Translations under genes and position numbers: made by a program
In this document: one piece after another, positions 1 to 64,000 of the stretch
How the letters are laid out: each line of letters opens with the position of its first letter
How positions within the stretch are numbered: the stretch's first letter is position 1
Source of the DNA: Chloroflexota bacterium
Lineage (GTDB): Bacteria > Chloroflexota > Anaerolineae > Promineifilales > Promineifilaceae
Length of the DNA: 64,000 nt
Assembly: GCA_017993775.1 (NCBI GenBank)
Contig: JAGOMA010000017.1
Span: 1-64,000, forward strand
Direction of reading: 5' to 3'
The notes under the pieces: model-generated
Database searches by the model: none
The model's input: only the letters and a program-made list of their open reading frames with translations
Told to the model about the DNA's origin: nothing

Positions 1-131
1 TTTTCATCGGGGCGCAAAACGTAGAAGGGGTTGTCACGGCCAACGTCTTGCGGTTCTAGGGGAATGTCAGGTTCAAAGTTGAGCCAGGCATCGTCTAAAT
101 TATTAGCAATACTGTATTGGAATTCGTTCAT
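1..131 (-). CDS. 5' end of an unknown protein, cut by the window edge
   Basis: An ATG at 131-129 on the minus strand opens a frame that stays open to the window edge, giving the first 43 residues (MNEFQYSIANNLDDAWLNFE...). The start is preceded by an AGGA ribosome-binding site seven bases upstream. The peptide is hydrophilic, rich in Asp, Asn and Pro, with no signal peptide or membrane segment. I do not recognise a family from this fragment. It is divergent from the phosphate transporter gene. Confidence 0.55.
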   Translation of the reverse strand, partial: MNEFQYSIANNLDDAWLNFEPDIPLEPQDVGRDNPFYVLRPDE

Positions 132-492
132 AAAAATTTTCCTGTGGAATGATAGGATTTACCAGGAAGTAGTTTTCAATTCCAGATTATAGCAGCAAAA
201 GGCGACAGTGTGGGTTTATTAGAAGATGGCGTTGGCTGCTTTAATGAGTGGAATTTGTAGCTGCGGCTACAAGGCTGCGTGGCGCAGATTAGACCAATCT
301 TCAAGATTGATCCAATCTAAAAAATGCCTGGTGACCAATTGTACCTGCTTCTGGGAAAAATCAAGGCTGCGGCCGACAATTGTCCGGCAGGCGGTAGAGA
401 GCACAGGGGTTTATGTTAACCATTTGCCTTTTTCTTGCTCCCCCTTTATACTTTTCAGTCCGTTAACAAATTGTTAACAAACTATCACGATT
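132..492. other. Intergenic region with small hairpins
   Basis: These 361 bases separate two divergent genes. I see a perfect 7-bp hairpin with a 4-base loop at 255-272, a short inverted repeat around 295-309 (CAATCTT/AAGATTG), and TTAACA repeats close to the downstream gene. The 83-codon frame at 226-477 has no recognisable product or good ribosome-binding site, so I do not call it. Confidence 0.4.
463..479 (+). promoter_or_regulatory. Pho-box-like TTAACA direct repeat
   Basis: TTAACA occurs at 463-468 and 474-479, an 11-bp repeat that matches the direct-repeat layout of PhoP/PhoB-type boxes (TTAACA with about 5 bp between units). A further TTAAC lies near 415. The site sits 14 bases before the start of a phosphate transporter gene, which fits phosphate control. 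Only two clear units are seen and the site is very close to the start codon, so this is a suggestion. Confidence 0.4.
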
Positions 493-1482
493 ATGAGTCC
501 AACTTTAACTTTTCTGCTGATCACATCCCTCCTGTTTAATTTTCTCAACGGCTTGCACGACAGTTCCAATATCGTGGCGACGCCCATCGCCTCCCATGCC
601 ATGACGCCGCGCAAAGTGCTTTGGCTGGCCGCCGCCGCCAACTTTGCCGGGCCATTTTTATTTGGCGTGGCCGTGGCCGAAACCATCGGCACTGGCATTA
701 CGGATCCGGCAAACATCACCATGCCGGTGATCATTGCCGCGCTGTTGTCGGCGGTAGTCTGGAATGTGATCACCTGGTGGTTGGGCATTCCTTCCAGTTC
801 CTCCCACGCGCTCATCGGCGGATTGGTGGGGGCGGTGGTGCTGCATGCCGGTGTAGACGCCATCCACAGCAAAGGGCTTATCACCGTCACGACCACGTTG
901 TTTGTATCGCCGATTTTGGGCATGGTTATTGGCTATTTGTTGATGAATCTGACTTTGTTTCTGGCGCGCGGGGCGACGCCGAAGGTGAACCGGACGTTTA
1001 AAGGAGCACAGGTTTTTACGACGGCCGGATTGGCGCTGATTCAGGGGGCAAACGACGCGCAGAAGACGATGGGGATTATTACGCTGGGATTGTTGATAGA
1101 CGGCCGTATCCAAAGTTTTGCCGTCCCGCTCTGGGTCATTTTCCTCAGCGCCCTCACCTTCGCCCTCGGCACAGCCACCGGCGGCTGGCGACTGATCAAA
1201 ACCCTGGGCTATCGCATCTACAAAATTCGACCAGTGCATGGCTTCGTCGCCCAGATATCCGGCACGATGATCATTCTCGGCGCGGCGCTCATCGGCGGCC
1301 CGGTCAGCACGACGCAGGTCATGAGTTCCTCTATCATGGGCGCCGGTTCGGCCGAACGGCTGTCTAAAGTGCGCTGGCTGGTTGGCTACGAAATGCTGGT
1401 CGCCTGGATGCTGACGATTCCTATTTCGGCCGTTTTGGCCGGCATTATTTATTTGCTGGCATCCCTGTTTATCCCCCAATAA
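493..1482 (+). CDS. Inorganic phosphate transporter, PiT family
   Basis: The 329-residue protein is almost entirely hydrophobic with about ten predicted membrane helices. It carries the duplicated PiT signature: NGLHDSSN near residue 19 and QGANDAQKTMG near residue 180. PiT proteins (PF01384) import phosphate with a proton or sodium ion across the cytoplasmic membrane. Length is slightly below the usual 330-500 because the central loop is short. The next gene, 11 bp downstream, is a DUF47 protein, the standard partner of low-affinity Pit systems. No clear ribosome-binding site precedes the ATG, and TTAACA repeats lie just upstream. Confidence 0.92.
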   Translation: MSPTLTFLLITSLLFNFLNGLHDSSNIVATPIASHAMTPRKVLWLAAAANFAGPFLFGVAVAETIGTGITDPANITMPVIIAALLSAVVWNVITWWLGIPSSSSHALIGGLVGAVVLHAGVDAIHSKGLITVTTTLFVSPILGMVIGYLLMNLTLFLARGATPKVNRTFKGAQVFTTAGLALIQGANDAQKTMGIITLGLLIDGRIQSFAVPLWVIFLSALTFALGTATGGWRLIKTLGYRIYKIRPVHGFVAQISGTMIILGAALIGGPVSTTQVMSSSIMGAGSAERLSKVRWLVGYEMLVAWMLTIPISAVLAGIIYLLASLFIPQ

Positions 1483-1493
1483 GTGAGGTGGTT

Positions 1494-2123
1494 ATGCAAT
1501 GGTTTAAGCGTTTTCTCAAACCGCGCCAAAATGATTTTTTAGACCTGATGATTCGTCAGGGCGAATTTGCCGTGGCTGTGGTAGAGGCTTTGCAAGCCTA
1601 CCTCAAGAAACAAAACGACAAAAAAAGTATTCGGGCGCGCCAATTAGAAAATGAAGCCGACGAAGTTCAACGGATCCTCGTCCATGATTTAATGAACACG
1701 TTTGTTACGCCTATCGACCGCGAAGACATCTTTTCTTTGTCTCGCGCGCTAGATAATTTCATTGATTATGTCTATGACACCGTCGAGGAATTAGAGATTT
1801 TTGACCTGGAAGCGCAAGGGCCGGTATTGGTCATTGCCGATTTACTGCACGAAATGGCTTCGGAACTACACCTCGCTTTGCAGCGCCTCATCGATCACCC
1901 CGGCGTCGCCTCGGAACATGCGCGGCGGGTCAAATCGTTAGAAAACCGGGTGGAAGATGTCTATCGTCGCAGTCTGGCCGAATTGTTTCAAGGCCCGCAA
2001 GACATTGCCCAGGTGATGGAAATCCTCAAAACCCGCGAGGTGCTGCGCCATCTCTCCAACGCCGCCGACCAGGGCGACATCGCCGCCGATACGATTATGG
2101 ATATTGTGGTGAAGTGGAGTTGA
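1494..2123 (+). CDS. DUF47 (PhoU-like) Pit accessory protein
   Basis: This is a predicted all-helical cytoplasmic protein of 209 residues, rich in charged residues, with the features of the DUF47/PhoU_div family (PF01865): an N-terminal 'FLDLMIRQGEFAV', an acidic 'ENEADEVQRILVHDL' and 'FVTPIDREDIFSLSRALDNFIDYVYD'. Members bind metals and regulate Pit transporters. I chose ATG 1494 because GAGGTGG lies just before it; a GTG at 1488 is in frame but has no site. It is cotranscribed with the Pit gene. Confidence 0.9.
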   Translation: MQWFKRFLKPRQNDFLDLMIRQGEFAVAVVEALQAYLKKQNDKKSIRARQLENEADEVQRILVHDLMNTFVTPIDREDIFSLSRALDNFIDYVYDTVEELEIFDLEAQGPVLVIADLLHEMASELHLALQRLIDHPGVASEHARRVKSLENRVEDVYRRSLAELFQGPQDIAQVMEILKTREVLRHLSNAADQGDIAADTIMDIVVKWS

Positions 2124-2270
2124 GGGAGTGCGGAGTGGGGAGTGCGGAGTGGGGAGTGCGGAGTGCGGAGTGGGGAGTGGGGAGTGCGGAGTGGGGAGTG
2201 GGGAGTGCGGAGTAGGTTCTAATCTCCAATCTCCAGTCTCCAATCTCCAATCTTCAATCCCACTCTCCCA
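2124..2270. repeat. Intergenic short-period repeat tract
   Basis: Right after the DUF47 stop codon, about 93 bases consist of GGAGTG(C/G)GGAGT-type units in irregular alternation, followed by about 50 bases of TCCAATCTCCAGTC-type units. Translation gives repetitive nonsense on both strands. The second unit type recurs at 12571-12592 and 59497-59516, and the first type appears in complementary form inside ileS at about 21385-21412. It has no hallmark of CRISPR (no spacers, period too short). Confidence 0.8.
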
Positions 2271-2344
2271 TTGGCTCCCAGATTATTTTCGGATAAGATG
2301 TGCCTGCAGAATCGGCCTGTGGCTGTATTTAAAGGCATGTGGAC

Positions 2345-4315
2345 ATGAATATGATGTGGTTAAAAAAGGACAAGCACCGTCGCTGGTTGGTGGGGGGGCT
2401 TGTCTTTATTGTTGTATTTTTGGCTTTTGGGCTGCGCTTGCGGCTTATCGACACGACCGGCATTTGGGGCGACCAATCGTTTACGCTAAATACGGCTATG
2501 CGCTGGGTGAATGGCGGCGAAATCCCGCTGGCGGCTAATAAATCATCGGTGGGCGTGATGAATCCGCCGATGATTGAATATCTTTACGCCGCAGCCCTGC
2601 GCGTGTGGCCGGATGTGTTGAGCGTGGCCTGGCTGACGCTGGCGGCCGGTATGGCGGCGGTGGGGATGGCAGCCTGGGGGGCTTACCGGTTATTTGGCTG
2701 GCAGGCCGGTTTGTGGACGCTGCTGCTGTTTGCCCTGAATCCCTGGAGTGTGTTTTACAGCCAGCTTATCTGGAACCAGACCATGATTCCGGTTTTTGCG
2801 ACGCTGACGTTGGTTTCGCTGCTGCTTTATTTTGCTGTGTCGCCGCGTGGGGTTTATCTGGTGCTGGCGTTTGTGGGGGCGGCGTGCATGACTCAGGTGC
2901 ATCCCGGTTCGGTGATGCAGTTGGGGACGATGGGTCTGATCGGCTTGCTTTTCTGGCGGCGGCTGCGTGTTTGGCCACTGGCGGCTGGGGTGGCGGCGTT
3001 TGTGGCATTGTATGTGCCGTTTTTGATGTACGAAAATGGGGTGGGCTGGACGGATGTGACGGCGACGTTGTCGTTGGCTGGGCAGCCATCTGCATTTAGC
3101 CGGGCGGCTGTGTTGGTGAGCCTGGATTTGCTGCATGGAAAGGGGCTGCTGCCCACGGCCGTTCTCACCACCCCTCTCGATTCCGCCATGACCCTCTTGT
3201 TCAGCCTGTCGCTGTTGTATGCCCTGGGTTGGGGCGGGCAGCAGTTTAGCCGGCGGCGGCAAGATGAACAGGCGGACAAGAACAGCACGGCCGTGATCAT
3301 TTTGCTCCTTTGGCTGGCGATGCCGGTGCTGTTTTATTTGCGCTCGGCCGTTTATTTGCAGGTGTATTATGTGATGGGGCAGTGGCCCGCGCCGTTCATT
3401 CTGATGGGCATGACCGTGGCGGCAGCGCAGCGCTGGCTGCGCCAGCCCTGGCGGCGCAATTGGGGGCGGTGGGTCAACGTGGCTCTGGTCGGCGCGCTGC
3501 TGGCGCTGCTGGCCGGACAGTGGGTGGTGAATCTGCAAATTCAGACCAACCGCCTGAGTGAAAATCAGGTGCAAATTCGCCATATCCGCCAGACCATCCA
3601 ACAGGTGAATCAATTAGCCGCCGCACGGCCGGAATGCAGCGTGGTCCTCATTTCCGAAGGCCACCAGATTGAGATTTCCCGGCTGGCCTTGCTGCGCGAG
3701 TTTACGCGCGTCCCCGGCTTGCTGCTGGCCGACGGCGAGCTGGCTCTGCCGCTGCCGCAGCCCTGCGCGCTGTATCTGGATGCGCGACCGGGCAGTCGGG
3801 CGTCGCGGTGGTTGGCGGAAACGGCCGTTCCCCTCCCGGCCGCCGACCTGACCATCCAAAACGAAACGTGGCGTTTCTACGAACTGCCCTCGGAATTGAT
3901 GCAAGTGACGGTTGAGGGGATGGTGAACGGCCGTATGCCCGACCAATGGACCAACGGCGCAGCCCTGGCCCAATGGCAGCGCGGCGATTTGCAACCTGGC
4001 GCGGCCTTGCCCCTGACGCTGCTCTGGCAGGTGGCCGATCAACCGCCGCACGCCGCCTACCACATTGGCGCATACCTGCTCACTGCGGCCAATGAAGTGG
4101 TTGCCCAGGCCGATGGCCCTGGTTTCGACAGCATTCAGTGGCGACCGGGCGATTATTTCCTCACCTGGTTCGAGATTTTCGTGCCGCCGGATTTACCCCC
4201 AGGGCAGTACCGCCTGGCCTTGGCGCAGTACACCTGGCCGGGATTGGTGCGGGTGGATTTGGCGCAAGGCGACAACACCTTGTTTATTGAAGACATTGAG
4301 CAGGCGGGATCGTAA
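2345..4315 (+). CDS. Integral membrane glycosyltransferase of the ArnT/PMT (GT39/GT83) type
   Basis: The 656-residue protein has about twelve membrane helices in its first 400 residues and an extracytoplasmic C-terminal domain. After TM1 comes an Asp-containing first loop ('DTTGIWGDQSFTLNTAMRWVNGG'), the usual position of the catalytic acidic residue in GT-C enzymes that use polyprenyl-phosphate sugars. A 'NPPMIEYLYAAALRVW' segment follows, as in the PMT_2 family. The C-terminal part (from about residue 530) looks like a beta-rich domain. The acceptor and sugar cannot be told. ATG 2345 has AAAGG upstream; GTG 2339 is also possible. Confidence 0.75.
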   Translation: MNMMWLKKDKHRRWLVGGLVFIVVFLAFGLRLRLIDTTGIWGDQSFTLNTAMRWVNGGEIPLAANKSSVGVMNPPMIEYLYAAALRVWPDVLSVAWLTLAAGMAAVGMAAWGAYRLFGWQAGLWTLLLFALNPWSVFYSQLIWNQTMIPVFATLTLVSLLLYFAVSPRGVYLVLAFVGAACMTQVHPGSVMQLGTMGLIGLLFWRRLRVWPLAAGVAAFVALYVPFLMYENGVGWTDVTATLSLAGQPSAFSRAAVLVSLDLLHGKGLLPTAVLTTPLDSAMTLLFSLSLLYALGWGGQQFSRRRQDEQADKNSTAVIILLLWLAMPVLFYLRSAVYLQVYYVMGQWPAPFILMGMTVAAAQRWLRQPWRRNWGRWVNVALVGALLALLAGQWVVNLQIQTNRLSENQVQIRHIRQTIQQVNQLAAARPECSVVLISEGHQIEISRLALLREFTRVPGLLLADGELALPLPQPCALYLDARPGSRASRWLAETAVPLPAADLTIQNETWRFYELPSELMQVTVEGMVNGRMPDQWTNGAALAQWQRGDLQPGAALPLTLLWQVADQPPHAAYHIGAYLLTAANEVVAQADGPGFDSIQWRPGDYFLTWFEIFVPPDLPPGQYRLALAQYTWPGLVRVDLAQGDNTLFIEDIEQAGS

Positions 4316-4346
4316 GTTGGAAGCCTGGATTTAGGAGATGATGCGT

Positions 4347-4373
4347 GATGCGTGCGAATGTCTAGCACGCATC
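4347..4373. terminator. Hairpin between convergent genes (GATGCGTG repeat family)
   Basis: A perfect 9-bp inverted repeat, GATGCGTGC (4347-4355) and GCACGCATC (4365-4373), lies between the convergent glycosyltransferase and lipoprotein genes. It is preceded by another GATGCGTG copy. There is no T-run, so a terminator role is only inferred from position. A related hairpin lies at 58799-58829. Confidence 0.4.
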
Positions 4374-4382
4374 CCATCCCAG

Positions 4383-5756
4383 CTAGGGCGGGGGGAACAA
4401 ATTCGCGTCGGGCACGGCCTGCGCCGGTGGTTGGGGCATGGAGAAATAGCGGGTCAGGCTGTATTCGGTCACCGGGGCGATGAGGCGTTGGGTGGCGTCG
4501 GCTAATTCGTTGTGCGTGGGGCCAAGATACCAGATGGCCGCGCCTTTCACCTGCGGGAAAGGCGCGTACAGGCGGGCAGCCCAATCAATGTCAATCATCG
4601 CTTCGGGCGGCTCCGGAATGAGGTCGTAGGTCCAGCCCCATTCGGTGATCAGGACTGTGGGGCGGGGGATGCCGTACTTGTCGGCAACGCGGAATATCTC
4701 TGTGAAGCGGCCGATTTTGTACGGGAAGCCATCGCCAATATCCTCGCGGTTGTAGCTGTATTCGTGTACGGCGATGGCGATCTGGTCGGGGTGGTCGCCG
4801 GCGAGGCGCAAAAATTCCAGCATCTTCGGGCTTTCCCAATCGCTCGGTTCCGGTTCACCGGCGGCCCAGCCAAACGCGGCCCATTTACGGCCGTCGCGCA
4901 GGGCCATCTGGCCAGCCGCCAGGGCAAACTCCGCCAGCCACTCCGATCGGTTTTTATCCACCTCGTTCATCGTTTCCATCCATACCAGAGTGGGGTCCAG
5001 CTCTGGCGGGAAGGCGGCTGTGTGCTCTTGCCAGTTCAGTTCGGCAGCTTGCTGCGGCGGCAGGTCGTAGTAGGGCACACTGATATGGTCGCCGCCGGCA
5101 ACTTTGCGATAAACCAGCGTGTGGGGCACGCCGCTCTGGCGCATCAACTCCTGCGCCACAAACAGCGGCTCGGCATTGTCGGCGCTTTTCAGGAAAAACG
5201 GCACCCCGGCAGCGTCTAATTGGCGCATCCAATCGCCCAACCCATCGGTGTTGCCGCCGACGCTGACATGGAAGCCAATCTTGGCAAAAGCGAGGTCTTG
5301 TCCTTGAGATTGCAACGTGGTTTTCATGGCGGCAAAATCGATGGTGGGAACGGCCGTTGGCGGCGGAATAGGCGACGGCGTTGGCGTAAACAATGGCGTG
5401 AGGCTGGCTGTGACGCCGTTGCCGATGAGCGGGAGATAGGTTTCCTGGTCGCTGGGCGGCGGATACGCTGCGGGTGGCACGGCCGTTGCCGGTGCCGGTG
5501 CCGGATAGGCGGTTGGCGGCAGGCTGGCGGTGGGGCTTGCTTCTGTGACAGGGTAGGCTGGCGGTGCGGCCGTGGCGGCGGTGGTATGTGTAGCCGCCGG
5601 CGTGGCGGTGAGAGATGCCAGGGCTGCCGTGCTGGTGGTGGCGACCGGCGGCGCGGCGTCCGGGGTGCGGCAAGCGGAAACGGCCGTTAGCAGGACGGCC
5701 GTTACTACCCACCACAACCAATTTGCCCGTTTGGTTGTCTGTTTTTGTCTACCCAA
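4383..5756 (-). CDS. Secreted lipoprotein with Thr/Pro/Ala linker and glycosidase-like TIM-barrel domain
   Basis: The 457-residue product starts with a basic N-terminus, a hydrophobic helix and a lipobox ending in V-S-A-C at about residue 29, so it should be lipid-anchored outside the membrane. Residues 30-145 form a low-complexity linker of Thr, Ala, Pro and Tyr. The remainder looks like a (beta/alpha)8 glycoside hydrolase: 'METMNEVDKN' holds a possible acid/base Glu and 'LITEWGW' a possible nucleophile Glu, as in clan GH-A. The substrate is unknown. The TTG start overlaps the stop of the upstream M24 peptidase gene by 8 bases, implying coupling. Confidence 0.65.
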   Translation of the reverse strand: MGRQKQTTKRANWLWWVVTAVLLTAVSACRTPDAAPPVATTSTAALASLTATPAATHTTAATAAPPAYPVTEASPTASLPPTAYPAPAPATAVPPAAYPPPSDQETYLPLIGNGVTASLTPLFTPTPSPIPPPTAVPTIDFAAMKTTLQSQGQDLAFAKIGFHVSVGGNTDGLGDWMRQLDAAGVPFFLKSADNAEPLFVAQELMRQSGVPHTLVYRKVAGGDHISVPYYDLPPQQAAELNWQEHTAAFPPELDPTLVWMETMNEVDKNRSEWLAEFALAAGQMALRDGRKWAAFGWAAGEPEPSDWESPKMLEFLRLAGDHPDQIAIAVHEYSYNREDIGDGFPYKIGRFTEIFRVADKYGIPRPTVLITEWGWTYDLIPEPPEAMIDIDWAARLYAPFPQVKGAAIWYLGPTHNELADATQRLIAPVTEYSLTRYFSMPQPPAQAVPDANLFPPP

Positions 5757-6852
5757 CCGTGATTAGCTCCCGCGTAAAGCTGGTTAGCGAGCGACGGCCG
5801 TCGGCCGTAATGACCACATCATCCTCAATGCGCACGCCGCCCCGCCCTGGCAAATAAATGCCCGGTTCCACCGTAAACACGTTGCCTACGCCCAGCGGCT
5901 CCCGGTTTCCCGCTACCATCGAAGGCATCTCATGCACTTCCAATCCCAGGCCATGCCCGGTGCGGTGAATGAAGTATTTGCCGTACCCGGCGTCTTCGAT
6001 CACTTGGCGGGCCGCGCGATCTACGTCTTCACCGGTTGCGCCCGGTTTAGCCGCCAGCTTACCCTGCGCGTTGGATTCGCGCACCACGTCATAAATGCGG
6101 GCCATTTCGGCATCCACATGGCCCACGGCAAAAGTGCGCGTGATGTCCGACGGATAACCATCGACATATGCGCCCCAATCAACCACCAAAAAATCACCGT
6201 CGGCCAGGAGGCGGTCGGTGGGGGTGGCGTGCGGCGATGCGCCGTTGGGACCCGTGGACACGATGGGACTGAAGGCGACTGTGTCCGCGCCTTCCTCTTG
6301 CAATAAACCGGTAAGCATCCCGGCGACTTGTTTTTCCGTCTGGCCGATGCGAATTTGCGGGATGAGGCGTTCGATGGCTCGTTCGGCCACGCCCACGGCG
6401 CGTTCCATGGCGGCTAACTCGTCGGCGTCTTTGATGGCGCGTAGGGTCATGATGGCCGGTTCGGCGTGGGAGGTGCGCAGCTCGGGAGCGGCTTTTTGCA
6501 GCGCTTCATACTCCAAAACGCGCATGTAGAGGGCTTCGACGCCCCAATGCGCGCCATCAAGATGCAGCGCGGCGGCGGCGCTGGCAAAAGCACCCTCATA
6601 CCACGCCACGTCGGTCCAGGCGAAGATGCGTTCTTCGGGAATGCCGGCGTCGCGGGCTTTCATGGCTTCTAGCACGGGGATGATGGCGGCCGGCGCGCCA
6701 TCGGCAGGCAGGAAGAGCAGGATCGGCCGTTCGCTGATGTGGGTGTGCATGTGGCTAAAGTAAACCTGGTTAGGACCAGGCATGAGGATGACGCCATCCA
6801 GGGCTTTGGTTTTCATTTCTTGTTGCAAACGAGTGACGCGTGTCTGGTTCAT
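5749..6852 (-). CDS. M24 family metallopeptidase (Xaa-Pro dipeptidase/aminopeptidase P type)
   Basis: The 367-residue protein has an N-terminal creatinase-type domain and a C-terminal pita-bread metallopeptidase domain. All five metal ligands are visible: Asp in 'VDWGAYVDGY', Asp in 'SDITRTF', His in 'RTGHGLGLEVHE', Glu in 'TVEPGIYLPG' and Glu in 'GVRIEDDV'. The enzyme probably cleaves Xaa-Pro bonds in cytoplasmic peptides. The length is typical for bacterial PepQ/YpdF-like enzymes. It lies in a minus-strand run and overlaps the following lipoprotein gene. Confidence 0.9.
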   Translation of the reverse strand: MNQTRVTRLQQEMKTKALDGVILMPGPNQVYFSHMHTHISERPILLFLPADGAPAAIIPVLEAMKARDAGIPEERIFAWTDVAWYEGAFASAAAALHLDGAHWGVEALYMRVLEYEALQKAAPELRTSHAEPAIMTLRAIKDADELAAMERAVGVAERAIERLIPQIRIGQTEKQVAGMLTGLLQEEGADTVAFSPIVSTGPNGASPHATPTDRLLADGDFLVVDWGAYVDGYPSDITRTFAVGHVDAEMARIYDVVRESNAQGKLAAKPGATGEDVDRAARQVIEDAGYGKYFIHRTGHGLGLEVHEMPSMVAGNREPLGVGNVFTVEPGIYLPGRGGVRIEDDVVITADGRRSLTSFTRELITVG

Positions 6853-6931
6853 AATTTTCTCTTTTTAGGTGTGATATTGTGGGTTCTCTGGTGGATTTGG
6901 CGATTGAAGATCGGCCGAAAATCGCCGGGCT

Positions 6932-7447
6932 TCAATCGATGATGGTGATTTTTTCCAGCTCGATGAGAGGGATGCCAGCCTGGACGGATTCACCGGGTTG
7001 GCATTTTAGCTGGGTGACAATCCCGGCGTAAGGGGCCTGGATGGGAATGACCATTTTCATGGATTCCAGGAGGATGAGTTTGTCGCCTTCGGTGACGGCA
7101 TCGCCCACCTGGACGAGGATTTGGGTGACGACGGCCGGGATGGAGGCGGCCAGGGAAGTATCGTCGGAACTGCCGCCGCTGCCGCGTTGACGGGTGCGTT
7201 GGTAGGTGAGGGTACGGCCGTTTACCCAAATTTGCCGCTGGTCGCCATGCCCGGTGTGGCCGGCGGCGCGAATGCGGCGGCGTGTGCCATCCGGGCGCAC
7301 AAATTCCAGCAGCAAGGTGGGGCCGTCGGCATGGATCAGTTCGATTTCGGCCGTGTGCCCATCTGTGGCAACATGAAAAAGGTTGCCTTGCCGGGTCACT
7401 TCGAGGTCGGTTTCTTGACCGTTGAGGTTGATGGTGATTTTTGCCAT
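6932..7447 (-). CDS. Biotin carboxyl carrier (biotin/lipoyl attachment) protein
   Basis: The 171-residue protein ends in a biotinyl domain with the modification motif E-S-M-K-M, the biotinylated Lys being residue 131, followed by 'PYAGIV'. Residues 1-85 form a beta-rich region like the segment before the biotin domain in acyl-CoA carboxylase alpha chains, joined by a Gly/Ser/Arg linker. It would carry carboxybiotin for an acyl-CoA, acetyl-CoA or 2-oxoacid carboxylase. No carboxylase or carboxyltransferase gene is nearby, so its partner is encoded elsewhere. Confidence 0.85.
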   Translation of the reverse strand: MAKITINLNGQETDLEVTRQGNLFHVATDGHTAEIELIHADGPTLLLEFVRPDGTRRRIRAAGHTGHGDQRQIWVNGRTLTYQRTRQRGSGGSSDDTSLAASIPAVVTQILVQVGDAVTEGDKLILLESMKMVIPIQAPYAGIVTQLKCQPGESVQAGIPLIELEKITIID

Positions 7448-7477
7448 ATCGTAACGATGAATGGTGGAACGAATGTG

Positions 7478-7918
7478 TTAGCCGTGGCTGCCGGTAATGT
7501 AGTCTTGCAGGTGATCGATGAGTACCTGCTGTTCGGCTATGATAGCCTTAACCACGTCGCCAATGGAAATGATTCCTATCAACTGCTCATTGTCGTCTAA
7601 GACGGGCAGGTGGCGAATGTGTTTGTCGGTCATGAGGGCCATGCAGCGGGACATGCCTTCTTGCGGCCGAACCGAGATGACCTGGGCGGTCATGATGTCG
7701 GCGATGGGGGTGTCGTGGGAGGAACGGCCGTGCAGGACCACTTTGCGGGCATAATCACGTTCGGAAAAAATGCCGCAGACACGGCCGTTTTCCACCACCG
7801 GCAGCGCGCCGATGTTTTTCTCGGCCATCAATTCCAGGGCGTGAAACACCTTGTCGGTGGGGGCGATGGTCCACACGTCTTTGCCTTTGTTCTGCAGAAG
7901 TTGATTAATCGTTGTCAT
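7478..7918 (-). CDS. Tandem CBS-domain protein
   Basis: This 146-residue cytoplasmic protein is two CBS domains (about residues 8-65 and 75-135) and little else. Conserved stretches include 'ALELMAEKNIGALPVVENGRVCGIFSERDYARKV' split over the first domain and 'HIRHLPVLDDNEQLIGIISIGDVV' in the second. Such pairs bind adenosine nucleotides and act as energy or redox sensors. I chose the ATG at 7918 because AAAGGAG lies eight bases before it; an upstream in-frame start at 7984 would overlap the previous gene. Confidence 0.88.
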   Translation of the reverse strand: MTTINQLLQNKGKDVWTIAPTDKVFHALELMAEKNIGALPVVENGRVCGIFSERDYARKVVLHGRSSHDTPIADIMTAQVISVRPQEGMSRCMALMTDKHIRHLPVLDDNEQLIGIISIGDVVKAIIAEQQVLIDHLQDYITGSHG

Positions 7919-7980
7919 TGGGTAAGTCTCCTTTGGTCTCGCTGTGTGTTTTGCTAGATATGTGACACCCCGCCCATCTA

Positions 7981-9297
7981 TCAAACCTGTTTAACCTGGA
8001 GTGTGAAGCCGCGCACGGCCGTTACCTCCACTTTTTCCCCCGGCCCAATCTCGTCATCCGCTTCTGCGCGCCATAATTCGCCCTGGACAAACACCCTGCC
8101 GGTGCGCACGTCGGCGCCTGGCTGAACGATGATGGCTTGGCGCACCACGCCTGTTTGTCCGATTAATCCTTGTGTGCCGGTGATGGGTTTGCGTCGCTGA
8201 CCGCGCACCACCATGAATACCAGGAAAATGAAGAAGACGGCCGTCGGCAGCGTAATCAACAGTGCGCTTGTAATAGAGATCCGGGCAAATTCCGGCGTGC
8301 CGGGCGAATTAAACAGCACCAAAAAGCCGACAAACATGGTGGCCGCGCCGGTAACGGCCAGCGCGCCGTGGACCGGCGCTTTGACCTCTAACAAGAATAA
8401 CACAAAGGCGATGAGAATCAGCCCCAGGCCAAACCAATTGGCCGGTAACTGTCCCAGGCCATAAAAAGCCAGCGCCAAAAACAGTACGCCCACAAAACCG
8501 GCCACCCAACCGCCCGGATTGGTGATTTCGATGAGGATGGCTTGCACGCCAATGGCCAGTAAAATGCCAATGAGGACCGGGCTGGACAGGGCGTGCAAGA
8601 TCGATTCGATGAAGTTCATGGCATACGGCCGTAGCGGCGCATTGGCCGTGTGCAAGGTGATGGGTTGGTCGGCGACGATGACGGTACGGCCGTCTAACTG
8701 CCGCAGCAGGTCGGGCACATCGTTGGCGATAGCGTCAATCAGCCCTACCGCCAGCGCTTCGTCGGCGTGGACCGCGCGGGCGTCCTCGATCATCGCTTCG
8801 GCCAGGGCGATGGCTTCTGGGCTGCGGCTGGCCGCCAGCCCGCGAACCTGCGCCTTCATGTCCTCGGTGATTTTGCGGAAGAGGGTAGCATCCAACTCCG
8901 CGCCATCTTGCCCAACCGGCGAGGCTGCGCCGATGACTGTTTCTGGGGCCATGCCGGAAGCGTGGGCGGCAATGGTGATGATGCTGCCTGCTGAGGCGGC
9001 CTGCGCCCCACGCGGCGCCACGTAGACAATAACCGGCACGCGGCTGGCGCGGAAGGTCTGCACAATCTCTTGGGTGATGTCGATTGCCCCGCCCGGGGTA
9101 TCCAGTTGGACGACGACCGCCTGGTCGGCTTCGGCTTCAGCGGCGCGGATGCCGCGCGCGAAATATTCGGCCATGGCCGGGGTGACGGGGCCTTCTACTT
9201 GCAGCAGCAAGACGCTGCTGCCGCTTTGCGCAATAGCCCGCCCAAACCCCAGCAGCAAAAGTATGAGCAGAAGTGTGACAAGATAATGTTTACGCAT
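7981..9297 (-). CDS. NfeD-family membrane serine protease (ClpP-class, long form)
   Basis: The 438-residue protein has a signal peptide, an extracytoplasmic ClpP-like domain (about 25-220), four to five membrane helices (about 230-370) and a C-terminal NfeD OB-fold domain. The catalytic Ser is in 'GAQAASAGSIIT' and the likely catalytic Lys in 'FRKITEDMKAQ'. Long-form NfeD proteases of this type cleave stomatin/SPFH partners in related systems; the SPFH gene of this window is 50 kb away. The start overlaps the histidine kinase stop by 8 bases. Confidence 0.9.
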   Translation of the reverse strand: MRKHYLVTLLLILLLLGFGRAIAQSGSSVLLLQVEGPVTPAMAEYFARGIRAAEAEADQAVVVQLDTPGGAIDITQEIVQTFRASRVPVIVYVAPRGAQAASAGSIITIAAHASGMAPETVIGAASPVGQDGAELDATLFRKITEDMKAQVRGLAASRSPEAIALAEAMIEDARAVHADEALAVGLIDAIANDVPDLLRQLDGRTVIVADQPITLHTANAPLRPYAMNFIESILHALSSPVLIGILLAIGVQAILIEITNPGGWVAGFVGVLFLALAFYGLGQLPANWFGLGLILIAFVLFLLEVKAPVHGALAVTGAATMFVGFLVLFNSPGTPEFARISITSALLITLPTAVFFIFLVFMVVRGQRRKPITGTQGLIGQTGVVRQAIIVQPGADVRTGRVFVQGELWRAEADDEIGPGEKVEVTAVRGFTLQVKQV

Positions 9298-10543
9298 CTG
9301 TTGAGCCTTTGGGCAGCAGCGGCAGGGCGACGGTGAAGGTGCTGCCTTGCTGCAATGCGCTTTCGGCCCAGATACGGCCGTTATGCAGCTCTACCAAATC
9401 TTTAGCAATCGACAACCCCAGACCCAGCCCTTCGTAGCGGCGGCGCAGGGCCGGTTCGACCTGGTAAAAGCGCTTGAACACCCATTCCAACTTGTCGGCG
9501 GGAATGCCGATGCCGGTATCCTGAATGCTGACCCATGCTTCTTGCCCGTGCCGTGCGGCGTAAATCTCGATCTGGCCGCCATCGGGCGTGAATTTGATGG
9601 CGTTGTGCAATAAGTTGTTGAGCGCGGTCAGGATGACGTCGCGGTCGGCGTCAATGGGTAGAGGTTCCTGGGGGAGATGGCAGGTGATGGTTTGTTGGCG
9701 GGACACGGCCGTTTCGTCGGGAACGGCCGTCATCTCAGCCACCAATTCGCCCAAATCCACCCGCTGCAAATTCAACACGGATTCCCCGGCGTCTACGTAG
9801 CGCAGGTTGAGCATGTTTTGGATGAGGTTGCGCAGGTGAACGGCCGCGTCCATGACGGTATCTAGCTGGCCTGCCAGCCGGGGGTCGGCCTCTTCCTGCA
9901 AAAACGAGACGTAGCCCATAATCACCGACAGCGGCGTGCGTAATTCATGCGAAGCGACGGCGATGAAGTCAGTTTTGAGCTGGTCCAGTTCGTTTAATTG
10001 GCGGTACGCTTCTTGCAGCGCTTCCGTCAGTTGGGCGCGGGCAACGGCCACCCCGGCGATGTCGGCCAGGGTGGTCATGGTTTCGGCGTCCTGGCGGGTG
10101 AAACGGCCGTGCCGCTTATTCAGCGCCTCCAATACCCCCACCGCCTGCCGGTCCACATCGTGCATGGGCACGCCTAGAATCGATTTGGTCTGGAAGTTCA
10201 CTGCCTGGGAGGCGTCGGGGTTCCAGCGCGGGTCTTCAGACACATCGGCGATGAGCATTGGGCGATTTTGCTGCAAAATGGAGCCGGCAATGCTGTTATC
10301 CAACGGTACGGGAATGTTGGCCAATACTTCGCCCGGCGCGTTGGAAGCGGCTTTAAAGTGAAGCTGGCGCGTGTGCGGGTCGAGCAGCATGATGGAGGCG
10401 GCTTGCGAGTCGGTCAGGTCGGCGGCCTGTTTGATGATGTAGTGCAGCAGTTCATCCACGTTGGTGGCCGAATTGAGTACCCGGCTGATTTCTACGAGCC
10501 GTGCCAGCCGGTGGGCATCGATTGTCTGCATTTCTGCGGGCAT
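9290..10543 (-). CDS. GAF-domain sensor histidine kinase
   Basis: The 417-residue soluble kinase has a GAF domain (about 12-170), a short coiled coil (170-190), a HisKA domain with phospho-acceptor His199 in 'ASHELRTPLSVIMGY', and an ATPase domain with N box 'NNLLHNAIKFT', G1 'DTGIGIP' and G2 'GLGLGLSIAKDL'. No membrane segment is present, so it senses a cytoplasmic signal or ligand. No response regulator is adjacent. AGGAG precedes the ATG at 10543. It is the first gene of the run that continues into nfeD. Confidence 0.93.
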   Translation of the reverse strand: MPAEMQTIDAHRLARLVEISRVLNSATNVDELLHYIIKQAADLTDSQAASIMLLDPHTRQLHFKAASNAPGEVLANIPVPLDNSIAGSILQQNRPMLIADVSEDPRWNPDASQAVNFQTKSILGVPMHDVDRQAVGVLEALNKRHGRFTRQDAETMTTLADIAGVAVARAQLTEALQEAYRQLNELDQLKTDFIAVASHELRTPLSVIMGYVSFLQEEADPRLAGQLDTVMDAAVHLRNLIQNMLNLRYVDAGESVLNLQRVDLGELVAEMTAVPDETAVSRQQTITCHLPQEPLPIDADRDVILTALNNLLHNAIKFTPDGGQIEIYAARHGQEAWVSIQDTGIGIPADKLEWVFKRFYQVEPALRRRYEGLGLGLSIAKDLVELHNGRIWAESALQQGSTFTVALPLLPKGSTDA

Positions 10544-10694
10544 GGGTTGTGTCTCCTGATCCGGTCAGCTGGCCGCCTGCCAGACCTGAATCGACCGTGA
10601 GTTTTGGTTGACTTATGACTATGATAAAGTATGCTCGCACTGTTAACAAGCTGTCAATCTTCAAGAATCGTAACCGTTCGGGCCTCTCTGGGAA

Positions 10695-10752
10695 GACCCT
10701 AAGGGTTTAAGGTCCAGATAATCTGGCTTTTCAAGAGCAAACCCTTAGGGTC
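10695..10752. repeat. Nested palindromic element in a divergent intergenic region
   Basis: A perfect 14-bp inverted repeat lies at 10695-10708 and 10739-10752 (GACCCTAAGGGTTT and its complement). Inside it is a second hairpin, CCAGAT-A-ATCTGG. The arms are themselves near-palindromes (CCCTAAGGG). The element sits between the divergent histidine kinase and hemW genes, 18 bp before the hemW start. A similar sequence (CCCCAAGGGTC...) occurs inside ileS at 19916-19949. Confidence 0.7.
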
Positions 10753-10770
10753 TGTGTAGAATCAACCATT

Positions 10771-11931
10771 ATGAGCCTCAGTCTTTACATTCATATTCCG
10801 TTTTGTGGTCATCGCTGCGCGTACTGCGATTTTAATACTTACACCAGCCTGGGCGAATTGAAGGGCGCGTATGCCGCCGCCGTGTGCGCGGAGCTGGCGC
10901 AGGTGGCCGGTGGCGAGAAACGGCCGTATCACACCATTTTTTTTGGCGGTGGCACGCCATCTCTCATGCCGCCGGAAACCATTCGCCAGATTTTGCAGGC
11001 GGTGAACGCCCACTTCAGCCCGGTGGGCGTGCCGGAAATCACCATGGAGGCCAATCCCGGCACGGTGGATGGCGCCTATCTGACGGCCGTGGCCGCTGCC
11101 GGGGTGAATCGCTTGAGCTTTGGCGTGCAGAGTGCGGTGGCCAGCGAGCTGGCTTTGTTGGAACGCACCCATGATTTTGCCACGGCCGTTCAGGCGGTGG
11201 CAATGGCCCGCGCCGCCGGACTGAGCAATTTTAACCTCGATTTGATCTATGGCTTGCCGGGGCAAACGCTGGCCTCCTGGCGCGAGAGCCTGGACGCCGT
11301 GCTGGCTCTGGAGCCGCCCCATCTCAGCCTCTACTGCCTGACGATTGAACCGGGCACGCCGATGCAGCGCTGGCTGTTAAACGGCCGTATCCAGCCCCCC
11401 GACCCTGACCTGGCCGCCGACCAGTACGACCTGGCTTGCGACTTGTTGGCGCAGCACGGCTACGACCATTACGAGATTTCCAATTGGGCTAAACCGGGCG
11501 GGGAGTGCGCCCACAACCTGACGTATTGGCGGGATGGCGAGTATTTGGGTTTGGGAGCCGGGGCGCACGGCCATGCCGGCGGGGTACGTTATCAGGTGGT
11601 CAAGCAGCCAAGAGTTTACATAAGGCGGTTGGAAATGAGCGAGGCGAGGGGGTATCCACTGTCAACGGCCGTGTCCGACTACCACGCCATCAGCCAGGAT
11701 GAGGCGATGACCGATGCCGTCATCACGCAACTGCGCCTGCTGCAAGAAGGGTTGGATTTGGCGGCCTTTGCGGCGCGATTCGGGCGCACATTGGATGAGG
11801 CGTTTCCCGGTACGGCGGCGCAGTTGGCGGCCTGGGACATGGTTCGGGAGGCAAACGGCCGTTTGTACCTGACGCCCAAAGCTTATTTTTTGAGTAATCA
11901 AGTATTCTATCGCTTTATATTAAGCGATTAA
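10771..11931 (+). CDS. hemW: HemW-like radical SAM protein (heme chaperone; formerly oxygen-independent coproporphyrinogen oxidase-like)
   Basis: The 386-residue protein starts with 'SLYIHIPFCGHRCAYCDF', in which Cys12, Cys16 and Cys19 form the radical SAM CxxxCxxC motif. It continues with 'FFGGGTPSLM', 'EANPGT', 'RLSFGVQS' and 'NLDLIYGLPGQT', all typical of HemW/HemN-like proteins. The additional Cys near the N-terminus that marks true HemN is missing, favouring HemW, which binds heme and delivers it to membrane respiratory enzymes. It is followed after 10 bp by mobA. Confidence 0.88.
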   Translation: MSLSLYIHIPFCGHRCAYCDFNTYTSLGELKGAYAAAVCAELAQVAGGEKRPYHTIFFGGGTPSLMPPETIRQILQAVNAHFSPVGVPEITMEANPGTVDGAYLTAVAAAGVNRLSFGVQSAVASELALLERTHDFATAVQAVAMARAAGLSNFNLDLIYGLPGQTLASWRESLDAVLALEPPHLSLYCLTIEPGTPMQRWLLNGRIQPPDPDLAADQYDLACDLLAQHGYDHYEISNWAKPGGECAHNLTYWRDGEYLGLGAGAHGHAGGVRYQVVKQPRVYIRRLEMSEARGYPLSTAVSDYHAISQDEAMTDAVITQLRLLQEGLDLAAFAARFGRTLDEAFPGTAAQLAAWDMVREANGRLYLTPKAYFLSNQVFYRFILSD

Positions 11932-11941
11932 GGGGCGCGCG

Positions 11942-12526
11942 ATGGAAGATGTGACCGTAGCAATTATGGCCGGCGGTAAAAGCAGCCGCATGGGCACAGA
12001 CAAAGCCTTTGTGGATTTCCAGGGGCGGCCGATGATTGAGGTGGTGCTGGCGCGTGTGGCCGGTTTAGGCGCGCCGACTATCTTGATCGCCAATCAGCCG
12101 GCAGCATTCGCCCATCTCGGTTTGCCGGTGTTTACCGATGTGCTGCCGGATAATGGGCCGTTGGGGGGGATTTATACGGCCGTTTTCCATGCCCAAACGG
12201 CTTACACTCTCGTGGTAGCGTGCGACATGCCGTGGTTGAATCCGGCTTTGTTGGCTTACCAGTTGGACCTGCGCCAGACGGCCGATGTGGTTGTGCCGCG
12301 TTGGGACAAATACCCTGAGCCGCTGCACGCTGTCTACAGTCAGGCGTGTCTGCCGCCCATCGAGGCCAATTTGCGCGCGCAGCGGCTTAAGATTACCGGA
12401 TTTTTTGGTCAGGTGGCGGTGCGATTTGTGGAAAGAGGGGAGATTGAGATGGTAGATAGGAACGGCCGTTCCTTCGCCAACGTCAACACGCCTGAGGATT
12501 TACATAACGCTAAATTGGACGAGTAA
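11942..12526 (+). CDS. mobA: Molybdenum cofactor guanylyltransferase
   Basis: The 194-residue protein carries the nucleotidyltransferase signature 'IMAGGKSSRMGTDKAFVDFQGRPMIE' split as AGGKSSRMG and DKA near the N-terminus, 'DNGPLGGIYTA' in the middle and 'ACDMPWLNP' with the metal-binding Asp. MobA joins GMP to molybdopterin to give the bis-MGD cofactor of many oxidoreductases. No molybdoenzyme is in the window. It follows hemW closely and is probably cotranscribed with it. Confidence 0.9.
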   Translation: MEDVTVAIMAGGKSSRMGTDKAFVDFQGRPMIEVVLARVAGLGAPTILIANQPAAFAHLGLPVFTDVLPDNGPLGGIYTAVFHAQTAYTLVVACDMPWLNPALLAYQLDLRQTADVVVPRWDKYPEPLHAVYSQACLPPIEANLRAQRLKITGFFGQVAVRFVERGEIEMVDRNGRSFANVNTPEDLHNAKLDE

Positions 12527-12596
12527 AGACTAAAGACTAAAGACTGAAGACTGGAGATTAATAGCAAAACATCTCCAGTCTCCAATCGCCAGTGCC
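12527..12596. terminator. Repeat-rich hairpin between convergent mobA and folD
   Basis: Three TAAAGAC direct repeats follow the mobA stop. A perfect 10-bp inverted repeat, GACTGGAGAT (12549-12558) and ATCTCCAGTC (12571-12580), follows, then TCCAATCGCCAGT. The right arm resembles the TCCAATCTCCAGTC units at 2221-2260. Location suggests a two-way terminator, although U-tracts are weak. Confidence 0.5.
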
Positions 12597-13481
12597 TTAC
12601 TTCTTCGCCAGGGCAATTTCCGCTGCGTGCAGCGTGTTTTTCATCAACATGGCGATGGTCATCGGGCCGACGCCGCCGGGAACCGGCGTGATGGCTCCGG
12701 CGACCTCTTTGGCCGAGTCGAAGTCTACGTCGCCTACCAGTTTGTAACCCCGTTTGTCGCTGGGATCATCCACGCGGTTAATGCCTACATCAATCACCGC
12801 CGCGCCCGGTTTGATCATGTCGCCGGTGATCATATTCGCCCAGCCGATGGCCGCCACGACGATGTCGGCGCGGCGAATGTGTTCGGCTAAATCTTTGGTG
12901 CGGCTGTGGCAGATGGTGACGGTGGCGTTGGCTTTTTGCAGCAGCATGGCCATCGGCAGGCCAACAATGTTGGATCGCCCAACGATGACCGCTTCCGCGC
13001 CGTTGGTGTTGATGCCGGAGCGTTCCAACAGGACCATGCAGCCATACGGCGTGCAGGGGATAAACAGCGGGTCGCGTCCTTTCATGGCCAGACGGCCGAT
13101 ATTGACCGGGTGAAAACCATCCACGTCTTTTTCCAGGTCGATGGTGTTGAGTACGGCCTCTTCGTCGATGTGTTTGGGCAGGGGGAGCTGCACCAAAATG
13201 CCGTTGATGGCGGGGTCGGCGTTTAGCGAGGCCACCAGCTTAATCACTTCTGCCTGGGAGGCGTCGGCGGGCAAGACGTGGCCGATGGAGCGAATGCCAA
13301 GCTTCTCGCAGGTGCGCTGCTTCATGCGCACGTAGGTGGCGGAAGCGGGGTCTTCACCGACCAGGACGGTGGCCAGGCCGGGTGTGTAGCCATGTTCGGC
13401 TTGCATTTGGGCGACGGCCGTTTGAATTTCTTCTTTTACTTGATTGGCGATGGCTGTGCCATCAATGAGATGTGCTGTCAT
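12597..13481 (-). CDS. folD: Bifunctional methylenetetrahydrofolate dehydrogenase/methenyltetrahydrofolate cyclohydrolase
   Basis: The 294-residue protein matches FolD throughout: '[28 protein letters not shown]' (split over residues 36-65, with the catalytic Tyr-x3-Lys as YVRMK), '[12 protein letters not shown]', '[14 protein letters not shown]', '[12 protein letters not shown]', '[17 protein letters not shown]' and '[15 protein letters not shown]'. It interconverts 5,10-methylene- and 10-formyl-tetrahydrofolate with NADP. Length is standard. It is a lone gene convergent with mobA. Confidence 0.97.
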
Positions 13482-13520
13482 TGTGTGTGGTTCCTTTTGT
13501 GGGTTGGGTAAATAAAAGCA

Positions 13521-13552
13521 AAAGACCCCCGTTATGCAGCGTGGAGGTCTTT
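13521..13552 (-). terminator. Rho-independent terminator
   Basis: AAAGACC at 13521-13527 pairs with GGTCTTT at 13546-13552, with extra partial C/G pairing inside. On the minus strand the stem is followed by a T-rich stretch. It lies just downstream of the small membrane-protein gene at 13583-13780. Confidence 0.65.
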
Positions 13553-13582
13553 ATGCAGCGAAAGTTTTGGCATAAGATGCGC

Positions 13583-13780
13583 TTATTTGGGCAAAATCTT
13601 GGTGTCCATAAATTTGTCTAGCCAGATGGCCAGGAAACAGGCCAGCGCCAAAGACGTGAAGAAGAAATAGCCAAAACCGAAGGTTTCATAGTCGGTGCCG
13701 ATGAACATGAGGATGCCAAATGTTGTGACGACGCCAAAAACAATTGAGATAACTGCCAGAATTAGTCGCTTGACCAGCAT
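13583..13780 (-). CDS. Small two-helix membrane protein, function unknown
   Basis: The 65-residue product has two hydrophobic helices (about 5-27 and 35-52) and ends in a basic 'DTKILPK'. I chose the ATG at 13780 because an ideal GGAGG lies eight bases before it; a longer frame to 13891 would add 37 unlikely hydrophilic residues. No family is recognised. It lies downstream of a receiver-domain gene and has its own terminator. Confidence 0.65.
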   Translation of the reverse strand: MLVKRLILAVISIVFGVVTTFGILMFIGTDYETFGFGYFFFTSLALACFLAIWLDKFMDTKILPK

Positions 13781-13883
13781 AACTTTAAGCCTCCAAAAAA
13801 TATACAGTTCCAAACCTTTGTGTTTTTTATCACAATAATCCGAGAAGGCAACCAAATGGTCGGGAAACGGCCGTTGCCATACT

Positions 13884-14309
13884 TTAGCCAATGGGGTTAA
13901 GATCTAGCACTTCTTTTACATGCCGGGTTAAATCTTCTGGTGAAATAGGTTTTGTCAGATATTTTGTTGCCCCCACCCGAAGACCCTTGTTGATACTATC
14001 TAAATCTGTCTTTGCACTCAACATAATGACGGGAAGCATAGAGGTTGTTTGTTCCCGCCGCAGCGTTTCACAGACAGTAAACCCATCCATTCCAGGCATC
14101 ATCACATCGAGTAAAATGATGTCTGGTTGATTTTGTTTCACCTTGTTTAAGGCATCGTAGCCATCTTCTGCTTCGGCAACGTTAAATCCTGCCCGTACAA
14201 GCATCAAGCGCAGCAATGTCCGAGCCATAGGCTCATCATCGACGATTAAAACCGATTGAGTCAAAACATCTCCCAAAATACGTAAAAAACCTGAATAATC
14301 TCCAGACAT
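13884..14309 (-). CDS. Single-domain response regulator (receiver only)
   Basis: The receiver domain starts at 'SVLIVDDEPMARTLLRLM' with acidic pocket residues DDE, phospho-acceptor Asp in 'DIILLDVMMPGMDG', Thr/Ser switch in 'VIMLSAKTD' and Lys in 'YLTKPISPEDL'. There is no output domain, so it passes a signal by protein contacts. The start is uncertain: ATG 14309 is used here, but a TTG at 14264 has the better ribosome-binding site (GGGAG). A longer frame to 14441 runs into an intergenic repeat and is not believed. Confidence 0.85.
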   Translation of the reverse strand: MSGDYSGFLRILGDVLTQSVLIVDDEPMARTLLRLMLVRAGFNVAEAEDGYDALNKVKQNQPDIILLDVMMPGMDGFTVCETLRREQTTSMLPVIMLSAKTDLDSINKGLRVGATKYLTKPISPEDLTRHVKEVLDLNPIG

Positions 14310-14652
14310 AGCAATACTACCATTTCCCAGATAATGATGCACTTCTTGGATTAGGCCAGCCAAGCATGGAACAAGATTTCTCCGTTGAAATTTGGACACA
14401 GATGAACACGGATTAAAATCTGCGAATCTGCGGATTTTCATCCGTGAAGGTGGGTCGGCTAAATCCTGAATTCTCCTGGGAAAAATGCATTTTGGCCAGG
14501 ATTTTTAACAAATGCGCCATTGCGCGGCCCGAAGATTCTAAAATCAGGTGATGCGTGAATAGTGTGTGTTAATAGTACTGTAGACTTAATTTTAATCAAA
14601 TCTAGAGTAATAGCAATCGCAATCACCAGTACAGCCAGTTATCTAAATCAGT
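14310..14652. other. Intergenic region with a dispersed-repeat hairpin
   Basis: These 343 bases hold no believable gene. Between about 14396 and 14450 is a nested hairpin: CACGGAT and ATCCGTG outside, and AAAATCTGC / GCGGATTTT inside with one wobble. This 'GATGAACACGGATT...ATCCGTG' sequence resembles a repeat I know from intergenic DNA of many environmental genomes. The rest is AT-rich with nothing recognised. Confidence 0.5.
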
Positions 14653-15495
14653 TTACGGTAATTCCGCGAGCGGCAGGTTAATTTCTAAGCCTTCGCGGCT
14701 TAAAAAAGTTTGTGGGAAAATTTGTCGTGCTTTGTCTAAGATTTGTTCAACAGCATCATCGCTCAGATCAGGCGAGTAGTGGAAAAGGGCCAGCTTTTTT
14801 ACGCCGGCTTCAACGGCGACTTGCGCGGCTTCTTGCCAGGTGCTGTGTCCCCAATCGGTGCGTTGGTTTCGCTCTTCGATAGTCCCGAAATGGGAGTCGT
14901 GGATGAGAAGGTCGGCATTATAGGCCAGTTTTAAGACGGCCGGATCGAAATGATCGTTGTCATGACCCACATCGCAGCAGTAGGCCAGCACGACCCCGTT
15001 ATCTTCGATGCGAAAACCGAGGCAGCCGCCGGGATGGTTCATCAAGGCTACCTCTACGCGCGTGTTTTCGCCGATGATGATGCTTTCGCCATCGGAAACT
15101 TCTTTGACGAGCAAATCTGCGGGCAGTGATTTGTAGGCAAAGGGCAGGTAGGGTTCCAGGAATTGTCCGGCGACGATTTCTTCCAGGCGCTGTCCGACCC
15201 GTTTGCGGCCTACCAGGACGAAGCGGTTGGTGCGGCCCCACACGGGGGCGAAGAATGGGAAACCTTGGATGTGGTCCCAGTGGGTGTGGCTGATGAGGAT
15301 ATTGCCAATGATACGACCGGGGTTATGCTTTAAGAGGTGTCGGCCAAGGGGTAAAATGCCGGAGCCAGCGTCGAGGATAATCAATTGATCGTCTGATGTT
15401 CGCACTTCTATGCAGGATGTGTTGCCACCAACGCGAATGGTGTCTGGACCTGGTGTTGGGATTGTGCCGCGAACTCCCCAAAATCGTAAATACAA
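14653..15495 (-). CDS. Metallo-beta-lactamase-fold hydrolase (RNase Z/phosphodiesterase-like)
   Basis: The 280-residue protein has the metal-binding set of the MBL fold: 'SHTHWDHIQGF' (HxHxDH), His in 'MNHPGG', Asp in 'LLIHDSHFG' and His in 'LFHYSPD'. The pattern, with 'WGVRGTIPTPGPDTIRVGGNTSC' split at the N-terminus, resembles PhnP/class II cyclic-nucleotide phosphodiesterase-like proteins. The substrate may be a cyclic nucleotide or another phosphodiester. The start is TTG with GAGG five to six bases upstream. Receiver-domain genes lie on both sides, which suggests a signalling role. Confidence 0.82.
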   Translation of the reverse strand: MYLRFWGVRGTIPTPGPDTIRVGGNTSCIEVRTSDDQLIILDAGSGILPLGRHLLKHNPGRIIGNILISHTHWDHIQGFPFFAPVWGRTNRFVLVGRKRVGQRLEEIVAGQFLEPYLPFAYKSLPADLLVKEVSDGESIIIGENTRVEVALMNHPGGCLGFRIEDNGVVLAYCCDVGHDNDHFDPAVLKLAYNADLLIHDSHFGTIEERNQRTDWGHSTWQEAAQVAVEAGVKKLALFHYSPDLSDDAVEQILDKARQIFPQTFLSREGLEINLPLAELP

Positions 15496-15668
15496 TTTGA
15501 CCTCGCTGATTTTTTGTTGGGATAAACTTTATTGGTAGCCTGCTTGATTATGTCGTCAGTATAGCAGATTGGTGCGAATATCTGAAATGAAAGAGCCGGG
15601 GTTTTATGGATGATTGGGTGTGTGGATCAAGACGGCCGTATCGAATTTCTTTCTACAACATGAATTAA

Positions 15669-15696
15669 AAAAGCCCGACTTTTTAGGCGGGCTTTT
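15669..15696 (-). terminator. Rho-independent terminator
   Basis: AAAAGCCCG (15669-15677) and CGGGCTTTT (15688-15696) form a 9-bp stem, followed on the minus strand by TTTTTT. It lies 25 bp downstream of the receiver gene at 15722-16123 and ends its transcript. Confidence 0.85.
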
Positions 15697-15721
15697 GGGC
15701 GTTACGATAAATTTTGGCGAA

Positions 15722-16123
15722 TTAGCGGGTGCGCTCTTTGGCGTGAGTGCGGATGATGCGTTCGACGCTGTCGATTAATTCTTGTGGACCAAAGGGCTTG
15801 GTGATGTAATCATCGACTCGGGCGATGTGCAGACCCAGCACGCGGTCAATGCTCTGTGCTTTGGCGGTGACGACGATGACGGGAATATCGCGCATATCTT
15901 CGGAGGCTTTCATTTTTTGATAAACCTCCCACCCATCCATTTCCGGCATCATGAGGTCTAATAAGACGAGATCGGGTTTGATTTCAGCTATTTTTATTAG
16001 TCCCTCGTGCCCACCAACTGCGCCGGTGACTTCGAATTTGTTGCGGCCCAGTATGAGCTTGACCAATTCGATCATTTCCAGTTCGTCTTCGATGCAAACC
16101 ACTTTTTTTAGGTCTTCGGCCAT
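15722..16123 (-). CDS. Single-domain response regulator (receiver only)
   Basis: The 133-residue protein is one receiver domain: acidic pair in 'VVCIEDELEM', phospho-acceptor Asp in 'LVLLDLMMPEMDG', switch Thr in 'VIVVTAK' and Lys in 'YITKPFGPQELI'. It is CheY/Spo0F-like, with no DNA-binding part. A terminator follows, so it is a one-gene unit. It lies upstream of the MBL-fold hydrolase gene on the same strand. Confidence 0.92.
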   Translation of the reverse strand: MAEDLKKVVCIEDELEMIELVKLILGRNKFEVTGAVGGHEGLIKIAEIKPDLVLLDLMMPEMDGWEVYQKMKASEDMRDIPVIVVTAKAQSIDRVLGLHIARVDDYITKPFGPQELIDSVERIIRTHAKERTR

Positions 16124-16345
16124 TCCAAATCCTCGGTTTTCGCAGAAACAGGATCTTGAGACAGTCTTCAGGGTTTATTTTTCATTGTCATGATTTTATA
16201 CTGAAAACTGGTTGCTAATCATTTTACCTTACAAGTAATGCATTGATTAGTGATTGTAAGGTTATCACAAGCAATTTGGGTTGTCTACACTATTGTTTTG
16301 TTTATTATACTAAAGTCATGGGTGTGTTTGACTTTCAACGGCCGT
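16124..16345. other. AT-rich intergenic region upstream of the T-box leader
   Basis: The region lies between divergent transcription units. It contains a 9-bp inverted repeat ACCTTACAA/TTGTAAGGT at 16226-16234 and 16254-16262, which could bind a dimeric regulator. A TATACT at 16306-16311 with TTGTCT at 16281-16286 could be a promoter for the T-box transcript, though the 19-bp spacing is long. Confidence 0.35.
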
Positions 16346-16665
16346 TTTGGCATAATGCACCCCAGTTCGATAACAAAAAGCTTTGATGGAGACGAGTAAT
16401 TCGACTCTTGTTTGGCAAGCGAGCCTGTGTGGGTGGAAGGCAGGCACAAACAGGCGGATGAAAATCCCTCCGGAGCCGCTGACTGAACGGCCGTTATGAT
16501 TTATGCCTAGTAAGCTCAGCCGGATTCGCCCCACGTTATCGGGGCCGCGACAATAAACGGCCACGGCCGTCGTTGTTGACCGAGAGCCTGGTTTACGACC
16601 AGGAATTTGGGTGGTACCGCGGAGACTATGCGCCTTCGTCCCATTGGGGATGAAGGCGTTTTTTA
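16346..16665 (+). promoter_or_regulatory. T-box leader (riboswitch), isoleucine specifier
   Basis: The leader holds the conserved T-box sequence GGGTGGTACCGCGG at 16609-16622, whose TGGT would pair with a tRNA ending in ACCA. Upstream, the Stem I end reads GATGAAAATCCCTCCGGAGC (16457-16476); by analogy with other Ile T-boxes the specifier is ATC at 16464-16466. A 12-bp terminator stem with a T-run follows. Uncharged tRNA-Ile should favour the antiterminator and readthrough. Two to three ACGGCCGT palindromes lie inside the leader (16487, 16563). The nearest gene is alaX; ileS is the fourth gene. Confidence 0.85.
16631..16664 (+). terminator. T-box terminator hairpin
   Basis: CGCCTTCGTCCC (16631-16642) pairs with GGGATGAAGGCG (16647-16658) with one wobble, followed by six T. 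It competes with the antiterminator that includes the T-box sequence just upstream. Confidence 0.88.
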
Positions 16666-16699
16666 TTTAGTTTGTTAATCCAGCAGTTTGGCAATCGAA

Positions 16700-16744
16700 T
16701 AGTCGGAGACTACCAGACTACCAGACTAATCGACTACAGGACTA
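16700..16744. repeat. Short direct repeats before alaX
   Basis: The stretch holds direct repeats of CCAGACTA (16713-16720 and 16721-16728) within an irregular run of AGACTA/CGACTA units ending at the alaX start codon. It resembles the TAAAGAC repeats at 12527-12548 in style. It replaces a clear ribosome-binding site. Confidence 0.5.
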
Positions 16745-16748
16745 AAAA

Positions 16749-17459
16749 ATGACTGACTTGCTTTTTCAGACGGATGCGTATTTGCAGGAGTTCGCCGCCC
16801 AGGTGACGGCCCAGGTGGAAGGGGGCGTCTTGCTGGATCGCACTGCTTTTTATCCGGGCGGCGGCGGGCAGCCGCATGACACAGGGACACTCACGGCCGT
16901 TTCCACCACCTACCTCATCACCAAAGTTGCCAAAGTAAACGGCCAGGTAGTGCATTTTATGGCTGGCGAGCTGCCGGCGGTCGGCACGGCCGTTACCGGC
17001 CAGCTTGATTGGACCCGGCGTTACCAGCTCATGCGCACCCACACAGCCATGCACATTTTGTGCGGCGTGGTCTGGCGCGATTATGGCGCGCAGGTGACGG
17101 GCGGCAACATGGACCCGCTGCAGGGGCGCATGGATTTTGAATTTGAGACCATGCGGCAGGAGTTGGTGGCGGAGATAGAAACGGCCGTGAACCGCGAAGT
17201 AGCTGCGGCGCGAGACGTGCGCGTGCAAATTTTGCCCCGCGAAGAAGCCTTCCAAATTCCTGACCTGATCCGCACCAAAATTAATTTGCTGCCAGCCGGC
17301 ATTGCCGAAGTGCGCACGGTGGAACTGGTGGGTCTGGATTTGCAGGCCGATGGCGGTACGCACGTCGCCAATACCCGCGAAGTGGGCCGGATGCGCATTG
17401 TCGATTACAAGAGCAAAGGCAAAATCAATAAACGTATCTACGTGGAGTTAGAGGCTTGA
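16749..17459 (+). CDS. alaX: AlaX-type alanyl-tRNA editing protein
   Basis: The 236-residue protein matches the second additional domain of AlaRS and free AlaX proteins. It shows 'DRTAFYPGGGGQPHDTG', 'RTHTAMHILCGVV' (zinc-binding HxxxH), and 'GGTHVANTREVG' with a further His, plus a Cys usually found nearby replaced in part. AlaX hydrolyses Ser-tRNA(Ala) or Gly-tRNA(Ala) in trans. It is the first gene after an isoleucine-type T-box, so its expression should follow tRNA-Ile charging. Short repeats precede the start. Confidence 0.88.
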   Translation: MTDLLFQTDAYLQEFAAQVTAQVEGGVLLDRTAFYPGGGGQPHDTGTLTAVSTTYLITKVAKVNGQVVHFMAGELPAVGTAVTGQLDWTRRYQLMRTHTAMHILCGVVWRDYGAQVTGGNMDPLQGRMDFEFETMRQELVAEIETAVNREVAAARDVRVQILPREEAFQIPDLIRTKINLLPAGIAEVRTVELVGLDLQADGGTHVANTREVGRMRIVDYKSKGKINKRIYVELEA

Positions 17460-17480
17460 GCAAAAGCGAGAGTACTCTTA

Positions 17481-17504
17481 CTCGCTATCGCTATCGTTAT
17501 CGCT
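17481..17504. repeat. TATCGCT microsatellite before a start codon
   Basis: Four near-identical CTATCG(C/T) units run directly into the ATG at 17505. No ribosome-binding site is visible in or before them, so translation of the downstream gene may be coupled to alaX or use a different signal. Confidence 0.6.
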
Positions 17505-18188
17505 ATGAGATTCATTATTAAAGAGCAGCCTTATGAGCAGGTGATCGCCGCGGGCCAGTACCGGTATGAGCGAGACGGCCGTGCCACCGGCGCGGTAGAG
17601 CATTGGCGGCTGACGGCCGTTACCGATGGCTACCAGTTTTTGCGCGTAGACCTGGACGCCCGCGCTGCGCCATCAGGACACACGTACCTTTACCATGCGG
17701 TCGTCAATCCCGATGGCGCCATTGAGCGGCTGAAGTATCGCTTTTGGGGCGGCAGGCTGAATATTGTTGGCGATGTGGTGCTGGCGGAAACGGCCGTTAC
17801 CGCCACGCGCACCGTCAACGGCGAAGATTCCGAGCAGGTAGTAGACCTGCCCAAAGGTTACCGCTTCTGGTTTCCGTCGGTGGCCGGGCTGCATTTTGTG
17901 GGTTGGCGCGGGAATGAACCGCAAACGGCCGTTACCCTCAACGGCCAGATCGGCGGGCCGGACACGCTGGCGGTGCAGGTGGTGGACTTTGAGTATTTTA
18001 TGCTGATTACCGATTTCATCGAGATGACCGCAGCAGGTAAAGTGCGCTCCTATTCGCCCTGTAAATTGTCTTGGGGCGAGGGTCACTGGCGCATTATTCA
18101 GCGCAGCGCGGAAAATGGCTGGCCGTTGGGTATGATGAGAGATGATGGGTTAACGGCCGTGGCTGTGCAGCATATTCAATACGAATGA
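17505..18188 (+). CDS. Unknown protein in the T-box operon
   Basis: The 227-residue soluble product is rich in beta-strand-forming segments with many Trp, Tyr and Phe ('EHWRL', 'YRFWGGRLNIVG', 'YRFWFPSVAGLHFVGWRG'). No signal peptide or membrane helix is seen. It could be a lipocalin- or glycolipid-binding-like beta barrel, but I do not recognise the family. It lies between alaX and the Abi gene. Its coding sequence carries five ACGGCCGT palindromes, so it is a long-term resident of this genome. Confidence 0.65.
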   Translation: MRFIIKEQPYEQVIAAGQYRYERDGRATGAVEHWRLTAVTDGYQFLRVDLDARAAPSGHTYLYHAVVNPDGAIERLKYRFWGGRLNIVGDVVLAETAVTATRTVNGEDSEQVVDLPKGYRFWFPSVAGLHFVGWRGNEPQTAVTLNGQIGGPDTLAVQVVDFEYFMLITDFIEMTAAGKVRSYSPCKLSWGEGHWRIIQRSAENGWPLGMMRDDGLTAVAVQHIQYE

Positions 18189-18200
18189 AATAGGTGAATA

Positions 18201-18980
18201 ATGTCTCTTTTTGACGATCCTGTGGATGAATTTGGAGAATTAAAAACCGATTACGATAAAGCCGAATTTTTGCAAAATTTGTTAGTGGCTCGAGCTACAG
18301 GCAATTCAGGGAATAGTTGGGAATATCAGGAGCTACGAAGATATTTTCTTGATAATTCTCAAACAAAAGATTTGATTCCAAGGTGGGTTCGTGTAAATAG
18401 GGACCTCGCCCAATTTTGGAGTTTTATTCAGGCAAAATTCGGTACTTATGCCGAAAGGCGAAAATTCATCTGGGAAGAGTTTTTCCCTTTATTAGAGTAT
18501 TTGGAAAGTAAACAAGCACTTCCACCGGAAAAATCGATATCGGAGCAACTACGGAAATTTGATTATGAGGGAGTACATTTTGCTTGGCAAATAGCGCTGG
18601 AACGTAAAAAAAGCGATCCTGAAGGGGCGATTACACTATCTAAATCTATTTTGGAAAGTGTTTGTAAGCATATTCTTGACGAAAAAGCTGTGGAATACGA
18701 TGAAGATAAAACCGATTTGCCACAACTTTACAAATTGGTAGCAAAGGAATTGTATTTGTCACCAGATCAACATTCGGAGCAAATTTTCAAACAAATCCTA
18801 GGGGGATGTGCGTCGGTGGTTTATGGACTAGGCTCTTTAAGAAATAAGTTTGGTGACGCTCATGGAAAAGGAAAATTGAAAATAAAACCAGCACCCAGAC
18901 ATGCTGAGCTATCTGTTAATTTAGCAGGCTCGATCGCATTATTTTTGGTTGAGACTTTCGAAGCGAGTAAATATGTCTGA
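18201..18980 (+). CDS. Abortive infection family protein with Abi-C C-terminal domain
   Basis: The 259-residue cytoplasmic protein has a C-terminal half typical of the Abi_C family (PF14355): 'DPEGAITLSKSILESVCKHILDE', 'DLPQLYKLVAKELYLSPDQHSEQIFKQILGGCASVVYGLGSLRNKFGDAHGKGK' in parts, and 'APRHAELSVNLAGSIALFLVETF'. The N-terminal half is helical and less conserved. The family is linked to phage-exclusion loci, but the mechanism is unknown. The gene is clearly more AT-rich than its neighbours and has no ACGGCCGT copy, pointing to recent arrival in the T-box operon. It starts 12 bp after the previous gene. Confidence 0.82.
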   Translation: MSLFDDPVDEFGELKTDYDKAEFLQNLLVARATGNSGNSWEYQELRRYFLDNSQTKDLIPRWVRVNRDLAQFWSFIQAKFGTYAERRKFIWEEFFPLLEYLESKQALPPEKSISEQLRKFDYEGVHFAWQIALERKKSDPEGAITLSKSILESVCKHILDEKAVEYDEDKTDLPQLYKLVAKELYLSPDQHSEQIFKQILGGCASVVYGLGSLRNKFGDAHGKGKLKIKPAPRHAELSVNLAGSIALFLVETFEASKYV

Positions 18981-19055
18981 ACTGCTGGTTCAATTGACAA
19001 TATGTCAAATTACTACGGCCGTTCCCCGGCCAAAACCTGTGTGATCGATAAAAAC

Positions 19056-19077
19056 TGTGGGAACGGCTGTTCCCACA
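19056..19077 (+). repeat. Hairpin upstream of ileS, degenerate copy of the palindrome
   Basis: TGTGGGAAC (19056-19064) pairs perfectly with GTTCCCACA (19069-19077) around a GGCT loop. The centre AACGGCTGTT differs by one base from AACGGCCGTT. It lies about 40 bp before the ileS start, in the 137-bp gap after the Abi gene. A full ACGGCCGT lies at 19014. Confidence 0.55.
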
Positions 19078-19117
19078 TCCAAAATCCGAAATCAACCATC
19101 CGAAATGGAGAAAAATT

Positions 19118-22100
19118 ATGGGCTTTAAAGACGTATCCAACAAAGTAGACTTCGTAAAACTCGAGTATGACATCCTCGATTACTGGCAAAAAACCGACGC
19201 GTTCAACGAGCTGCGCCGCCTGCGTGCCGAAACCGAAAAAGAGTATGGCATCTTCAGCTTTATCGACGGTCCCATCACCGCCAACAACCCCATGGGCGTC
19301 CACCACGCCTGGGGCCGCACCTACAAAGACCTTTACCAGCGTTACCACGCCATGCAAGGCAAAAACGAACGCTGGCAAAACGGCTTCGATTGCCAGGGTC
19401 TCTGGGTAGAAGTCAACGTCGAAAAGCGCCTCGGCTTCAACAGCAAGCGGGAAATCGAGAAATTCGGCCTGGCTAAATTTACCAATGAATGCAAACATCA
19501 GGTCCTCAACTATTCGGCCGTGCAAACCGAACAATCGATCCGCCTGGGCTACTGGATGGATTGGAACGATCCGGCCGTGCTGCGCCGCCTGCGCGACATG
19601 CTCACCGAAAACCCCTACCAGCAGGTGACGGTGCAAGGACCCAAAGGGCCGGTCACCGGCACGGTGGAACAGGTGGTCGGCCAGTTGGGCATGCCGCAAA
19701 TGGGCGGCTCCTACTTCACCTTCAGCGATGAAAACAATTATCAGATCTGGGCCTTCCTCAAAAAATGCTTCGATCGCGGTTGGGTTTACAAAGGGCGCGA
19801 TGTGATGCCCTGGTGCGCCCGCTGCGGCACCGGCATCAGCCAGCATGAAATCGTCACCGAAGGCTATCAGGAAGTCACCCACGAATCGGTTTATGTGCGC
19901 TTTCCCATCACAAACAAACCCCAAGGGTCTTCTGAGACCCTTGGGGTTTCCGATAAGGAAGCCCTGCTCGTCTGGACCACAACCCCCTGGACGCTCACCA
20001 GTAACGTCGCTGCGGCCGTGGGGCCAGAATTGGTCTATGTCAAAGTCCAGGCCGAAGATGGCTGGACCTACTACCTGGCTGAAGAAGCGATGAAACAATC
20101 GCTCACCGGCAAGGTGGAAGTGGTGGGCAAGCTCAAAGGCGAGGATATGCTCGGCTGGGAATACAGCGGCCCCTTCGATGAACTGCCGGCCGCGCAAACT
20201 GCCTTTGCCGAAATGAATTACACCCACCGCGTCATCGCCTGGAAAGAAGTAGGCGCCGATGAAGGAACGGGCATCGTCCACATCGCCCCCGGCTGCGGCG
20301 CGGAAGACTTTGGGCTGGGCAAAGAATTTAATCTGCCGGTCATCGCGCCGTTGGATGAAAACGGTATCTACAAAGACGGGTTTGATTGGCTGGTCGGCCA
20401 ATCGGCCCATGATGTGGCTCCGGCAATCTTTGAGAATTTGCATGGCAAGGGCGTGTATTACCGCAAACAGCGATACGCCCACCGCTATCCGCACTGCTGG
20501 CGCTGCGGCAGCGAGCTGGTGTATCGGCTGGTGGATGAATGGTTCATCAGCATGGGCGAGTTGTATGACAAACCGCGCGAAACGGTAACGGCCGTTGAAA
20601 AAGCCGCCAGCTTCCGCTACCAGATCATGGAATCGGTCGATCAGGCCAACTGGTATCCCAGTTTTGGCTACGACCGCGAGCAAGATTGGCTGCGTAACAT
20701 GCACGATTGGATGATCAGCAAAAAGCGGTACTATGGCCTGGCGCTGCCCATCTACGAATGCCAGGAATGCGGCCACTTCCACATTGTCGGCAGCCGCGAA
20801 GAATTAAAAGAACGCGCCATTGAAGGGTGGGACGAATTTGATGGCCACACGCCGCACCGGCCGTACATCGACGGCGTCAAAATCGCCTGTCCCAACTGCG
20901 GCCGGCCGGTCGAGCGCATCAAGGACGTGGGCAATCCCTGGTTGGACGCGGGCATTGTGGGCATCAGCACCATCCACTACAGCGCCGACCGCGAATATTG
21001 GGAAAAATGGTACCCGGCCGACTGGATCAGCGAAAGTTTCCCCGGCCAGTTCCGCAACTGGTTCTATAGTTTGCTGGCTCAAAGCACGCTCATGGCTGAT
21101 GGCGTAGGACCGTTTAAGAATTTATTCGGTTACGCGACGCTGCAGGCGGAAGACGGCCGTGACATGCACAAATCCTCCGGCAACATGATCGAATTCAACG
21201 AAGCGGCCGACAAAATGGGCGCCGATACCATGCGCTGGCTCTACGCCAGCTGCAAACCAGAGCAAAACTTGCGCTTCGGCTATCACGTTGGCGACGATAC
21301 CCGCCGCCGCTTCCTCATCCCGCTGTGGAATGTCTACTCTTTCTTTGTCAGCTATGCCCAATTAGACAACTGGTCACCCACTTCGCATTCCGCACGCCCC
21401 ACTCCGCACTCCCCCAACGCCGCCCACGCGCAGATGGACCAATGGATTGTCGAGCGGCTGGCCGAGACCACTCTGGCCACGCGGACCGCCCTGGATGTGT
21501 ATGATTCGGAAAAGGCGACGCAGCACCTGGAAGCCTTCCTGGACGATCTTTCTAACTGGTACGTGCGCCGGTCGCGCCGCCGGTTCTGGAAGAGCGAAGC
21601 CGACGAAGATAAAAACGCCGCCTACGCCACATTGCATCAGGTATTGGTGGATTATGTAAAATTACTGGCCCCGTTTGTCCCCTTTGTAACAGAGGCGATT
21701 TACCAAAATTTGGTGCGCAGCGTGGACAATAACGCCCCGGCCAGTGTCCATCACTGCTTCTACCCGCAGGCTGAGGCGACCGCCTTGGATCAGGCTTTGC
21801 TGGCAAAAATGCGCCTGGCCATTGTGACGGCCGGGTTGGGGCGGGCTGCGCGCGGCGCGGCTGATGTGAAGCTGCGCCAGCCTTTGGCCAAAGCGCGGGT
21901 CAACGTAGGCAGCTTGCAGGAACAGGCGGATCTGGTCGAATTGGCCAACGTCTTGCAAGAAGAAATCAACGTCAAGGCTATCGAGATTGTTTCAGAAGTG
22001 GGCGAGCTGGTGGATTATAAACTGCTGCCTAATAATCGCGTGTTGGGGCCGAAGTTTGGCAAGGATTTCCCCCGTATTCGCCAGGCATTGGAGTCGTTGG

Positions 22101-22549
22101 ATCCGGCGCAGGCCGCGCGGCAGTTGCAGGCGGGACAAAACCTGGTTGTGGAGCTGGGCGACAAGACGGCCGAACTGACCGGCGAAGATGTGCTGGTGCA
22201 AACGGAGGCGCGCGGCGGTCTGGCGGTGGCCAGCGACAAGGGTGTAACGGTGGCGGTGGATACGCATCTGACGCCTGAGTTGGTTCAGGAAGGGTACGCG
22301 CGTGACCTTGTGCGAGCCATCAACAACATGCGCAAAGATGCCGGTCTGGAAATTTCGGACCGGATAGACCTGGGGTATGTGGCGGATGGCGAAGTGGCGG
22401 CGGCGATGGTGACGTTTGCGGCGTATGTGCAGCAGGAGACGCTGGCCTTAACGGTAACGGCCGTTCCCCTCCCCTCGCCAGATTTTCACCAAACCATCAC
22501 CGTCGGCGACCAGGACATCCTCCTGTCTTTACGCAAAGCGGCCGATTAA
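19118..22549 (+). CDS. ileS: Isoleucyl-tRNA synthetase
   Basis: The 1143-residue class I synthetase has the HIGH-type motif 'NNPMGVHHAWGRT' (residues 56-67), the editing domain with 'LLVWTTTPWTLTSN', a KMSKS variant 'MHKSSGN' near residue 683, and a long anticodon-binding and C-terminal region. Its length and motifs suggest the eukaryote-like type 2 IleRS, known in some bacteria for low mupirocin sensitivity; that is inference. Two short in-frame insertions look like intergenic repeats: a perfect hairpin at residues 267-277 and a 'TPHS'-type tract near residue 756. It is the last gene of the T-box operon. Confidence 0.95.
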   Translation: MGFKDVSNKVDFVKLEYDILDYWQKTDAFNELRRLRAETEKEYGIFSFIDGPITANNPMGVHHAWGRTYKDLYQRYHAMQGKNERWQNGFDCQGLWVEVNVEKRLGFNSKREIEKFGLAKFTNECKHQVLNYSAVQTEQSIRLGYWMDWNDPAVLRRLRDMLTENPYQQVTVQGPKGPVTGTVEQVVGQLGMPQMGGSYFTFSDENNYQIWAFLKKCFDRGWVYKGRDVMPWCARCGTGISQHEIVTEGYQEVTHESVYVRFPITNKPQGSSETLGVSDKEALLVWTTTPWTLTSNVAAAVGPELVYVKVQAEDGWTYYLAEEAMKQSLTGKVEVVGKLKGEDMLGWEYSGPFDELPAAQTAFAEMNYTHRVIAWKEVGADEGTGIVHIAPGCGAEDFGLGKEFNLPVIAPLDENGIYKDGFDWLVGQSAHDVAPAIFENLHGKGVYYRKQRYAHRYPHCWRCGSELVYRLVDEWFISMGELYDKPRETVTAVEKAASFRYQIMESVDQANWYPSFGYDREQDWLRNMHDWMISKKRYYGLALPIYECQECGHFHIVGSREELKERAIEGWDEFDGHTPHRPYIDGVKIACPNCGRPVERIKDVGNPWLDAGIVGISTIHYSADREYWEKWYPADWISESFPGQFRNWFYSLLAQSTLMADGVGPFKNLFGYATLQAEDGRDMHKSSGNMIEFNEAADKMGADTMRWLYASCKPEQNLRFGYHVGDDTRRRFLIPLWNVYSFFVSYAQLDNWSPTSHSARPTPHSPNAAHAQMDQWIVERLAETTLATRTALDVYDSEKATQHLEAFLDDLSNWYVRRSRRRFWKSEADEDKNAAYATLHQVLVDYVKLLAPFVPFVTEAIYQNLVRSVDNNAPASVHHCFYPQAEATALDQALLAKMRLAIVTAGLGRAARGAADVKLRQPLAKARVNVGSLQEQADLVELANVLQEEINVKAIEIVSEVGELVDYKLLPNNRVLGPKFGKDFPRIRQALESLDPAQAARQLQAGQNLVVELGDKTAELTGEDVLVQTEARGGLAVASDKGVTVAVDTHLTPELVQEGYARDLVRAINNMRKDAGLEISDRIDLGYVADGEVAAAMVTFAAYVQQETLALTVTAVPLPSPDFHQTITVGDQDILLSLRKAAD
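19916..19949 (+). repeat. Perfect 15-bp hairpin inserted in frame in ileS
   Basis: AAACCCCAAGGGTCT (19916-19930), a TCTG loop and the exact reverse complement (19935-19949) lie inside the coding sequence. They encode a Gly/Ser-rich stretch between the editing-domain strand 'VYVRFPI' and 'DKEALLVWTTTPW', where synthetases usually have a short variable loop. The sequence resembles the intergenic element at 10695-10752. Confidence 0.75.
21379..21415 (+). repeat. Intergenic-type repeat units inside ileS
   Basis: The stretch contains CATTCCGCACGCCCCACTCC and then GCACTCCC, the complement of the GGAGTGCGGAGTGGGG units at 2124-2216. It encodes Ser/Pro/His-rich residues ('SHSARPTPHSP') between the catalytic-domain end 'SYAQLDNW' and 'MDQWIVERL', where related enzymes have only a few residues. 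Confidence 0.7.
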
Positions 22550-22570
22550 GCGCATTGTTCATTCGCTGGC

Positions 22571-22609
22571 AAAAAGGGCACGGATCCTGAGCGATACGTG
22601 CCCTTTTTT
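22571..22609 (+). terminator. Rho-independent terminator after ileS
   Basis: AAAAGGGCACG pairs with CGTGCCCTTTT around a 14-base loop, followed by further T. It lies 22 bp after the ileS stop and should end the T-box operon. Confidence 0.88.
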
Positions 22610-22714
22610 GCGTGCGTCGGGTCTCTTTGTACAATCTCTGTGATTAAAAGACCCGCAATTTGCTTATCTTCGTCACGCAAGTCCCATGAGGGTTCAACCC
22701 CTGAGGAGTTTTTT

Positions 22715-24805
22715 ATGCGGCGCTATCTGGTTTTCCTAACTTTATTTTTAATTTCCCTGTTAGCGGCCACGTCGCTGGCCGGCGCGCAAGAAGGCGGACA
22801 GCCAACGCCAGAGCCGGAACCAACGGAGTTACCTGCCGGAACAGTAGAGGCCGAGCTTCAGGGACCAACGGCCGTTAACCCCCTTTCCGGCATGACCCTG
22901 ACGCTGGTTCCGGTATCCCCCAACGACGTTTTGCCAGCGAGCGATTCTTGCAGTTCGGCACGGCCGTTAACCCTCGTCCCCAGAACATCACCCGCCGCCA
23001 GCCAGACAAATGTCGCCGGCTTCACGGTAACGGCCGACGATCCGGTTCTGAGCTGTATTTGGGGTTCCAACCCACCCAATACCAAAGGCTTTCGCACGGC
23101 ATGGTTTCAATTCAAAACCGATTACAATGGCATGGTCACCATCACCACCAACACGTCGGCTTACGACACTATTTTAGGCGTATTTACCGGCGCTTGTGGC
23201 GAATTTTCGCTGACCAGGACGGCTTGTAATGACGACGCGACCGGTCTGGCATCAGAGGTGACTTTTGCGGTGCAGCGCGGTGTGACCTATTTTGTGGAAG
23301 TAGCCGACCGGCAGCCGGGCGCGTTGAGCAATCCGCTGCTGCTGAATATGCAGGCCGCCTTCAACATGCCGGTTGATTCGCAATCCAATTCGTTGGTTTC
23401 GAATTGGAAAGTTGCCGGGAGTATGCCGACGCCGGTTAGCCGTCACGCCACGGCCGTTGTCGGGTCCAGCATCTACGTCATGGGTGGTTTGGAAGCTGGC
23501 CTGTCCTTATCGAACAGTTTTGCGCGTTACCAGACCACCAACAACACCTGGGAATCGTTGAATCCGGTGCCGGTGTCCGGTTTTGCCAACACAACGGCCG
23601 TTTATCTAAACTACACCACCAGCAGCGTCAACCATCAAGAAATTCACATTCCCGGCGGCAGCAACAGCGCCATTGATGACCTCTCGGCCTACACCAACGC
23701 CCATTGGGTGTTTGATATCGTCACCAAAGCCTGGAGCGAAAAGGCTGCCCTGCCGATGAGCCGAGGCGTGCCTTTCGCCTATGCGGCGGCCGCTCCCAGC
23801 GCCAATTTGGGCGCGATGTACGTCCTGGGCGGCGTAGAGGGGCCGGGCTGGCCGCTCACCGGCGTCATCACCGACTCGGTACGCGACGAAGTGCTGCTGT
23901 TTACGCCGGACAGCGGCATCGGTTCCTGGTCGACGCTGGCTTTGCGTATGACCTCGCCGCGTTATGGGGCGACGGCGGCCAATGTGGGCGGCAAAATCTG
24001 CGTTGCCGGTGGATTGCGGCATGCAGCCGGCAGCAACCCGCCGGTAGCCCTGCTGTCTGACGGCGAATGTTTTAACCCGGCGTCGCCCACCACCTGGGAA
24101 GCGACGGGCGCAATGAATTTCCCCCGCTATTTTGCCCACAGCGCCGTGGGACCAGACGGCCGTTGGTATGTATATGGCGGGCTGGATGGTACCCACAAAG
24201 CCGTGCCGGAAGTGGAATACTACGATCCGGTCGATGGCGGCTGGCATGTCTTGAGTTACCTGTTTGATCTGAACAACCGGTATCCCAACGACCCCGCCCT
24301 GGTTTGGCCGCGCGGCGGCTTTGTAGGAGATAGTTTGTGGGCTTTAGGCGGCAGTTTTGACGCCAGTGGCACGCAGCCCAATCCCATCATAAAAAGAATG
24401 GTTCCGCCCAGCGGCAGTGTGTTTTTACCGCTTATCCTGACCGGCGAGCGGCAAAACTTTACGTTTAGCAGCGCCAAAATCCTTTCGTTGTACCAATTTT
24501 TCTCGCAAAACATCGACTCGGCTGCGAACCGGTATCGGTTCTATTCCTTTTTCATGACGCAGCCGATGGCCTTGCAAGTTGATCTGACAGTTCCTGCCAC
24601 GGAAGACCTGGACCTGTATTTGTATGACGATAACAAGGTGAAGTGGGGCAGCAGCGAGCAGTTTCAGGGTGTGCCGGAGCGCATTTGCCTGAATAATTTG
24701 CAACCCGGCAAGTATTACATCATGGTGAAGCATGTGCTGCCGCCAACGCCGGATAGTAACCAGAGTTTTACGGTTGTGGCTCGTTCGCTGCCGACTTGTC
24801 CGTAA
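22715..24805 (+). CDS. Exported Kelch-repeat protein with PPC-type domains
   Basis: The 696-residue protein has a signal peptide ending near A-G-A-Q, then a Pro/Glu/Thr linker. Residues about 70-215 look like a bacterial pre-peptidase C-terminal (PPC) domain ('TNTSAYDTILGVFTGAC', 'VTYFVEVADR'). A Kelch beta-propeller follows (about 225-565) with repeated 'YVMGGLE', 'YVLGGVE', 'ICVAGGLR' and 'YVYGGLDG' blades. A second PPC-like domain ('DLDLYLYDDN', 'PGKYYIMVKHV') ends the protein. It is likely a cell-surface or matrix binding protein. ATG 22715 has a GAGGAG site. Confidence 0.78.
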   Translation: MRRYLVFLTLFLISLLAATSLAGAQEGGQPTPEPEPTELPAGTVEAELQGPTAVNPLSGMTLTLVPVSPNDVLPASDSCSSARPLTLVPRTSPAASQTNVAGFTVTADDPVLSCIWGSNPPNTKGFRTAWFQFKTDYNGMVTITTNTSAYDTILGVFTGACGEFSLTRTACNDDATGLASEVTFAVQRGVTYFVEVADRQPGALSNPLLLNMQAAFNMPVDSQSNSLVSNWKVAGSMPTPVSRHATAVVGSSIYVMGGLEAGLSLSNSFARYQTTNNTWESLNPVPVSGFANTTAVYLNYTTSSVNHQEIHIPGGSNSAIDDLSAYTNAHWVFDIVTKAWSEKAALPMSRGVPFAYAAAAPSANLGAMYVLGGVEGPGWPLTGVITDSVRDEVLLFTPDSGIGSWSTLALRMTSPRYGATAANVGGKICVAGGLRHAAGSNPPVALLSDGECFNPASPTTWEATGAMNFPRYFAHSAVGPDGRWYVYGGLDGTHKAVPEVEYYDPVDGGWHVLSYLFDLNNRYPNDPALVWPRGGFVGDSLWALGGSFDASGTQPNPIIKRMVPPSGSVFLPLILTGERQNFTFSSAKILSLYQFFSQNIDSAANRYRFYSFFMTQPMALQVDLTVPATEDLDLYLYDDNKVKWGSSEQFQGVPERICLNNLQPGKYYIMVKHVLPPTPDSNQSFTVVARSLPTCP

Positions 24806-24829
24806 GGAAGCGCTTTTTAGGAGTTGAGG

Positions 24830-26068
24830 ATGTCTGGAAACAGTTTGCGTGTATTACATTTTGCGGATGCCCATATTGACATTGCCAATTACGGCCGTCA
24901 TGATTCCGAAACCGCGCTGCCTATTCGCGTCATGGACTTTTTGGCGGCGTTGGACCAGATTGTGGAAACGGCCGTGTCCGAACCCGTTGATCTGGTCATC
25001 TTTGCCGGCGATGCCTACAAAGATCGCAACCCGCAGCCCACGTTCCAGCGCGAATGGGGCAAACGCATGATGCGGCTCTCACAGGCCGGTATTCCCACCC
25101 TGCTGCTGGTGGGCAACCACGACGTTTCCCCGGCTACCGGCCGCGCCCACACCCTGCACGAATTCACCACGCTGGAAGTGCCCCACATCCACGTCGCCGA
25201 CACCATCCGCCTGTTTGGTCCGGAGGAATTGGGCGTGGCGGCGCAAATTATTGCCGTGCCCTGGGTATCCACCAGCCGCTTTATGGCTTACGAAGAATTG
25301 GCCGATAAAGCCCGCGAAGAAATTCTAACGGCCGCTGAAGATGTGGTCGCCGAACGGGTGGCCAGGTTGATTGCCACCGCAGATCCCAATTTGCCCCTCA
25401 TTCTCACCGCCCATGCCAGCGTGCAAGGCGCCGTGTATGGCAGCGAGCGCGCGGTGATGCTGGGCCACGAATTGGTTCTTAGCGGCAGCCTGGTAAATGA
25501 CAAACGGCTCGATTATGTAGCTCTGGGCCACATTCACAAACACCAGGCGCTGTCCGCCAAAGGCAGCCATCCGCCGATTGTGTACCCTGGCTCGATAGAG
25601 CGCATTGATTTTGGCGAAGCGAAAGAGCAAAAGGGGTTCGTACTGGCAACGATCGGCCGTGGGCAAACCGAGTGGCAGTTTAAAAAATTGAAGACCCGCC
25701 GATTTATTGACATAAAAATTGATTCGGCCAGCGCCGACACCTTTATGGCCGATATTATGAGCCAACTGCCGAGCCAGACCATGGTGGCGGGGGCCATTTG
25801 CCGCGTCCAGCTCAGTTATGCACGCGATTGGGAGCCATTGCTGGATGAAAATGCGCTGAATGATTATTTTGCCGCCGCCTTAAGCGTACAAATTCAGAAA
25901 CATCGCCACCTGGAAAAACGCGCCCGGCTGGGCGACACGGTGGCTGTGGAAGAGCTGACCCCGGCCGATTTGCTGGCCACGTATTGGCGAGCGAGTGGGT
26001 TGGACGAGGCGGAAATTGAAACAATGCAGGCGCTGGCGGCAGACGTTTTGGGAACGTCCCAAGGTTAA
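24830..26068 (+). CDS. sbcD: SbcD/Mre11-like DNA repair exonuclease
   Basis: The 412-residue protein has the calcineurin-like phosphoesterase motifs in order: 'HFADAHID', 'VIFAGDAYKDR', 'LLVGNHDVS', 'LTAHASVQGA' and 'ALGHIHKHQ', which supply the two-metal site. A capping domain and a C-terminal helical part follow. It would process DNA ends and hairpins with the SbcC/Rad50 ATPase, which is not adjacent. An AGGAG precedes the ATG. In a genome so rich in perfect palindromes, a hairpin nuclease is of special interest. Confidence 0.88.
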   Translation: MSGNSLRVLHFADAHIDIANYGRHDSETALPIRVMDFLAALDQIVETAVSEPVDLVIFAGDAYKDRNPQPTFQREWGKRMMRLSQAGIPTLLLVGNHDVSPATGRAHTLHEFTTLEVPHIHVADTIRLFGPEELGVAAQIIAVPWVSTSRFMAYEELADKAREEILTAAEDVVAERVARLIATADPNLPLILTAHASVQGAVYGSERAVMLGHELVLSGSLVNDKRLDYVALGHIHKHQALSAKGSHPPIVYPGSIERIDFGEAKEQKGFVLATIGRGQTEWQFKKLKTRRFIDIKIDSASADTFMADIMSQLPSQTMVAGAICRVQLSYARDWEPLLDENALNDYFAAALSVQIQKHRHLEKRARLGDTVAVEELTPADLLATYWRASGLDEAEIETMQALAADVLGTSQG

Positions 26069-26126
26069 TCAGGTTGCGGCGAAACTGACGGATGGGTTCT
26101 TGTTGCCGCTGGTGTCTGATAGGCGG

Positions 26127-26882
26127 TTAGCGAGGATTGGTCTGGTGGTGGTTTGGCAGTTGTTGGGCGGCAGGTTGATCGAGCAGCCAGGTGGTGTGGC
26201 CGTGTGTGGGTTGGATGCGCTGCGCGGACCATTGTTCGGGGTTGGGAGGGGCGTGGAGTACGGCCGTTACCGCTTGTGCTTTCTTTTCCCCAGTGACTAA
26301 AAACAAAATGTGGTGGGCGTCGTTAAAGACCAGGGGGGTCAGCGTCAGGCGTTGGGCGGGACGGCCGTCGTAGTTGGCGGTGACGGCGATAACTGGCTGC
26401 TCTGATTTGGCGGCTGGAATAGGGCCGGGGAATAATGATGCGGTGTGGCCATCGCTGCCCAGTCCCATCAGGGCCAGATCAAACCGGGGCCACGGCTGTC
26501 CGGCGAGGGCAAGCTGGCGGGTGTAATCGGCGACGGCCGTGGCCGGGTCCAGTTCTCCTTTGGCGCGGTGGATATTTTCAGCGGGGATGGGCACATGTTG
26601 GAGCAGCAGGTCGGCGGCCATTTTGTAGTTGCTGCCGTCGTCATCAGGCGGAACGAGACGTTCGTCGCCCCAAAAGACGTGGGTGCTGGCCCAAAACGGC
26701 CGTTGCGCGTAATCGGGCTGGCAGAGGCGTTGGAAGAGCGCTTGCGGTGTGCCGCCGCCGGAGAGGGCTATGAGGAAACGGCCGTGTTGGGTAACGGCCG
26801 TTTCCGCCCAGACAACAAATAGCTCGGCGGCAGTTTCCACCAGAGCCGACTGGTTGGGGAAAATATGGATAACAGGCGGCAC
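26127..26882 (-). CDS. pgl: 6-phosphogluconolactonase
   Basis: The 251-residue protein carries the DevB/Pgl signatures 'ALSGGGTPQALFQRL', 'VFWGDERLVPPDDDGSNYKMA', 'ENIHRAKGELDP', 'DLALMGLGSDGHTASLFPG' and 'RLTLTPLVFNDAHHILFLVTGEKKA' in parts. It hydrolyses 6-phosphogluconolactone in the oxidative pentose phosphate pathway. Its start lies 1 bp after the glucokinase stop, making a glk-pgl pair for glucose entry. No zwf or gnd is seen. Confidence 0.95.
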   Translation of the reverse strand: MPPVIHIFPNQSALVETAAELFVVWAETAVTQHGRFLIALSGGGTPQALFQRLCQPDYAQRPFWASTHVFWGDERLVPPDDDGSNYKMAADLLLQHVPIPAENIHRAKGELDPATAVADYTRQLALAGQPWPRFDLALMGLGSDGHTASLFPGPIPAAKSEQPVIAVTANYDGRPAQRLTLTPLVFNDAHHILFLVTGEKKAQAVTAVLHAPPNPEQWSAQRIQPTHGHTTWLLDQPAAQQLPNHHQTNPR

Positions 26883-26883
26883 G

Positions 26884-27885
26884 TTACCCTTTTTTCTTTT
26901 TGCGCAGCGGATGATTCAGGCCGTAATAGGCTGCGCCATAAAGCGCCGACTTGGGATTGCGAATGACGTGAACCGGCATTTTCTGCATCAGCTCGGAAAA
27001 GCGCCCTTTGTTGGTAAATACTTCCATAAAGCGAGGTTGTTGCAATTGGGGCAAGATGCGCGGCGGAATGCCGCCGCCCAGATAAACGCCGCCGGTCGAC
27101 AGCACTTTCAGTGCCAGATTGCTGGCTTCATCGGCCAAAATGTCTAAAAAGAGATTGAGGGTGGCCACGCAGATGGGTTCGTTGTGTTCGATAGCTGCAT
27201 CGACGATGACCGGCGTGGGGTCGATGGCTTCGACAAGGGCCTGCCGCAGCCAGTCGGGTTCTTCATAGCGACCGGACTGGCGCAAGCTGCCGTAGAGGTT
27301 GGGGATGCCGCTGCCGGAGCAAACGCGCTCGACGCTGACGTGGTTGAATTTGGCCAGCATGTAGGTGAGCAGTTCAACCTGTTCCAGGTTGGTGGGGCCA
27401 AAGGAAACGTGGCCGCCTTCGGAGGGGTGGGCCTGGTAGGAACGGCCGTTCCAAACCAAAAATGCCTCGCCTAACCCAGTCCCCGGCGCAATCACAGCCA
27501 GGGCGCCTTCCGCTTCAACTGTGCCTTCATTGAGCGTTACAAGATCATCGGGAGTAAGGTAGGGAATGGCGTTGGCAATGGCTTCCAGATCATTCAGCAG
27601 GAAAACCTGCGGGAAGTCGAACGCTTGTTGAATGGCACTGGCGTCGATCACCCAGGGAAGGTTGGTAATGGCGGCGCGTCCCTGCACCACCGGACCGGCG
27701 ACGCCGAAGCAGGCGCTGGTAATAGGCGCGGTGGTTTCGCGCATAAATGCGGTTATCACCGCTTCCAGAGAGGTGTAATCACGATTCCAAAATGTGACTT
27801 CGTAATGTGTTTGTAATTGGTTGGATTCTGGAGCAAAGAGCGCCAGGACTGTTTTTGTACCGCCAATATCACCAGCTAAGAGCAT
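26884..27885 (-). CDS. glk: Glucokinase
   Basis: The 333-residue protein begins 'LLAGDIGGTKTVLALF' (phosphate-binding loop) and has 'CFGVAGPVVQGRAAITNLPWVID' in parts, the catalytic Asp in 'VFLLNDLEAIANAI', 'VIAPGTGLGEAFLVW' and 'EGGHVSFGP', all of the Glk (PF02685) family. It phosphorylates glucose with ATP and feeds the lactonase encoded next to it through glucose-6-phosphate. A 'STGGVYLGGGIPPRIL' segment near the end fits the family. Confidence 0.94.
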   Translation of the reverse strand: MLLAGDIGGTKTVLALFAPESNQLQTHYEVTFWNRDYTSLEAVITAFMRETTAPITSACFGVAGPVVQGRAAITNLPWVIDASAIQQAFDFPQVFLLNDLEAIANAIPYLTPDDLVTLNEGTVEAEGALAVIAPGTGLGEAFLVWNGRSYQAHPSEGGHVSFGPTNLEQVELLTYMLAKFNHVSVERVCSGSGIPNLYGSLRQSGRYEEPDWLRQALVEAIDPTPVIVDAAIEHNEPICVATLNLFLDILADEASNLALKVLSTGGVYLGGGIPPRILPQLQQPRFMEVFTNKGRFSELMQKMPVHVIRNPKSALYGAAYYGLNHPLRKKKKG

Positions 27886-27952
27886 GACATATCCTTTCGA
27901 TTCCGGTATGTGTACTTGCGAGATGGTTGATCTCGCAGGCGATAAAATCGAA

Positions 27953-28237
27953 TCAGGATTCTACTTTAACCCCACGCCAGAAGGCAACATGGTCTTTTAT
28001 GTTTTGTGCCGCCGATTTGGGTTGGGGGTAATACCAGGCTGCGCCTTTGTTTCGCTCGCCATTAACGACGACATCATAATAGCTGGCGACGCCTTTCCAG
28101 GGGCAAACAGTTGTACTCGAATTGGGCTGGAAATATTCCCGTTTGATGCTGTTGGGGGGAAAATAATGATTCCCTTCGACCATTTGTGTTTGGTTGCTTT
28201 CGGCAATAACGACGCCGTTCCAGATTGCTTTTACCAT
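27953..28237 (-). CDS. DUF427 domain protein
   Basis: The 94-residue protein matches DUF427 (PF04248): 'MVKAIWNGVVIAES', 'VEGNHYFPP', 'TVCPWKGVASYYDVVVNG' and 'AWYYPQPKSAAQNIKDHVAFW' in parts. The domain is a small beta fold of unknown function, with a conserved Cys-Pro-Trp-Lys-Gly. GAGGAG precedes the ATG. It is a separate unit between glk and the sigma-factor pair. Confidence 0.88.
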   Translation of the reverse strand: MVKAIWNGVVIAESNQTQMVEGNHYFPPNSIKREYFQPNSSTTVCPWKGVASYYDVVVNGERNKGAAWYYPQPKSAAQNIKDHVAFWRGVKVES

Positions 28238-28311
28238 TGGTGTATGCTCCTCACTATCAGGGTTTTAGAAATTTAATTTGACTTTTCCCGGCACAGGTTT
28301 GTCTGGCGGAT

Positions 28312-28650
28312 TCAGGTGGCGGCTGGGAAATCAGCTGCCAGGGCGAGAAGCAGGGCTTCATAGGCTTCATTGCAGTGCTCGCATAAATCGAGATGACGTT
28401 GGACGTAAGGCATTAACATGGCTGCTTCTTCGTGGCTGGCGACTAACTCGACGTATTCGTCTAGCAGATCGAACGTTTCCTCGCACGAATACATGCCTTC
28501 GTGAGTGTGGTCGATCATGTGCATGAGGCGTTTGATGTCTTCTTCACTCAAGCCGGTGGCGGGGCGAGGTGTTTCGTCCGTCATGCGCCAATCTGTGGAT
28601 TTTTGTTTTTTTGCGAAAATTTGCTTTAGTTTGTCGATCAAGTTAGTCAT
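28312..28650 (-). CDS. Putative anti-sigma-type zinc-binding protein
   Basis: The 112-residue soluble protein has a HxxxCxxC motif near its C-terminus ('QRHLDLCEHCNEAYEALL'), the zinc-binding arrangement of anti-sigma factors and similar small regulators, preceded by a 'MYSCEETFDLLDEYVEL' helix typical of such domains. No membrane helix is present. It lies 57 bp after an ECF-like sigma gene on the same strand, fitting a sigma/anti-sigma pair. The start is uncertain (28650 or 28656), as no clear ribosome-binding site is seen. Confidence 0.6.
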   Translation of the reverse strand: MTNLIDKLKQIFAKKQKSTDWRMTDETPRPATGLSEEDIKRLMHMIDHTHEGMYSCEETFDLLDEYVELVASHEEAAMLMPYVQRHLDLCEHCNEAYEALLLALAADFPAAT

Positions 28651-28707
28651 TTGCATTTTTGACGAATTGAAGGGATTACTTCTTACCCTAAAGATCAATG
28701 TTGGTGA

Positions 28708-29364
28708 TTATTCAAACACGGAGAGAACTTCTTCGGGCGTCAGGCCGTCGTCGGCGAGGCGCTGTTTGAGGCGCAGGCGGGCGTCGTGGAGTAGTTTGTA
28801 GACGGCATTGGGTTTCATGTCCATGCGGCGGGCGACTTCGGGGGTGGGGAGGTTTTGGATAACGGCCGTTTCCATCACTTCTCGCTGCTTTTCGGTTAAT
28901 TCTTCGACGATCAGGCGGTTGATGTGAGCCAGTATTTCGGCGCGTTCCGTAGCGCTTTCGGGCAGCGGAGCCGAGTCGGCTATGAGTTTGGGGGTGTAGT
29001 CGCCGTCGGGAACGGCCGTCAGGCCATCCAAAGAAGCATCTTGCCACCGTTTGCGGCGTAGTTCGGTCAGGGCGACCGATACGGCGATTTTATGTGCCCA
29101 GGTTGTGAATTGGCTGCGCCCGGCAAAACTGCTGAGGTTGTCTAAGATTTTTAACAGCGCTTCCTGCACAAAATCTTCGGCCTGAGTCGCAAATTCAGGG
29201 GCATTTGTGTTGATCTGGTTTAACAGCCCGCGCTGTAAACCGGCAAGTAAAACAAGCTGCAAATCGGCAAGAGCGGCATCAAAAACCTCGCCGTCGGCAG
29301 TTAAATCGTGTAGCCATTGTTCGTTTGTGCGTTTAGCCACTTGCGTTCCTTGTTGTCCGAACAT
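28708..29364 (-). CDS. ECF-type RNA polymerase sigma factor
   Basis: The 218-residue protein has a sigma region 2 ('AEDFVQEALLKILDNLSSFAGRSQF' in parts, then 'TTWAHKIAVSVALTELRRKRW') and a region 4 ('LTEKQREVMETAVIQNLP', 'EVARRMDMKPNAVYKLLHDARLRLK' in parts). The 60-residue N-terminal segment before region 2 is longer than in most ECF factors. The likely anti-sigma partner is encoded downstream. Confidence 0.88.
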   Translation of the reverse strand: MFGQQGTQVAKRTNEQWLHDLTADGEVFDAALADLQLVLLAGLQRGLLNQINTNAPEFATQAEDFVQEALLKILDNLSSFAGRSQFTTWAHKIAVSVALTELRRKRWQDASLDGLTAVPDGDYTPKLIADSAPLPESATERAEILAHINRLIVEELTEKQREVMETAVIQNLPTPEVARRMDMKPNAVYKLLHDARLRLKQRLADDGLTPEEVLSVFE

Positions 29365-29630
29365 GGTCAGGGCAAATAATTGGTACTAAAACCAGCCATT
29401 ATTATCCGCATTTGGCAGCGTCGGCAAAATAAATCGTTGGTGAATCGCCTGGTAAGCGGCTTTGTAACCATATTGGCATAAGGTATGATTGGCTTAGAAA
29501 CGAGTTGGTTTTTGTCAGACGCGTGATAAGCAGTTATCGGGAATCATGTACCAGAACAGGTTGATTGGCAGAAATTTTTGTAACGGACAACGGATTGGTT
29601 CCCGGAGCTGACAGGTAGAGAGATCTAAAA

Positions 29631-29906
29631 ATGAGTTCGATCAATGGACGGCGTAGTAAGATCCTGGTTTATGGGACGAGCTGGTGCCCTGATTGTCATC
29701 GTACGAAGTATCTCCTGGATGAGCATGGCGTTGATTATGTAGAAATTGACGTCGATAGAGACCCTGATGGTCTGGCTTTTGTGAAGCGCGTGAACCATGG
29801 GCATCGGGTTGTGCCGACTGTCGTTTTTCCCGATGGGACAATTTATGTAGAGCCGCCGAATTCGGCTGTTGTAGCTAAATTGGGCCTGGTTATGGAGTAT
29901 TGGTAA
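29631..29906 (+). CDS. Mycoredoxin-like glutaredoxin
   Basis: The 91-residue protein is a thioredoxin-fold glutaredoxin with active site C-P-D-C in 'YGTSWCPDCHRTKYLL' and the cis-Pro loop 'HRVVPTVVFPDGT'. The acidic 'VDYVEIDVDRDPDG' fits the mycoredoxin branch, which reduces mixed disulfides with low-molecular-weight thiols such as mycothiol. The thiol used here is unknown. It is a single-gene unit with a terminator. Confidence 0.87.
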   Translation: MSSINGRRSKILVYGTSWCPDCHRTKYLLDEHGVDYVEIDVDRDPDGLAFVKRVNHGHRVVPTVVFPDGTIYVEPPNSAVVAKLGLVMEYW

Positions 29907-29929
29907 AAGAAGTTAGCAGGTAATGAACG

Positions 29930-29963
29930 GCCGTACATCTTAACGAAGGTGTACGGCTTTTTT
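29930..29963 (+). terminator. Rho-independent terminator containing an ACGGCCGT copy
   Basis: GCCGTACA (29930-29937) pairs with TGTACGGC (29950-29957), followed by TTTTTT. The left arm overlaps an ACGGCCGT copy at 29927-29934. It ends the mycoredoxin transcript and faces the OmpR-type regulator gene. Confidence 0.82.
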
Positions 29964-29974
29964 GTTTCTGGGGG

Positions 29975-30688
29975 TCATTCAGGGCTGGCGTTAAAGCGGT
30001 AACCTACGCCCCGTTCGGCGATGATGTAGCTGGGTTCGTTGGGGTTGGTTTCAATTTTTCGCCGCAGGCGGTGGACATGCACATGGAGCCGGTCTTCCTG
30101 TGCTTCTTGCAGGGGCCAGATTCGGTTGAGTAAAAATTCGGTCGTGACAATGCGGCCAGCATTGCGGACAAGGATGAACAGAAGTTTGGTTTCCGTGGGA
30201 GTGAGAGAAACTGTTTCTCCATCCACCAGCGCTTCCCGGCTGGGGAAATTGATCATGAGACGGTCGTCGATCCGGGTGGTGGAGTCCAGGGTATAGGCGT
30301 AGTCGCCCATGCGGCGGAGGACGCGCTTGACACGGGCGACAAGTTCGTTGGGGTTAAAGGGCTTGATGATGTAGTCTTCGGCATATTGCTCGATGCCCTG
30401 GATGATGGTGTCTTCGCTGTTAACGGCCGTGAGCAAGATGATGGGCATGTCGCTGAATTCTCGAACCGCGTGACAAAACTCAAAGCCGCTCATCACGGGC
30501 ATGTGCAGGTCAACGATAGCCAGATGAGGAATTCCATGGCGATTGATAATTTTGAGGGCGTCTTTACCGGAAACGGCCGTGGTCACCTGAAACCCCGCCT
30601 GTTCCAACGTATGTTGAACAATCCGCAGGGTAAACGCATTGTCGTCTACAGCTAGAATCCGTTGTGTTTCGATGTCGCCATCAAGCAT
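29975..30688 (-). CDS. OmpR-family response regulator
   Basis: The 237-residue protein has a receiver domain (phospho-acceptor Asp in 'LAIVDLHMPVMSG', Thr in 'ILLTAVN', Lys in 'DYIIKPFNPNEL') and a C-terminal winged helix ('LTPTETKLLFILVRNAG', 'LHVHVHRLRRKIE', 'ERGVGYRF'). It is a DNA-binding transcription factor. No histidine kinase is adjacent. It is divergent from nuoA. Confidence 0.94.
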   Translation of the reverse strand: MLDGDIETQRILAVDDNAFTLRIVQHTLEQAGFQVTTAVSGKDALKIINRHGIPHLAIVDLHMPVMSGFEFCHAVREFSDMPIILLTAVNSEDTIIQGIEQYAEDYIIKPFNPNELVARVKRVLRRMGDYAYTLDSTTRIDDRLMINFPSREALVDGETVSLTPTETKLLFILVRNAGRIVTTEFLLNRIWPLQEAQEDRLHVHVHRLRRKIETNPNEPSYIIAERGVGYRFNASPE

Positions 30689-30876
30689 AAATACCTCTTA
30701 TAAAAATGAATATAACCTGCCCGATTATACTCAAATGATGCGGCAAACAAAAACAGGGAAACGGCCTCGTCAAATGCAAGTTAAAATACAATATCCTTTG
30801 CCCATGTTCTTTGCATGTGTTATAAATGGGACAGATTTCACAATCACCCATTTCTGAAGAGGACAGGAGGACCATA

Positions 30877-31233
30877 GTGTCGCAAGATTGGCAATTTGTC
30901 GCTATATTTTTGATATTGTCCCCCATTTTTCCAGCGGCGCCTGTCATTTTGAACCATTTGTTAGGTCCCAAGAAACCCAACCCGATCAAACAACAAACCT
31001 ATGAATGTGGTATTGAGACAGTGGGTAGTTCCTGGGTACAGTTTAAGGTTCAATATTACATTTATGCCCTGGTTTTCGTTATTTTCGACGTTGAAGCGGT
31101 CTTCCTTTTCCCCATAGCCGCTGCCTATGGCCAGCTAACTCTGTTTAGTATATTTTCCGTTGCCTTGTTTATCTTTCTGTTGGCAGACGGGCTGGCCTAT
31201 GCTTGGGGCCGAGGCGCCCTGGAGTGGATATAA
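30877..31233 (+). CDS. nuoA: NADH-quinone oxidoreductase subunit A
   Basis: The 118-residue protein has three membrane helices and the NuoA signature loop 'QQTYECGIETVG' between TM1 and TM2, then 'QFKVQYYIYALVFVIFDVEAVFLFP' split across TM2. NuoA sits at the junction of the membrane and peripheral arms. I chose GTG 30877 because AGGAGG lies seven bases upstream. A strong terminator follows, and nuoB, nuoC and nuoD do not: the next gene is nuoH. Confidence 0.93.
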   Translation: MSQDWQFVAIFLILSPIFPAAPVILNHLLGPKKPNPIKQQTYECGIETVGSSWVQFKVQYYIYALVFVIFDVEAVFLFPIAAAYGQLTLFSIFSVALFIFLLADGLAYAWGRGALEWI

Positions 31234-31254
31234 GCGCAACTGATTGCGGTTTTG

Positions 31255-31289
31255 AAAAAGATAGAGTTACCCTAAACTCTATCTTTTTT
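31255..31289 (+). terminator. Strong terminator between nuoA and nuoH
   Basis: AAAAAGATAGAGTT (31255-31268) pairs with AACTCTATCTTTTT (31275-31288), with a six-base loop and a T-run. It would separate nuoA transcription from the rest of the cluster. The 182-bp gap after nuoA has no gene. Confidence 0.85.
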
Positions 31290-31415
31290 GTGTATTCCCC
31301 CCTAATTAATCAGGCGACTTTCGCCCTTGTTCGTGATAAATTTGACACTTATAGACCATCTGCCAATCAGCCTTTAGGATCGATTTTGCTAGAGGTTGAG
31401 CAGGGAGTGTAACGT

Positions 31416-32696
31416 ATGAGCTTTGATTTTCTTGAGTTTTTAAAAAGTCTGGTGAGCCTGACAATTTCAGACTATTTACGAGAACTCTGGGGCAACCAGC
31501 CGTGGGTTGATTTTTTGATGAATGTGTTGGGCGTCGTGATTCTGTCGACGTTTTGCCTGCTCATTGTCATCTTCCTCATCTGGTTGGAGCGGAAGGTAAT
31601 TGCCCGTATTCAGCGTCGAATCGGCCCGAACCGGGTGGGTGGTCGCTATGGCCTGCTGCAAACAGTGGCCGACGTGATCAAGCTGTTGATCAAGGAAGAC
31701 ATCACGCCAACCGGCGCCGATAAAGTAGCGTATTTGTTAGCTCCCTTCCTGACGGTTATGGCCGCCTTGATGGTGTGGGCCGTTATGCCCTTTGCCCCAA
31801 ATATCATCGGCGTTGATCTAAATATTGGTGTATTCTTTTTCCTGGCGATCAGTTCGGTGTCTGTGGTGGCCCTGTTATTGGCCGGTTGGGGATCGAACAA
31901 TAAGTATGCGTTGTTAGGCGCGTTTCGTTCTGTGGCGCAGCTTGTAAGTTATGAAGTGCCGATGATTCTGGCGCTGTTGGTGCCGATTTTGTTGGCGCGT
32001 TCCATGTCTACCGTAGATATTGTGAATGCGCAGACGGTTCCTTTTTTGATTGTGGCCCCCCTGGCGGCGTTGATATTCTTTATTTCATCGCTGGCAGAGA
32101 CGGGGCGCACTCCGTTTGACTTGTTAGAGGCGGAATCGGAAATTGTGGCCGGTTTTCATGTGGAATATGGCGGCATGAAGTTTGGTATGTTTTTTCTGGC
32201 CGAATTTGTTAGCACGCTGTTTATGTCTGGCTTTTTCGCCACGGTTTTTCTGGGCGGGTATCGGTTGTTTGGCCTGGAGACGCTGGTCATTGGGGATGGT
32301 TGGGTGATTGGGAATTTGCTGGGCCTGATCATCTTTTTTGTAAAGATGTTTGCGGTTTATTTTGTTTACATCTGGATTCGCGGGACGCTGCCTCGTGTGC
32401 GTGTGGACCAAATTTTGAATTTTAACTGGAAGTTTTTGGTTCCGGTATCGCTGGCATTGGTGATGATGACGGCCGTTCTCGATAAATTATTGCCGGCGAC
32501 GTTTAACGACTTTGCCCGCGCCGGCGCGCATCTGCTGGCCAACATCATTTTAGCTATGATCACCATCGAGATTTTGCGTTCTTATGCTCGGCGGCAGCGC
32601 AAATTGGCCAGTGATGATGGTGTTACGGAAACTGCGAGCGCCCATGACGATCATGGTCATCATGAACCGGCGCACGAACCTGTGGCGGCCCATTGA
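31416..32696 (+). CDS. nuoH: NADH-quinone oxidoreductase subunit H
   Basis: The 426-residue membrane protein has eight to nine helices and the quinone-site loops of NuoH: 'ERKVIARIQRRIGPNRVGG', 'DVIKLLIKEDITP', 'AQLVSYEVPMILALLVP' and 'RTPFDLLEAESEIVAGFHVEYGGM' in parts. It lies under the quinone cavity and links electron transfer to the pumping subunits. The C-terminal tail is His-rich ('HDDHGHHEPAHEPVAAH'), unusual for the family and possibly metal-binding. Confidence 0.95.
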   Translation: MSFDFLEFLKSLVSLTISDYLRELWGNQPWVDFLMNVLGVVILSTFCLLIVIFLIWLERKVIARIQRRIGPNRVGGRYGLLQTVADVIKLLIKEDITPTGADKVAYLLAPFLTVMAALMVWAVMPFAPNIIGVDLNIGVFFFLAISSVSVVALLLAGWGSNNKYALLGAFRSVAQLVSYEVPMILALLVPILLARSMSTVDIVNAQTVPFLIVAPLAALIFFISSLAETGRTPFDLLEAESEIVAGFHVEYGGMKFGMFFLAEFVSTLFMSGFFATVFLGGYRLFGLETLVIGDGWVIGNLLGLIIFFVKMFAVYFVYIWIRGTLPRVRVDQILNFNWKFLVPVSLALVMMTAVLDKLLPATFNDFARAGAHLLANIILAMITIEILRSYARRQRKLASDDGVTETASAHDDHGHHEPAHEPVAAH

Positions 32697-32745
32697 TAGC
32701 TGACCTAATGCAAGAATCACACCTAGTTATGGAGAAGTTCAACAG

Positions 32746-33303
32746 ATGACGGTTGAGCAAATAGTTTTTCTACTGATCAGTGCGTTTACGTTGTCCACGG
32801 CCGTAATCGTGGTGACGAAGCGCAATTTGTTTCATGCGGCTTTAGCCTTGATGGCTACATTTTTGGGCGTCGCTGGGTTGTATGTGACGCTGGACGCCGG
32901 TTTTTTGGCGGCGGCGCAGTTGTTGGTATACATCGGAGCCATCTCCATTCTGGTGATTTTTGCCATTATGATGACGCGGCGTCTGATGCAGACCACCGAA
33001 CCAGCTTACAATGCTCAGTCGGGATTTGCGCTAGTAACGGCCGTCATCGGTTTTGGCCTCATATTTTGGGTGTTTTATTTGTTCCGTGAATTTTGGCCCC
33101 TTATTCCCGATGCGGTAACCCCGCTGGCTTCCAAGCCCATTGTGGCCGATGAGATTCTTCAAGGCTCCGTCGTGGTAATGGGACGTTCCTTTGTCAGTTC
33201 GGCGGCGTATGTGCTTCCCTTTGAAGTCGCATCTGTGTTGTTGTTGGCGGCATTAGTCGGCGCGATTATCGTGGCCTGGCCCAAAGCGGAGGATAAGGCA
33301 TGA
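32746..33303 (+). CDS. nuoJ: NADH-quinone oxidoreductase subunit J
   Basis: The 185-residue protein has five membrane helices, with 'RNLFHAALALMATFLGVAGLYVTLDAGFLAAAQLLVYIGAISILVIFAIM' covering TM2 and TM3 in conserved NuoJ fashion (broken here by family-typical Gly and Tyr). NuoJ contributes the flexible TM3 of complex I. nuoI is missing before it. Its stop codon overlaps the nuoK start by 4 bases. Confidence 0.93.
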   Translation: MTVEQIVFLLISAFTLSTAVIVVTKRNLFHAALALMATFLGVAGLYVTLDAGFLAAAQLLVYIGAISILVIFAIMMTRRLMQTTEPAYNAQSGFALVTAVIGFGLIFWVFYLFREFWPLIPDAVTPLASKPIVADEILQGSVVVMGRSFVSSAAYVLPFEVASVLLLAALVGAIIVAWPKAEDKA

Positions 33304-33608
33304 TTCCCTTATCTTGGTATCTGATTGTTGCAGCACTTTTGTTTTCTATCGGCCTTTATGGCGTGATGGCCCGGCGTAACGCTGTCGCCATTTTGATGGC
33401 AGTCGAATTGATGTTGAACGCCGTGAACATCAATCTGGTCGCTTTTTGGCGATATACGGCGCCAGATGGCGCTGTAGGGCTGACGTGGGCAGTTTTTGTG
33501 CTAACAGTAGCCGCTGCGGAAGCGGCCGTTGGTCTGGCTTTGATTATTTCTATCTATCGTCGTCGGGATTCTGTTATCGCCGAAGAGTTGGATATGTTGA
33601 AAAACTAA
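33300..33608 (+). CDS. nuoK: NADH-quinone oxidoreductase subunit K
   Basis: The 102-residue protein has three helices. It shows 'GLYGVMARRNAVAILMAVELMLNAVNINLVAFW' in parts, with the buried Glu of TM2 (VEL), and 'AAAEAAVGLALIISIYRRRD' with the TM3 Glu. Both acids are part of the proton path. Start overlaps nuoJ. Confidence 0.95.
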   Translation: MIPLSWYLIVAALLFSIGLYGVMARRNAVAILMAVELMLNAVNINLVAFWRYTAPDGAVGLTWAVFVLTVAAAEAAVGLALIISIYRRRDSVIAEELDMLKN

Positions 33609-33673
33609 GTTCCTGAGCTACGGCCGTTGTTGGTCGACGGCAGTTTTGGATCTGACCATTTGAGTAAGACCTT

Positions 33674-35962
33674 ATGAGTGAAGAAACCCTTGCATTATTA
33701 ACCTGGCTCATTCCGGCCGGCCCCTTGTTAGCATTTTTTGTGATCGTCTTGTTCACCAATCGCAGCCGAACTCTGAGTTGGGCGCTGGCCTGGTTGGGTG
33801 TGTTTTCGGCGCTTATTTTGGGCTGGACGGTGGCGCTTAATGTCGCCTCGACGGATTTGCATCACCTGGAGACTCACCCCACGGTGGTGGCCAGCGCAAT
33901 CGATTGGCTGCCGGTAGGCGATTATTTTCAGGGTACGTGGCTGAAAATGGGGGTGGCGGTTGATCCGTTAACGGCCGTTATGCTCATCATGGTCACCTTT
34001 GCCGTGACGATGATTTTTGTTTACAGCGTTGGGTACCACAATTGGGGCGCGCCGTTGGGCAAAGTCCTGGGCGTCCCAAATCACCTTCAGGAAGAACCAC
34101 TCCTCTCCCGATTTTTTGCCTACATGAGCCTTTTTGCTGGCGCAATGCTTCTCCTGGTTGTCGCGGATAACCTCCTATTGCTGTTTGTTGGCTGGGAAAT
34201 CATGGGCTTTTGCTCCTATTCGCTTATTGGATTCTGGCACGCCCGTGATTACCACCTGGAACCAGAAAACATCCCCCACATTTCACCGCGCGCAGCAGCC
34301 GTCAAAGCATTCCTTACGACCCGCGTTGCCGATGTGGTCATGCTGCTGGGTATTGTCTGGTTTTACCGCGTGTTTGGCACGCTAAATTTTGCCGAGGCTT
34401 TTTCGGCCCACAGCCTGGAAGAAGCTGTCGTGAAAGTTGGCGGCGTTGGGTTGGGTGTGATGGCCTTGCTCCTGTTCACCGGTACGGTGGGCAAATCGGC
34501 GCAGTGGCCGTTACACGTCTGGTTGCCCGATGCGATGGAAGGCCCTACTCCGGTGAGCGCAGTCATCCATGCCGCCGCGATGGTTTCGGCCGGCGTTTAC
34601 ATGATCGTTCGTATTTATCCGTTGATTGCCGTTGGTTCTGGCCCGGAAGGTAGTAATGCTGTGAGCTGGATCATTGCCGGCATTGGCGCCTTCACCGCTT
34701 TGATGGCCGCTACAATAGCCGTTGCCCAATATGATGTTAAAGGTGTGCTGGCTTATTCGACCATTTCGCAGCTTGGTTTTATGGTGGCGGCATTGGGGGC
34801 AGGCGGTTATGTGGCTGCGGCGTTCCACTTGATTACGCATGGTTTTTTCAAGGCGTTGTTGTTCCTGGCTTCCGGCTCGGTTATTCATGGCATGGAACAT
34901 GGGGCGCACGAGGTTCATGATCACCACACAGACCCGCAAGATATGCGCTTTATGGGCGGTTTGCGGCACAAAATGCCCGTGACATTTTGGACCTTCTTAA
35001 TTGGCGGGATGGCTTTGTCCGGGTTGCCCCTGATTACCGCTGGTTTTTGGTCTAAGGATGAAATATTTGCGGAAGCCTGGCATTTGTTTGAAAAGGGCGA
35101 CCCGTTGGGTCTTTTTGTCCTGGTGATGTTGGGGCTGGCTGCTTTCCTGACGGCATTTTACACCATGCGGCAGATTAGCTTGACTTTTCTGGGGAAGCCG
35201 CGCACACCGTTGGCTGAAAATGCGCATGAAAGCAACCGTTTTATGACGGTTCCCCTGGTTTTGCTGTCGATTTTTGCTGTAGGAGCCGGTTGGTTTGGCA
35301 TTCCCGAATCCTTCCCGGTTTTAGGACCCATCGTGAAAAACAACTTTTTCCACCATTTTGTGGGAGCGACGATTTATGAAACGATGGCTGAGCTGGAACA
35401 TTTGCACCTGGTGGATGCCGCGATAGAGACGTTGCCGTTCTCTTGGGTGCCGTTGATAGCTTCGTTGGTGGTGGCGTTGGGTGGTTTGTTTGTGGGGTGG
35501 TGGGTATACGGCCGTAAGCCCCTGGCCAAAAATCAACAAGACCCCTTGGTACGGCCGCTTGGTCCCATACACGTATTCTTGAACCACAAGTGGTATTGGG
35601 ACGAGTTGTACCAGGTTGTTTTTATTCGCCCGACCGTATATTTCTCTGAAAAAATTGTCTACGAGGTTGTGGATAAAGGCTTAATTGATGGCATCTTGCA
35701 CTTCGTGGCTCTGGCTTTCTATGGCTTTGGTCGATACATGAAACAGGCGGAAGAGTTTATTTTTGGCCGGTCTGTGGATTGGATTAAAGACCAGTTCCTG
35801 GCGATGACCAAAATATCTCGCCAGTTGCAGACAGGCAAAATCCAGGAATATGTTCTGGTGTCTGTGTTGATTATTGCGGTGTTGACGGCCGTTATCCTCG
35901 CTGTCAATTATTACGGCCCTGTTACTGAGTGGTTTTCTCAGATAGCTCTATTCGTGAAATAA
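33674..35962 (+). CDS. nuoL: NADH-quinone oxidoreductase subunit L, long form
   Basis: The 762-residue antiporter-like subunit carries 'FVGWEIMGFCSYSLIGFW', 'GTVGKSAQWPLHVWLPDAMEGPTPVSAVIHAAAMVSAGVY' in parts, and 'SQLGFMVAALG'. It is longer than a typical NuoL of about 610-660. Part of the extra length lies in the C-terminal lateral helix: residues 685-722 ('YMKQAEEFIFGRSVDWIKDQ' and following) precede the usual 'RQLQTGKIQEYVL'. A longer lateral helix fits a complex with an additional NuoM, which is encoded next door. Confidence 0.95.
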   Translation: MSEETLALLTWLIPAGPLLAFFVIVLFTNRSRTLSWALAWLGVFSALILGWTVALNVASTDLHHLETHPTVVASAIDWLPVGDYFQGTWLKMGVAVDPLTAVMLIMVTFAVTMIFVYSVGYHNWGAPLGKVLGVPNHLQEEPLLSRFFAYMSLFAGAMLLLVVADNLLLLFVGWEIMGFCSYSLIGFWHARDYHLEPENIPHISPRAAAVKAFLTTRVADVVMLLGIVWFYRVFGTLNFAEAFSAHSLEEAVVKVGGVGLGVMALLLFTGTVGKSAQWPLHVWLPDAMEGPTPVSAVIHAAAMVSAGVYMIVRIYPLIAVGSGPEGSNAVSWIIAGIGAFTALMAATIAVAQYDVKGVLAYSTISQLGFMVAALGAGGYVAAAFHLITHGFFKALLFLASGSVIHGMEHGAHEVHDHHTDPQDMRFMGGLRHKMPVTFWTFLIGGMALSGLPLITAGFWSKDEIFAEAWHLFEKGDPLGLFVLVMLGLAAFLTAFYTMRQISLTFLGKPRTPLAENAHESNRFMTVPLVLLSIFAVGAGWFGIPESFPVLGPIVKNNFFHHFVGATIYETMAELEHLHLVDAAIETLPFSWVPLIASLVVALGGLFVGWWVYGRKPLAKNQQDPLVRPLGPIHVFLNHKWYWDELYQVVFIRPTVYFSEKIVYEVVDKGLIDGILHFVALAFYGFGRYMKQAEEFIFGRSVDWIKDQFLAMTKISRQLQTGKIQEYVLVSVLIIAVLTAVILAVNYYGPVTEWFSQIALFVK

Positions 35963-35978
35963 GTAAGTAGGAGACCCG

Positions 35979-37529
35979 ATGGACTTTATTCAAAATAATC
36001 TCCTGACTCTGACAATTTTCTTCCCATTGCTGGCGGCGGCCGTTATTTTCTTGCTGCCCAGCGATGCGAAGCGAACCATCCGTTGGCTGGCGCTTATTCT
36101 TAGCCTCATACCCCTGGTGATGGTGTTGATGATGTGGTTTAGCTATGACCGCGTGGATGCCGGTATTCAATTTGAAACCGCCGCCAGTTGGTTCCCAACC
36201 ATCGGCGCTGGTTTCCATGTCGGCATAGACGGCATCAGCCTGGCAATGTTCTTGTTAACCGCTATTTTGACGCCACTCTCCATTCTGGCATCTTTCCAAA
36301 TAGAAGATAATCCTCGCATGTTTATGTTTCTTTTCCTGGTGATGGAAGCGGCGATGCTGGGTTTGTTTTCGGCCATGGATTTGCTCCTGTTCTTTGTTTT
36401 TTGGGAATTTGGGCTGGTGCCCATGTATTTCCTCATCAAGATTTGGGGGGGGAAGGATCGCGAATACGCATCATTTAAGTTTTTTGTATACACCATGGCG
36501 GGGAGCTTAGGGTTACTACTCTCGATTCAGATTATTGGTCTTTCGATGGGTACCTTTGACATCCCTGTTTTGATGGACAAATGGGTGAATCTGCAAGCTG
36601 GCGGTGTGCTGCCCAATGTCAATTTGCCGGTTGATGCGGTTAAGGCCGTGGCGTATTGGGCGTTTGTGATAGCGTTCGCCATCAAAGTGCCGATTTTCCC
36701 CTTCCACACCTGGCTGCCGGATGCCCACACGCAAGCGCCAACGGCCGGTTCGATGATATTGGCCGGTGTGTTGCTGAAATTAGGCGCTTATGGGTTTTTG
36801 CGTCTGGTTGTGCCGTTTTTCCCGGCTCAAGCCAATATGACAGCCGGCATTTTAGCCACGTTCGGTATGCTGAGTATTGTGATGGGCGGGTATGCGGCCT
36901 TTGGCCAGTGGGATTTTAAGCGGTTGGTCGCTTATTCCTCTGTTAACCACATGGGCTTTGTGGTGTTAGGTATTGCGGTGTATGCGTATGCATACGGCCG
37001 TGCACAGGCATTCACCGACCCGGCAATGGCCACAGACGCCATCATGGCGACCAGCGGCGCAGTCCTGCAAATGTTCAACCACGGTTTGTCGGCGGCAGGC
37101 ATGTTCTTTATGGTTGGCGTGATTTACGAACGTGCCCACACGCGAGATCTCAAAGAATTTGGTGGAATTTGGTCCATTATGCCCGTCTTCGGAGCGATTC
37201 TCATCTTCACCAGCATGGCTTCGTTGGGCTTGCCAGGCCTGAACGGTTTTGTGGGCGAGTTTATGATCGTGCGTGGGAGTTGGAACGTTTTTACCGTGCA
37301 AGTCGCTTTGTCCATGTTGGGCCTCTTCATGACCGGCGCGTACATCTTAAAAGGTATCGGCGAAACATTGCACGGTCCCATTAAAGATCAATGGCGCGGT
37401 TTAAAAGACATGACTTTCCGCGAACATGCGGTCATCTGGCCATTAATGGCTCTGATGCTGTCTTTGGGAATTTGGCCGCAGTGGCTGTTGGTTTTCATCA
37501 ACGATACAGTCACCAAAATATTTAATTAA
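35979..37529 (+). CDS. nuoM: NADH-quinone oxidoreductase subunit M (copy 1)
   Basis: The 516-residue antiporter-like subunit has about fourteen helices with 'FFVFWEFGLVPMYFLIKIWGG', 'AFAIKVPIFPFHTWLPDAHTQAPTAGSMILAGVLLKLGAYGF' in parts, and 'YSSVNHMGFVVLG'. The TM5 Glu and TM7 Lys expected for proton transfer are present. It follows nuoL by 16 bp. A second, different nuoM follows directly. Confidence 0.95.
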   Translation: MDFIQNNLLTLTIFFPLLAAAVIFLLPSDAKRTIRWLALILSLIPLVMVLMMWFSYDRVDAGIQFETAASWFPTIGAGFHVGIDGISLAMFLLTAILTPLSILASFQIEDNPRMFMFLFLVMEAAMLGLFSAMDLLLFFVFWEFGLVPMYFLIKIWGGKDREYASFKFFVYTMAGSLGLLLSIQIIGLSMGTFDIPVLMDKWVNLQAGGVLPNVNLPVDAVKAVAYWAFVIAFAIKVPIFPFHTWLPDAHTQAPTAGSMILAGVLLKLGAYGFLRLVVPFFPAQANMTAGILATFGMLSIVMGGYAAFGQWDFKRLVAYSSVNHMGFVVLGIAVYAYAYGRAQAFTDPAMATDAIMATSGAVLQMFNHGLSAAGMFFMVGVIYERAHTRDLKEFGGIWSIMPVFGAILIFTSMASLGLPGLNGFVGEFMIVRGSWNVFTVQVALSMLGLFMTGAYILKGIGETLHGPIKDQWRGLKDMTFREHAVIWPLMALMLSLGIWPQWLLVFINDTVTKIFN

Positions 37530-37619
37530 GAGAAACGAAAGGTTTAAGCTAAAGCGCAGCTTCAAGTCTTTATGCTTCAACCTTCTATTTAGTAAGTTTT
37601 TTAGGCTGGAAGAGGGTTT

Positions 37620-39251
37620 ATGGATTTTCCATTTTTATCAGTCATTGCCCTATCGCCGATAGCAGCAGCAATCATCATTCTTATGATGCCCAAAGAGCGG
37701 GGAGAAAATTCCCGCATGCTGGCGCTCGCCGCCATGATTTTGGGATTAATACTGTCTATCTACGTATATGTCGCTTACAACCAAAACCTTCCCGATGCGC
37801 AGGCTCGTTGGGCGGACACCCTTATGTTTGTTGAGGACTACAAGTGGATTCCGGCTGTAAACATCGGCTATATTGTCGGTGTTGATGGTCTGAGCGCCAC
37901 CCTGGTTCTGTTGACATCTATAGTCGGTTTGGGCGGTGTCCTGATTTCCTGGAGTGTTGAAGATCGGCCACGCGAATTTTTTGCCTTCTTCATGCTTTTG
38001 GTAGCTGGCGTGCACGGCGTGTTTGTGGCAGTTGACGGCTTTTTGCTGTTCTTCTTTTATGAACTGGCTGTGCTGCCGATGTATGTGATGATTGTGATTT
38101 GGGGGTGGAAGGAACGGCGTGAATATGCGGCGATGAAGCTGACGCTTTACTTGTTAATAGGCAGCTTTATTTCCTTTATCGCTTTTCTTTACCTATACTT
38201 CAATTTACCGGCGGCCGGTGTTGCCCAAACATTCGATCTGCGGGTCTGGTCAGAGGCTAACTTCCCCTTTGCTATGCAGCAGGTATGGTTTATGCCTTTG
38301 TTTTTAGGCTTTGCCATTTTGGCCGGTTTGTTCCCGTTTCATAACTGGTCACCTGATGGTCATGTGGCTGCGCCAACGGCCGTTTCCATGATTCACGCTG
38401 GTGTCCTGATGAAACTCGGCGCCTACGCCTCCATGCGCGTCGGCATCCAAATCCTGCCAGAGGGCACTGTCTACTGGATGCCCTTTATCATCCTCCTCAC
38501 CCTTATCAACGTCCTTTATGGCTCTTTCATCGCCATGCGCCAACGCGACATGAAATACCTGATCGGTTACTCCAGCGTCAGCCACATGGGTCTTGTTTCA
38601 ATGGGCTTTGCCACAATGACCCTCGTTGGTTTCACTGGCGCCGGCATCCAAATGGTCAGTCATGGCGTCATGACCGCTCTCTTCTTCTCTGTTGTCGGTA
38701 TGATCTACGACCGTGCCCACACACGCAGCATGGACGACCTGAGCGGCATGCGCAAGGCACTCCCCTGGCTCGTTGTACCTTTCATCATCGGTGGTCTTGT
38801 TTCCATGGGTATGCCCGGCTTATCCGGGTTTATCGCCGAATTCCCGATATTTATGGGGGTCTGGCAAGGCAGTAGCCTTCCCATCACGCCATCATTTCTC
38901 AACCTGATACCGGCAAACTACTACCAAATTGTGGCTATCCTGGCGATTCTGGGTGTAATCATCACCGCAGCCTACATCTTGCGGGCCGTTAACACCGTCT
39001 TTTTTGGTGACTACGACAGCGAAAAATGGCACGACATGCGTCCTATCTTACCGATTGACAAGTTTACCCTGGTCATGTTTTGCGCAATTCTAATCGCTAT
39101 CGGCGTTATGCCTTCAATCATCGGACCGATCGTTCAATCTGGTATGACACCAGTCATTCATCGTATTCAAGAAGCAACGCAAACCATGACAGTTTTAGAC
39201 AGCGTACAGATTGCTGCAACGAATTTGCTGTCTTGGCTGGGAGGTGCATAA
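37620..39251 (+). CDS. nuoM: NADH-quinone oxidoreductase subunit M (copy 2)
   Basis: The 543-residue protein is a second NuoM: 'FFFYELAVLPMYVMIVIWGWKERREYAAMK' in parts (TM5 Glu), 'GLFPFHNWSPDGHVAAPTAVSMIHAGVLMKLGAYA' in parts, and 'YSSVSHMGLVSMGFA'. It keeps the key acidic and Lys residues, so it looks like a working pump, not a relic. It differs clearly from copy 1, so the duplication is old. The 90-bp gap before it is unusually long for the cluster. It is followed without a gap by nuoN. Confidence 0.93.
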   Translation: MDFPFLSVIALSPIAAAIIILMMPKERGENSRMLALAAMILGLILSIYVYVAYNQNLPDAQARWADTLMFVEDYKWIPAVNIGYIVGVDGLSATLVLLTSIVGLGGVLISWSVEDRPREFFAFFMLLVAGVHGVFVAVDGFLLFFFYELAVLPMYVMIVIWGWKERREYAAMKLTLYLLIGSFISFIAFLYLYFNLPAAGVAQTFDLRVWSEANFPFAMQQVWFMPLFLGFAILAGLFPFHNWSPDGHVAAPTAVSMIHAGVLMKLGAYASMRVGIQILPEGTVYWMPFIILLTLINVLYGSFIAMRQRDMKYLIGYSSVSHMGLVSMGFATMTLVGFTGAGIQMVSHGVMTALFFSVVGMIYDRAHTRSMDDLSGMRKALPWLVVPFIIGGLVSMGMPGLSGFIAEFPIFMGVWQGSSLPITPSFLNLIPANYYQIVAILAILGVIITAAYILRAVNTVFFGDYDSEKWHDMRPILPIDKFTLVMFCAILIAIGVMPSIIGPIVQSGMTPVIHRIQEATQTMTVLDSVQIAATNLLSWLGGA

Positions 39252-40778
39252 GTGAGTTCAACTCTCACCCTCGATTGGATCTTGGCACTATTGCCTGAGA
39301 TAAGCCTGGTAGTATTGTTGGCGGCTGTACTCGTCTACGACCGAGGCCTTAAGCCAGCAAATCGGCGTAACGTGGGGTTGCTAAGCGCCTGGGGTGCCTT
39401 TGCAATCTTGCTGCTGACCCTGGGTTTATGGGTATTTTTGGGCGTCCCCAATATACAACAGGCACTATCTGTAGATAGTCTATTTTGGGGCGGCATGATA
39501 CGGAACGATCTGATCACCCTGGTCTTTCGTGTGATGTTCCTTGCTGCCCTGATGATCACCAGCCTGATTACCATTGATGTCAAGCGATTGCAGCGCGGCG
39601 AGTTTTACGCTCTCCTCATAACGGCAACCATTGGCTTCAGTCTGATGGCCGCATCGGCAGATTTGATCATGCTTTACATTGCTTTGGAAACCGCCAGTAT
39701 TTCCTCTTATGTTTTGGCCGGCTTCATGACTGAGGATGACAAATCGGCAGAAGCCGGGATGAAATACTTTGTCTATGGCGCAATGGCAACTGGCGTCATG
39801 CTCTATGGTATGAGTTTATTGCATGGTCTTTTTAGCAGCATTGGGATTCCGTCCACAAATTTTTACCAAATGGGATCGGTTCTATCAAACGCTGGTGCGA
39901 TTCCACCTGAAGCGAATGGTGTTATCTTACTGTCAGCCGCATTAATCATCGTTGGTTTTGGCTTCAAAATTTCAGCTGTGCCGTTCCATTTTTGGACGCC
40001 CGATGTCTACAATGGGTCGCCAACCAGCTTTACCGCATTCGTCTCCACCGCCTCAAAAGCTGCCGGTTTCGCTGTGTTTTTGCGTGTGCTAACAGCCGGC
40101 ACCTTTGGTGCGCCCGGTCAAGAATCCTTGTGGTGGGCGTTGCTCATTTCCATGTGTGTCATCACAATGACACTGGGCAATTTTGCAGCCATCTATCAGA
40201 ACGACATCAAACGCCTGCTTGCCTATTCCAGTATTGCTCAGGCGGGGTACGCTTTAATCGGACTGGTTGCCTTTACGCCAGATGGCTCTGCCGCAACGAT
40301 GTTTTATTTATTGATGTATGTGTTCACGAATATGGCCGCTTTTGGTGTCATCATTCTGATTCATAATGTTTCCGGCTCGAATGATCTGCGTGATCTTTAC
40401 GGCTTAAATCGCCGATCCCCTTATTTGGCTCTGGTGATGTTATTTGCCTTGCTCTCTTTGGGCGGCATTCCTCCCACGGCCGGGTTTATTGGCAAGTTCT
40501 TTGTGTTTAAAGCGGCCGTCGAAGCCGGATATTGGTGGCTAGCTTTACTTGGTATCTTGAATGCCTTTGTAGCGCTTTATTACTACTTGTCCATTGTTAA
40601 ATACATGTATCTCTACCGATCTGATGATGAAGATGTGCCGATTCCTATTTCGCGCGCAGCTCAAATCGGTTTGGGGATATCGGTTTTCTTTATCATATTC
40701 CTGGGAATTTATGCGGGTCCTGCATATGATTGGACACGTGAAGCTGCCAATGCCTTCTTCACACTCGTCGTTGGGTAA
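39252..40778 (+). CDS. nuoN: NADH-quinone oxidoreductase subunit N
   Basis: The 508-residue antiporter-like subunit shows 'LIMLYIALETASISSYVLAGF' (TM5 Glu), 'FGFKISAVPFHFWTPDVYNGSPTSFTAFVSTASKAAGFAV' in parts (TM7-8 Lys) and 'YSSIAQAGYALIGL'. The start is GTG with GGGAGG upstream, directly abutting the nuoM2 stop. It ends the complex I cluster; atpI follows after 92 bp. Confidence 0.95.
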   Translation: MSSTLTLDWILALLPEISLVVLLAAVLVYDRGLKPANRRNVGLLSAWGAFAILLLTLGLWVFLGVPNIQQALSVDSLFWGGMIRNDLITLVFRVMFLAALMITSLITIDVKRLQRGEFYALLITATIGFSLMAASADLIMLYIALETASISSYVLAGFMTEDDKSAEAGMKYFVYGAMATGVMLYGMSLLHGLFSSIGIPSTNFYQMGSVLSNAGAIPPEANGVILLSAALIIVGFGFKISAVPFHFWTPDVYNGSPTSFTAFVSTASKAAGFAVFLRVLTAGTFGAPGQESLWWALLISMCVITMTLGNFAAIYQNDIKRLLAYSSIAQAGYALIGLVAFTPDGSAATMFYLLMYVFTNMAAFGVIILIHNVSGSNDLRDLYGLNRRSPYLALVMLFALLSLGGIPPTAGFIGKFFVFKAAVEAGYWWLALLGILNAFVALYYYLSIVKYMYLYRSDDEDVPIPISRAAQIGLGISVFFIIFLGIYAGPAYDWTREAANAFFTLVVG

Positions 40779-40870
40779 GAGCCGCCCTTCGGGTGGTGTC
40801 GCTTTGTTCGCCATTGCCACACATTCGAGTTGTGATATAATTCGCAAACCGCGCATTAATAAATAAAATT

Positions 40871-41167
40871 GTGTCCCGAAAAACAGATATAAACCAAACG
40901 ATAGTTATGGCCAATCTGGTTGGTCAGGTTGGTTGTGTAACCGGACTGGTTGCCCTTGTGATCATTGGTATTTCTTTTGGTCTTGGGCAGTTCCTGGATA
41001 ATTATTTGGGAACCCGGGGAATTTTCACTGTCGTTTTTATGTTGGGCAGTTTTCCGGTTACGCTGTTTGCAATGGTTCGCCTGAGTTTGATGATGGTGGC
41101 TAGAGCGCAAGCCCGTGTGGCCGAGATGGATACAAAAGACACCCAAGAAAATAACGAAACGACATAA
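40871..41167 (+). CDS. atpI: ATP synthase protein I-like (AtpI/AtpZ type)
   Basis: The 98-residue protein has two membrane helices separated by a short loop ('LDNYLGTRGIF') and a hydrophilic C-terminus, the layout of the AtpI/ATPase_gene1 family. Such proteins assist c-ring assembly or Mg handling. The start is GTG at 40871. It directly precedes atpB, the usual position. Confidence 0.75.
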   Translation: MSRKTDINQTIVMANLVGQVGCVTGLVALVIIGISFGLGQFLDNYLGTRGIFTVVFMLGSFPVTLFAMVRLSLMMVARAQARVAEMDTKDTQENNETT

Positions 41168-41189
41168 GAAAAAAAGAGGAAGCACACAG

Positions 41190-42299
41190 ATGAAAAAAAG
41201 ATACATCATAATGATTTGTATCGCTCTTATGCTCATATTAGGAACGTTTGTGCCGTGGACGAAGCCCGTGCGCCCCTTTATTCAGTTGCCTGGTGAAGTT
41301 TACCCTGGGACAGAAGGATTGCCGATTCTTGGGGGGCTTACCAACACGTTCATGTCCACTGTAGTTGCCTGGATAATGGTGACGGTGTTGGTACTAGCGT
41401 TAAAAGCACGCTCTCGCACGGCCGATGAAATCCCAACAGGCTTCTATAACTTCTTTGAGATGATTATTGAAGCAGCATATAATTTTGCTGAAGGGATTGC
41501 CGGGCCAAAGGTTAAAAATTTCTTCCCTTGGTTCATGACCTTTATCTTGATTATCTTAACCACCAACTGGATGGGTTTGATTCCGGGTTGGGACAGCATC
41601 GGGTTTTATGAATGGAAGCCTCACAAAGCAGCTCTTGATGCTGAAAAGCAGGCGGCCGCGAACGGCATTGAATTTACGGAAGAAGATTTCCTGAATGTAG
41701 AACATACTACCGATGCGGCTAATGTTGGTGATCTTCGCATTTCTCCGGCTTTCCTGATTCGCGCAGATGCCAATGCCAATCCAGATGCTCCTGTTGAAGA
41801 GGACAGCCACGAACGGAAAGTTGGGCTTAATCCAGAAGCCGCTGACTGGACAATTGTGCCGTTGCTGCGACCAGGGGCAACCGATTTGAATTTTACCCTT
41901 GCGTTTGCGCTTGTGGCCATGGTTATGGTTCAGTTTTATGGCTTCAAGTTTTTAGGCGGCAGGGGATACCTTTCTAAATTTTTCCCATTTGTGGGCAAGG
42001 GGTGGAGCGCAGAGGTTTCAAAGAACCCCATTAAGGCTATTGATCCGGCCGTGGGCATTCTGGAACTCATCAGTGAGATTTCAAAAATCATCTCATTTGC
42101 CTTCCGTCTTTTGGGTAATATTTTTGCTGGTATGGTGCTGCTGTTTGTAATGGCTTACCTGTTGCCGGTAATTAATGTGGTCTTTTTTGGCCTTGAGTTT
42201 TTCGTTGGGCTGATTCAGGCGCTTGTATTTGCGCTGTTAATGTTGATATTCATGGTGAGCGCTACAGAGAGCCACCATGGTGATGAAGAACATCACTAA
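41190..42299 (+). CDS. atpB: F0F1 ATP synthase subunit a, with a large insertion
   Basis: The 369-residue protein is subunit a of F0: 'NWMGLIPG', 'TDLNFTLAFALVAM', and the essential Arg306 in 'SFAFRLLGNIFAGMVLL'. Compared with the usual 230-280 residues it has an extra segment of about 90 residues (roughly 134-226), rich in Ala, Asp, Glu and Asn, in the loop between 'GLIPG' and 'TDLNFTLA', probably exposed at the membrane surface. The C-terminus is His/Glu-rich. I chose ATG 41190, which has AGAGGA upstream. Confidence 0.94.
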   Translation: MKKRYIIMICIALMLILGTFVPWTKPVRPFIQLPGEVYPGTEGLPILGGLTNTFMSTVVAWIMVTVLVLALKARSRTADEIPTGFYNFFEMIIEAAYNFAEGIAGPKVKNFFPWFMTFILIILTTNWMGLIPGWDSIGFYEWKPHKAALDAEKQAAANGIEFTEEDFLNVEHTTDAANVGDLRISPAFLIRADANANPDAPVEEDSHERKVGLNPEAADWTIVPLLRPGATDLNFTLAFALVAMVMVQFYGFKFLGGRGYLSKFFPFVGKGWSAEVSKNPIKAIDPAVGILELISEISKIISFAFRLLGNIFAGMVLLFVMAYLLPVINVVFFGLEFFVGLIQALVFALLMLIFMVSATESHHGDEEHH

Positions 42300-42339
42300 T
42301 TCCTTAAGAAAAATTAGAATCATTGGAGGATTATACATA

Positions 42340-42588
42340 ATGGATGAACTAGCTGCTTTGGCATTGGCTAACGGTTTGAAAGCAATTGGTGCAGGTTTGG
42401 CCATGACTGGTGCGATTGGCGCTGGCGCTGGTATCGGTATTTTGGTGAATGGTGCGGTGCAGGGTATTGCTCGCAATCCTGATGCCAGTGGGAATATCCA
42501 GACAAACATGATTTTGGGTATCGCTTTCGCCGAAGCCGTTGCTATTTATGCGTTGGTGGTAGCCCTCATCATTCTGTTCGTGGTTTAG
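42340..42588 (+). CDS. atpE: F0F1 ATP synthase subunit c
   Basis: The 82-residue protein is a two-helix c subunit with Gly/Ala repeats 'GAIGAGAGIGILVNG', the polar loop 'QGIARNPDASGNIQ', and the ion-binding Glu in 'GIAFAEAVAIYALVVAL'. The residues after the Glu (A-V, not S-T) and the lack of a Gln in helix 1 point to proton rather than sodium coupling. GGAGG lies upstream of ATG 42340. Confidence 0.96.
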   Translation: MDELAALALANGLKAIGAGLAMTGAIGAGAGIGILVNGAVQGIARNPDASGNIQTNMILGIAFAEAVAIYALVVALIILFVV

Positions 42589-42639
42589 GTCAGAACTAGT
42601 TAAATTTGTGATTCTAGTTAGACATATAAGGGGAATAGA

Positions 42640-43344
42640 ATGGAAGCATTAGGTATAAATATTGGCTATCTCATCATGCAGATTTTGGGCATCACGGTCC
42701 TATTGCTGCTATTGAAGGGTTTGGCTTTTAGTCCAATTTTACGTGTTTTAGACGAACGTAAAGCTCGGATCGCCAAAGGGCTCGAAGATGCCCGTCAGGC
42801 TTCGATTGCTCGCGATAACGCCGATGCAGAAGCAAAGAAAATTTTGGATGCGGCGCGCGCTGAAGCGGCCAAGATACGTTCGGACGCAGCTGTCCAGGCT
42901 GAAGAAACCGCCAGCGGGATTTTGGCGAAGGCGAACGATGATGCCAAGGGTGTTTTAGTGGCTGCACGGGAAGATGCTGAGACGGAGCGAGATCGTATTT
43001 TGGCGGATTTGCGTGGGCAGGTTGCTGCGATTGCCATTGCGGCCGCAAATAAAATTGTTGGCGGTACTCTGGATGATGCGCGTCAACGGGCTTTAATTGC
43101 AGATTTCTTTGCTAAGGTTCCGGCCAGCGTCTCGTCAATGAGCGGAGATAAGGCTGTAATCACCAGCGCGTTACCTTTGACTGATGAAGAGAAGAAAAGC
43201 GCGAAAGCAGCACTCAAAGCGACTGACGTTGTTTTTAACGTAAATCCTGGCATTTTAGGCGGTCTGATTGTCCGCGTGGGAGATCAGGTTGTTGATGACA
43301 GTGTTGCTGGTCAGATGAATGCACTGCGGGATTCGTTAAAATAG
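42640..43344 (+). CDS. atpF: ATP synthase subunit b fused to the C-terminal domain of subunit delta
   Basis: The 234-residue protein starts as a normal subunit b: one membrane helix (about 8-28), then a long Ala/Glu/Arg coiled coil to about residue 150. The last 65 residues match the delta (OSCP) C-terminal domain: 'VITSALPLTDEEKKSAKAAL', 'NPGILGGLIVRVGDQVVDDSV' in parts and 'LRDSLK'. The delta N-terminal helical bundle, which grips F1 alpha, is missing. No atpH, A, G, D or C follows; a terminator does. Fusions of b with complete delta occur in actinobacteria, but this half-delta form is not one I know. Confidence 0.88.
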   Translation: MEALGINIGYLIMQILGITVLLLLLKGLAFSPILRVLDERKARIAKGLEDARQASIARDNADAEAKKILDAARAEAAKIRSDAAVQAEETASGILAKANDDAKGVLVAAREDAETERDRILADLRGQVAAIAIAAANKIVGGTLDDARQRALIADFFAKVPASVSSMSGDKAVITSALPLTDEEKKSAKAALKATDVVFNVNPGILGGLIVRVGDQVVDDSVAGQMNALRDSLK

Positions 43345-43391
43345 AATTCCCGTTTGCTGAAGGCTCTCGTTAGAGGACTGGAGAATGTGTA

Positions 43392-43418
43392 AGACGGCCG
43401 TTTCCCATACGGCCGTCT
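43392..43418. repeat. Inverted pair of ACGGCCGT palindromes
   Basis: AGACGGCCGT (43392-43401) and ACGGCCGTCT (43409-43418) flank a seven-base TTCCCAT loop, 48 bp after the atpF stop. The pair can form a ten-bp hairpin but has no T-run. A true terminator follows. Confidence 0.75.
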
Positions 43419-43433
43419 GCTAAACAACTGCCG

Positions 43434-43470
43434 AAAAAGGCCAGGGATAAAGCCGACCCTGGCCTTTTTT
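43434..43470 (+). terminator. Rho-independent terminator of the nuo-atp cluster
   Basis: AAAAAGGCCAGGG (43434-43446) pairs with CCCTGGCCTTTTT, ending in a T-run at 43470. It closes the F0 gene group, showing that no F1 genes follow. Confidence 0.9.
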
Positions 43471-43499
43471 CTTGCCACAAATCGGACAAGAGGAAATTG

Positions 43500-44741
43500 G
43501 TGAGCCAGATGAGTTTAATTTTGCCTGAAGAATTTATCGTGCCCGACTATGGCGGGCATACCATTGGCAATGTGCCGGCCACGATTGCTGCGTTGCTGGA
43601 TGCGCCGTTTGAAGGGTTACGGCCGTTAGCCAACTCCCTTTGGCAGCCTCTAGGCCGAGCCAGGCGGGTTGTATTATTCGTTGTCGATGCGCTCGGCTGG
43701 AATCTTTTTCAGCAGGAAAGGCAGCGTCTGTCAACTGTTTTTGACAGCGCACATGTCGAAGGCCAGATAACTTCCATATTCCCATCCACAACGGTTGCAG
43801 CCTTAAGCACCCTATGGAGTGGCCTGGCGCCGGCGCAGCATGGAATGTTGGGTTTGGAATTATTTATGCCCGATTTTGCCGTTACCATGCAAACTTTGGG
43901 CTTTACGCCAGCCTTCGACAAATACCCTGACGCCCTGGTCAAAGCCGGGTTGGTGCCGGAGACTTTCTTGCATGGACCCGGTTTTGCCGAGCAGTTGGCT
44001 GCCGCCGGAGTGTCATCTTATGCCTTCAAAGGGCTAGATATTGTCAATTCGGCGTTGAGTAAAATGCACGGCCGTGGCCTGGCAGGCAATTATGGCGTGC
44101 TTAGCGCAGCCGACATGTTTGTGCAAATACGGACCTTGTTAGAGGAAAAAGTTGGACAGCCGCTTTATGTGAATGCGTATTGGCCGACGATCGACACCAT
44201 GACCCACATCTATAATTGGGATCATCTGGCCGTGGCCGCCGAGTTTCGGGCGATCATGCAGCAGCTAGATAATGAATTATTGAGCAGCCTGAGTTTGGCT
44301 GCGCGACGCGACACAGTTTTTTTGTTGGTGGCCGATCATGGCCAGACACCCACACCACCCGAGCAGCAAATTTACCTGGAAGATCATCCTGATTTACGGC
44401 AGTTGTTGTTCATGGCGCCGGCCGGTGAGCCGCGAACCCCTTACTTGTATGTCAAGCACGGCCGTCAAGCAGAGGTGATGGACTACATCAAAACCAACCT
44501 TCATCAGGCTATGGTAGCCATACCCGCCGATCAGGCCTTATCTGCCGGGCTGATGGGACCATTGCCGCACACACCAACGGCTGCCGACCGGGTTGGCGAT
44601 GTAATCGTGACCATGCGATCCGGGTATGTTTTGCTAACGGAGAAGGAAAGGGAGTCGGCGAAAATTTTAGTGGCGCGACACGGTGGAATGACAGTGCCTG
44701 AAATGCAGGTACCCTGGGTGGGTTATCGTTTGGATGCGTAA
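43500..44741 (+). CDS. Alkaline-phosphatase-superfamily phosphodiesterase/nucleotide pyrophosphatase
   Basis: The 413-residue protein has the metal site of the superfamily: Asp in 'VLFVVDALGWNLF', nucleophile Thr or Ser in 'SIFPSTTVAALSTLWSG', 'YWPTIDTMTHIYNW' and 'LLVADHGQTPTPPEQ'. This is the type I phosphodiesterase/nucleotide pyrophosphatase (PF01663) pattern. There is no signal peptide, so it may act in the cytoplasm. The substrate is unknown. GTG 43500 is preferred because of AGAGG upstream. Confidence 0.85.
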   Translation: MSQMSLILPEEFIVPDYGGHTIGNVPATIAALLDAPFEGLRPLANSLWQPLGRARRVVLFVVDALGWNLFQQERQRLSTVFDSAHVEGQITSIFPSTTVAALSTLWSGLAPAQHGMLGLELFMPDFAVTMQTLGFTPAFDKYPDALVKAGLVPETFLHGPGFAEQLAAAGVSSYAFKGLDIVNSALSKMHGRGLAGNYGVLSAADMFVQIRTLLEEKVGQPLYVNAYWPTIDTMTHIYNWDHLAVAAEFRAIMQQLDNELLSSLSLAARRDTVFLLVADHGQTPTPPEQQIYLEDHPDLRQLLFMAPAGEPRTPYLYVKHGRQAEVMDYIKTNLHQAMVAIPADQALSAGLMGPLPHTPTAADRVGDVIVTMRSGYVLLTEKERESAKILVARHGGMTVPEMQVPWVGYRLDA

Positions 44742-44746
44742 AAACT

Positions 44747-44777
44747 AAAACAGGGCACGTATTCCGTGCCCTGTTTT
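44747..44777. terminator. Bidirectional terminator
   Basis: AAAACAGGGCACG (44747-44759) and CGTGCCCTGTTTT (44765-44777) form a 13-bp perfect stem with A- and T-runs on both sides. It serves the phosphodiesterase gene on the plus strand and overlaps the stop of the small minus-strand gene. Confidence 0.9.
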
Positions 44778-44920
44778 TATCTACCCCAACCTCTGCCGTA
44801 CCCGTTACGGCTGCTGGTAACTCGCCGTACCGGTGTTGACGACCGATGTGGCCGCAGTACCAGTAGAATCCCCAAAACTCCTAAAAACAATAACCCAGCG
44901 ACAAAAACTTCGATCCCCAT
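44777..44920 (-). CDS. Small membrane protein, function unknown
   Basis: The 47-residue product has one hydrophobic helix (about 3-24) followed by a basic, Arg- and Gly-rich tail. I chose the ATG at 44920 because GGAGG lies nine bases before it; a longer frame to 44962 lacks a site. No family is recognised. Its stop codon overlaps the bidirectional terminator. Confidence 0.45.
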   Translation of the reverse strand: MGIEVFVAGLLFLGVLGILLVLRPHRSSTPVRRVTSSRNGYGRGWGR

Positions 44921-45067
44921 ATCTCGTTGCCTCCGCTTCTGATATCGTTTTGATGTGCGCATTCATGCAGGAGTAGAAACAATATCTATTTAGTACTAGA
45001 GTACCAGGAGAAAATTACAAAAATTGTTACAAAGGGGTTTTGTTTTGCAGCAGTGGCTTGCGCCAGA

Positions 45068-45529
45068 TTAGACGGTTACGAGAGAATAAATGCAGTCGGC
45101 GATTCCCTGTACAACTTCTTTCACGGCCTGTTGGGCAACGGCCGTTAACGGCTCATCAAGACGCGTATTTTGTGGCTCAATTCCAATCAATGCCACTTCA
45201 CAGCCCAATTCAGTGGTCAGATAACGTCCCAGCATATACAACGGCATTGTGTGGCTGGAGGCGCTCAGCCCAGACGTTTCTTCCCAAGGTACCCAGCAAA
45301 TATCGCCAGGCTCTTTACCCATCAAAGCCATATCCACCAGCAGAACCACATCCGGACCAAAACGCCGAATCCGCCCTGTGTGGTTTTCGGGCGCATTGCC
45401 TCCTTCCAGAACGAGCACCTGGGAAGAGACTGCGGTCGGAAGCAGCAAGTTTAACTGCCGGGCGGCAATGATGCCGGCGGCGTCATCGCCATGCATCTCA
45501 TTGCCAACGCCAACAACCACCAACCGCAC
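45068..45529 (-). CDS. Hydrogenase maturation protease (HycI/HyaD, peptidase M52)
   Basis: The protein has the M52 features 'VVVGVGNEMHGDDAAGIIAA' in its first 25 residues with the nickel-binding acidic residue, a second Asp in 'LLVDMALMG', and His in 'SSHTMPLYMLG'. It trims the C-terminal tail of a [NiFe] hydrogenase large subunit after nickel insertion. A GTG at 45529, 16 bp after the ferredoxin stop, gives 153 residues, the usual length; the longer frame to 45670 would overlap the ferredoxin gene. Its substrate is surely the large subunit encoded in this operon. Confidence 0.88.
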   Translation of the reverse strand: MRLVVVGVGNEMHGDDAAGIIAARQLNLLLPTAVSSQVLVLEGGNAPENHTGRIRRFGPDVVLLVDMALMGKEPGDICWVPWEETSGLSASSHTMPLYMLGRYLTTELGCEVALIGIEPQNTRLDEPLTAVAQQAVKEVVQGIADCIYSLVTV

Positions 45530-45545
45530 AGGTTTACCCCGGTGA

Positions 45546-45968
45546 TTAGCTTGCTGGCGTCGTAATGTTTGCGTCAGCAAACTTGGCCATAAATTCTCGT
45601 AGATCATTTTCTGTGCCATAGGTGACGGTAAATGGCGTTTTATCCGTCGCCGCCAATTCCCACTCTTCATCTGACATTTCTATGCAGCTAAAACGGCAGC
45701 TTTCCACACACTGGGCGCAGTATGTGCAGCGATCCATGTGATATTTCATCACAAATCGCTTTTCTTTTTTATCGACGGTAATAATTTCAATCGCATTAGC
45801 CGGACAATCTTTGTTGCACAAGGCGCATCCTGTACACTTTTCGGGATTCCAATGCAATTTTCCACGTAAGCGAACAGGTGCGTCCAGCCGTTCAAAAGGA
45901 TATTTTTGGGTGATGGGCCGCTGCCAGATTGACTGCCAGACATCGCCTAACATTGTCGCGATTTTCAT
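45546..45968 (-). CDS. Group 4 hydrogenase ferredoxin-like subunit (NuoI/HycF/MbhN type)
   Basis: The 140-residue protein has two [4Fe-4S] motifs: Cys45, 48, 51, 55 in 'CTGCALCNKDCP' and Cys81, 84, 87, 91 in 'CTYCAQCVESC'. This matches NuoI and the MbhN/HycF subunits, which pass electrons from ferredoxin to the small subunit. The N-terminal 'FERLDAPVRLRGKL' is typical. It lies between the NuoH-like gene and the maturation protease. Confidence 0.92.
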   Translation of the reverse strand: MKIATMLGDVWQSIWQRPITQKYPFERLDAPVRLRGKLHWNPEKCTGCALCNKDCPANAIEIITVDKKEKRFVMKYHMDRCTYCAQCVESCRFSCIEMSDEEWELAATDKTPFTVTYGTENDLREFMAKFADANITTPAS

Positions 45969-45980
45969 AATGACTCCACG

Positions 45981-46901
45981 TTACACGAGTTGAAGCACAT
46001 AAAGGATCAGCCACTGAGCCAGAACCAGCACAGCGCCGTACCGCCACCACATGCCAACTGTCTGGTCTATTCGGAGACGGGTCATGAGTGATTGTAATCC
46101 AGCCAGAATCACCAAGATGCCTACCGTCTTAAGTAAAAAATAGATTGGGTTCCCCAGGCCACCGAGATAAAACGCAGTGATCAGAGTCAGACCGATGACC
46201 AATTCGACGCCCTTGCCCAGATGGAAAATCGCCAGCCCACGGCCGCTGTACTCGGTGAGTGCGCCGGCGACAATTTCGGTTTCTGCTTCAGGAGAATCGA
46301 AGGGTGGTAGCTCCAATTTGCCCATTAAGCCGATAAGCGCCACGATAAAACCGATGGGTTGAGTTATCAAGAACCAGGTGTGTGTTTGTGCATATTGATT
46401 GATGTCATGGATCTGCCAGCTTCGGGCGATCATTGCCGGACCTAACAAGGCCAACAGAAAGGGGGCTTCATAGGCAAATAGCTGGGTCAGTCCTCGGGTG
46501 GCCCCAACCAACGAGAACCGATCAGGCGTGTGCGCGCCGGCCAGACCGGTGCATAGCGTGAGCAAACTGAGCATGTAGATGGTGACGATCAGGTCTCCAG
46601 GGAAGCTGAAAGACGGCCGTATCCCGGCCATCGGCACATACAAAGCGGCTGTCAGCGCCCCTGCCAGGGCCACGAGCGGCAGCCCAATAAATAACACCGG
46701 GTTAACGCCGGTTGGCACCACTTCTTCTTTGGCCAACAGTTTCAGCGTATCGGCAAACGGTTGAAACCAACGCGGTCCAATCCGGTTTTGCAAACGGGCG
46801 ATTATTTTACGGTCGATCCATTCATAAAACAGTCCCAGAAAAACGACAAATAAACCGCCTGGGAAAAATAGTAGAGAGGTGATGCTTAAGACGCCTTCCA
46901 T
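45981..46901 (-). CDS. Group 4 hydrogenase NuoH-like membrane subunit (HycD/MbhM type)
   Basis: The 306-residue protein has about eight helices and the NuoH loops 'DRKIIARLQNRIGPRWFQP', 'DTLKLLAKEEVVP', 'LTQLFAYEAPFLLALLGP' and 'PPFDSPEAETEIVAGALTEYSG' in parts. It anchors the catalytic subunits to the membrane. I chose ATG 46901, which overlaps nothing and follows the large-subunit stop closely, with AAAGG upstream. A longer frame to 46961 would run into that gene. Confidence 0.93.
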   Translation of the reverse strand: MEGVLSITSLLFFPGGLFVVFLGLFYEWIDRKIIARLQNRIGPRWFQPFADTLKLLAKEEVVPTGVNPVLFIGLPLVALAGALTAALYVPMAGIRPSFSFPGDLIVTIYMLSLLTLCTGLAGAHTPDRFSLVGATRGLTQLFAYEAPFLLALLGPAMIARSWQIHDINQYAQTHTWFLITQPIGFIVALIGLMGKLELPPFDSPEAETEIVAGALTEYSGRGLAIFHLGKGVELVIGLTLITAFYLGGLGNPIYFLLKTVGILVILAGLQSLMTRLRIDQTVGMWWRYGAVLVLAQWLILYVLQLV

Positions 46902-46903
46902 AG

Positions 46904-48103
46904 TTACACCTTTCTCGCGTAGTAATCGATGCCAAATTGGCGCAAGCGTTCCCAGGTCCAACGGCCGTTGCCCTCATCCCCTGAAATCGTCACACCGCGA
47001 TCATTGCATGAAAAGCACGGGTCAATCCCCACCAGCAGCATAGGCACATCAGCCAGATGGTGGCCTATCGAAAGGCTCAACACCGAAGCCATGTTGCACA
47101 ATGTTGGCGTGCGCACTTTCAGCCGGTCTGGTTGTTCCCCGCCGGTGCTGCGAATGTAATAAAACACCTCGCCACGCGGCGCTTCCACTCGGCTGATCAC
47201 TTCACCCACTTTAATTTTTCGTGGGAACCGTTTCACCTGTAAATCGCCCGCCGGCAAGTTATCCAGAATTTCTCGAATCAATCGGAAGCTTTCAAACAAT
47301 TCTTTCAAACGTACCACAAACCGCGCTTCCAGGTCCCCGGCCGTTTCTACCACCATTTGCACCGGAAAATCGTCGTAGGCTGCATACGGGGCATCCACAC
47401 GGACGTCGCGGATAACTCCGGAAGCACGCGCCGTTGGCCCAACAATCCCCAAACGCTGCGCATCCCGCAGTCGCGTTGTGCCGATGCCGCGTGTCCGCTG
47501 CAAAAACATACTGTCTGAGGTGGCAACGGTTAAATAATGCTTGGTACGCTCTTCTAAAAAGTCGATGCCGGTTAAAATGACTTTGGCCTGCTCTGGCGAG
47601 ACATCGAACTTAACCCCGCCCAGTACGTTAGCTGAATAATTCACGCGATTGCCGGTCAACGCTTCCAAAATGTCCATAATCGTTTCCCGGTCGCGCCAGG
47701 AATACATGAACAATGTGTCGAAGCCTGCTTCGTGTGCGGCAACGCCGAACCACAAAAGATGGCTGTGAACCCGCTCCAATTCAGCCACGAGTACACGAAT
47801 GGCCTGAGCGCGGCGTGGAACGTCAACTTCGGCCAATTTTTCGACGCCTAATGAATAGGTAAGGGCGTGAATGTGTGAACAGATGCCGCAAATGCGCTCG
47901 ACCAGGTAGAGATTTTGCGTCCAATTGCGCGCTTCGGCGGCTTTTTCGATGCCTCGGTGCACATAACCCAGGCGCACGGTGGCGTCGGTGACAATTTCGC
48001 CATCGACGGCGAATTCGAAATGTCCCGGCTCTTTGAGGGCCGGATGCTGTGGGCCGATTGGAACAATAAATTTTTCTTTTGTAGGCATGGTAATAGTGGT
48101 CAT
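46904..48103 (-). CDS. [NiFe] hydrogenase group 4 large (catalytic) subunit
   Basis: The 399-residue protein is NuoD-like but has both nickel-binding Cys pairs: Cys72 and Cys75 in 'ERICGICSHIHAL', and Cys363 and Cys366 in 'GIDPCFSCNDR'. True NuoD lacks these. A 30-residue tail follows Arg369, the expected cleavage point of the maturation protease encoded in the operon. It should bind Ni-Fe(CN)2CO and reduce protons or oxidise H2. The motif 'DPCFSCNDR' is close to E. coli HycE. The ATG is preceded by a short gap after the NuoC-like gene. Confidence 0.95.
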   Translation of the reverse strand: MTTITMPTKEKFIVPIGPQHPALKEPGHFEFAVDGEIVTDATVRLGYVHRGIEKAAEARNWTQNLYLVERICGICSHIHALTYSLGVEKLAEVDVPRRAQAIRVLVAELERVHSHLLWFGVAAHEAGFDTLFMYSWRDRETIMDILEALTGNRVNYSANVLGGVKFDVSPEQAKVILTGIDFLEERTKHYLTVATSDSMFLQRTRGIGTTRLRDAQRLGIVGPTARASGVIRDVRVDAPYAAYDDFPVQMVVETAGDLEARFVVRLKELFESFRLIREILDNLPAGDLQVKRFPRKIKVGEVISRVEAPRGEVFYYIRSTGGEQPDRLKVRTPTLCNMASVLSLSIGHHLADVPMLLVGIDPCFSCNDRGVTISGDEGNGRWTWERLRQFGIDYYARKV

Positions 48104-48124
48104 GGTTTATTTCCTGCTGGCCTG

Positions 48125-48709
48125 TTAGGTTGCCGTGTGTTGGTTTTCTGAGTTGAATTCTTTGCGCAGAGGGTAGGTGTCTGCTGGCCAATCGTCGGGT
48201 AAAAAGAGATGGTCGGTATTGGGTGTGTTCAGGATGGTGATGCCCAGCATTTCAACCAGTTCGCGTTCAAAAAAGCTGGCGGAGGGGATGAGGGGGCAAA
48301 TGCTGGGGATAACGGCCGTTTCCCTTTTCACCCGTACCGACAGCGTTACCACGGCCGCGCCCTCGGCAAAATGGTAAAGAATCTCAATTTCGCCTGCTTC
48401 CGGCCCTAAATCCAAACCGGTGATGGTAATCAGGTAACCCCAATCGCCATCTAACAAAGTTTGCACAACTTCCAGAAGCTCGTCTGGATGAACAGAAATG
48501 TCTAATACGTCAGGACGGCCGTTTCCCGTTAACATAATGCGTCTTTTGGCATACGGGAAAATGAGCGGGTTTTCGCCGCTAACCAATGTTTTTTCACTTG
48601 GCTGTGGTTTGTTCAGCTTCTCTCGCCAGGTTTCCAGCAATTGTTCCACACGGTTTAATGCCTGTTCGGCTTGCGATTGCCCGGATTTGTCCTTAAATTC
48701 TGGCAGCAT
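48125..48709 (-). CDS. Group 4 hydrogenase NuoC-like subunit (MbhK/HycE N-terminal type)
   Basis: The 194-residue protein has the 30-kDa-subunit features 'LITITGLDLG', 'GEIEILYHFAEG', 'LSVRVKRETAVIPSICPLIPSASFFERELVEMLGI' in parts and 'LFLPDDWPADTYPLRKEF'. In E. coli HycE this is fused to the large subunit; here it is separate. An N-terminal extension of about 60 charged residues is not typical. Its ATG lies inside the end of the small-subunit gene (17-bp overlap) with GAGGAG upstream. Confidence 0.9.
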   Translation of the reverse strand: MLPEFKDKSGQSQAEQALNRVEQLLETWREKLNKPQPSEKTLVSGENPLIFPYAKRRIMLTGNGRPDVLDISVHPDELLEVVQTLLDGDWGYLITITGLDLGPEAGEIEILYHFAEGAAVVTLSVRVKRETAVIPSICPLIPSASFFERELVEMLGITILNTPNTDHLFLPDDWPADTYPLRKEFNSENQHTAT

Positions 48710-49220
48710 CGTAAATCTCCTCGGTTAACTGAGTAATGGCTGGTGGTTCAACCGGCGCGCCCTGTTGAATGGCGGTCAACAATTTCACCAGGCCGTCAAT
48801 AATCGCTTCCGGTCGCGGCGGGCAGCCCGGCACATACGCATCCACCGGAATCACTTCGTCGATGTGGCCAACTACGTTGTAACAGCCCTGGAAAACGCCG
48901 CCGGAAATTGCGCAAGAGCCTACCGCCACCACAAATTTCGGGTCAGGCATCTGCTCGTAAATTCGCAGCAAACGGTCCCGCGACTGGCGGGTGACCGGAC
49001 CGGTGCAAATCAGCACATCGGCGTGGCGAGGGCTGCCTTGCAGCTTCACGCCAAACCGCTCGGCGTCATACCGCGGTGTTAGCGTCGCCAAAATCTCGAT
49101 GTCGCAGCCGTTACACGAGCCGCTGTTGTAATGAATTAACCAGGGCGAGTTAATCCGTGCCCATTTTTTTACCTTCAGCAGCACATTGTTCCACTCGGTG
49201 GTCAAACTAAAATTTGTCAT
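48693..49220 (-). CDS. [NiFe] hydrogenase group 4 small subunit (NuoB/HycG/MbhJ type)
   Basis: The 175-residue protein has the four Cys ligands of the proximal [4Fe-4S] cluster: Cys36 and Cys39 in 'GSCNGCDIE', Cys103 in 'VGSCAISGG' and Cys133 in 'PGCPPRPE'. It is the electron-transfer partner of the large subunit. It starts 6 bp after the preceding membrane-subunit gene. Confidence 0.95.
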   Translation of the reverse strand: MTNFSLTTEWNNVLLKVKKWARINSPWLIHYNSGSCNGCDIEILATLTPRYDAERFGVKLQGSPRHADVLICTGPVTRQSRDRLLRIYEQMPDPKFVVAVGSCAISGGVFQGCYNVVGHIDEVIPVDAYVPGCPPRPEAIIDGLVKLLTAIQQGAPVEPPAITQLTEEIYDAARI

Positions 49221-49226
49221 GGTTTC

Positions 49227-49538
49227 TTACCCTAAAATCAAGGCCATCAGCGCTAAAATCAGCCCGGCCAGATACAAAGCGGCGATGGGAGAGGCTGTGC
49301 TGCTGCCTAACATCAGCACACCCAAATGTAGGATGGCAAAAAACAGGGCAATCACAAAAAACGGCCGGTACCCTGGCAGTCCAATTTGAAATGGCAGCGA
49401 TTCGCCGCCGGTATAAGCACTCGATTTATTGGCAGAAGGGTTGGCTGGCCCGGCCAACAGCTTGCCAAAGCCAGATAAAATGCCCACCAGAATAATGTAG
49501 AGCACAAAAGCAATCGGTGGAATTAGCAGAACACTCAT
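49227..49538 (-). CDS. Small membrane subunit in the MbhI/NuoA position
   Basis: The 103-residue protein has three hydrophobic helices (about 4-27, 57-77, 80-101) and a Gly/Ser/Glu loop 'SSAYTGGESLPFQ' between the first two, similar in position to the 'YECG' loop of NuoA. In archaeal MBH operons the gene between the MrpD-like and small subunits is mbhI. It most likely fills the same structural role, but sequence identity to either is weak. Confidence 0.65.
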   Translation of the reverse strand: MSVLLIPPIAFVLYIILVGILSGFGKLLAGPANPSANKSSAYTGGESLPFQIGLPGYRPFFVIALFFAILHLGVLMLGSSTASPIAALYLAGLILALMALILG

Positions 49539-49572
49539 TCAATCACTCCTATAACCGACCCGCTTCGAGCGG

Positions 49573-51102
49573 TTATCCGCCAAAAGCGGCCATCAGGGCT
49601 GTCCCGGCTGGTTGCACAATGCCATTTACCAGACTGGGCCAGAAACCAACAATCAATATGGCTGCCGCCAGTAGAACCAGAGGGATATTCATCATGGCTG
49701 GCACAGATTGGCCGGACAGAACGGCCGTTGACGGCCGTTTCCGGTACACCGCGTTCACCATTGGTGCATAATACGCCAGCGACAGCACACTGTTCAAAGC
49801 CACAAAAGTAATGACTCCAACCATTATCAAACTGCGCGTCTCAAACCCGGCCACCAAGATTTGCCATTTGGACATGAAGCCTACCAGCGGCGGCAGCCCG
49901 CCCAGCCCCAGCAGCGCAATGCTAAACACCAGCGCCACCAGAGGATACTTTTGCGAAGCTCCGGCCAGATCGGCAATCAGCAGCGGGTCGTGCTCGCCGC
50001 GCGCCGTATGCATCACATACAACAGCGCACCGGCAGAAAGAAAGGCCAATCCCTTCATCATGGTGTGGCTCAGCAGGTGGAAAAAACTGCCTTCCGCGCC
50101 CGCTGCCTCGCCAAAATAGATGGCAATACCCAAACCAATCAGCATATAACCCACATGGGCAATGCTGGAAAAAGCCAGCAGCCGCTTTACTTGCTGCTGC
50201 CGCAGCGCCAGCAAGTTGCCAACTACCATATTCAACACGCCAAAAATCATGAGCAAGATGCCCCAGGTTGTTGTGGTTCCGGCCAGCGGGGCCAGCGCTC
50301 TCAGCAGGGCAATCAGACCTGCTTCGATAACCACGCCGGATAACATGGCGCTGATGCCGCTGGGCGCTTGCGAATGAGCGTCTGGCAGCCAGGTATGCAT
50401 GGGCACAATGGCGATTTTTACGCCAAAACCAACGATAAACAGCCCACCGGCCGCCAGCAGCACCCATGAATCGGGCTGTCCGGCTGCGGCAGCCTGGATT
50501 TGCACAATATCCAGCGTGCCGGTTTGCGCCAGCACCAGCGCTATGCCCATCAACACAAACACCGAACCGACCGCACTTTGCACCAGATATTTGATGCCTG
50601 CTTCCAGAGAGGCGGCCTGATCGCGGTAAAAAGCAACCAACAAATAGGAGGTGATGGCCATGGCCTCGAACCACAGCCAGAGGTTAAAGAGGTCGGCGGC
50701 GCAGCCCAATCCCACCATCACGCCGGATATGGCCACCAGCATGGCGTAATATTTGGATTCGCCAAGCTCGCCGTGCATGTAAGTGTTGGAGTAAATGACG
50801 ACCAGCGTGGAGAGGGCTAGCACGGCCGTTGCCAGCAGCAAGCTCAATCCATCCAGCCGCAGCGTAATCGTGCCCAAAGTATAACTGAGTGGGCCACTGG
50901 CCTTAAATGCTTGCCACGTCCAGGCGAAGGGCAGCCACGTACTGAGAATGGCTATCAACGCTACCCAACGGGCAACGGCCGTGTCTGTAGCCATCCGCCG
51001 CCGCGCCAGACGCCCTATCAAATACACCACCGGCGACCATAACAACGGCAGCCAGATCAGCCACAAAAATACGGGGAGATTTGTCAATGCGTTCATATCC
51101 AT
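49573..51102 (-). CDS. Hydrogenase antiporter-like subunit (NuoN/MrpD/MbhH type)
   Basis: The 509-residue membrane protein has about fourteen helices. It shows 'LWLWFEAMAITSYLLVAFY' (TM5 Glu), 'FGVKIAIVPMHTWLPDAHSQAPSGISAMLSGVVIEAGLIAL' in parts (TM7 Lys, His), and 'FSSIAHVGYMLIGLG'. Such subunits move protons or sodium ions using hydrogenase energy. It lies in the position of MbhH, before the small subunit gene. Confidence 0.9.
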   Translation of the reverse strand: MDMNALTNLPVFLWLIWLPLLWSPVVYLIGRLARRRMATDTAVARWVALIAILSTWLPFAWTWQAFKASGPLSYTLGTITLRLDGLSLLLATAVLALSTLVVIYSNTYMHGELGESKYYAMLVAISGVMVGLGCAADLFNLWLWFEAMAITSYLLVAFYRDQAASLEAGIKYLVQSAVGSVFVLMGIALVLAQTGTLDIVQIQAAAAGQPDSWVLLAAGGLFIVGFGVKIAIVPMHTWLPDAHSQAPSGISAMLSGVVIEAGLIALLRALAPLAGTTTTWGILLMIFGVLNMVVGNLLALRQQQVKRLLAFSSIAHVGYMLIGLGIAIYFGEAAGAEGSFFHLLSHTMMKGLAFLSAGALLYVMHTARGEHDPLLIADLAGASQKYPLVALVFSIALLGLGGLPPLVGFMSKWQILVAGFETRSLIMVGVITFVALNSVLSLAYYAPMVNAVYRKRPSTAVLSGQSVPAMMNIPLVLLAAAILIVGFWPSLVNGIVQPAGTALMAAFGG

Positions 51103-51117
51103 AAAACATCTCTCGGC

Positions 51118-52866
51118 TTAAGCCGCTCCCGCCAAGACCAACAGCACTACCACCAGCGCGGCGACAATGCCCAGCACATTCCAGTTCAATTGGCCGGTCT
51201 GCGATACCTGAAGCGCGGCCGCCGCTTTTTGCGTCAAGCTCACCGCGCCGCGGTTCAACGTTTCAGCTCCAAATCCGTTGGCGGCCGCTTGGCTAAAGCT
51301 TGAGAGCGCCAGAGCCAGCCTTGCCAGCCGGTCGCGCAGCAGCCATGCCGCTATGCCTAGAGCGATGACACCCAGTGCCAGCCACGTGGCCGGCTCCGAT
51401 ACAATTCTGAGCAGAATTTCGCCAAGGGTCATGGTGTGTAGCTCATGGTAAGGCAGCGTTGCCTGCAGCCAACTGCCAAATAAACCCACCAGCAGCCAGG
51501 TGGTCAGCGTGCCGAAGGCCAGCGGAATTAGCGCCGTTTTCATCGGCGAACCGGCGTCATGAACCTGTTTTTTGCCTTGCGGTTGGCCCAAAAATACCAG
51601 CGAAACCATGCGCAAGGTGTAATAAGCCGTGATGCCCGCGCCTAAAACCATGCCGCCATAAGCCCAAATCGGCCCATTTTCCAGCCCGCCTTCCAAAATG
51701 AGTTCTTTGCTCCAGAAGCCATTGAGGATGGGAAGCCCTGCCAGGGCTGCCGCCCCGATGATAAACACGGCGCTGGCAACCGGCATTTGCTTGCGCAGAC
51801 CGCCCATCTGGCGCATGTCCCGCGTGCCGGTGGCATGGATCACCGCGCCCGCGCCTAAAAACAACAGCGCCTTAAACACGGCATGGCTGAAAAGATGGAA
51901 TTGGCTGGCAAACACACCGCCAACGCCAATGGCGTAGACCATGTAACCCAATTGGCTGACGGTGGAATAAGCCAGCACGCGCTTGAGGTCTGTGGCCACA
52001 ACGGCCGTTAGCGCCGCAAGCAGGGCAGTGATGAGGCCGACAAAGAGCACGGCCGTTCTCCAGCCCGTCACCTCTGCAAACGCCGGATAAAACCGGGCCA
52101 GCAAATAAACGCCTGCATTCACCATCGTCGCCGCGTGGATGAGCGCACTCACCGGCGTCGGCGCTTCCATCGCGTCTGGCAGCCAGGTGTGGAACGGAAC
52201 TTGGGCCGATTTGGCCATCGCCGCGAACAAGAAAGCGAAGGCGATAAAGCTCAAAACGCCGCCTGGCAGCGTTTGCGCGTTCGCCAGCAGCGTGCTGATC
52301 TGATAGTCGCCCAGGTAAACATAGGTTGCCAGTGTACCCGCCAACAGGCCGATGCCGCCAAACTGCGTTATGATCAGCGCCTTGATGCCGCCGCGCACTG
52401 CTTTGGGATCGTCGTTATAAAAAGAAATGAGGGCATAAGAACACAGCGCCGTCATTTCCCAAAAGACAAACATCAGGAACAGGCTGCCTGTAAGCACCAG
52501 CCCGGCCATCGATCCGATAAAGAGCAGCACCAGGGCGTAGTAGCGGCCTAACTGCGCTTCACCACGCATATATTCCACGGAAAAAATGACCGCAAGACTG
52601 CCAATCACAGTGGCGACAACCGCCAGAAACACGCCCAAACCATCGGGTACAAAAGTAAACAGGCCAAACACGCTGCCTGCATCCAGGCTGATGACTGCCT
52701 GGTCGGCGGTATTGGGGATGAGGGCCAGGGCGGCTGCGCCTGCTGCCAACGAGAAGATGACGGCCAGCGCATGTTGGGCGCGCGGTCGATTATCACCGGC
52801 CAGCCAGACGCAAACTGCGCCCAGCCAGGATAATCCAATGGTAAGAATGATGAACCAGGCGCTCAT
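51118..52866 (-). CDS. Hydrogenase antiporter-like subunit (NuoL/MrpA N-terminal type)
   Basis: The 582-residue protein has about fifteen helices with 'FVFWEMTALCSYALISFYNDD' (TM5 Glu), 'AKSAQVPFHTWLPDAMEAPTPVSALIHAATMVNAGVYLLARF' in parts, and 'YSTVSQLGYMVYAIG'. It is a second ion-pump-like subunit, NuoL/MrpA-related, with a short C-terminal helical extension. GGAGG precedes the ATG. It follows the NuoK-like gene by 3 bp. Confidence 0.9.
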   Translation of the reverse strand: MSAWFIILTIGLSWLGAVCVWLAGDNRPRAQHALAVIFSLAAGAAALALIPNTADQAVISLDAGSVFGLFTFVPDGLGVFLAVVATVIGSLAVIFSVEYMRGEAQLGRYYALVLLFIGSMAGLVLTGSLFLMFVFWEMTALCSYALISFYNDDPKAVRGGIKALIITQFGGIGLLAGTLATYVYLGDYQISTLLANAQTLPGGVLSFIAFAFLFAAMAKSAQVPFHTWLPDAMEAPTPVSALIHAATMVNAGVYLLARFYPAFAEVTGWRTAVLFVGLITALLAALTAVVATDLKRVLAYSTVSQLGYMVYAIGVGGVFASQFHLFSHAVFKALLFLGAGAVIHATGTRDMRQMGGLRKQMPVASAVFIIGAAALAGLPILNGFWSKELILEGGLENGPIWAYGGMVLGAGITAYYTLRMVSLVFLGQPQGKKQVHDAGSPMKTALIPLAFGTLTTWLLVGLFGSWLQATLPYHELHTMTLGEILLRIVSEPATWLALGVIALGIAAWLLRDRLARLALALSSFSQAAANGFGAETLNRGAVSLTQKAAAALQVSQTGQLNWNVLGIVAALVVVLLVLAGAA

Positions 52867-52869
52867 AGA

Positions 52870-53178
52870 TTACCTCCGCAGGGTGGCCAGATTTTTCACG
52901 TCCAAGGAGCCGGTGAGGCGTTTTACCTGGACAGCTAAAGCCAGGCCAATGACGGCCACAATGGTGTCGGCGACAATGACGGTAACGGCCAAACTTTGGC
53001 CCAAGTTAATTTGGCCGCTGATTTTCCCCGCCGCTACCAGAGCGATGATGGCGCCTTTGACCAAAATCTGGAGGGCGATGATCACTTGAAACAGGTTACG
53101 AACGGTGAGCAGGCCGTATAGCCCAACGCCGAGCAGGCATAAAACTCCGCCAGCGATAAGGGTGAATTCTGTGGTCAT
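52870..53178 (-). CDS. Hydrogenase NuoK/MrpC-like subunit
   Basis: The 102-residue protein has three helices with 'LLGVGLYGLLTVRNLFQVIIALQILVKGAIIALVAAG' in parts and 'AVTVIVADTIVAVIGLALAVQVKR'. The TM2 Glu of NuoK is replaced by Gln and Lys at the nearby positions, as in some MrpC/MbhG proteins. I chose ATG 53178, which overlaps the previous stop by 4 bases and has GGAG upstream. Confidence 0.87.
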   Translation of the reverse strand: MTTEFTLIAGGVLCLLGVGLYGLLTVRNLFQVIIALQILVKGAIIALVAAGKISGQINLGQSLAVTVIVADTIVAVIGLALAVQVKRLTGSLDVKNLATLRR

Positions 53179-53756
53179 ACGTGGGACTCCTTGATGGGCG
53201 CGTCTGAGGGTAGTTCCAAAGGGTAAGCTTGCGTTTGAGGAACGATCAGGGTGGTCTGGCGTGCCTTGTAATTGGCGATGGCTTGCTCTTCGGCCGTCTC
53301 TTTTTCGGCCAGAATGCCCAATATGCCTAAGACGCCGGCGAATATCAGCCCGATTTGGACGAGCATGTCCAGCCCGCGCTGGTCCCACAAGGTGGTGGAG
53401 AAGGAGGGTTCGGCTACGGCCGTACTCACCTCTGTCGCTGGCAATATAAACCAGCCCACCAGCCCGATCAGCGCCAGAGCCAGACTGCCAGCCAATGCCC
53501 AGGGCACTAACGGCCGTAACCCCAACGCATCCTCCCCGGCTATGGTAATGCCAAACACAAACAACACCGTAACCAGTCCAGCGCCTACGCTCAATTCAAT
53601 TACGGCTACTTCATGTGCGCCCAGAAAATACAACAAACCGGCGACAATGCCGCTGGTACATGCCAGCCACAAAGCAGCGGCCAGCAGTTGTTTGGTTCGT
53701 AATGCTTGCAGCGCGCACAAGGCAGCGGCGATCATCAGAACAAGATTTAAATACAT
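53175..53756 (-). CDS. Hydrogenase MbhD/MbhE-like (DUF4040, NuoJ-like) subunit
   Basis: The 193-residue protein has five to six helices. Its first 75 residues ('LQALRTKQLLAAALWLACTSGIVAGLLYFLGAHEVAVIELSVGAGLVTVLFVFG' in parts) match the DUF4040/MbhD pattern. The next helices and the membrane loop resemble MbhE or the second half of NuoJ. A hydrophilic tail follows. It opens the hydrogenase operon, with GGAGGA upstream of ATG 53756. Confidence 0.82.
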   Translation of the reverse strand: MYLNLVLMIAAALCALQALRTKQLLAAALWLACTSGIVAGLLYFLGAHEVAVIELSVGAGLVTVLFVFGITIAGEDALGLRPLVPWALAGSLALALIGLVGWFILPATEVSTAVAEPSFSTTLWDQRGLDMLVQIGLIFAGVLGILGILAEKETAEEQAIANYKARQTTLIVPQTQAYPLELPSDAPIKESHV

Positions 53757-54062
53757 TGGAAAGCTCCTCCAGAGCATACGTTACGCGATCTCCCATTATG
53801 CAGACAGTGACACTTGTCATGGAAATGCGTGACAGAAATACCTTTTGTGAATTATTGCACAATCTGGTCTGGTGGAATCGAAAATGAATGGCAGAAAGGG
53901 GAAAATGTATAATTATCGCCAGCTTTGCTCTGGCTGTAGGTGGTCCAGGTTTGAAGAGGAAGTTCCGGGCGATTGCCCCCGGTCTGGCCCCAACGCGCAG
54001 ACAAATCTCAGCCGGGATGGGCGATTTTGGTTGATTACGCGTGGCGTGAAATCGGGCTGGGT
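53757..54062. other. Upstream region of the hydrogenase operon
   Basis: Just over 300 bases lie between the hydrogenase operon start and the next minus-strand gene. The first 120 bases are AT-richer and should hold the operon promoter; I see no clear consensus. The rest overlaps a possible short plus-strand gene (53905-54066). Confidence 0.35.
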
Positions 54063-54066
54063 TTAG
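53905..54066 (+). CDS. Possible small Cys-containing protein
   Basis: The 53-codon frame starts with ATG after AAAGGGG and encodes 'MYNYRQLCSGCRWSRFEEE' followed by a basic, Arg-rich part. It has a CxxC and a later Cys (CP), which could bind zinc, but no known family is seen. Its end overlaps the convergent gene by 4 bases. It may be a chance frame. Confidence 0.2.
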   Translation: MYNYRQLCSGCRWSRFEEEVPGDCPRSGPNAQTNLSRDGRFWLITRGVKSGWV

Positions 54067-54476
54067 GCAGCGTTCCGATTTCGCCGCCAGCAGGTGAAAA
54101 ATAAGATGCCGGTGACGAGGAAGGGCGAACTGTAGGCAAACGCCGAAAATAACTGGCGCTCAGGGAATGTGAGGTAGGCCAGAAAGGCGATACCCAGCGC
54201 GCTAAGCAGTGCTACCATGCTGCCTGCGGCCTCCCATCGCCAGGCGCATAAAATGCTGGCCGTGGCCACGCTTACCAGGGCGAAGAGGAGGATTGCGGCT
54301 TCAGGCAATTGTTGGGAGCGGGCGGCGGCGATGCCATCGGTGCCGATGACGCTCAGGTAGATCAGGCCGGTGAGAAAGGCCAGCAACCCTACGGAACGGG
54401 CGAAGAATCGCATGTCGCTGACTTGTTTTGGATTTTCTTGCGTCAGGTGGTTGTTGCCATTTGTGACGTGCGCCAT
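54063..54476 (-). CDS. Small four-helix membrane protein, function unknown
   Basis: The 137-residue protein has four hydrophobic helices after a 20-residue hydrophilic N-terminus, and ends 'FFTCWRRNRNAA'. GGAGGTGA precedes the ATG. The neighbour at 54663-55031 has the same style (helices, ending 'CLACWRQSLYTV'), so the two may be distant paralogues. No function is assigned. Confidence 0.7.
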   Translation of the reverse strand: MAHVTNGNNHLTQENPKQVSDMRFFARSVGLLAFLTGLIYLSVIGTDGIAAARSQQLPEAAILLFALVSVATASILCAWRWEAAGSMVALLSALGIAFLAYLTFPERQLFSAFAYSSPFLVTGILFFTCWRRNRNAA

Positions 54477-54578
54477 GATGTCACCTCCATGATCCGGCTC
54501 GGGTGAGCGGATCGTTTATTTGTGTTGGGTGTTGGCGGCGATGGTGAACAAAAACGCAGGGTCTTTTATGGTCTAGTA

Positions 54579-54604
54579 TAGGGGGAAACGGCCGTTTCCC
54601 CCTA
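54579..54604. repeat. 26-bp perfect palindrome centred on ACGGCCGT
   Basis: The sequence reads TA, five G, AAACGG, then its exact complement back to TA, with ACGGCCGT at the centre (54588-54595). It lies in the 186-bp gap between two minus-strand membrane-protein genes. It is the longest fully symmetric copy I found in the window. Extruded, it would make a hairpin with no loop. Confidence 0.85.
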
Positions 54605-54662
54605 GTAACGGTTGTCATCTGTAAGAGGTGACAGTGAGCTAAATCGCCCGCAGAAGGCAGGT

Positions 54663-55031
54663 TTACACGGTGTAGAGCGATTGCCGCCAGCAGGCCAGGC
54701 ACAGCCCACCAGCGATCAGCGGCGGCAGCGCCAGCAGCGCCATCGCCACCAAAATCGTGGTGATGGAGAGCGATCCACGAGCCATCAGCGGGTAAATGAC
54801 CATGATGACCAGACCGGCCAGGACTAACAATGCGCCGCCGATGTCTTCGCGCAGCCAGGCGATGATAGCCAGAACGAGGAAAATCAGGCCGGGAACGGTC
54901 GTGTGTACCACCACACCTATCGGGTCCAGACCTTCGCCGATGCCCGAGGCAAGGCCGAAAAAGACCCACCAGCCAGCCCACACCAGCGCAATGATGCGAG
55001 CAAGATATTTAAATGTACGCGATTGTTTCAT
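54663..55031 (-). CDS. Small four-helix membrane protein, function unknown
   Basis: The 122-residue protein has four hydrophobic helices, with a conserved-looking 'ALVWAGWWVFFGLASGIGEG' start and 'PGLIFLVLAIIAWLRE' in the middle. I recall similar uncharacterised membrane proteins in environmental bacteria but cannot name a function. GGAGG precedes the ATG. It lies between the universal stress protein and the related gene at 54063-54476. Confidence 0.75.
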   Translation of the reverse strand: MKQSRTFKYLARIIALVWAGWWVFFGLASGIGEGLDPIGVVVHTTVPGLIFLVLAIIAWLREDIGGALLVLAGLVIMVIYPLMARGSLSITTILVAMALLALPPLIAGGLCLACWRQSLYTV

Positions 55032-55067
55032 GGTCCCTCCAAGAAGGCAGAGGGCTATGGGGATGGG

Positions 55068-55511
55068 TTAGTGGGAGCGGATGAGCAGCAAAGGTTGGCG
55101 GGCGTGTTGCAGTACCCCAGTAGCCACACTGCCAAACAAAACACGAGCCAGGCCACTACGGCCGTGGCTGGCCATGGCGATTAAATCAACATCCGCCTCA
55201 TTGGCGATCTCAATAACGGTTTCGACCACCGGGCCGCGTCTAACAAGGCGCTGCACCATGATGCCCAATTCTTGTAGATGGGCGCAGTGCGCGTCGAGAT
55301 ACGCTTCGGCGTCGGTTATCTGCTGTGCAATGAGGTTTTCCGGTTCAAATGAGGTTAGCGGATCGTAGGGACTGACGAGTACGACTTCTCGCTCGATCAC
55401 TTGCAGCAAGGTTACCGAGGCCTGATTGCACTGCGCCATGTCGATGACGTGGGGTAGGATGGCCTCAGCGCGATCAGAACCATCTAGCGGAACCAAAATC
55501 TTTTTATACAT
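55068..55511 (-). CDS. Universal stress protein (UspA family)
   Basis: The 147-residue protein has the Usp fold with 'KKILVPLDGSDRAEAILPH' at the N-terminus and the ATP-binding motif G-x2-G-x9-G-S in 'MASHGRSGLARVLFGSVATG'. It should bind ATP and act in stress or energy limitation. GGGAGG precedes the ATG. It lies 49 bp after ppk1 on the same strand. Confidence 0.94.
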   Translation of the reverse strand: MYKKILVPLDGSDRAEAILPHVIDMAQCNQASVTLLQVIEREVVLVSPYDPLTSFEPENLIAQQITDAEAYLDAHCAHLQELGIMVQRLVRRGPVVETVIEIANEADVDLIAMASHGRSGLARVLFGSVATGVLQHARQPLLLIRSH

Positions 55512-55560
55512 AGGCGCCTCCCTTTTATGTGTGCTCCAATTGGAGCAATCTCGCGGATTA

Positions 55561-57837
55561 TTAATAACGCCAGCTTTTGCTGCGTTTTATCCGTTTGCGC
55601 GCTTTTTTCATCAGCAGTTCGTGGAAATTGCGCTCTGGCTCGCCGGGGGCGGGATGGCGTAAGACGTATTTGCCATTCGCCTGCAAATCCCAGGCCAGCC
55701 GGTTGTCGCTGAGCGCCGCTTCCAGAATGTCTATCAGCCGCTTTTGTAAGGTGGGTTCGTCGATTGGGGTAATCAATTCCACGCGGTCGTTCAGATTTCG
55801 GCCGCGCCAATCGGCGCTGCCGATAAAAATGTGTGGTTCACCGTTGTTGTGGAAATAAAAGATGCGATCATGTTCTAAAAAGCGGCCTAAGATGCTGATG
55901 ACGCGGATGTTTTCGCTGAACCCCGGTAGGCCTGGCCGAAGTTGGCAGTGTCCGCGCAAAATCAGGTCGATTTGCACGCCGGCCTGGGAAGCGGCGTACA
56001 GTTCCCGGATGATTTTTACGTCGTCGAGGGCGTTCATTTTGGCGATGATACGGCCGTTGCCAAACTTCCGCGCATTGCTCATCTCCTGTTCGATGAGATC
56101 AGAAAATGCCTGGCGCATGTAGCGGGGCGCCAGCAGCACCCGTTTATATTCTTGTCCTGGGGCGTACCCGGTGAGCGAATGAAACAGGTTCACAATATCT
56201 CGCCCAATTTCGGGATCACAGGTAAGCAGCCCTAAATCTGTGTACAACCGCGCCGTTTTGGGATGGTAGTTGCCCGTGCCGATGTGGCAATAGGTGCGCA
56301 GCCCATTTTGTTCCTGCCGCACGACCAGGGTGGCTTTGGTATGGGTTTTCAGGCCAACCAAACCATAAGTGACGTGTACGCCGGTGTTTTCTAGCTGCTG
56401 CGCCCATTCGATGTTGTTCGCTTCGTCGAAGCGCGCCTTCACTTCTACCAGCACCGCCACCTGTTTGCCGCTTTCGGCGGCTTGTTTCAAGGCCGCCACG
56501 ATGGGCGATTCGTCAGAAGTTCGGTAGAGGGTTTGTTTGATGGCTACCACGTCCGGATCGACGGCCGCTTCTTCCACCAGGCGCTGCACGCTGGCGGTAA
56601 ACGATTCGTAGGGGTGGTGGACGAGCAAATCGCCTTTGCGAATGATAGCGAAGATATTTTGTGTATCTTTTGTTTCCCCTTCGTGCAGCAAACGCGGCGG
56701 GATGACCGGTTCCCAGGGTTCATCTTTGAGTTGGGGGTAATTGAGGGCGGCGATGGCGAAACAGTCGGTGAGGTCGATGAGGCCGTTGACTTCGTACACG
56801 TCTTCCTGGTTTAAGCCTAATTCGCGGGCGAGAAGACGGCGGTCGTAATCGGGCATTTTGTGGTCTACTTCCAGTCGTACCACAGGAGCGAACCGCCGCC
56901 GGCGCAGTTCGGCCGAAATCATTTTAAGCAAGTCTTCGGCTTCTTCTTCGTCACGCAGGATGTCGGCGTTGCGGGTGATGCGGAAGGGATGGATGCTGAT
57001 TACGTCCATGCCGGCAAAGAGTTCGGCGGCGTGTTGGGCGATGATTTGCTCCACGGGGAGAAAATATTGGTGGTGGGGCAGGGTGTGGGGCGGGTCGGCA
57101 GGGACGGGGATCCATCGCTGCGTGGGGACTTTGAGTCGGGCAAAACGCATGGCGTCTTGTTCGGTCTGGCGCAAGATGACGGCCAGCGATAGGCTGAGGT
57201 TGGAAATGAACGGGAACGGATGGCCCGGATCGACGGCGAGGGGGGTGAGGATCGGGAAGATTTCGGTCCGAAAATAGTGGGCCAGTGCTTCTTTTTGCCG
57301 GTCGGTCAGGTCGGTGTAGTCGCAGATGACGATGCCGGCGTCGCGCCGCAGGGCTGGTTTTAGATTGGACTCCCAGGTTTCGGTCATTTTGTGGTGCATG
57401 GCGATGATGGCGTCACGCAGGAAGGCGAGTTGTTGGCTGGGGGAACGGCCGTCTGCCGACAAAATTTGCACCCCGGCCGCTTCCAGCTGCTTCATCGCGC
57501 CGACACGTTTTTGGATAAACTCGTCCAGGTTGCTGGCGGTAATAGCCACAAATTTGACTCGTTCGAGCAATGGCGTGCGTTCATCTAAAGCCAGGTGCAA
57601 GACGCGCCAATTGAAATCTATCCAGCTTAATTCCTGGTTGAAGTAGAGCGCCGGGTGTTTGAGGCTGGCGTCTTCCGGGACGATCTGGGGCACGACAGCC
57701 CAGGGAATGGTGAAGGGAGCGGGCGTTGGCAGTATTTCCTGCCCGTTGGGCGGGGGCGGCGGGGCTGTAAGGTTGGGGAGGGAAACGGCCGTTTCCTCCA
57801 CGTTGGTTTGCTCTTTCGTCTCTTTTTCTTCGGTCAT
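55561..57837 (-). CDS. ppk1: Polyphosphate kinase 1
   Basis: The 758-residue protein follows PPK1 order: N domain with 'FNQELSWIDFNWRVLHLA' and 'RTPLLERVKFVAI', head domain, and catalytic domains with 'VALLVEVKARFDEANNIEWA'-like sequence, the phospho-accepting His in 'HIGTGNYHPKTARLYTDLGL' and 'FIGSADWRGRNLNDRVE'. It makes polyphosphate from ATP reversibly. A 45-residue acidic, Pro-rich N-terminal extension is extra. With the Pit system at the other window end, it suggests phosphate storage. AAGGGA precedes the ATG. Confidence 0.96.
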   Translation of the reverse strand: MTEEKETKEQTNVEETAVSLPNLTAPPPPPNGQEILPTPAPFTIPWAVVPQIVPEDASLKHPALYFNQELSWIDFNWRVLHLALDERTPLLERVKFVAITASNLDEFIQKRVGAMKQLEAAGVQILSADGRSPSQQLAFLRDAIIAMHHKMTETWESNLKPALRRDAGIVICDYTDLTDRQKEALAHYFRTEIFPILTPLAVDPGHPFPFISNLSLSLAVILRQTEQDAMRFARLKVPTQRWIPVPADPPHTLPHHQYFLPVEQIIAQHAAELFAGMDVISIHPFRITRNADILRDEEEAEDLLKMISAELRRRRFAPVVRLEVDHKMPDYDRRLLARELGLNQEDVYEVNGLIDLTDCFAIAALNYPQLKDEPWEPVIPPRLLHEGETKDTQNIFAIIRKGDLLVHHPYESFTASVQRLVEEAAVDPDVVAIKQTLYRTSDESPIVAALKQAAESGKQVAVLVEVKARFDEANNIEWAQQLENTGVHVTYGLVGLKTHTKATLVVRQEQNGLRTYCHIGTGNYHPKTARLYTDLGLLTCDPEIGRDIVNLFHSLTGYAPGQEYKRVLLAPRYMRQAFSDLIEQEMSNARKFGNGRIIAKMNALDDVKIIRELYAASQAGVQIDLILRGHCQLRPGLPGFSENIRVISILGRFLEHDRIFYFHNNGEPHIFIGSADWRGRNLNDRVELITPIDEPTLQKRLIDILEAALSDNRLAWDLQANGKYVLRHPAPGEPERNFHELLMKKARKRIKRSKSWRY

Positions 57838-57988
57838 GGTGGCTGTCCCTTTTAAGCGTTGGTCATTTTCAGTATGACAAAAAAAGCCGCGAATTGTTAG
57901 TGATAAATGTCATGCATCCTGCCCCAGACGCCTATGTGTGTTATACTCGCCAAACTTGAATTGTAAGCCTTTAAGGAGAAAAATACCC

Positions 57989-58759
57989 ATGCGGGGTCGC
58001 ATTAAAACTGAAAGAGAAATTGCCAGAATGCGCGTCTCCGGGCGCATGGTAGCTGAATGTTTTGCGCTACTTGAAGAAAATATCAAGCCCGGGGTCAGTT
58101 TACGTGTTCTTGACCAACTTGTCGAAAATTACATCCATAAACAAGGGGCTGAACCCTTGTATAAAGGGTACCAGGGCAGTTCCGCCGACCATCCACCGTT
58201 TCCCGGCGTTATTTGCGCTTCCGTAAACCACGAAATTTGTCATGGCCTGCCCAATGATCGGTTCTTAAAAGAGGGCGATGTGGTGGGCATTGATATTGGC
58301 CTACGCCATAAGGGATATTGCGGCGACGCCTGTGTTACTTTTCCTGTAGGCGAGGTTTCGCCGCAAGTTGAGCGGCTGTTGGCCATTGGCAAAGAGGCGC
58401 TGCGTGTGGGCATTGAAGCCGCCCAACCTGGCAATTATCTCAATGACATTGGCAAAGCGATTAACGATTACGCCGACACCCAGCACGTATCGGTGGTGCG
58501 CGAATGGGGCGGGCATGGTCTGGGCCGGGTGCTGCACGAGCCGCTGTCGGTGTCGCATATTCGCCAGGCATCGCCGGGTCCGCAGCTTCGGCCTGGCATG
58601 ACGTTTACCATCGAGCCGATGATTAATGCCGGCGGTCACGAATGGATTTTGCTGAAGGATGGCTGGACGGTGATTACGGCCGATGGCTCGCTTTCGGTGC
58701 AGTTTGAACACAGCCTGGCGATTACCCGCAAAGGACCGGAGATACTGACCACGCTTTAG
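57989..58759 (+). CDS. map: Methionine aminopeptidase, type I
   Basis: The 256-residue protein has all metal ligands: His in 'VNHEICHGLP', Asp in 'VGIDIGL', Asp in 'GYCGDACVTF', His in 'GGHGLGRVLHEP', Glu in 'FTIEPMINAG' and Glu in 'VQFEHSLAIT'. It removes the initiator Met from new proteins. AAGGAG precedes ATG 57989. It is divergent from ppk1. Confidence 0.96.
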   Translation: MRGRIKTEREIARMRVSGRMVAECFALLEENIKPGVSLRVLDQLVENYIHKQGAEPLYKGYQGSSADHPPFPGVICASVNHEICHGLPNDRFLKEGDVVGIDIGLRHKGYCGDACVTFPVGEVSPQVERLLAIGKEALRVGIEAAQPGNYLNDIGKAINDYADTQHVSVVREWGGHGLGRVLHEPLSVSHIRQASPGPQLRPGMTFTIEPMINAGGHEWILLKDGWTVITADGSLSVQFEHSLAITRKGPEILTTL

Positions 58760-58798
58760 AATGGGCTTGTTTGGTTTTGTGGGGTAGTGTGAGATGCG

Positions 58799-58829
58799 TG
58801 ATGCGTGACCCAGGGGGCGTCACGCATCA
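58799..58829. repeat. GATGCGTG-family hairpin
   Basis: TGATGCGTGAC (58799-58809) pairs perfectly with GTCACGCATCA (58819-58829). A further GATGCGTG copy precedes it, giving the same GATGCGTGATGCGTG string as at 4340-4354. It lies between map and the LysE gene and may terminate map transcription. Confidence 0.6.
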
Positions 58830-58845
58830 TTTGTTATGGTGAGAT

Positions 58846-59469
58846 TTGCTGGTTTATCTGACTCAGGGTTTGGTTTTGGGGTTTTCGGCGGCGGCGCAGC
58901 CGGGACCGCTGCAGGCCTATTTGCTGTCGCAAACCATTCGCAATGGCTGGCGGCGCACACTTTCGGCGGCGTTTGCGCCGTTGATTAGTGATGGGCCGAT
59001 TGTTTTGCTGGTTTTGTTGGTGTTGACGCGCACGCCGGATTGGTTTTTGAATTTGATGCGTCTGTTGGGCGGGTTGTTTTTGTTGTATCTGGCCTGGGGG
59101 GCGTATCGGGCGTTTGTGCAGGCGGCGGCGGAGGTTACGGCCGTATCCGATACGGCCGTTGCGCAGCAAAGCATCTTCAAAGCCGCTTTGATGAATGTGC
59201 TCAGCCCAAACCCGTACATCTTTTGGGGCACCATCGGCGGCCCCATTTTGATCAGCGCCTGGCGAGAGTCGGTCGGTGGTGCGGCGGCCTTTTTGCTGGG
59301 CTTCTATGGCACGTTGATTGGTGGATTTATGGCCTTTATTGCGCTGTTTGCGGTGGCCAAGAGTCTGGATCCACGTCTGAGCCGTGTGTTAAGCGGCGTG
59401 TCGGCATTGGCGCTGGCTTTGTTTGGCCTTTATCAGTTGTGGTTTGGCCTGAGCGGCTTTTGGGGCTGA
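58846..59469 (+). CDS. LysE-family exporter
   Basis: The 207-residue membrane protein has six helices and the LysE/RhtB features: 'VLGFSAAAQPGPLQAYLLSQ' early, 'LLGGLFLLYLAWGAYRAF' and 'ALMNVLSPNPYIFWGTIGGP'. It exports amino acids or similar small metabolites; the substrate cannot be told. The start is probably TTG 58846, without a clear ribosome-binding site. Two ACGGCCGT copies lie 15 bp apart at 59136 and 59151. Confidence 0.87.
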   Translation: MLVYLTQGLVLGFSAAAQPGPLQAYLLSQTIRNGWRRTLSAAFAPLISDGPIVLLVLLVLTRTPDWFLNLMRLLGGLFLLYLAWGAYRAFVQAAAEVTAVSDTAVAQQSIFKAALMNVLSPNPYIFWGTIGGPILISAWRESVGGAAAFLLGFYGTLIGGFMAFIALFAVAKSLDPRLSRVLSGVSALALALFGLYQLWFGLSGFWG

Positions 59470-59551
59470 GAGAATTGGCGACCGGCGATGGCGTACCGCC
59501 AATCTCCGATCGCCAAAATTTTGTCAGGTGGGGGTGGGAACGGCCGTTCCC

Positions 59552-60505
59552 CTAATTTCCATTCATCGTTTTCATCAGCAAAGACACCGAATACATCAGC
59601 GAATCGCCATGCTCGTCCAGAACGCGCAAGCGTTCCAGTTCAGCCAGACGCTCCATGTCATCGGCATTGAATAAACTGATGACCTTGTGGATATCTTCGA
59701 GCGCTTTGGTGGTGGTTTGGGTTTGCACTTCCCGTTCATGAGCCGTCTGCAACGCTTTTTCCACTTGTGGCGGCATCACAACCGGCCCGATTTTGGTATC
59801 GACATCGGCAATGTCGTTAAAACCAATGCCCTGTATCCGGCTGGTAACTTCTGCGCGCAGCTCCTTTTCCAAATTTTTAATGGCATCCTGGCAGTACAAA
59901 TCTGTGACGTTCTTTTGTTCGATGATGTAACGCAGAGAGTGGACAACACGACCACTAATCATATTGTTGGAGTATTGTGGTAGGGCGCGGGCCAGTTTGT
60001 ACTCGATTTTGGGCCGAATTTTAACCGGATCCAGCGTGTACCCCATTGACCAGTTGATGGTTAGTGGAATGCCTTCTTTTGTGCGCACATAGTCGGTGAC
60101 CCCTTTCGCGGTTTGGGGTTTTTTGCTAATGGTATCTTGCACGTATTCCTGGAACGGGTTGATGAAGTGTTGGTAGGGGAGACGGTTGAAAAGCAGTTGA
60201 TTGATGAGTCTTTTTTCGTGGCGGTTAAACGGCCGTTCCCCGTCAATGGGTTTACTGGGGTTGGAATCAATAAAATAAACAAAATTGTGGGTGTGCCTGG
60301 CGAAAATGACGGCCACGGACATCTCGTCAACGACTATCGTACCGGCCTTAAAAAACAAAAAGATGCCGTAGGCAGCCCAAAGAATTAGCAGAATCAAGGC
60401 GGCAAATTCAAAGGACCAGGCCAGTTGAAAGCCAAGGGCGCTTATGGCGGCGATTGTTACGAGGGTATAGACGAGGGTGGTTATGAGTAAATTTCTGTGC
60501 GACAT
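59552..60505 (-). CDS. SPFH/Band 7-like membrane-anchored protein
   Basis: The 317-residue protein has two N-terminal hydrophobic helices (about 7-27, 32-52) and then a large soluble domain with Band 7/SPFH-like stretches ('VRTKEGIPLTINWSMGYTLDPVKI' in parts, 'ELRAEVTSRIQGIGFNDIADV', 'PPQVEKALQTAHEREVQTQT'). Such proteins form membrane scaffolds. NfeD proteases are common partners, and one is encoded at 7981-9297, though far away. It faces the LysE gene. Confidence 0.78.
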   Translation of the reverse strand: MSHRNLLITTLVYTLVTIAAISALGFQLAWSFEFAALILLILWAAYGIFLFFKAGTIVVDEMSVAVIFARHTHNFVYFIDSNPSKPIDGERPFNRHEKRLINQLLFNRLPYQHFINPFQEYVQDTISKKPQTAKGVTDYVRTKEGIPLTINWSMGYTLDPVKIRPKIEYKLARALPQYSNNMISGRVVHSLRYIIEQKNVTDLYCQDAIKNLEKELRAEVTSRIQGIGFNDIADVDTKIGPVVMPPQVEKALQTAHEREVQTQTTTKALEDIHKVISLFNADDMERLAELERLRVLDEHGDSLMYSVSLLMKTMNGN

Positions 60506-60859
60506 GGGTACTCCCGATAGTGGTGAACAAATCAGGTTCTGTTTGATTTATTCGCCGGCATAGCTTGTCACAAGTTCATTGCACCAAAAAAGACACAGCT
60601 ACGAGTTTACCATATTTTGACGGCGTTTTGGTAGAAGACATCGGTAAGGGGTGAGGCGCGTGAAAGTGGGAAACGGCCGTTTCCCGCCCCTCCTTTGCCT
60701 TCCCTAAATTGTTGTGCAAAACATTTGCATATTTGTTAGCAGCATGTCAAAATTAGGTTGAAATATAAACAAAATATATAATTTGCTCGCCTACCTGGCA
60801 ATTCCGGCCCTTAAAAAGCTGCCGAAATTGGTCGTTCCGAGCAAATCCGCGAGGAAATT
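60506..60859. other. Divergent intergenic region with an extended palindrome
   Basis: The 354-bp region separates the SPFH and hydrolase genes. It contains GGGAAACGGCCGTTTCCC, an 18-bp perfect palindrome at 60668-60685, and an AT-rich stretch at about 60715-60785 that likely holds promoters. No gene is seen. Confidence 0.5.
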
Positions 60860-61606
60860 GTGAACCGTTTGAAAAAGTATTGGTGGGTGATCGTTTTAGT
60901 CGTGTTGGGGTTTGGCGCTGGCGGCGCTTTTATGTGGGTTAGCGATGTAGCAACGCCGATGCCCGAAGCGCTGGCGGCGTTAGTGTCGGATACGGCCGTT
61001 ACCGTTACCACAGATCCCTGGTACGTCTTTCAGCCGACGGGGCAGCAGCCCACGACCGGCTTTATCTTTTACCCTGGCGGCAAAGTAGACCCCCGCGCCT
61101 ACGCCCCGGCCGCCAGAGCCATCGCCGAAGCTGGCTATCTGGCCGTCATTACGCCCATGCCCCTCAACCTGGCCGTTATCTCCCCCAGTGAAGCAGACGG
61201 TGTGGTGCAGGCTTTCCCGGAGATTCAGCATTGGGTGATTGGGGGCCATTCTTTGGGCGGCTCGATGGCCGCCAAATATGTATTTGATCGTCCTGGCAGC
61301 ATGGATGGCGTGGTGTTTTGGGCTTCGTACCCGGCCGGCAGTAACAGTCTGGCCGACCGCGATGTGCTCATTTCGTCTATTTCTGGCACATTGGATGGAT
61401 TGGCGACGCCGGAAAAAATTGAGGCTTCACGGCCGTTACTACCTGCCAATACCACCTGGCTGCCCATCGAGGGTGGAAATCATGCCCAATTTGGCTGGTA
61501 TGGCCCGCAGAGCGGCGACAACCCCGCCACTATCAGCCGTGAAAGCCAGCAGCAGCAGACCATTGCCAGTACGCTGGCAATCTTAGAAGCGGCCAGCCAA
61601 CCATAG
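60860..61606 (+). CDS. Membrane-anchored alpha/beta hydrolase
   Basis: The 248-residue protein has one N-terminal membrane helix (about 8-28) followed by an alpha/beta hydrolase domain. The nucleophile Ser is in 'IGGHSLGGSMAAKY', the acidic residue probably in 'SGTLDGLATP' and the His in 'EGGNHAQFGWYGP'. 'FIFYPGGKVDPRAYAPAAR' supplies the oxyanion hole. The substrate is unknown. The start is GTG with GAGGAAA upstream. An aldo/keto reductase gene follows by 12 bp. Confidence 0.86.
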   Translation: MNRLKKYWWVIVLVVLGFGAGGAFMWVSDVATPMPEALAALVSDTAVTVTTDPWYVFQPTGQQPTTGFIFYPGGKVDPRAYAPAARAIAEAGYLAVITPMPLNLAVISPSEADGVVQAFPEIQHWVIGGHSLGGSMAAKYVFDRPGSMDGVVFWASYPAGSNSLADRDVLISSISGTLDGLATPEKIEASRPLLPANTTWLPIEGGNHAQFGWYGPQSGDNPATISRESQQQQTIASTLAILEAASQP

Positions 61607-61618
61607 GAGTTATCTTTT

Positions 61619-62578
61619 ATGATACCAACACGTTCTTTAGGTCAAACCGATAGGCACATTACGCCCATTGGCTTGGGCGCGTGGCAGTTTTCTGAAGGCC
61701 AGGGGTTTACCGGCATGTTTTGGCAGGGTTTAACGGCTGAGGAGACAGACGCGATTGTTCAGGCGGCGCTGGATGGCGGCATCAACTGGTTCGATACGGC
61801 CGAATTGTATGGCAACGGCCGTTCCGAACGCGCGCTCAGCCGGGCCTTGCAGCACGCCGGACAAACCGACGCCGACGTCATCGTGGCCACCAAATGGAGT
61901 CCCATTATGCGCACGGCCGTTGCCATTCACCGCACCATCGACACACGCATCAACAATCTGTCCCCATTTACCATCGCCCTACATCAGGTCCATAACCCCG
62001 CTTCCTTCTCTTCGCCCGAAGCGGAAATGGACGCGATGGCCGATTTGCAGGCTGCCGGCAAGATTCGCGCTGTGGGCGTGAGCAACTTTTCGGCTCAATC
62101 CATGACCCGCGCCCACGACCGCCTATATCAACGCGGCGGCTTCCTGGCTTCGAATCAGGTGAAATACAGCCTGCTGGATCGGCGAATTGAGGACAATGGC
62201 ATTTTGGCGCAGGCCAAAAAACTGGGAATCACCATCATTGCCTATTCGCCGTTGGAGATGGGGCTGCTTTCCGGCAAATTCCACGCCGACCCGGATTTGC
62301 TTAACGGCCGTCCCTTCATCCGCCGCCGCCAACTGGGGCGCAAAATCGAAGCGAGCCGCCCTCTCATCGACGGCCTGAACAAAATTGCCGCAGATCATGG
62401 CGTAACGGCTTCGCAGGTGGCTCTAAACTGGCTGGTCAACTTTCATGGCGACACGGTGGTGGCTATTCCCGGCGCCAGCAAAGTCCGCCACGCCCAGGAA
62501 AACGCCGGGGCCATGACTTTTTCGTTGTCGCCAGAAGAAATGGCGCAAATCGACCGTCTCTCGCGCCAATTTATTTGA
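61619..62578 (+). CDS. Aldo/keto reductase
   Basis: The 319-residue TIM-barrel enzyme has the catalytic tetrad: Asp and Tyr in 'NWFDTAELYGNGRSE', Lys in 'VIVATKWSP' and His in 'IALHQVHNP'. The NADPH-binding end is 'VVAIPGASKVRHAQENAGAM'. It reduces aldehydes or ketones; the substrate is unknown. It is likely cotranscribed with the upstream hydrolase. Confidence 0.93.
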   Translation: MIPTRSLGQTDRHITPIGLGAWQFSEGQGFTGMFWQGLTAEETDAIVQAALDGGINWFDTAELYGNGRSERALSRALQHAGQTDADVIVATKWSPIMRTAVAIHRTIDTRINNLSPFTIALHQVHNPASFSSPEAEMDAMADLQAAGKIRAVGVSNFSAQSMTRAHDRLYQRGGFLASNQVKYSLLDRRIEDNGILAQAKKLGITIIAYSPLEMGLLSGKFHADPDLLNGRPFIRRRQLGRKIEASRPLIDGLNKIAADHGVTASQVALNWLVNFHGDTVVAIPGASKVRHAQENAGAMTFSLSPEEMAQIDRLSRQFI

Positions 62579-62595
62579 GTGCGGCGGTTTTTCAA

Positions 62596-62622
62596 TGGGT
62601 CCAATCTGCATGATTGGACCCA
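62596..62622. terminator. Bidirectional hairpin between convergent genes
   Basis: TGGGTCCAATC (62596-62606) pairs with GATTGGACCCA (62612-62622) around a five-base loop. It lies between the aldo/keto reductase and ArsR-type genes. The flanking TTTTTC on the left is a weak U-tract for the minus strand. GATTGG/CCAATC units also recur near 295-316. Confidence 0.6.
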
Positions 62623-62661
62623 TCCGGGCTGGCAAACCACATTGCCCAAGGCCCGCAGACG

Positions 62662-63777
62662 CTAGTCGTCGGCTGCGCCTTTGTCCAGATAAACTTGCAG
62701 CATGGCGCACGTTTCCCGGACAGCCTCATGGCGGGCCATGTAGCGTCTGCCTTCCGGTTCGACGGTAAGCTGCACCAGACGCGCCAGGCGCAGGGCGTGC
62801 AGGTGGTGGACCACCGTGGGTGCGCGCAGGCGCAGGCGGCGGGCCAATTCGGCCGGAGTTAGCGGTTCTTCGGCCAGATAGCGCAAAATGCGCAGGCGGG
62901 TGGGGTCGGCCAGAGCCTTGAGCGATTGGAACAGCATGTCGGGCACAATGGCTCCGGGCACTAACGAAGCGTCAGACGGCCGTCCCCCAAACACCACCAT
63001 ATCCCTCTCCGGCCCAATCTGCCCATAAATCATCAATGGGTCGCCCCAAAATGACGGCGCCAGGACCAATTCTTGCCTTTCCAAAGACCCGGTCAGGCGT
63101 ACACCTTGCGAGAGCGTCTCGATGAGCGCCGCGAGGGGCATTTGCTGCGCCAGCTGTTGGGCGCGAGCCAGCGCAGTTTCCAGCGCCGGGCCAATTCGCA
63201 GCTCTTCCTCAGCGAAGAAGACTTCGTAATAGGTTTGCAGGCCGGCCAGCAGACCCTCGCCGGTTTCTAACGGCCGTGACCACGCCTCCAACGCCCAAAT
63301 TGCCTTCTCTTTCAATTCTTTGCCGGTCAGTTTTTGGCCCCAGACGGTGTGATACAGTTCCTGGAGTCTGGTCAGGTCGGTGTTTTGCCAGGCGCGGCGG
63401 GCGGCAACGTCTTCCAAAATCACAAAAATTTCTGGCGGCAAATAAGGCGCTTTGGCAATGGCCGCCAGCCGGTTTTCTGGCGCAATGGCTGCCAGGGTTT
63501 GGAGGACGGCCAATCCATTTTTGGGCGCTGGCAAGTTATACAACCAGTGCAACGGCGTGCTGATAGCCGGCAAGATGGCTTGCAGCGCGTCGCGTTCGGC
63601 GTTGGGCAGCCGTGAGCGCACCCCGGCGGCCCACGCGCCGCGCAGCCCAAATTTGTCTGGCGCATGGAGTACATTCAGGCTGATAAACATGTCGTAGGCT
63701 GTGCCAATATCCCATCGTAACGTTGGCGTCTGCATAGCGGTTGCTTGTCCTTTTTGCATCGTTTCTTCTGTGCCCAT
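62662..63777 (-). CDS. ArsR-type transcriptional regulator with long N-terminal domain
   Basis: The 371-residue protein has an ArsR winged helix at its C-terminus ('LFQSLKALADPTRLRILRYLAEEPLTPAELARRLRLRAPTVVHHLHALRLARLV' in parts). The 270-residue N-terminal part is helical and unusual for ArsR, but similar long proteins occur in Chloroflexota and Actinobacteria; it may bind a ligand. Cys-metal sites are not seen. The start is uncertain: ATG 63777 has no good site; ATG 63735 has AAAGGA upstream. A 7-bp inverted repeat upstream could be its operator. Confidence 0.82.
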   Translation of the reverse strand: MGTEETMQKGQATAMQTPTLRWDIGTAYDMFISLNVLHAPDKFGLRGAWAAGVRSRLPNAERDALQAILPAISTPLHWLYNLPAPKNGLAVLQTLAAIAPENRLAAIAKAPYLPPEIFVILEDVAARRAWQNTDLTRLQELYHTVWGQKLTGKELKEKAIWALEAWSRPLETGEGLLAGLQTYYEVFFAEEELRIGPALETALARAQQLAQQMPLAALIETLSQGVRLTGSLERQELVLAPSFWGDPLMIYGQIGPERDMVVFGGRPSDASLVPGAIVPDMLFQSLKALADPTRLRILRYLAEEPLTPAELARRLRLRAPTVVHHLHALRLARLVQLTVEPEGRRYMARHEAVRETCAMLQVYLDKGAADD

Positions 63778-63788
63778 GAAGGTGATTG

Positions 63789-63813
63789 TAACAACGATTG
63801 CGATTTGTTGTTA
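63789..63813 (-). promoter_or_regulatory. Candidate autoregulatory operator
   Basis: TAACAAC (63789-63795) and GTTGTTA (63807-63813) form a perfect inverted repeat with an 11-bp spacer, 12 bp upstream of the ArsR-type gene's first ATG. Dimeric winged-helix regulators often bind such sites in their own promoters. No direct evidence. Confidence 0.4.
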
Positions 63814-64000
63814 GACAATTATCGAATGAAATCCAGGAAGGGGGGCACGGCCGTTCCTCTCAAAGCGTTATCGATTGCCCCACACCTTCCCATGGTCGAG
63901 TTTTTGGCGCGCATCTTCCCTCTTGACACGGCCGCCCCATTCCCTTTATCTTTACCCACAGCATTTTCAACCTCCAATCCCAACTTTTTTCAAAGGATGC
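63814..64000. other. Intergenic region at the window end
   Basis: The last 187 bases contain an ACGGCCGT copy at 63847-63854 and pyrimidine-rich sequence. No gene start or family is recognised. Confidence 0.4.

Follow-up and report, generated by a model that had tools for sequence, protein, structure and literature searches.

A tRNA-Ile T-box that probably targets ileS heads an alaX-dufA-ileS operon with variable defense-type cargo in a Chloroflexota bacterium

The window analyzed here, a 64-kb (64,000 nucleotides) stretch of a Chloroflexota genome, contains a T-box leader that is very probably a transcription-attenuating tRNA-Ile T-box (specifier AUC) targeting ileS. It would head one operon of the order T-box-alaX-dufA-(cargo)-ileS, in which an Abi_C-domain gene is a recent passenger. 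The core mechanism is ordinary; the make-up of the operon is unusual.

The leader was located by a cmscan search of the window. The RF00230 match (16374-16646, forward strand; 108.3 bits against a cut-off of 93, E = 5e-23) is aligned over the full length of the model (positions 1-219) and runs from Stem I to the antiterminator. It is preceded on the same strand by a promoter-like site (16328-16356), TTGACT-17-CATAAT with a TG before the second hexamer, which is a consensus match only. The antiterminator (16608-16643, +) carries a UGGUACC bulge at 16612-16618; in its UGGU (16612-16615), the variable base is U, which fits a discriminator A. The intrinsic terminator and its T run occupy 16630-16665 (+). 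The hairpin itself (16630-16659) has 13 bp and a predicted stability of -24 kcal/mol, and it overlaps the 3' strand of the antiterminator, the two structures being mutually exclusive with 16635-16643 as their common strand. The assignment to the T-box class thus combines a score above the curated cut-off, a specifier fitting the gene, and a UGGN bulge with an exclusive antiterminator/terminator pair. The window also contains the palindrome ACGGCCGT, a HIP1-like hyper-abundant octamer with 112 sites in the whole window against 1.2 expected from shuffles. It is present in genes and leaders alike, and lies inside the Ile T-box at 16487 and 16563.

The specifier codon is AUC, the DNA triplet ATC at 16464-16466 (+), in the context GAA-A-AUC-C-CU. 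This reading does not depend on the covariance model as its sole basis, because the register is fixed by seven further T-boxes of the same genome. Their codons in that register (UCC, ACC, ACC, UGG, UGG, GUC, and CUC) are those predicted by the respective downstream genes, named by eye from their translations: serS, thrS, asd, two trpB-like genes, valS, and leuS. An Ala specifier is ruled out by this common register. Among the relatives' leaders of the alaX-ileS operon whose Stem I could be located on its 3' side by a simple pattern, AUC was read in all 34. The sequence-only reading had proposed an Ile T-box with a terminator and an ATC specifier before alaX, and had suggested a covariance-model check of the specifier and a comparison of relatives' leaders; the RF00230 score, the 13-bp terminator, and the AUC register agree with it on each point.

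Two of the other T-boxes deserve mention in their own right. The two Trp (UGG) leaders (L004 and L006; contigs C107 and C79 of the same genome) are nearly identical, and each precedes a nearly identical trpB-like gene; the pair stems either from a recent duplication or from duplication in the assembly. In the leuS T-box (CUC; L007:1501-1875, corresponding to C45:37838-38212), a tRNA-Ala(GGC) gene is embedded in the leader, where it separates Stem III from the antiterminator, and a tRNA-Ala(CGC) gene lies just upstream. According to ARAGORN and Rfam, the internal tRNA is also found in relatives (L232-L261), and the antiterminator motif follows it by 18-70 bases in 23 of the 25 loci tested. This arrangement is conserved across the family, and maturation of the tRNA would cut the leuS leader.

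In T-boxes, the uncharged cognate tRNA stabilizes the antiterminator. For the leader described here, uncharged tRNA-Ile would pair with the AUC specifier, and its NCCA end with the UGGU bulge, favoring the antiterminator over the terminator at 16630-16659. With readthrough, RNA polymerase would transcribe alaX, dufA, the Abi_C gene, and ileS, and when little tRNA-Ile is charged, the expression of alaX, dufA, the cargo, and ileS should, we infer, rise jointly. An Ile T-box has been reported for Dehalococcoides, also of the Chloroflexi (PMC2494555). The present leader has Stems I-III, the AUC codon, the UGGN bulge, the antiterminator/terminator switch, and the ileS target in common with such ileS leaders (RF00230; PMC2494555). 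In known ileS T-box leaders, however, the gene directly follows the leader, whereas here it comes last, behind alaX, dufA, and variable cargo.

Four genes follow on the forward strand: an alaX-like gene (16749-17459), dufA (17505-18188), the Abi_C-domain gene (18201-18980), and ileS (19118-22549). The last, the T-box target, encodes an isoleucyl-tRNA synthetase of 1143 aa with a DUF5915 C-terminal domain and starts 2.47 kb after the end of the T-box. Gene order and Pfam matches to alaX, Abi_C, and ileS confirm the earlier description of alaX, an unknown gene, and an Abi-C gene lying between leader and ileS over about 2.5 kb. The genome, 93% complete, gave no other full-length ileS match, and a second copy making that of the operon dispensable was rejected on this account. 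Between alaX and ileS, no strong terminator was found on the forward strand, and just before ileS there is no consensus promoter; nor did the scan of the 64-kb window return any further T-box above the gathering score, before ileS or elsewhere. The earlier reading had named an Ala specifier, or a separate promoter and T-box directly upstream of ileS, as refuting it, and neither was observed. In 31 of the 33 related operons scanned, the leader terminator was recovered, while the gaps gave mostly weak candidates within coding sequence and no consistent terminator. The Abi_C gene begins 12 bases after the end of dufA, with a plausible ribosome site (AGGTGA). Control of the broader operon by tRNA-Ile charging is structurally likely, since the genes are co-oriented behind one promoter and one T-box, with no systematic internal terminators. 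The 2.5 kb separating leader and ileS nevertheless leave room for a non-consensus internal promoter.

The 236-aa product of the first gene is a homologue of the alanyl-tRNA synthetase (AlaRS) editing domain, devoid of the aminoacylation domain (C-terminal part of PF01411, PF07973, and PDB matches to AlaRS and AlaX). With AlaX, a group of free-standing editing proteins (PMC3158927), it shares this homology and an HxxxH motif, HTAMH. In contrast to those proteins, all 21 aligned class members have DxxxH in place of the zinc-binding CxxxH (DGGTH for the CGGTH of AlaRS and AlaX structures), Asp201 replacing the Cys, and the gene sits in an Ile-controlled operon. The Cys is retained in a further AlaX-like protein encoded by this genome. 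The name alaX, given from the sequence, is therefore retained as alaX-like: the homology holds, the zinc motif lacks its Cys.

The second gene, dufA, encodes a protein of 227 aa conserved in the family, for which no match was obtained in Pfam or PADLOC. Its AlphaFold model is confident (pLDDT 91) and all-beta, and its fold matches, RseB/LolB/VioE-like, have low TM-scores. Almost all complete operons of the window's family have dufA between alaX and ileS; the gene is a family-level addition that joined in the family ancestor.

The third gene, encoding 259 aa, has a GC content of 0.385, against 0.575-0.586 in its neighbors. It is missing from the congener G001, whose IleS shares 97% identity, and from all other family operons examined; relatives of the protein were found in just two other genomes among those searched, and at other locations. 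Its low GC and its absence from the congener mark it as a recent arrival. The protein matches PF14355 (Abi_C) with 81 bits against a threshold of 24, and the AbiJ match of PADLOC covers residues 139-253 only. The earlier Abi-C name is thus kept for the C-terminal half, and with a partial AbiJ match, the product is best called only an Abi_C-domain protein.

Other genes take the same place in relatives. The alaX-dufA gap contains PDDEXK_3 genes, and the dufA-ileS gap contains a BrnT toxin with its CopG antitoxin, PDC-M08A/B (PADLOC candidates), an Mrr type IV restriction gene, or a Schlafen AlbA_2 gene. On a tree of AlaX and the IleS N-terminus, the fewest changes amount to 4 for M08A, 2 for Mrr, 2 for BrnT/CopG, 3 for PDDEXK_3, and 1 for Abi_C, i.e., at least 12 gains or losses over the five cargo families. 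The insertion-prone gap repeatedly takes up genes of the defense or toxin-antitoxin (TA) type, the Abi_C gene being one recent passenger. Defense hot spots are conserved chromosomal positions that take up defense or toxin-antitoxin cargo. Here too, one conserved position takes different genes of this type across related genomes; unlike in those hot spots, the position lies within the operon of an essential synthetase, downstream of a T-box, and holds one to five small co-oriented genes, with no mobility genes recognized. In one relative (G018), the dufA-ileS gap (L226:4707-5030) shows, by eye, only a short broken frame resembling the start of a DUF3800-type gene, as if cargo decayed there too. 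An Mrr_N-type restriction gene also lies on the window's own contig, 3 kb past the end of the window (G000:C58:67165-67425).

It could be supposed that such cargo is kept behind the Ile T-box for a function, in a tRNA-quality and defense regulon in which induction at low Ile-tRNA charging is useful during starvation, exposure to synthetase inhibitors, or infection. At least one defense/TA-type cargo gene is present in 14 of 42 family loci, and all recognized cargo is co-oriented with the operon. Over the 39 family genomes, 5 of 13 M08A matches, 4 of 15 Mrr_N matches, and 1 of 4 Abi_C matches fall within the gap, which represents about 0.01% of the DNA; for the common PDDEXK_3 (about 90 matches), 2 do so. 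The cargo-bearing loci, the M08A and Mrr_N figures, and the repeated gains or losses favor a functional regulon. Part of the enrichment is nonetheless inheritance, and as the survey covered the gaps around dufA only, the same rate may simply reflect how these genomes behave in general. Such cargo is missing from most family operons, the contents turn over quickly, and other cargo (an amidase, a lipoprotein-like protein, and an unknown) is of unrelated kinds. The pattern is also explained by a gap that tolerates insertions beside an essential, expressed gene, so a regulon selected for its benefit is rather improbable. Of the two alternatives in the sequence-only reading, each holds in part. Insertion between leader and ileS applies to the Abi_C gene and, over a longer time, to dufA, but not to alaX. 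The broader tRNA-quality and defense operon stands for its co-oriented structure and its recurring defense/TA genes, but the T-box follows ileS rather than alaX or cargo.

This last point is drawn from the distribution of the leaders. A search of 59 genomes for ileS and alaX placed alaX directly upstream of ileS in many Anaerolineae families, usually with a T-box before alaX. For the linkage itself, 80 alaX loci were drawn from GTDB genomes, nearly all with records labelled Chloroflexota or Anaerolineae, and nine with too little sequence were set aside. Where ileS lay within 2.8 kb, all 25 loci had a T-box upstream of alaX, against none of the 46 without a close ileS (Fisher P = 1e-19, with loci counted as independent and phylogeny ignored). 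In three loci, the T-box lies 0.5-1.1 kb upstream of alaX. In 6 of the 46, ileS lies 3.1-4.1 kb downstream of alaX, and a T-box was not found; a few loci with alaX linked to ileS, such as those of G009 and G053, also have no detected T-box. Where alaX and ileS are apart (G058 and G039), the T-box is at ileS and none was detected at alaX, and G031, G046, and G006 have a T-box and ileS without alaX.

As the first gene behind the leader, and a very well conserved one, alaX might itself be what the T-box mainly serves, for tRNA quality, with ileS under its own control. This is very improbable given the linkage counts, the T-box-ileS pairs lacking alaX, the Ile specifier, and the scan upstream of ileS, which gave neither a second T-box nor a consensus promoter. 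When alaX is apart or absent, it is with ileS that the T-box remains, which makes ileS the target and alaX a long-standing companion. The alaX-ileS pair is class-wide in Anaerolineae, and alaX is an old partner there, not an insert. The suggestion that alaX, dufA, and the Abi_C gene are all recent insertions that separated ileS from its leader, perhaps uncoupling the two, fits the 2.5-kb distance and the clearly recent, low-GC Abi_C gene missing from the congener, but it is hardly tenable, being refuted for alaX by its class-wide adjacency to ileS and for dufA, an older, family-level insertion, by its family-wide presence.

A literature search on alaX with ileS, T-boxes, or Chloroflexi found nothing on this operon, and an earlier description in AlaX or T-box surveys is possible. 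The ileS-targeting operon offers a clear comparative case of a T-box that follows ileS even with other genes standing between. The comparison also brings out an alaX-ileS operon common to the class, whose AlaX is unusual, and a slot behind the T-box that defense-type genes have entered repeatedly. A more speculative, rather improbable extension is that the family keeps this slot in the Ile T-box operon so that uncharged tRNA-Ile, resulting from starvation, synthetase poisoning, or infection-linked tRNA depletion, would raise the expression of restriction, Abi, or toxin-antitoxin genes along with IleRS and the Asp-variant AlaX. If the cargo does respond to tRNA-Ile charging, amino-acid sensing would be linked to defense in these bacteria.

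Follow-up and report, generated by a model that had tools for sequence, protein, structure and literature searches.

The last gene of the Fo operon in the window (the whole stretch of 64,000 nucleotides analysed here) encodes subunit b of an F-type ATP synthase fused to only the C-terminal domain (CTD) of delta, and the N-terminal domain (NTD) of delta, the bundle that binds the crown of F1, was found nowhere else in the genome. We consider it likely that this fusion serves as the stator subunit of a split-operon F-type H+ ATP synthase, the only rotary ATPase found in the genome, and that it is attached to F1 through its delta CTD. The number of stalks in F-type enzymes, and hence of protons paid per ATP, has long been taken as fixed, at one stalk. 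The delta NTD was identified in 2025 as the limiter to one stalk. Many members of a large bacterial class, the Anaerolineae, lack it in their F-type enzyme, and those with a fused delta CTD make good candidates for naturally multi-stalk ATP synthases.

Table 1. The Fo operon of the window and its features.
Feature	Position	Strand	Details and evidence
Small AtpZ/AtpI-like membrane protein, head of the Fo operon	40871..41167	+	PF09527, 24.8 bits, just below the 26.6 cut-off
Subunit a, with large hydrophilic insert	41187..42299	+	370 aa from ATG 41187; PF00119
Subunit c	42340..42588	+	82 aa; PF00137
b-deltaCTD fusion gene	42640..43344	+	234 aa, ATG 42640 to stop 43344
Subunit b portion, residues 1–160, with the membrane anchor and the long helix of the stalk	42640..43119	+	ATP-synt_B, helices, PDB match
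Delta C-terminal domain without delta N-terminal domain, residues 168–234	43141..43341	+	OSCP profile and structure match
Intrinsic-terminator-like stem with T tail, 3' of the fusion gene	43436..43470	+	Sequence

The Fo operon runs in the order atpZ/I-like, a, c and b/deltaCTD (Table 1). The fusion protein matched the Pfam family ATP-synt_B at residues 11–140 (E = 3.7e-20; 72.8 bits, cut-off 28) and the OSCP/delta family at residues 171–233 (E = 1.5e-12; 48.4 bits, cut-off 22.3), the latter alignment covering only positions 104–172 of the 172 in the profile. The best PDB matches to the b part and to subunit a were the corresponding chains of Chloroflexus aurantiacus (9itj_U, E = 6.6e-35, and 9itj_T, E = 9e-42, respectively). 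An AlphaFold model of the fusion protein made with 24 relatives (mean pLDDT 85; pTM 0.41, a value to be expected when a long helix stands alone) predicted a continuous helix at residues 8–143, a short helix at 146–158 and a small alpha/beta domain at 168–233, with strands at 168–176, 193–201, 209–213 and 216–219 and helices at 182–191 and 222–233. The small domain superimposed on the CTD of Chloroflexus delta (9itj_S; Z 8.7, 1.9 Å over 65 residues) and on that of E. coli delta (6oqr_W; Z 8.7, 1.6 Å), and the best full-length fold match of the chain was mycobacterial b-delta (Z 13.0), in which the missing domain corresponded to a gap. Pfam domain content and structural matches therefore agree with the preliminary description, which had read the gene as b joined to the C-terminal half of delta alone. 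That the tail is merely the end of a long b subunit was ruled out, with next to no doubt, by the significant delta match and the delta fold. Same-family relatives shared the length of 234 aa and the motifs of the CTD, which excludes a frameshift or assembly error; with conservation in 24 aligned relatives and in the 80 named loci described below, it is almost inconceivable that loss of the NTD is a sequencing or assembly artefact.

The arrangement of a long helix with a delta-CTD-like domain after it recurs, by profile and by fold, in A/V-ATPase subunit E and FliH, and the fusion matched 4dt0_A (E = 6.6e-13), yeast V-ATPase subunit E chains and the FliH structure 5b0o. However, subunit E lacks a membrane anchor and has G as its partner, and the V-type E model NF003049 scored 25.5 bits on the fusion against a cut-off of 225, the likeness being one of layout and fold. 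V/A enzymes have two or three stalks.

Across the whole genome (93% complete, 113 contigs), the fusion was the one OSCP match over the cut-off, with no further delta, and each of the 17 genomes tested, this one included, had a single PF00430 b gene over the cut-off and no second b. Thus the searches of the genome for a stand-alone delta or a second b returned neither, and with no separate full atpH and a tail that is a genuine delta CTD, the reading of the gene as a partial fusion stood. The preliminary description had also held that the crown-binding bundle was absent, which was borne out by the truncated OSCP alignment and by these searches, and had supposed that a separate protein might supply it. 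A profile built from 22 class-specific delta NTDs recovered the domain in all six held-out genomes with a full delta (E = 8e-22 to 3e-32), but in 10 NTD-less genomes, which comprised this genome (G000) and nine others and included several single-contig ones (G037, G054, G191 and G201), its matches went no lower than E = 0.0165 and fell within long unrelated frames; this result speaks against that supposition. A crown-binding protein of unrecognised kind might still replace the NTD, since the alpha N-terminal helix is kept despite the loss of its usual NTD partner; nevertheless, we consider this improbable in view of the empty search with a profile that works on controls, and of operons with a free delta CTD (below), which contain no additional gene between b and alpha.

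The F1 genes lie on a different contig (L038, 7016–11719) in the order alpha-gamma-beta-epsilon, followed by an mreB-like gene. Because the sole further PF00006 match in the genome looks like the transcription terminator Rho, the enzyme of the fusion is the only rotary ATPase found in the genome, and it is taken to be H+-coupled because no Na+ ligand pattern was seen, by eye, in its c subunit. N-ATPases, a side branch of the F-ATPases that works with Na+ or H+, have b ending in a delta CTD (TIGR03321) and no separate delta, as does the enzyme of the window, which lacks the separate delta/OSCP with N-terminal bundle that is typical of F-type enzymes and has only a CTD, fused to b. The N-type b of this class (L035) has the identical layout, ending in a delta CTD alone (OSCP positions 104–171 of 172). 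Furthermore, N-ATPases are described as having either no delta or one fused to b, and the Chloroflexota genus T78 is catalogued in ProAD with a single H+ N-type ATPase (PMC11738941). Nonetheless, alpha (TIGR00962, 757 bits, cut-off 484), beta (TIGR01039, 754 bits, cut-off 463), gamma (TIGR01146, 290 bits, cut-off 194) and epsilon (TIGR01216, 119 bits, cut-off 67) all exceeded their F-type cut-offs, whereas scores against the N-type (alt_F1F0) models were all below cut-off (alpha 570 against 750, beta 581 against 752, gamma 70 against 282 and b 46.9 against 224.7 bits). The gene order also differed from that of N-ATPases, beta-epsilon-X-X-a-c-b/delta-alpha-gamma (PMC11738941), as the Fo genes stop at the terminator-like stem and the F1 genes are on another contig. 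In the alpha tree, N-type and N-like alphas branched apart from all F-type alphas (support 100/99), with two of those labelled N (L147 and L148) scoring as divergent F/N intermediates and only L174 passing the N-type alpha cut-off among the scanned N-labelled alphas other than L175. In a CTD tree of 78 columns, which has low resolution and from which six sequences were dropped by motif cutting, three N-type CTDs likewise separated from the fused F-type CTDs (98/98). It is very unlikely, then, that the window encodes an N-ATPase: its enzyme is an ordinary F-type, which shares the N-type layout but differs in lineage. As an F-type enzyme can resemble an N-type one when no separate delta is recognisable in it, some catalogued H+ N-type entries of Chloroflexota may be mistyped F-type enzymes with b/deltaCTD.

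The trait is spread across the class, which the preliminary description had missed, together with the free 84-aa delta CTD and the role of the NTD as one-stalk limiter (PMC12229609). A delta-family match was present in 280 of the 297 Anaerolineae class genomes that were at least 90% complete; among the matches listed (to E ~1.6e-16), delta was full-length in about 104 class genomes and nearly all other class matches were to the delta CTD only, a count in which some CTD-only matches are N-type and a few alignments extend into the b coil. All 80 loci from named Anaerolineae genomes, one of them from the cultured isolate Thermanaerothrix daxensis, carried b/deltaCTD and looked alike, so that the same fusion is indeed found in relatives; a and c preceded the fusion wherever the contig extended far enough, and neither a full delta nor an alpha gene was found in the flanks (up to 9 kb). 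Among the matches listed, Chloroflexota outside the class had a full delta, save some families with a shortened one (for example L179–L181, from Chloroflexia-like genomes).

INTERMEDIATES. Relatives with a full delta have contiguous b, delta and alpha genes, and several families depart from this arrangement without fusion. In family f7, a normal 164-aa b precedes a free delta CTD of 84 aa, whose start overlaps the stop of b, and alpha comes next. The 84-aa form was seen at L134, L136 and L139 and is possibly the smallest natural delta. Families f31, f36 and f37 have free delta forms of 118–120 aa, and family f21 (L187, G046) has a normal b and a free 167-aa delta with an N-terminal part that could not be recognised as the usual bundle. 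Because free delta-CTD forms exist without fusion, NTD loss and fusion are separable. On the alpha tree, which has a weak backbone and labels G046 as fused though it belongs with the free-delta group, five changes were needed for NTD loss and three for fusion, and a single origin of fusion was not rejected (AU p = 0.081). This natural variation, from full delta through shortened or free CTD to fused CTD, and the cultured T. daxensis make the stalk rule testable.

In solved enzymes, one alpha N-terminal region binds the delta CTD and two bind the delta NTD on the three-fold axis (PMC12229609), an asymmetric contact of delta to all three alphas (PMC5214741). As the delta NTD is absent here, attachment of the outer stalk to F1 must differ, as had been proposed from the outset. 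The N-terminal pattern of alpha ([hydrophobic]..QI..F/Y) is kept alike in the full-delta, free-CTD and fused groups, and because this helix persists, F1 is probably held by the known contact between the alpha helix and the delta CTD, although retention of the helix could reflect another role. We propose that the delta CTD would cap the b dimer and grip one alpha N-terminal helix, which is the sole alpha contact of the CTD in canonical enzymes, and that both alpha contacts of the NTD, on the three-fold axis, would be lost. With nothing occupying that axis, the three alpha helices would become equivalent docking sites and the restriction to one stalk would be lifted.

A Bacillus PS3 F1Fo with the delta NTD deleted and the CTD fused to alpha formed as many as three stalks, had a subunits in equal number and reached an H+/ATP ratio of 5.8, leading to the conclusion that the NTD sets the one-stalk limit; the CTD had been joined to alpha to guard against weak binding (PMC12229609). 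The engineered enzyme (PDB 9jc1/9jc2) resembles the fusion in that the NTD is gone and the CTD is joined to a neighbouring subunit, but there the CTD is on alpha, one per alpha, whereas here it is on b, one per b. A delta-alpha fusion in Acidaminococcus fermentans is mentioned in the same source (PMC12229609). Mycobacterial b-delta (AtpFH) likewise has b and delta on one chain. It differs from the fusion in being ~445 aa long, in containing a whole delta and in having a separate short b as its partner; the fusion lacks the NTD and its genome has one b gene, so that there is neither a complete delta fused to b nor a second, separate b.

A nearer case is Chloroflexus aurantiacus, of the same phylum, which provides the closest solved a and b and, among solved stand-alone deltas, the best match through its delta CTD. 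Its F1Fo ATP synthase was reportedly the subject of a study by Zhang et al. in PNAS in 2025 (doi 10.1073/pnas.2425824122, cited in PMC12694454). For the PDB series 9itj, 18 entries give 36 a, 72 b and 180 c chains, and six entries give 12 delta and 18 alpha chains; per entry this corresponds to two a, four b, ten c, two delta and three alpha, a stoichiometry taken from PDB chain counts, and the same count for the E. coli control returned one a, two b and one delta. By these chain counts, a two-stalk Chloroflexus structure was deposited in 2025. Unlike the organism of the window, Chloroflexus belongs to a sister class (Chloroflexia) and has a separate 157-aa delta, which keeps a shortened N-terminal region, and no b fusion.

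The fusion shares with these multi-stalk enzymes a delta NTD that is removed or reduced. Because NTD deletion in PS3 and the chain counts in Chloroflexus both point the same way, a natural multi-stalk ATP synthase is, by analogy, plausible here and a serious possibility. Somewhat short of even confidence, we extend this to the class: most sampled Anaerolineae lineages may have two or three stalks, an equal number of a subunits and a raised H+/ATP ratio, with NTD loss acting as the genetic switch. If so, their enzymes could make ATP at low proton-motive force. The main rival is a single stalk with one a subunit, in which the two CTDs of a b/deltaCTD homodimer bind two of the three alpha helices. 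A single b gene implies two CTDs in every b dimer, an arrangement that is awkward for the proposed attachment in general and that mycobacteria avoid through their b/b-delta heterodimer. These two CTDs might also bind two alphas, and the kept alpha helix fits this geometry as well. On the other hand, the families with a normal b and a free 84-aa CTD, which are not forced into such pairing, have also lost the NTD, and we regard two-site binding by a single stalk as possible but doubtful as an explanation for the trait. In the simplest view, F1 would be held in these enzymes through the contact between alpha helix and delta CTD and nothing else.

Several further features of these loci were observed. 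In a large subset of fused lineages, alpha has a conserved insert of ~50 aa between HSRLLER and GGSLTALP, with a GVDGKxYxGxL motif (in this genome L038 7016–8692, residues about 311–364; also L119–L130), so that the loop between the two motifs measures 59–65 aa with the insert vs 12; the insert was absent from all full-delta relatives examined. Judging by the topology of the fold, the insert is expected on the exterior of F1, within possible reach of a stalk. The model of alpha with the insert was poor (mean pLDDT 52.7 from nine sequences; locally 60–85 in the insert region). The hydrophilic insert of subunit a falls at about residues 145–220, in a loop between membrane helices, and Chloroflexus a (312 aa) is likewise long at this site. 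Adjoining the Fo operon is a hydrogenase-type cluster (window 45068–51102, minus strand) of HycI-like maturation protease, ferredoxin-like, NuoH-, NuoD-, NuoC-, NuoB- and antiporter-like genes. The NuoD-like gene has CGIC and DPCFSC motifs and a NiFeSe_Hases match, and the gene content is suggestive of a group 4 [NiFe] hydrogenase.
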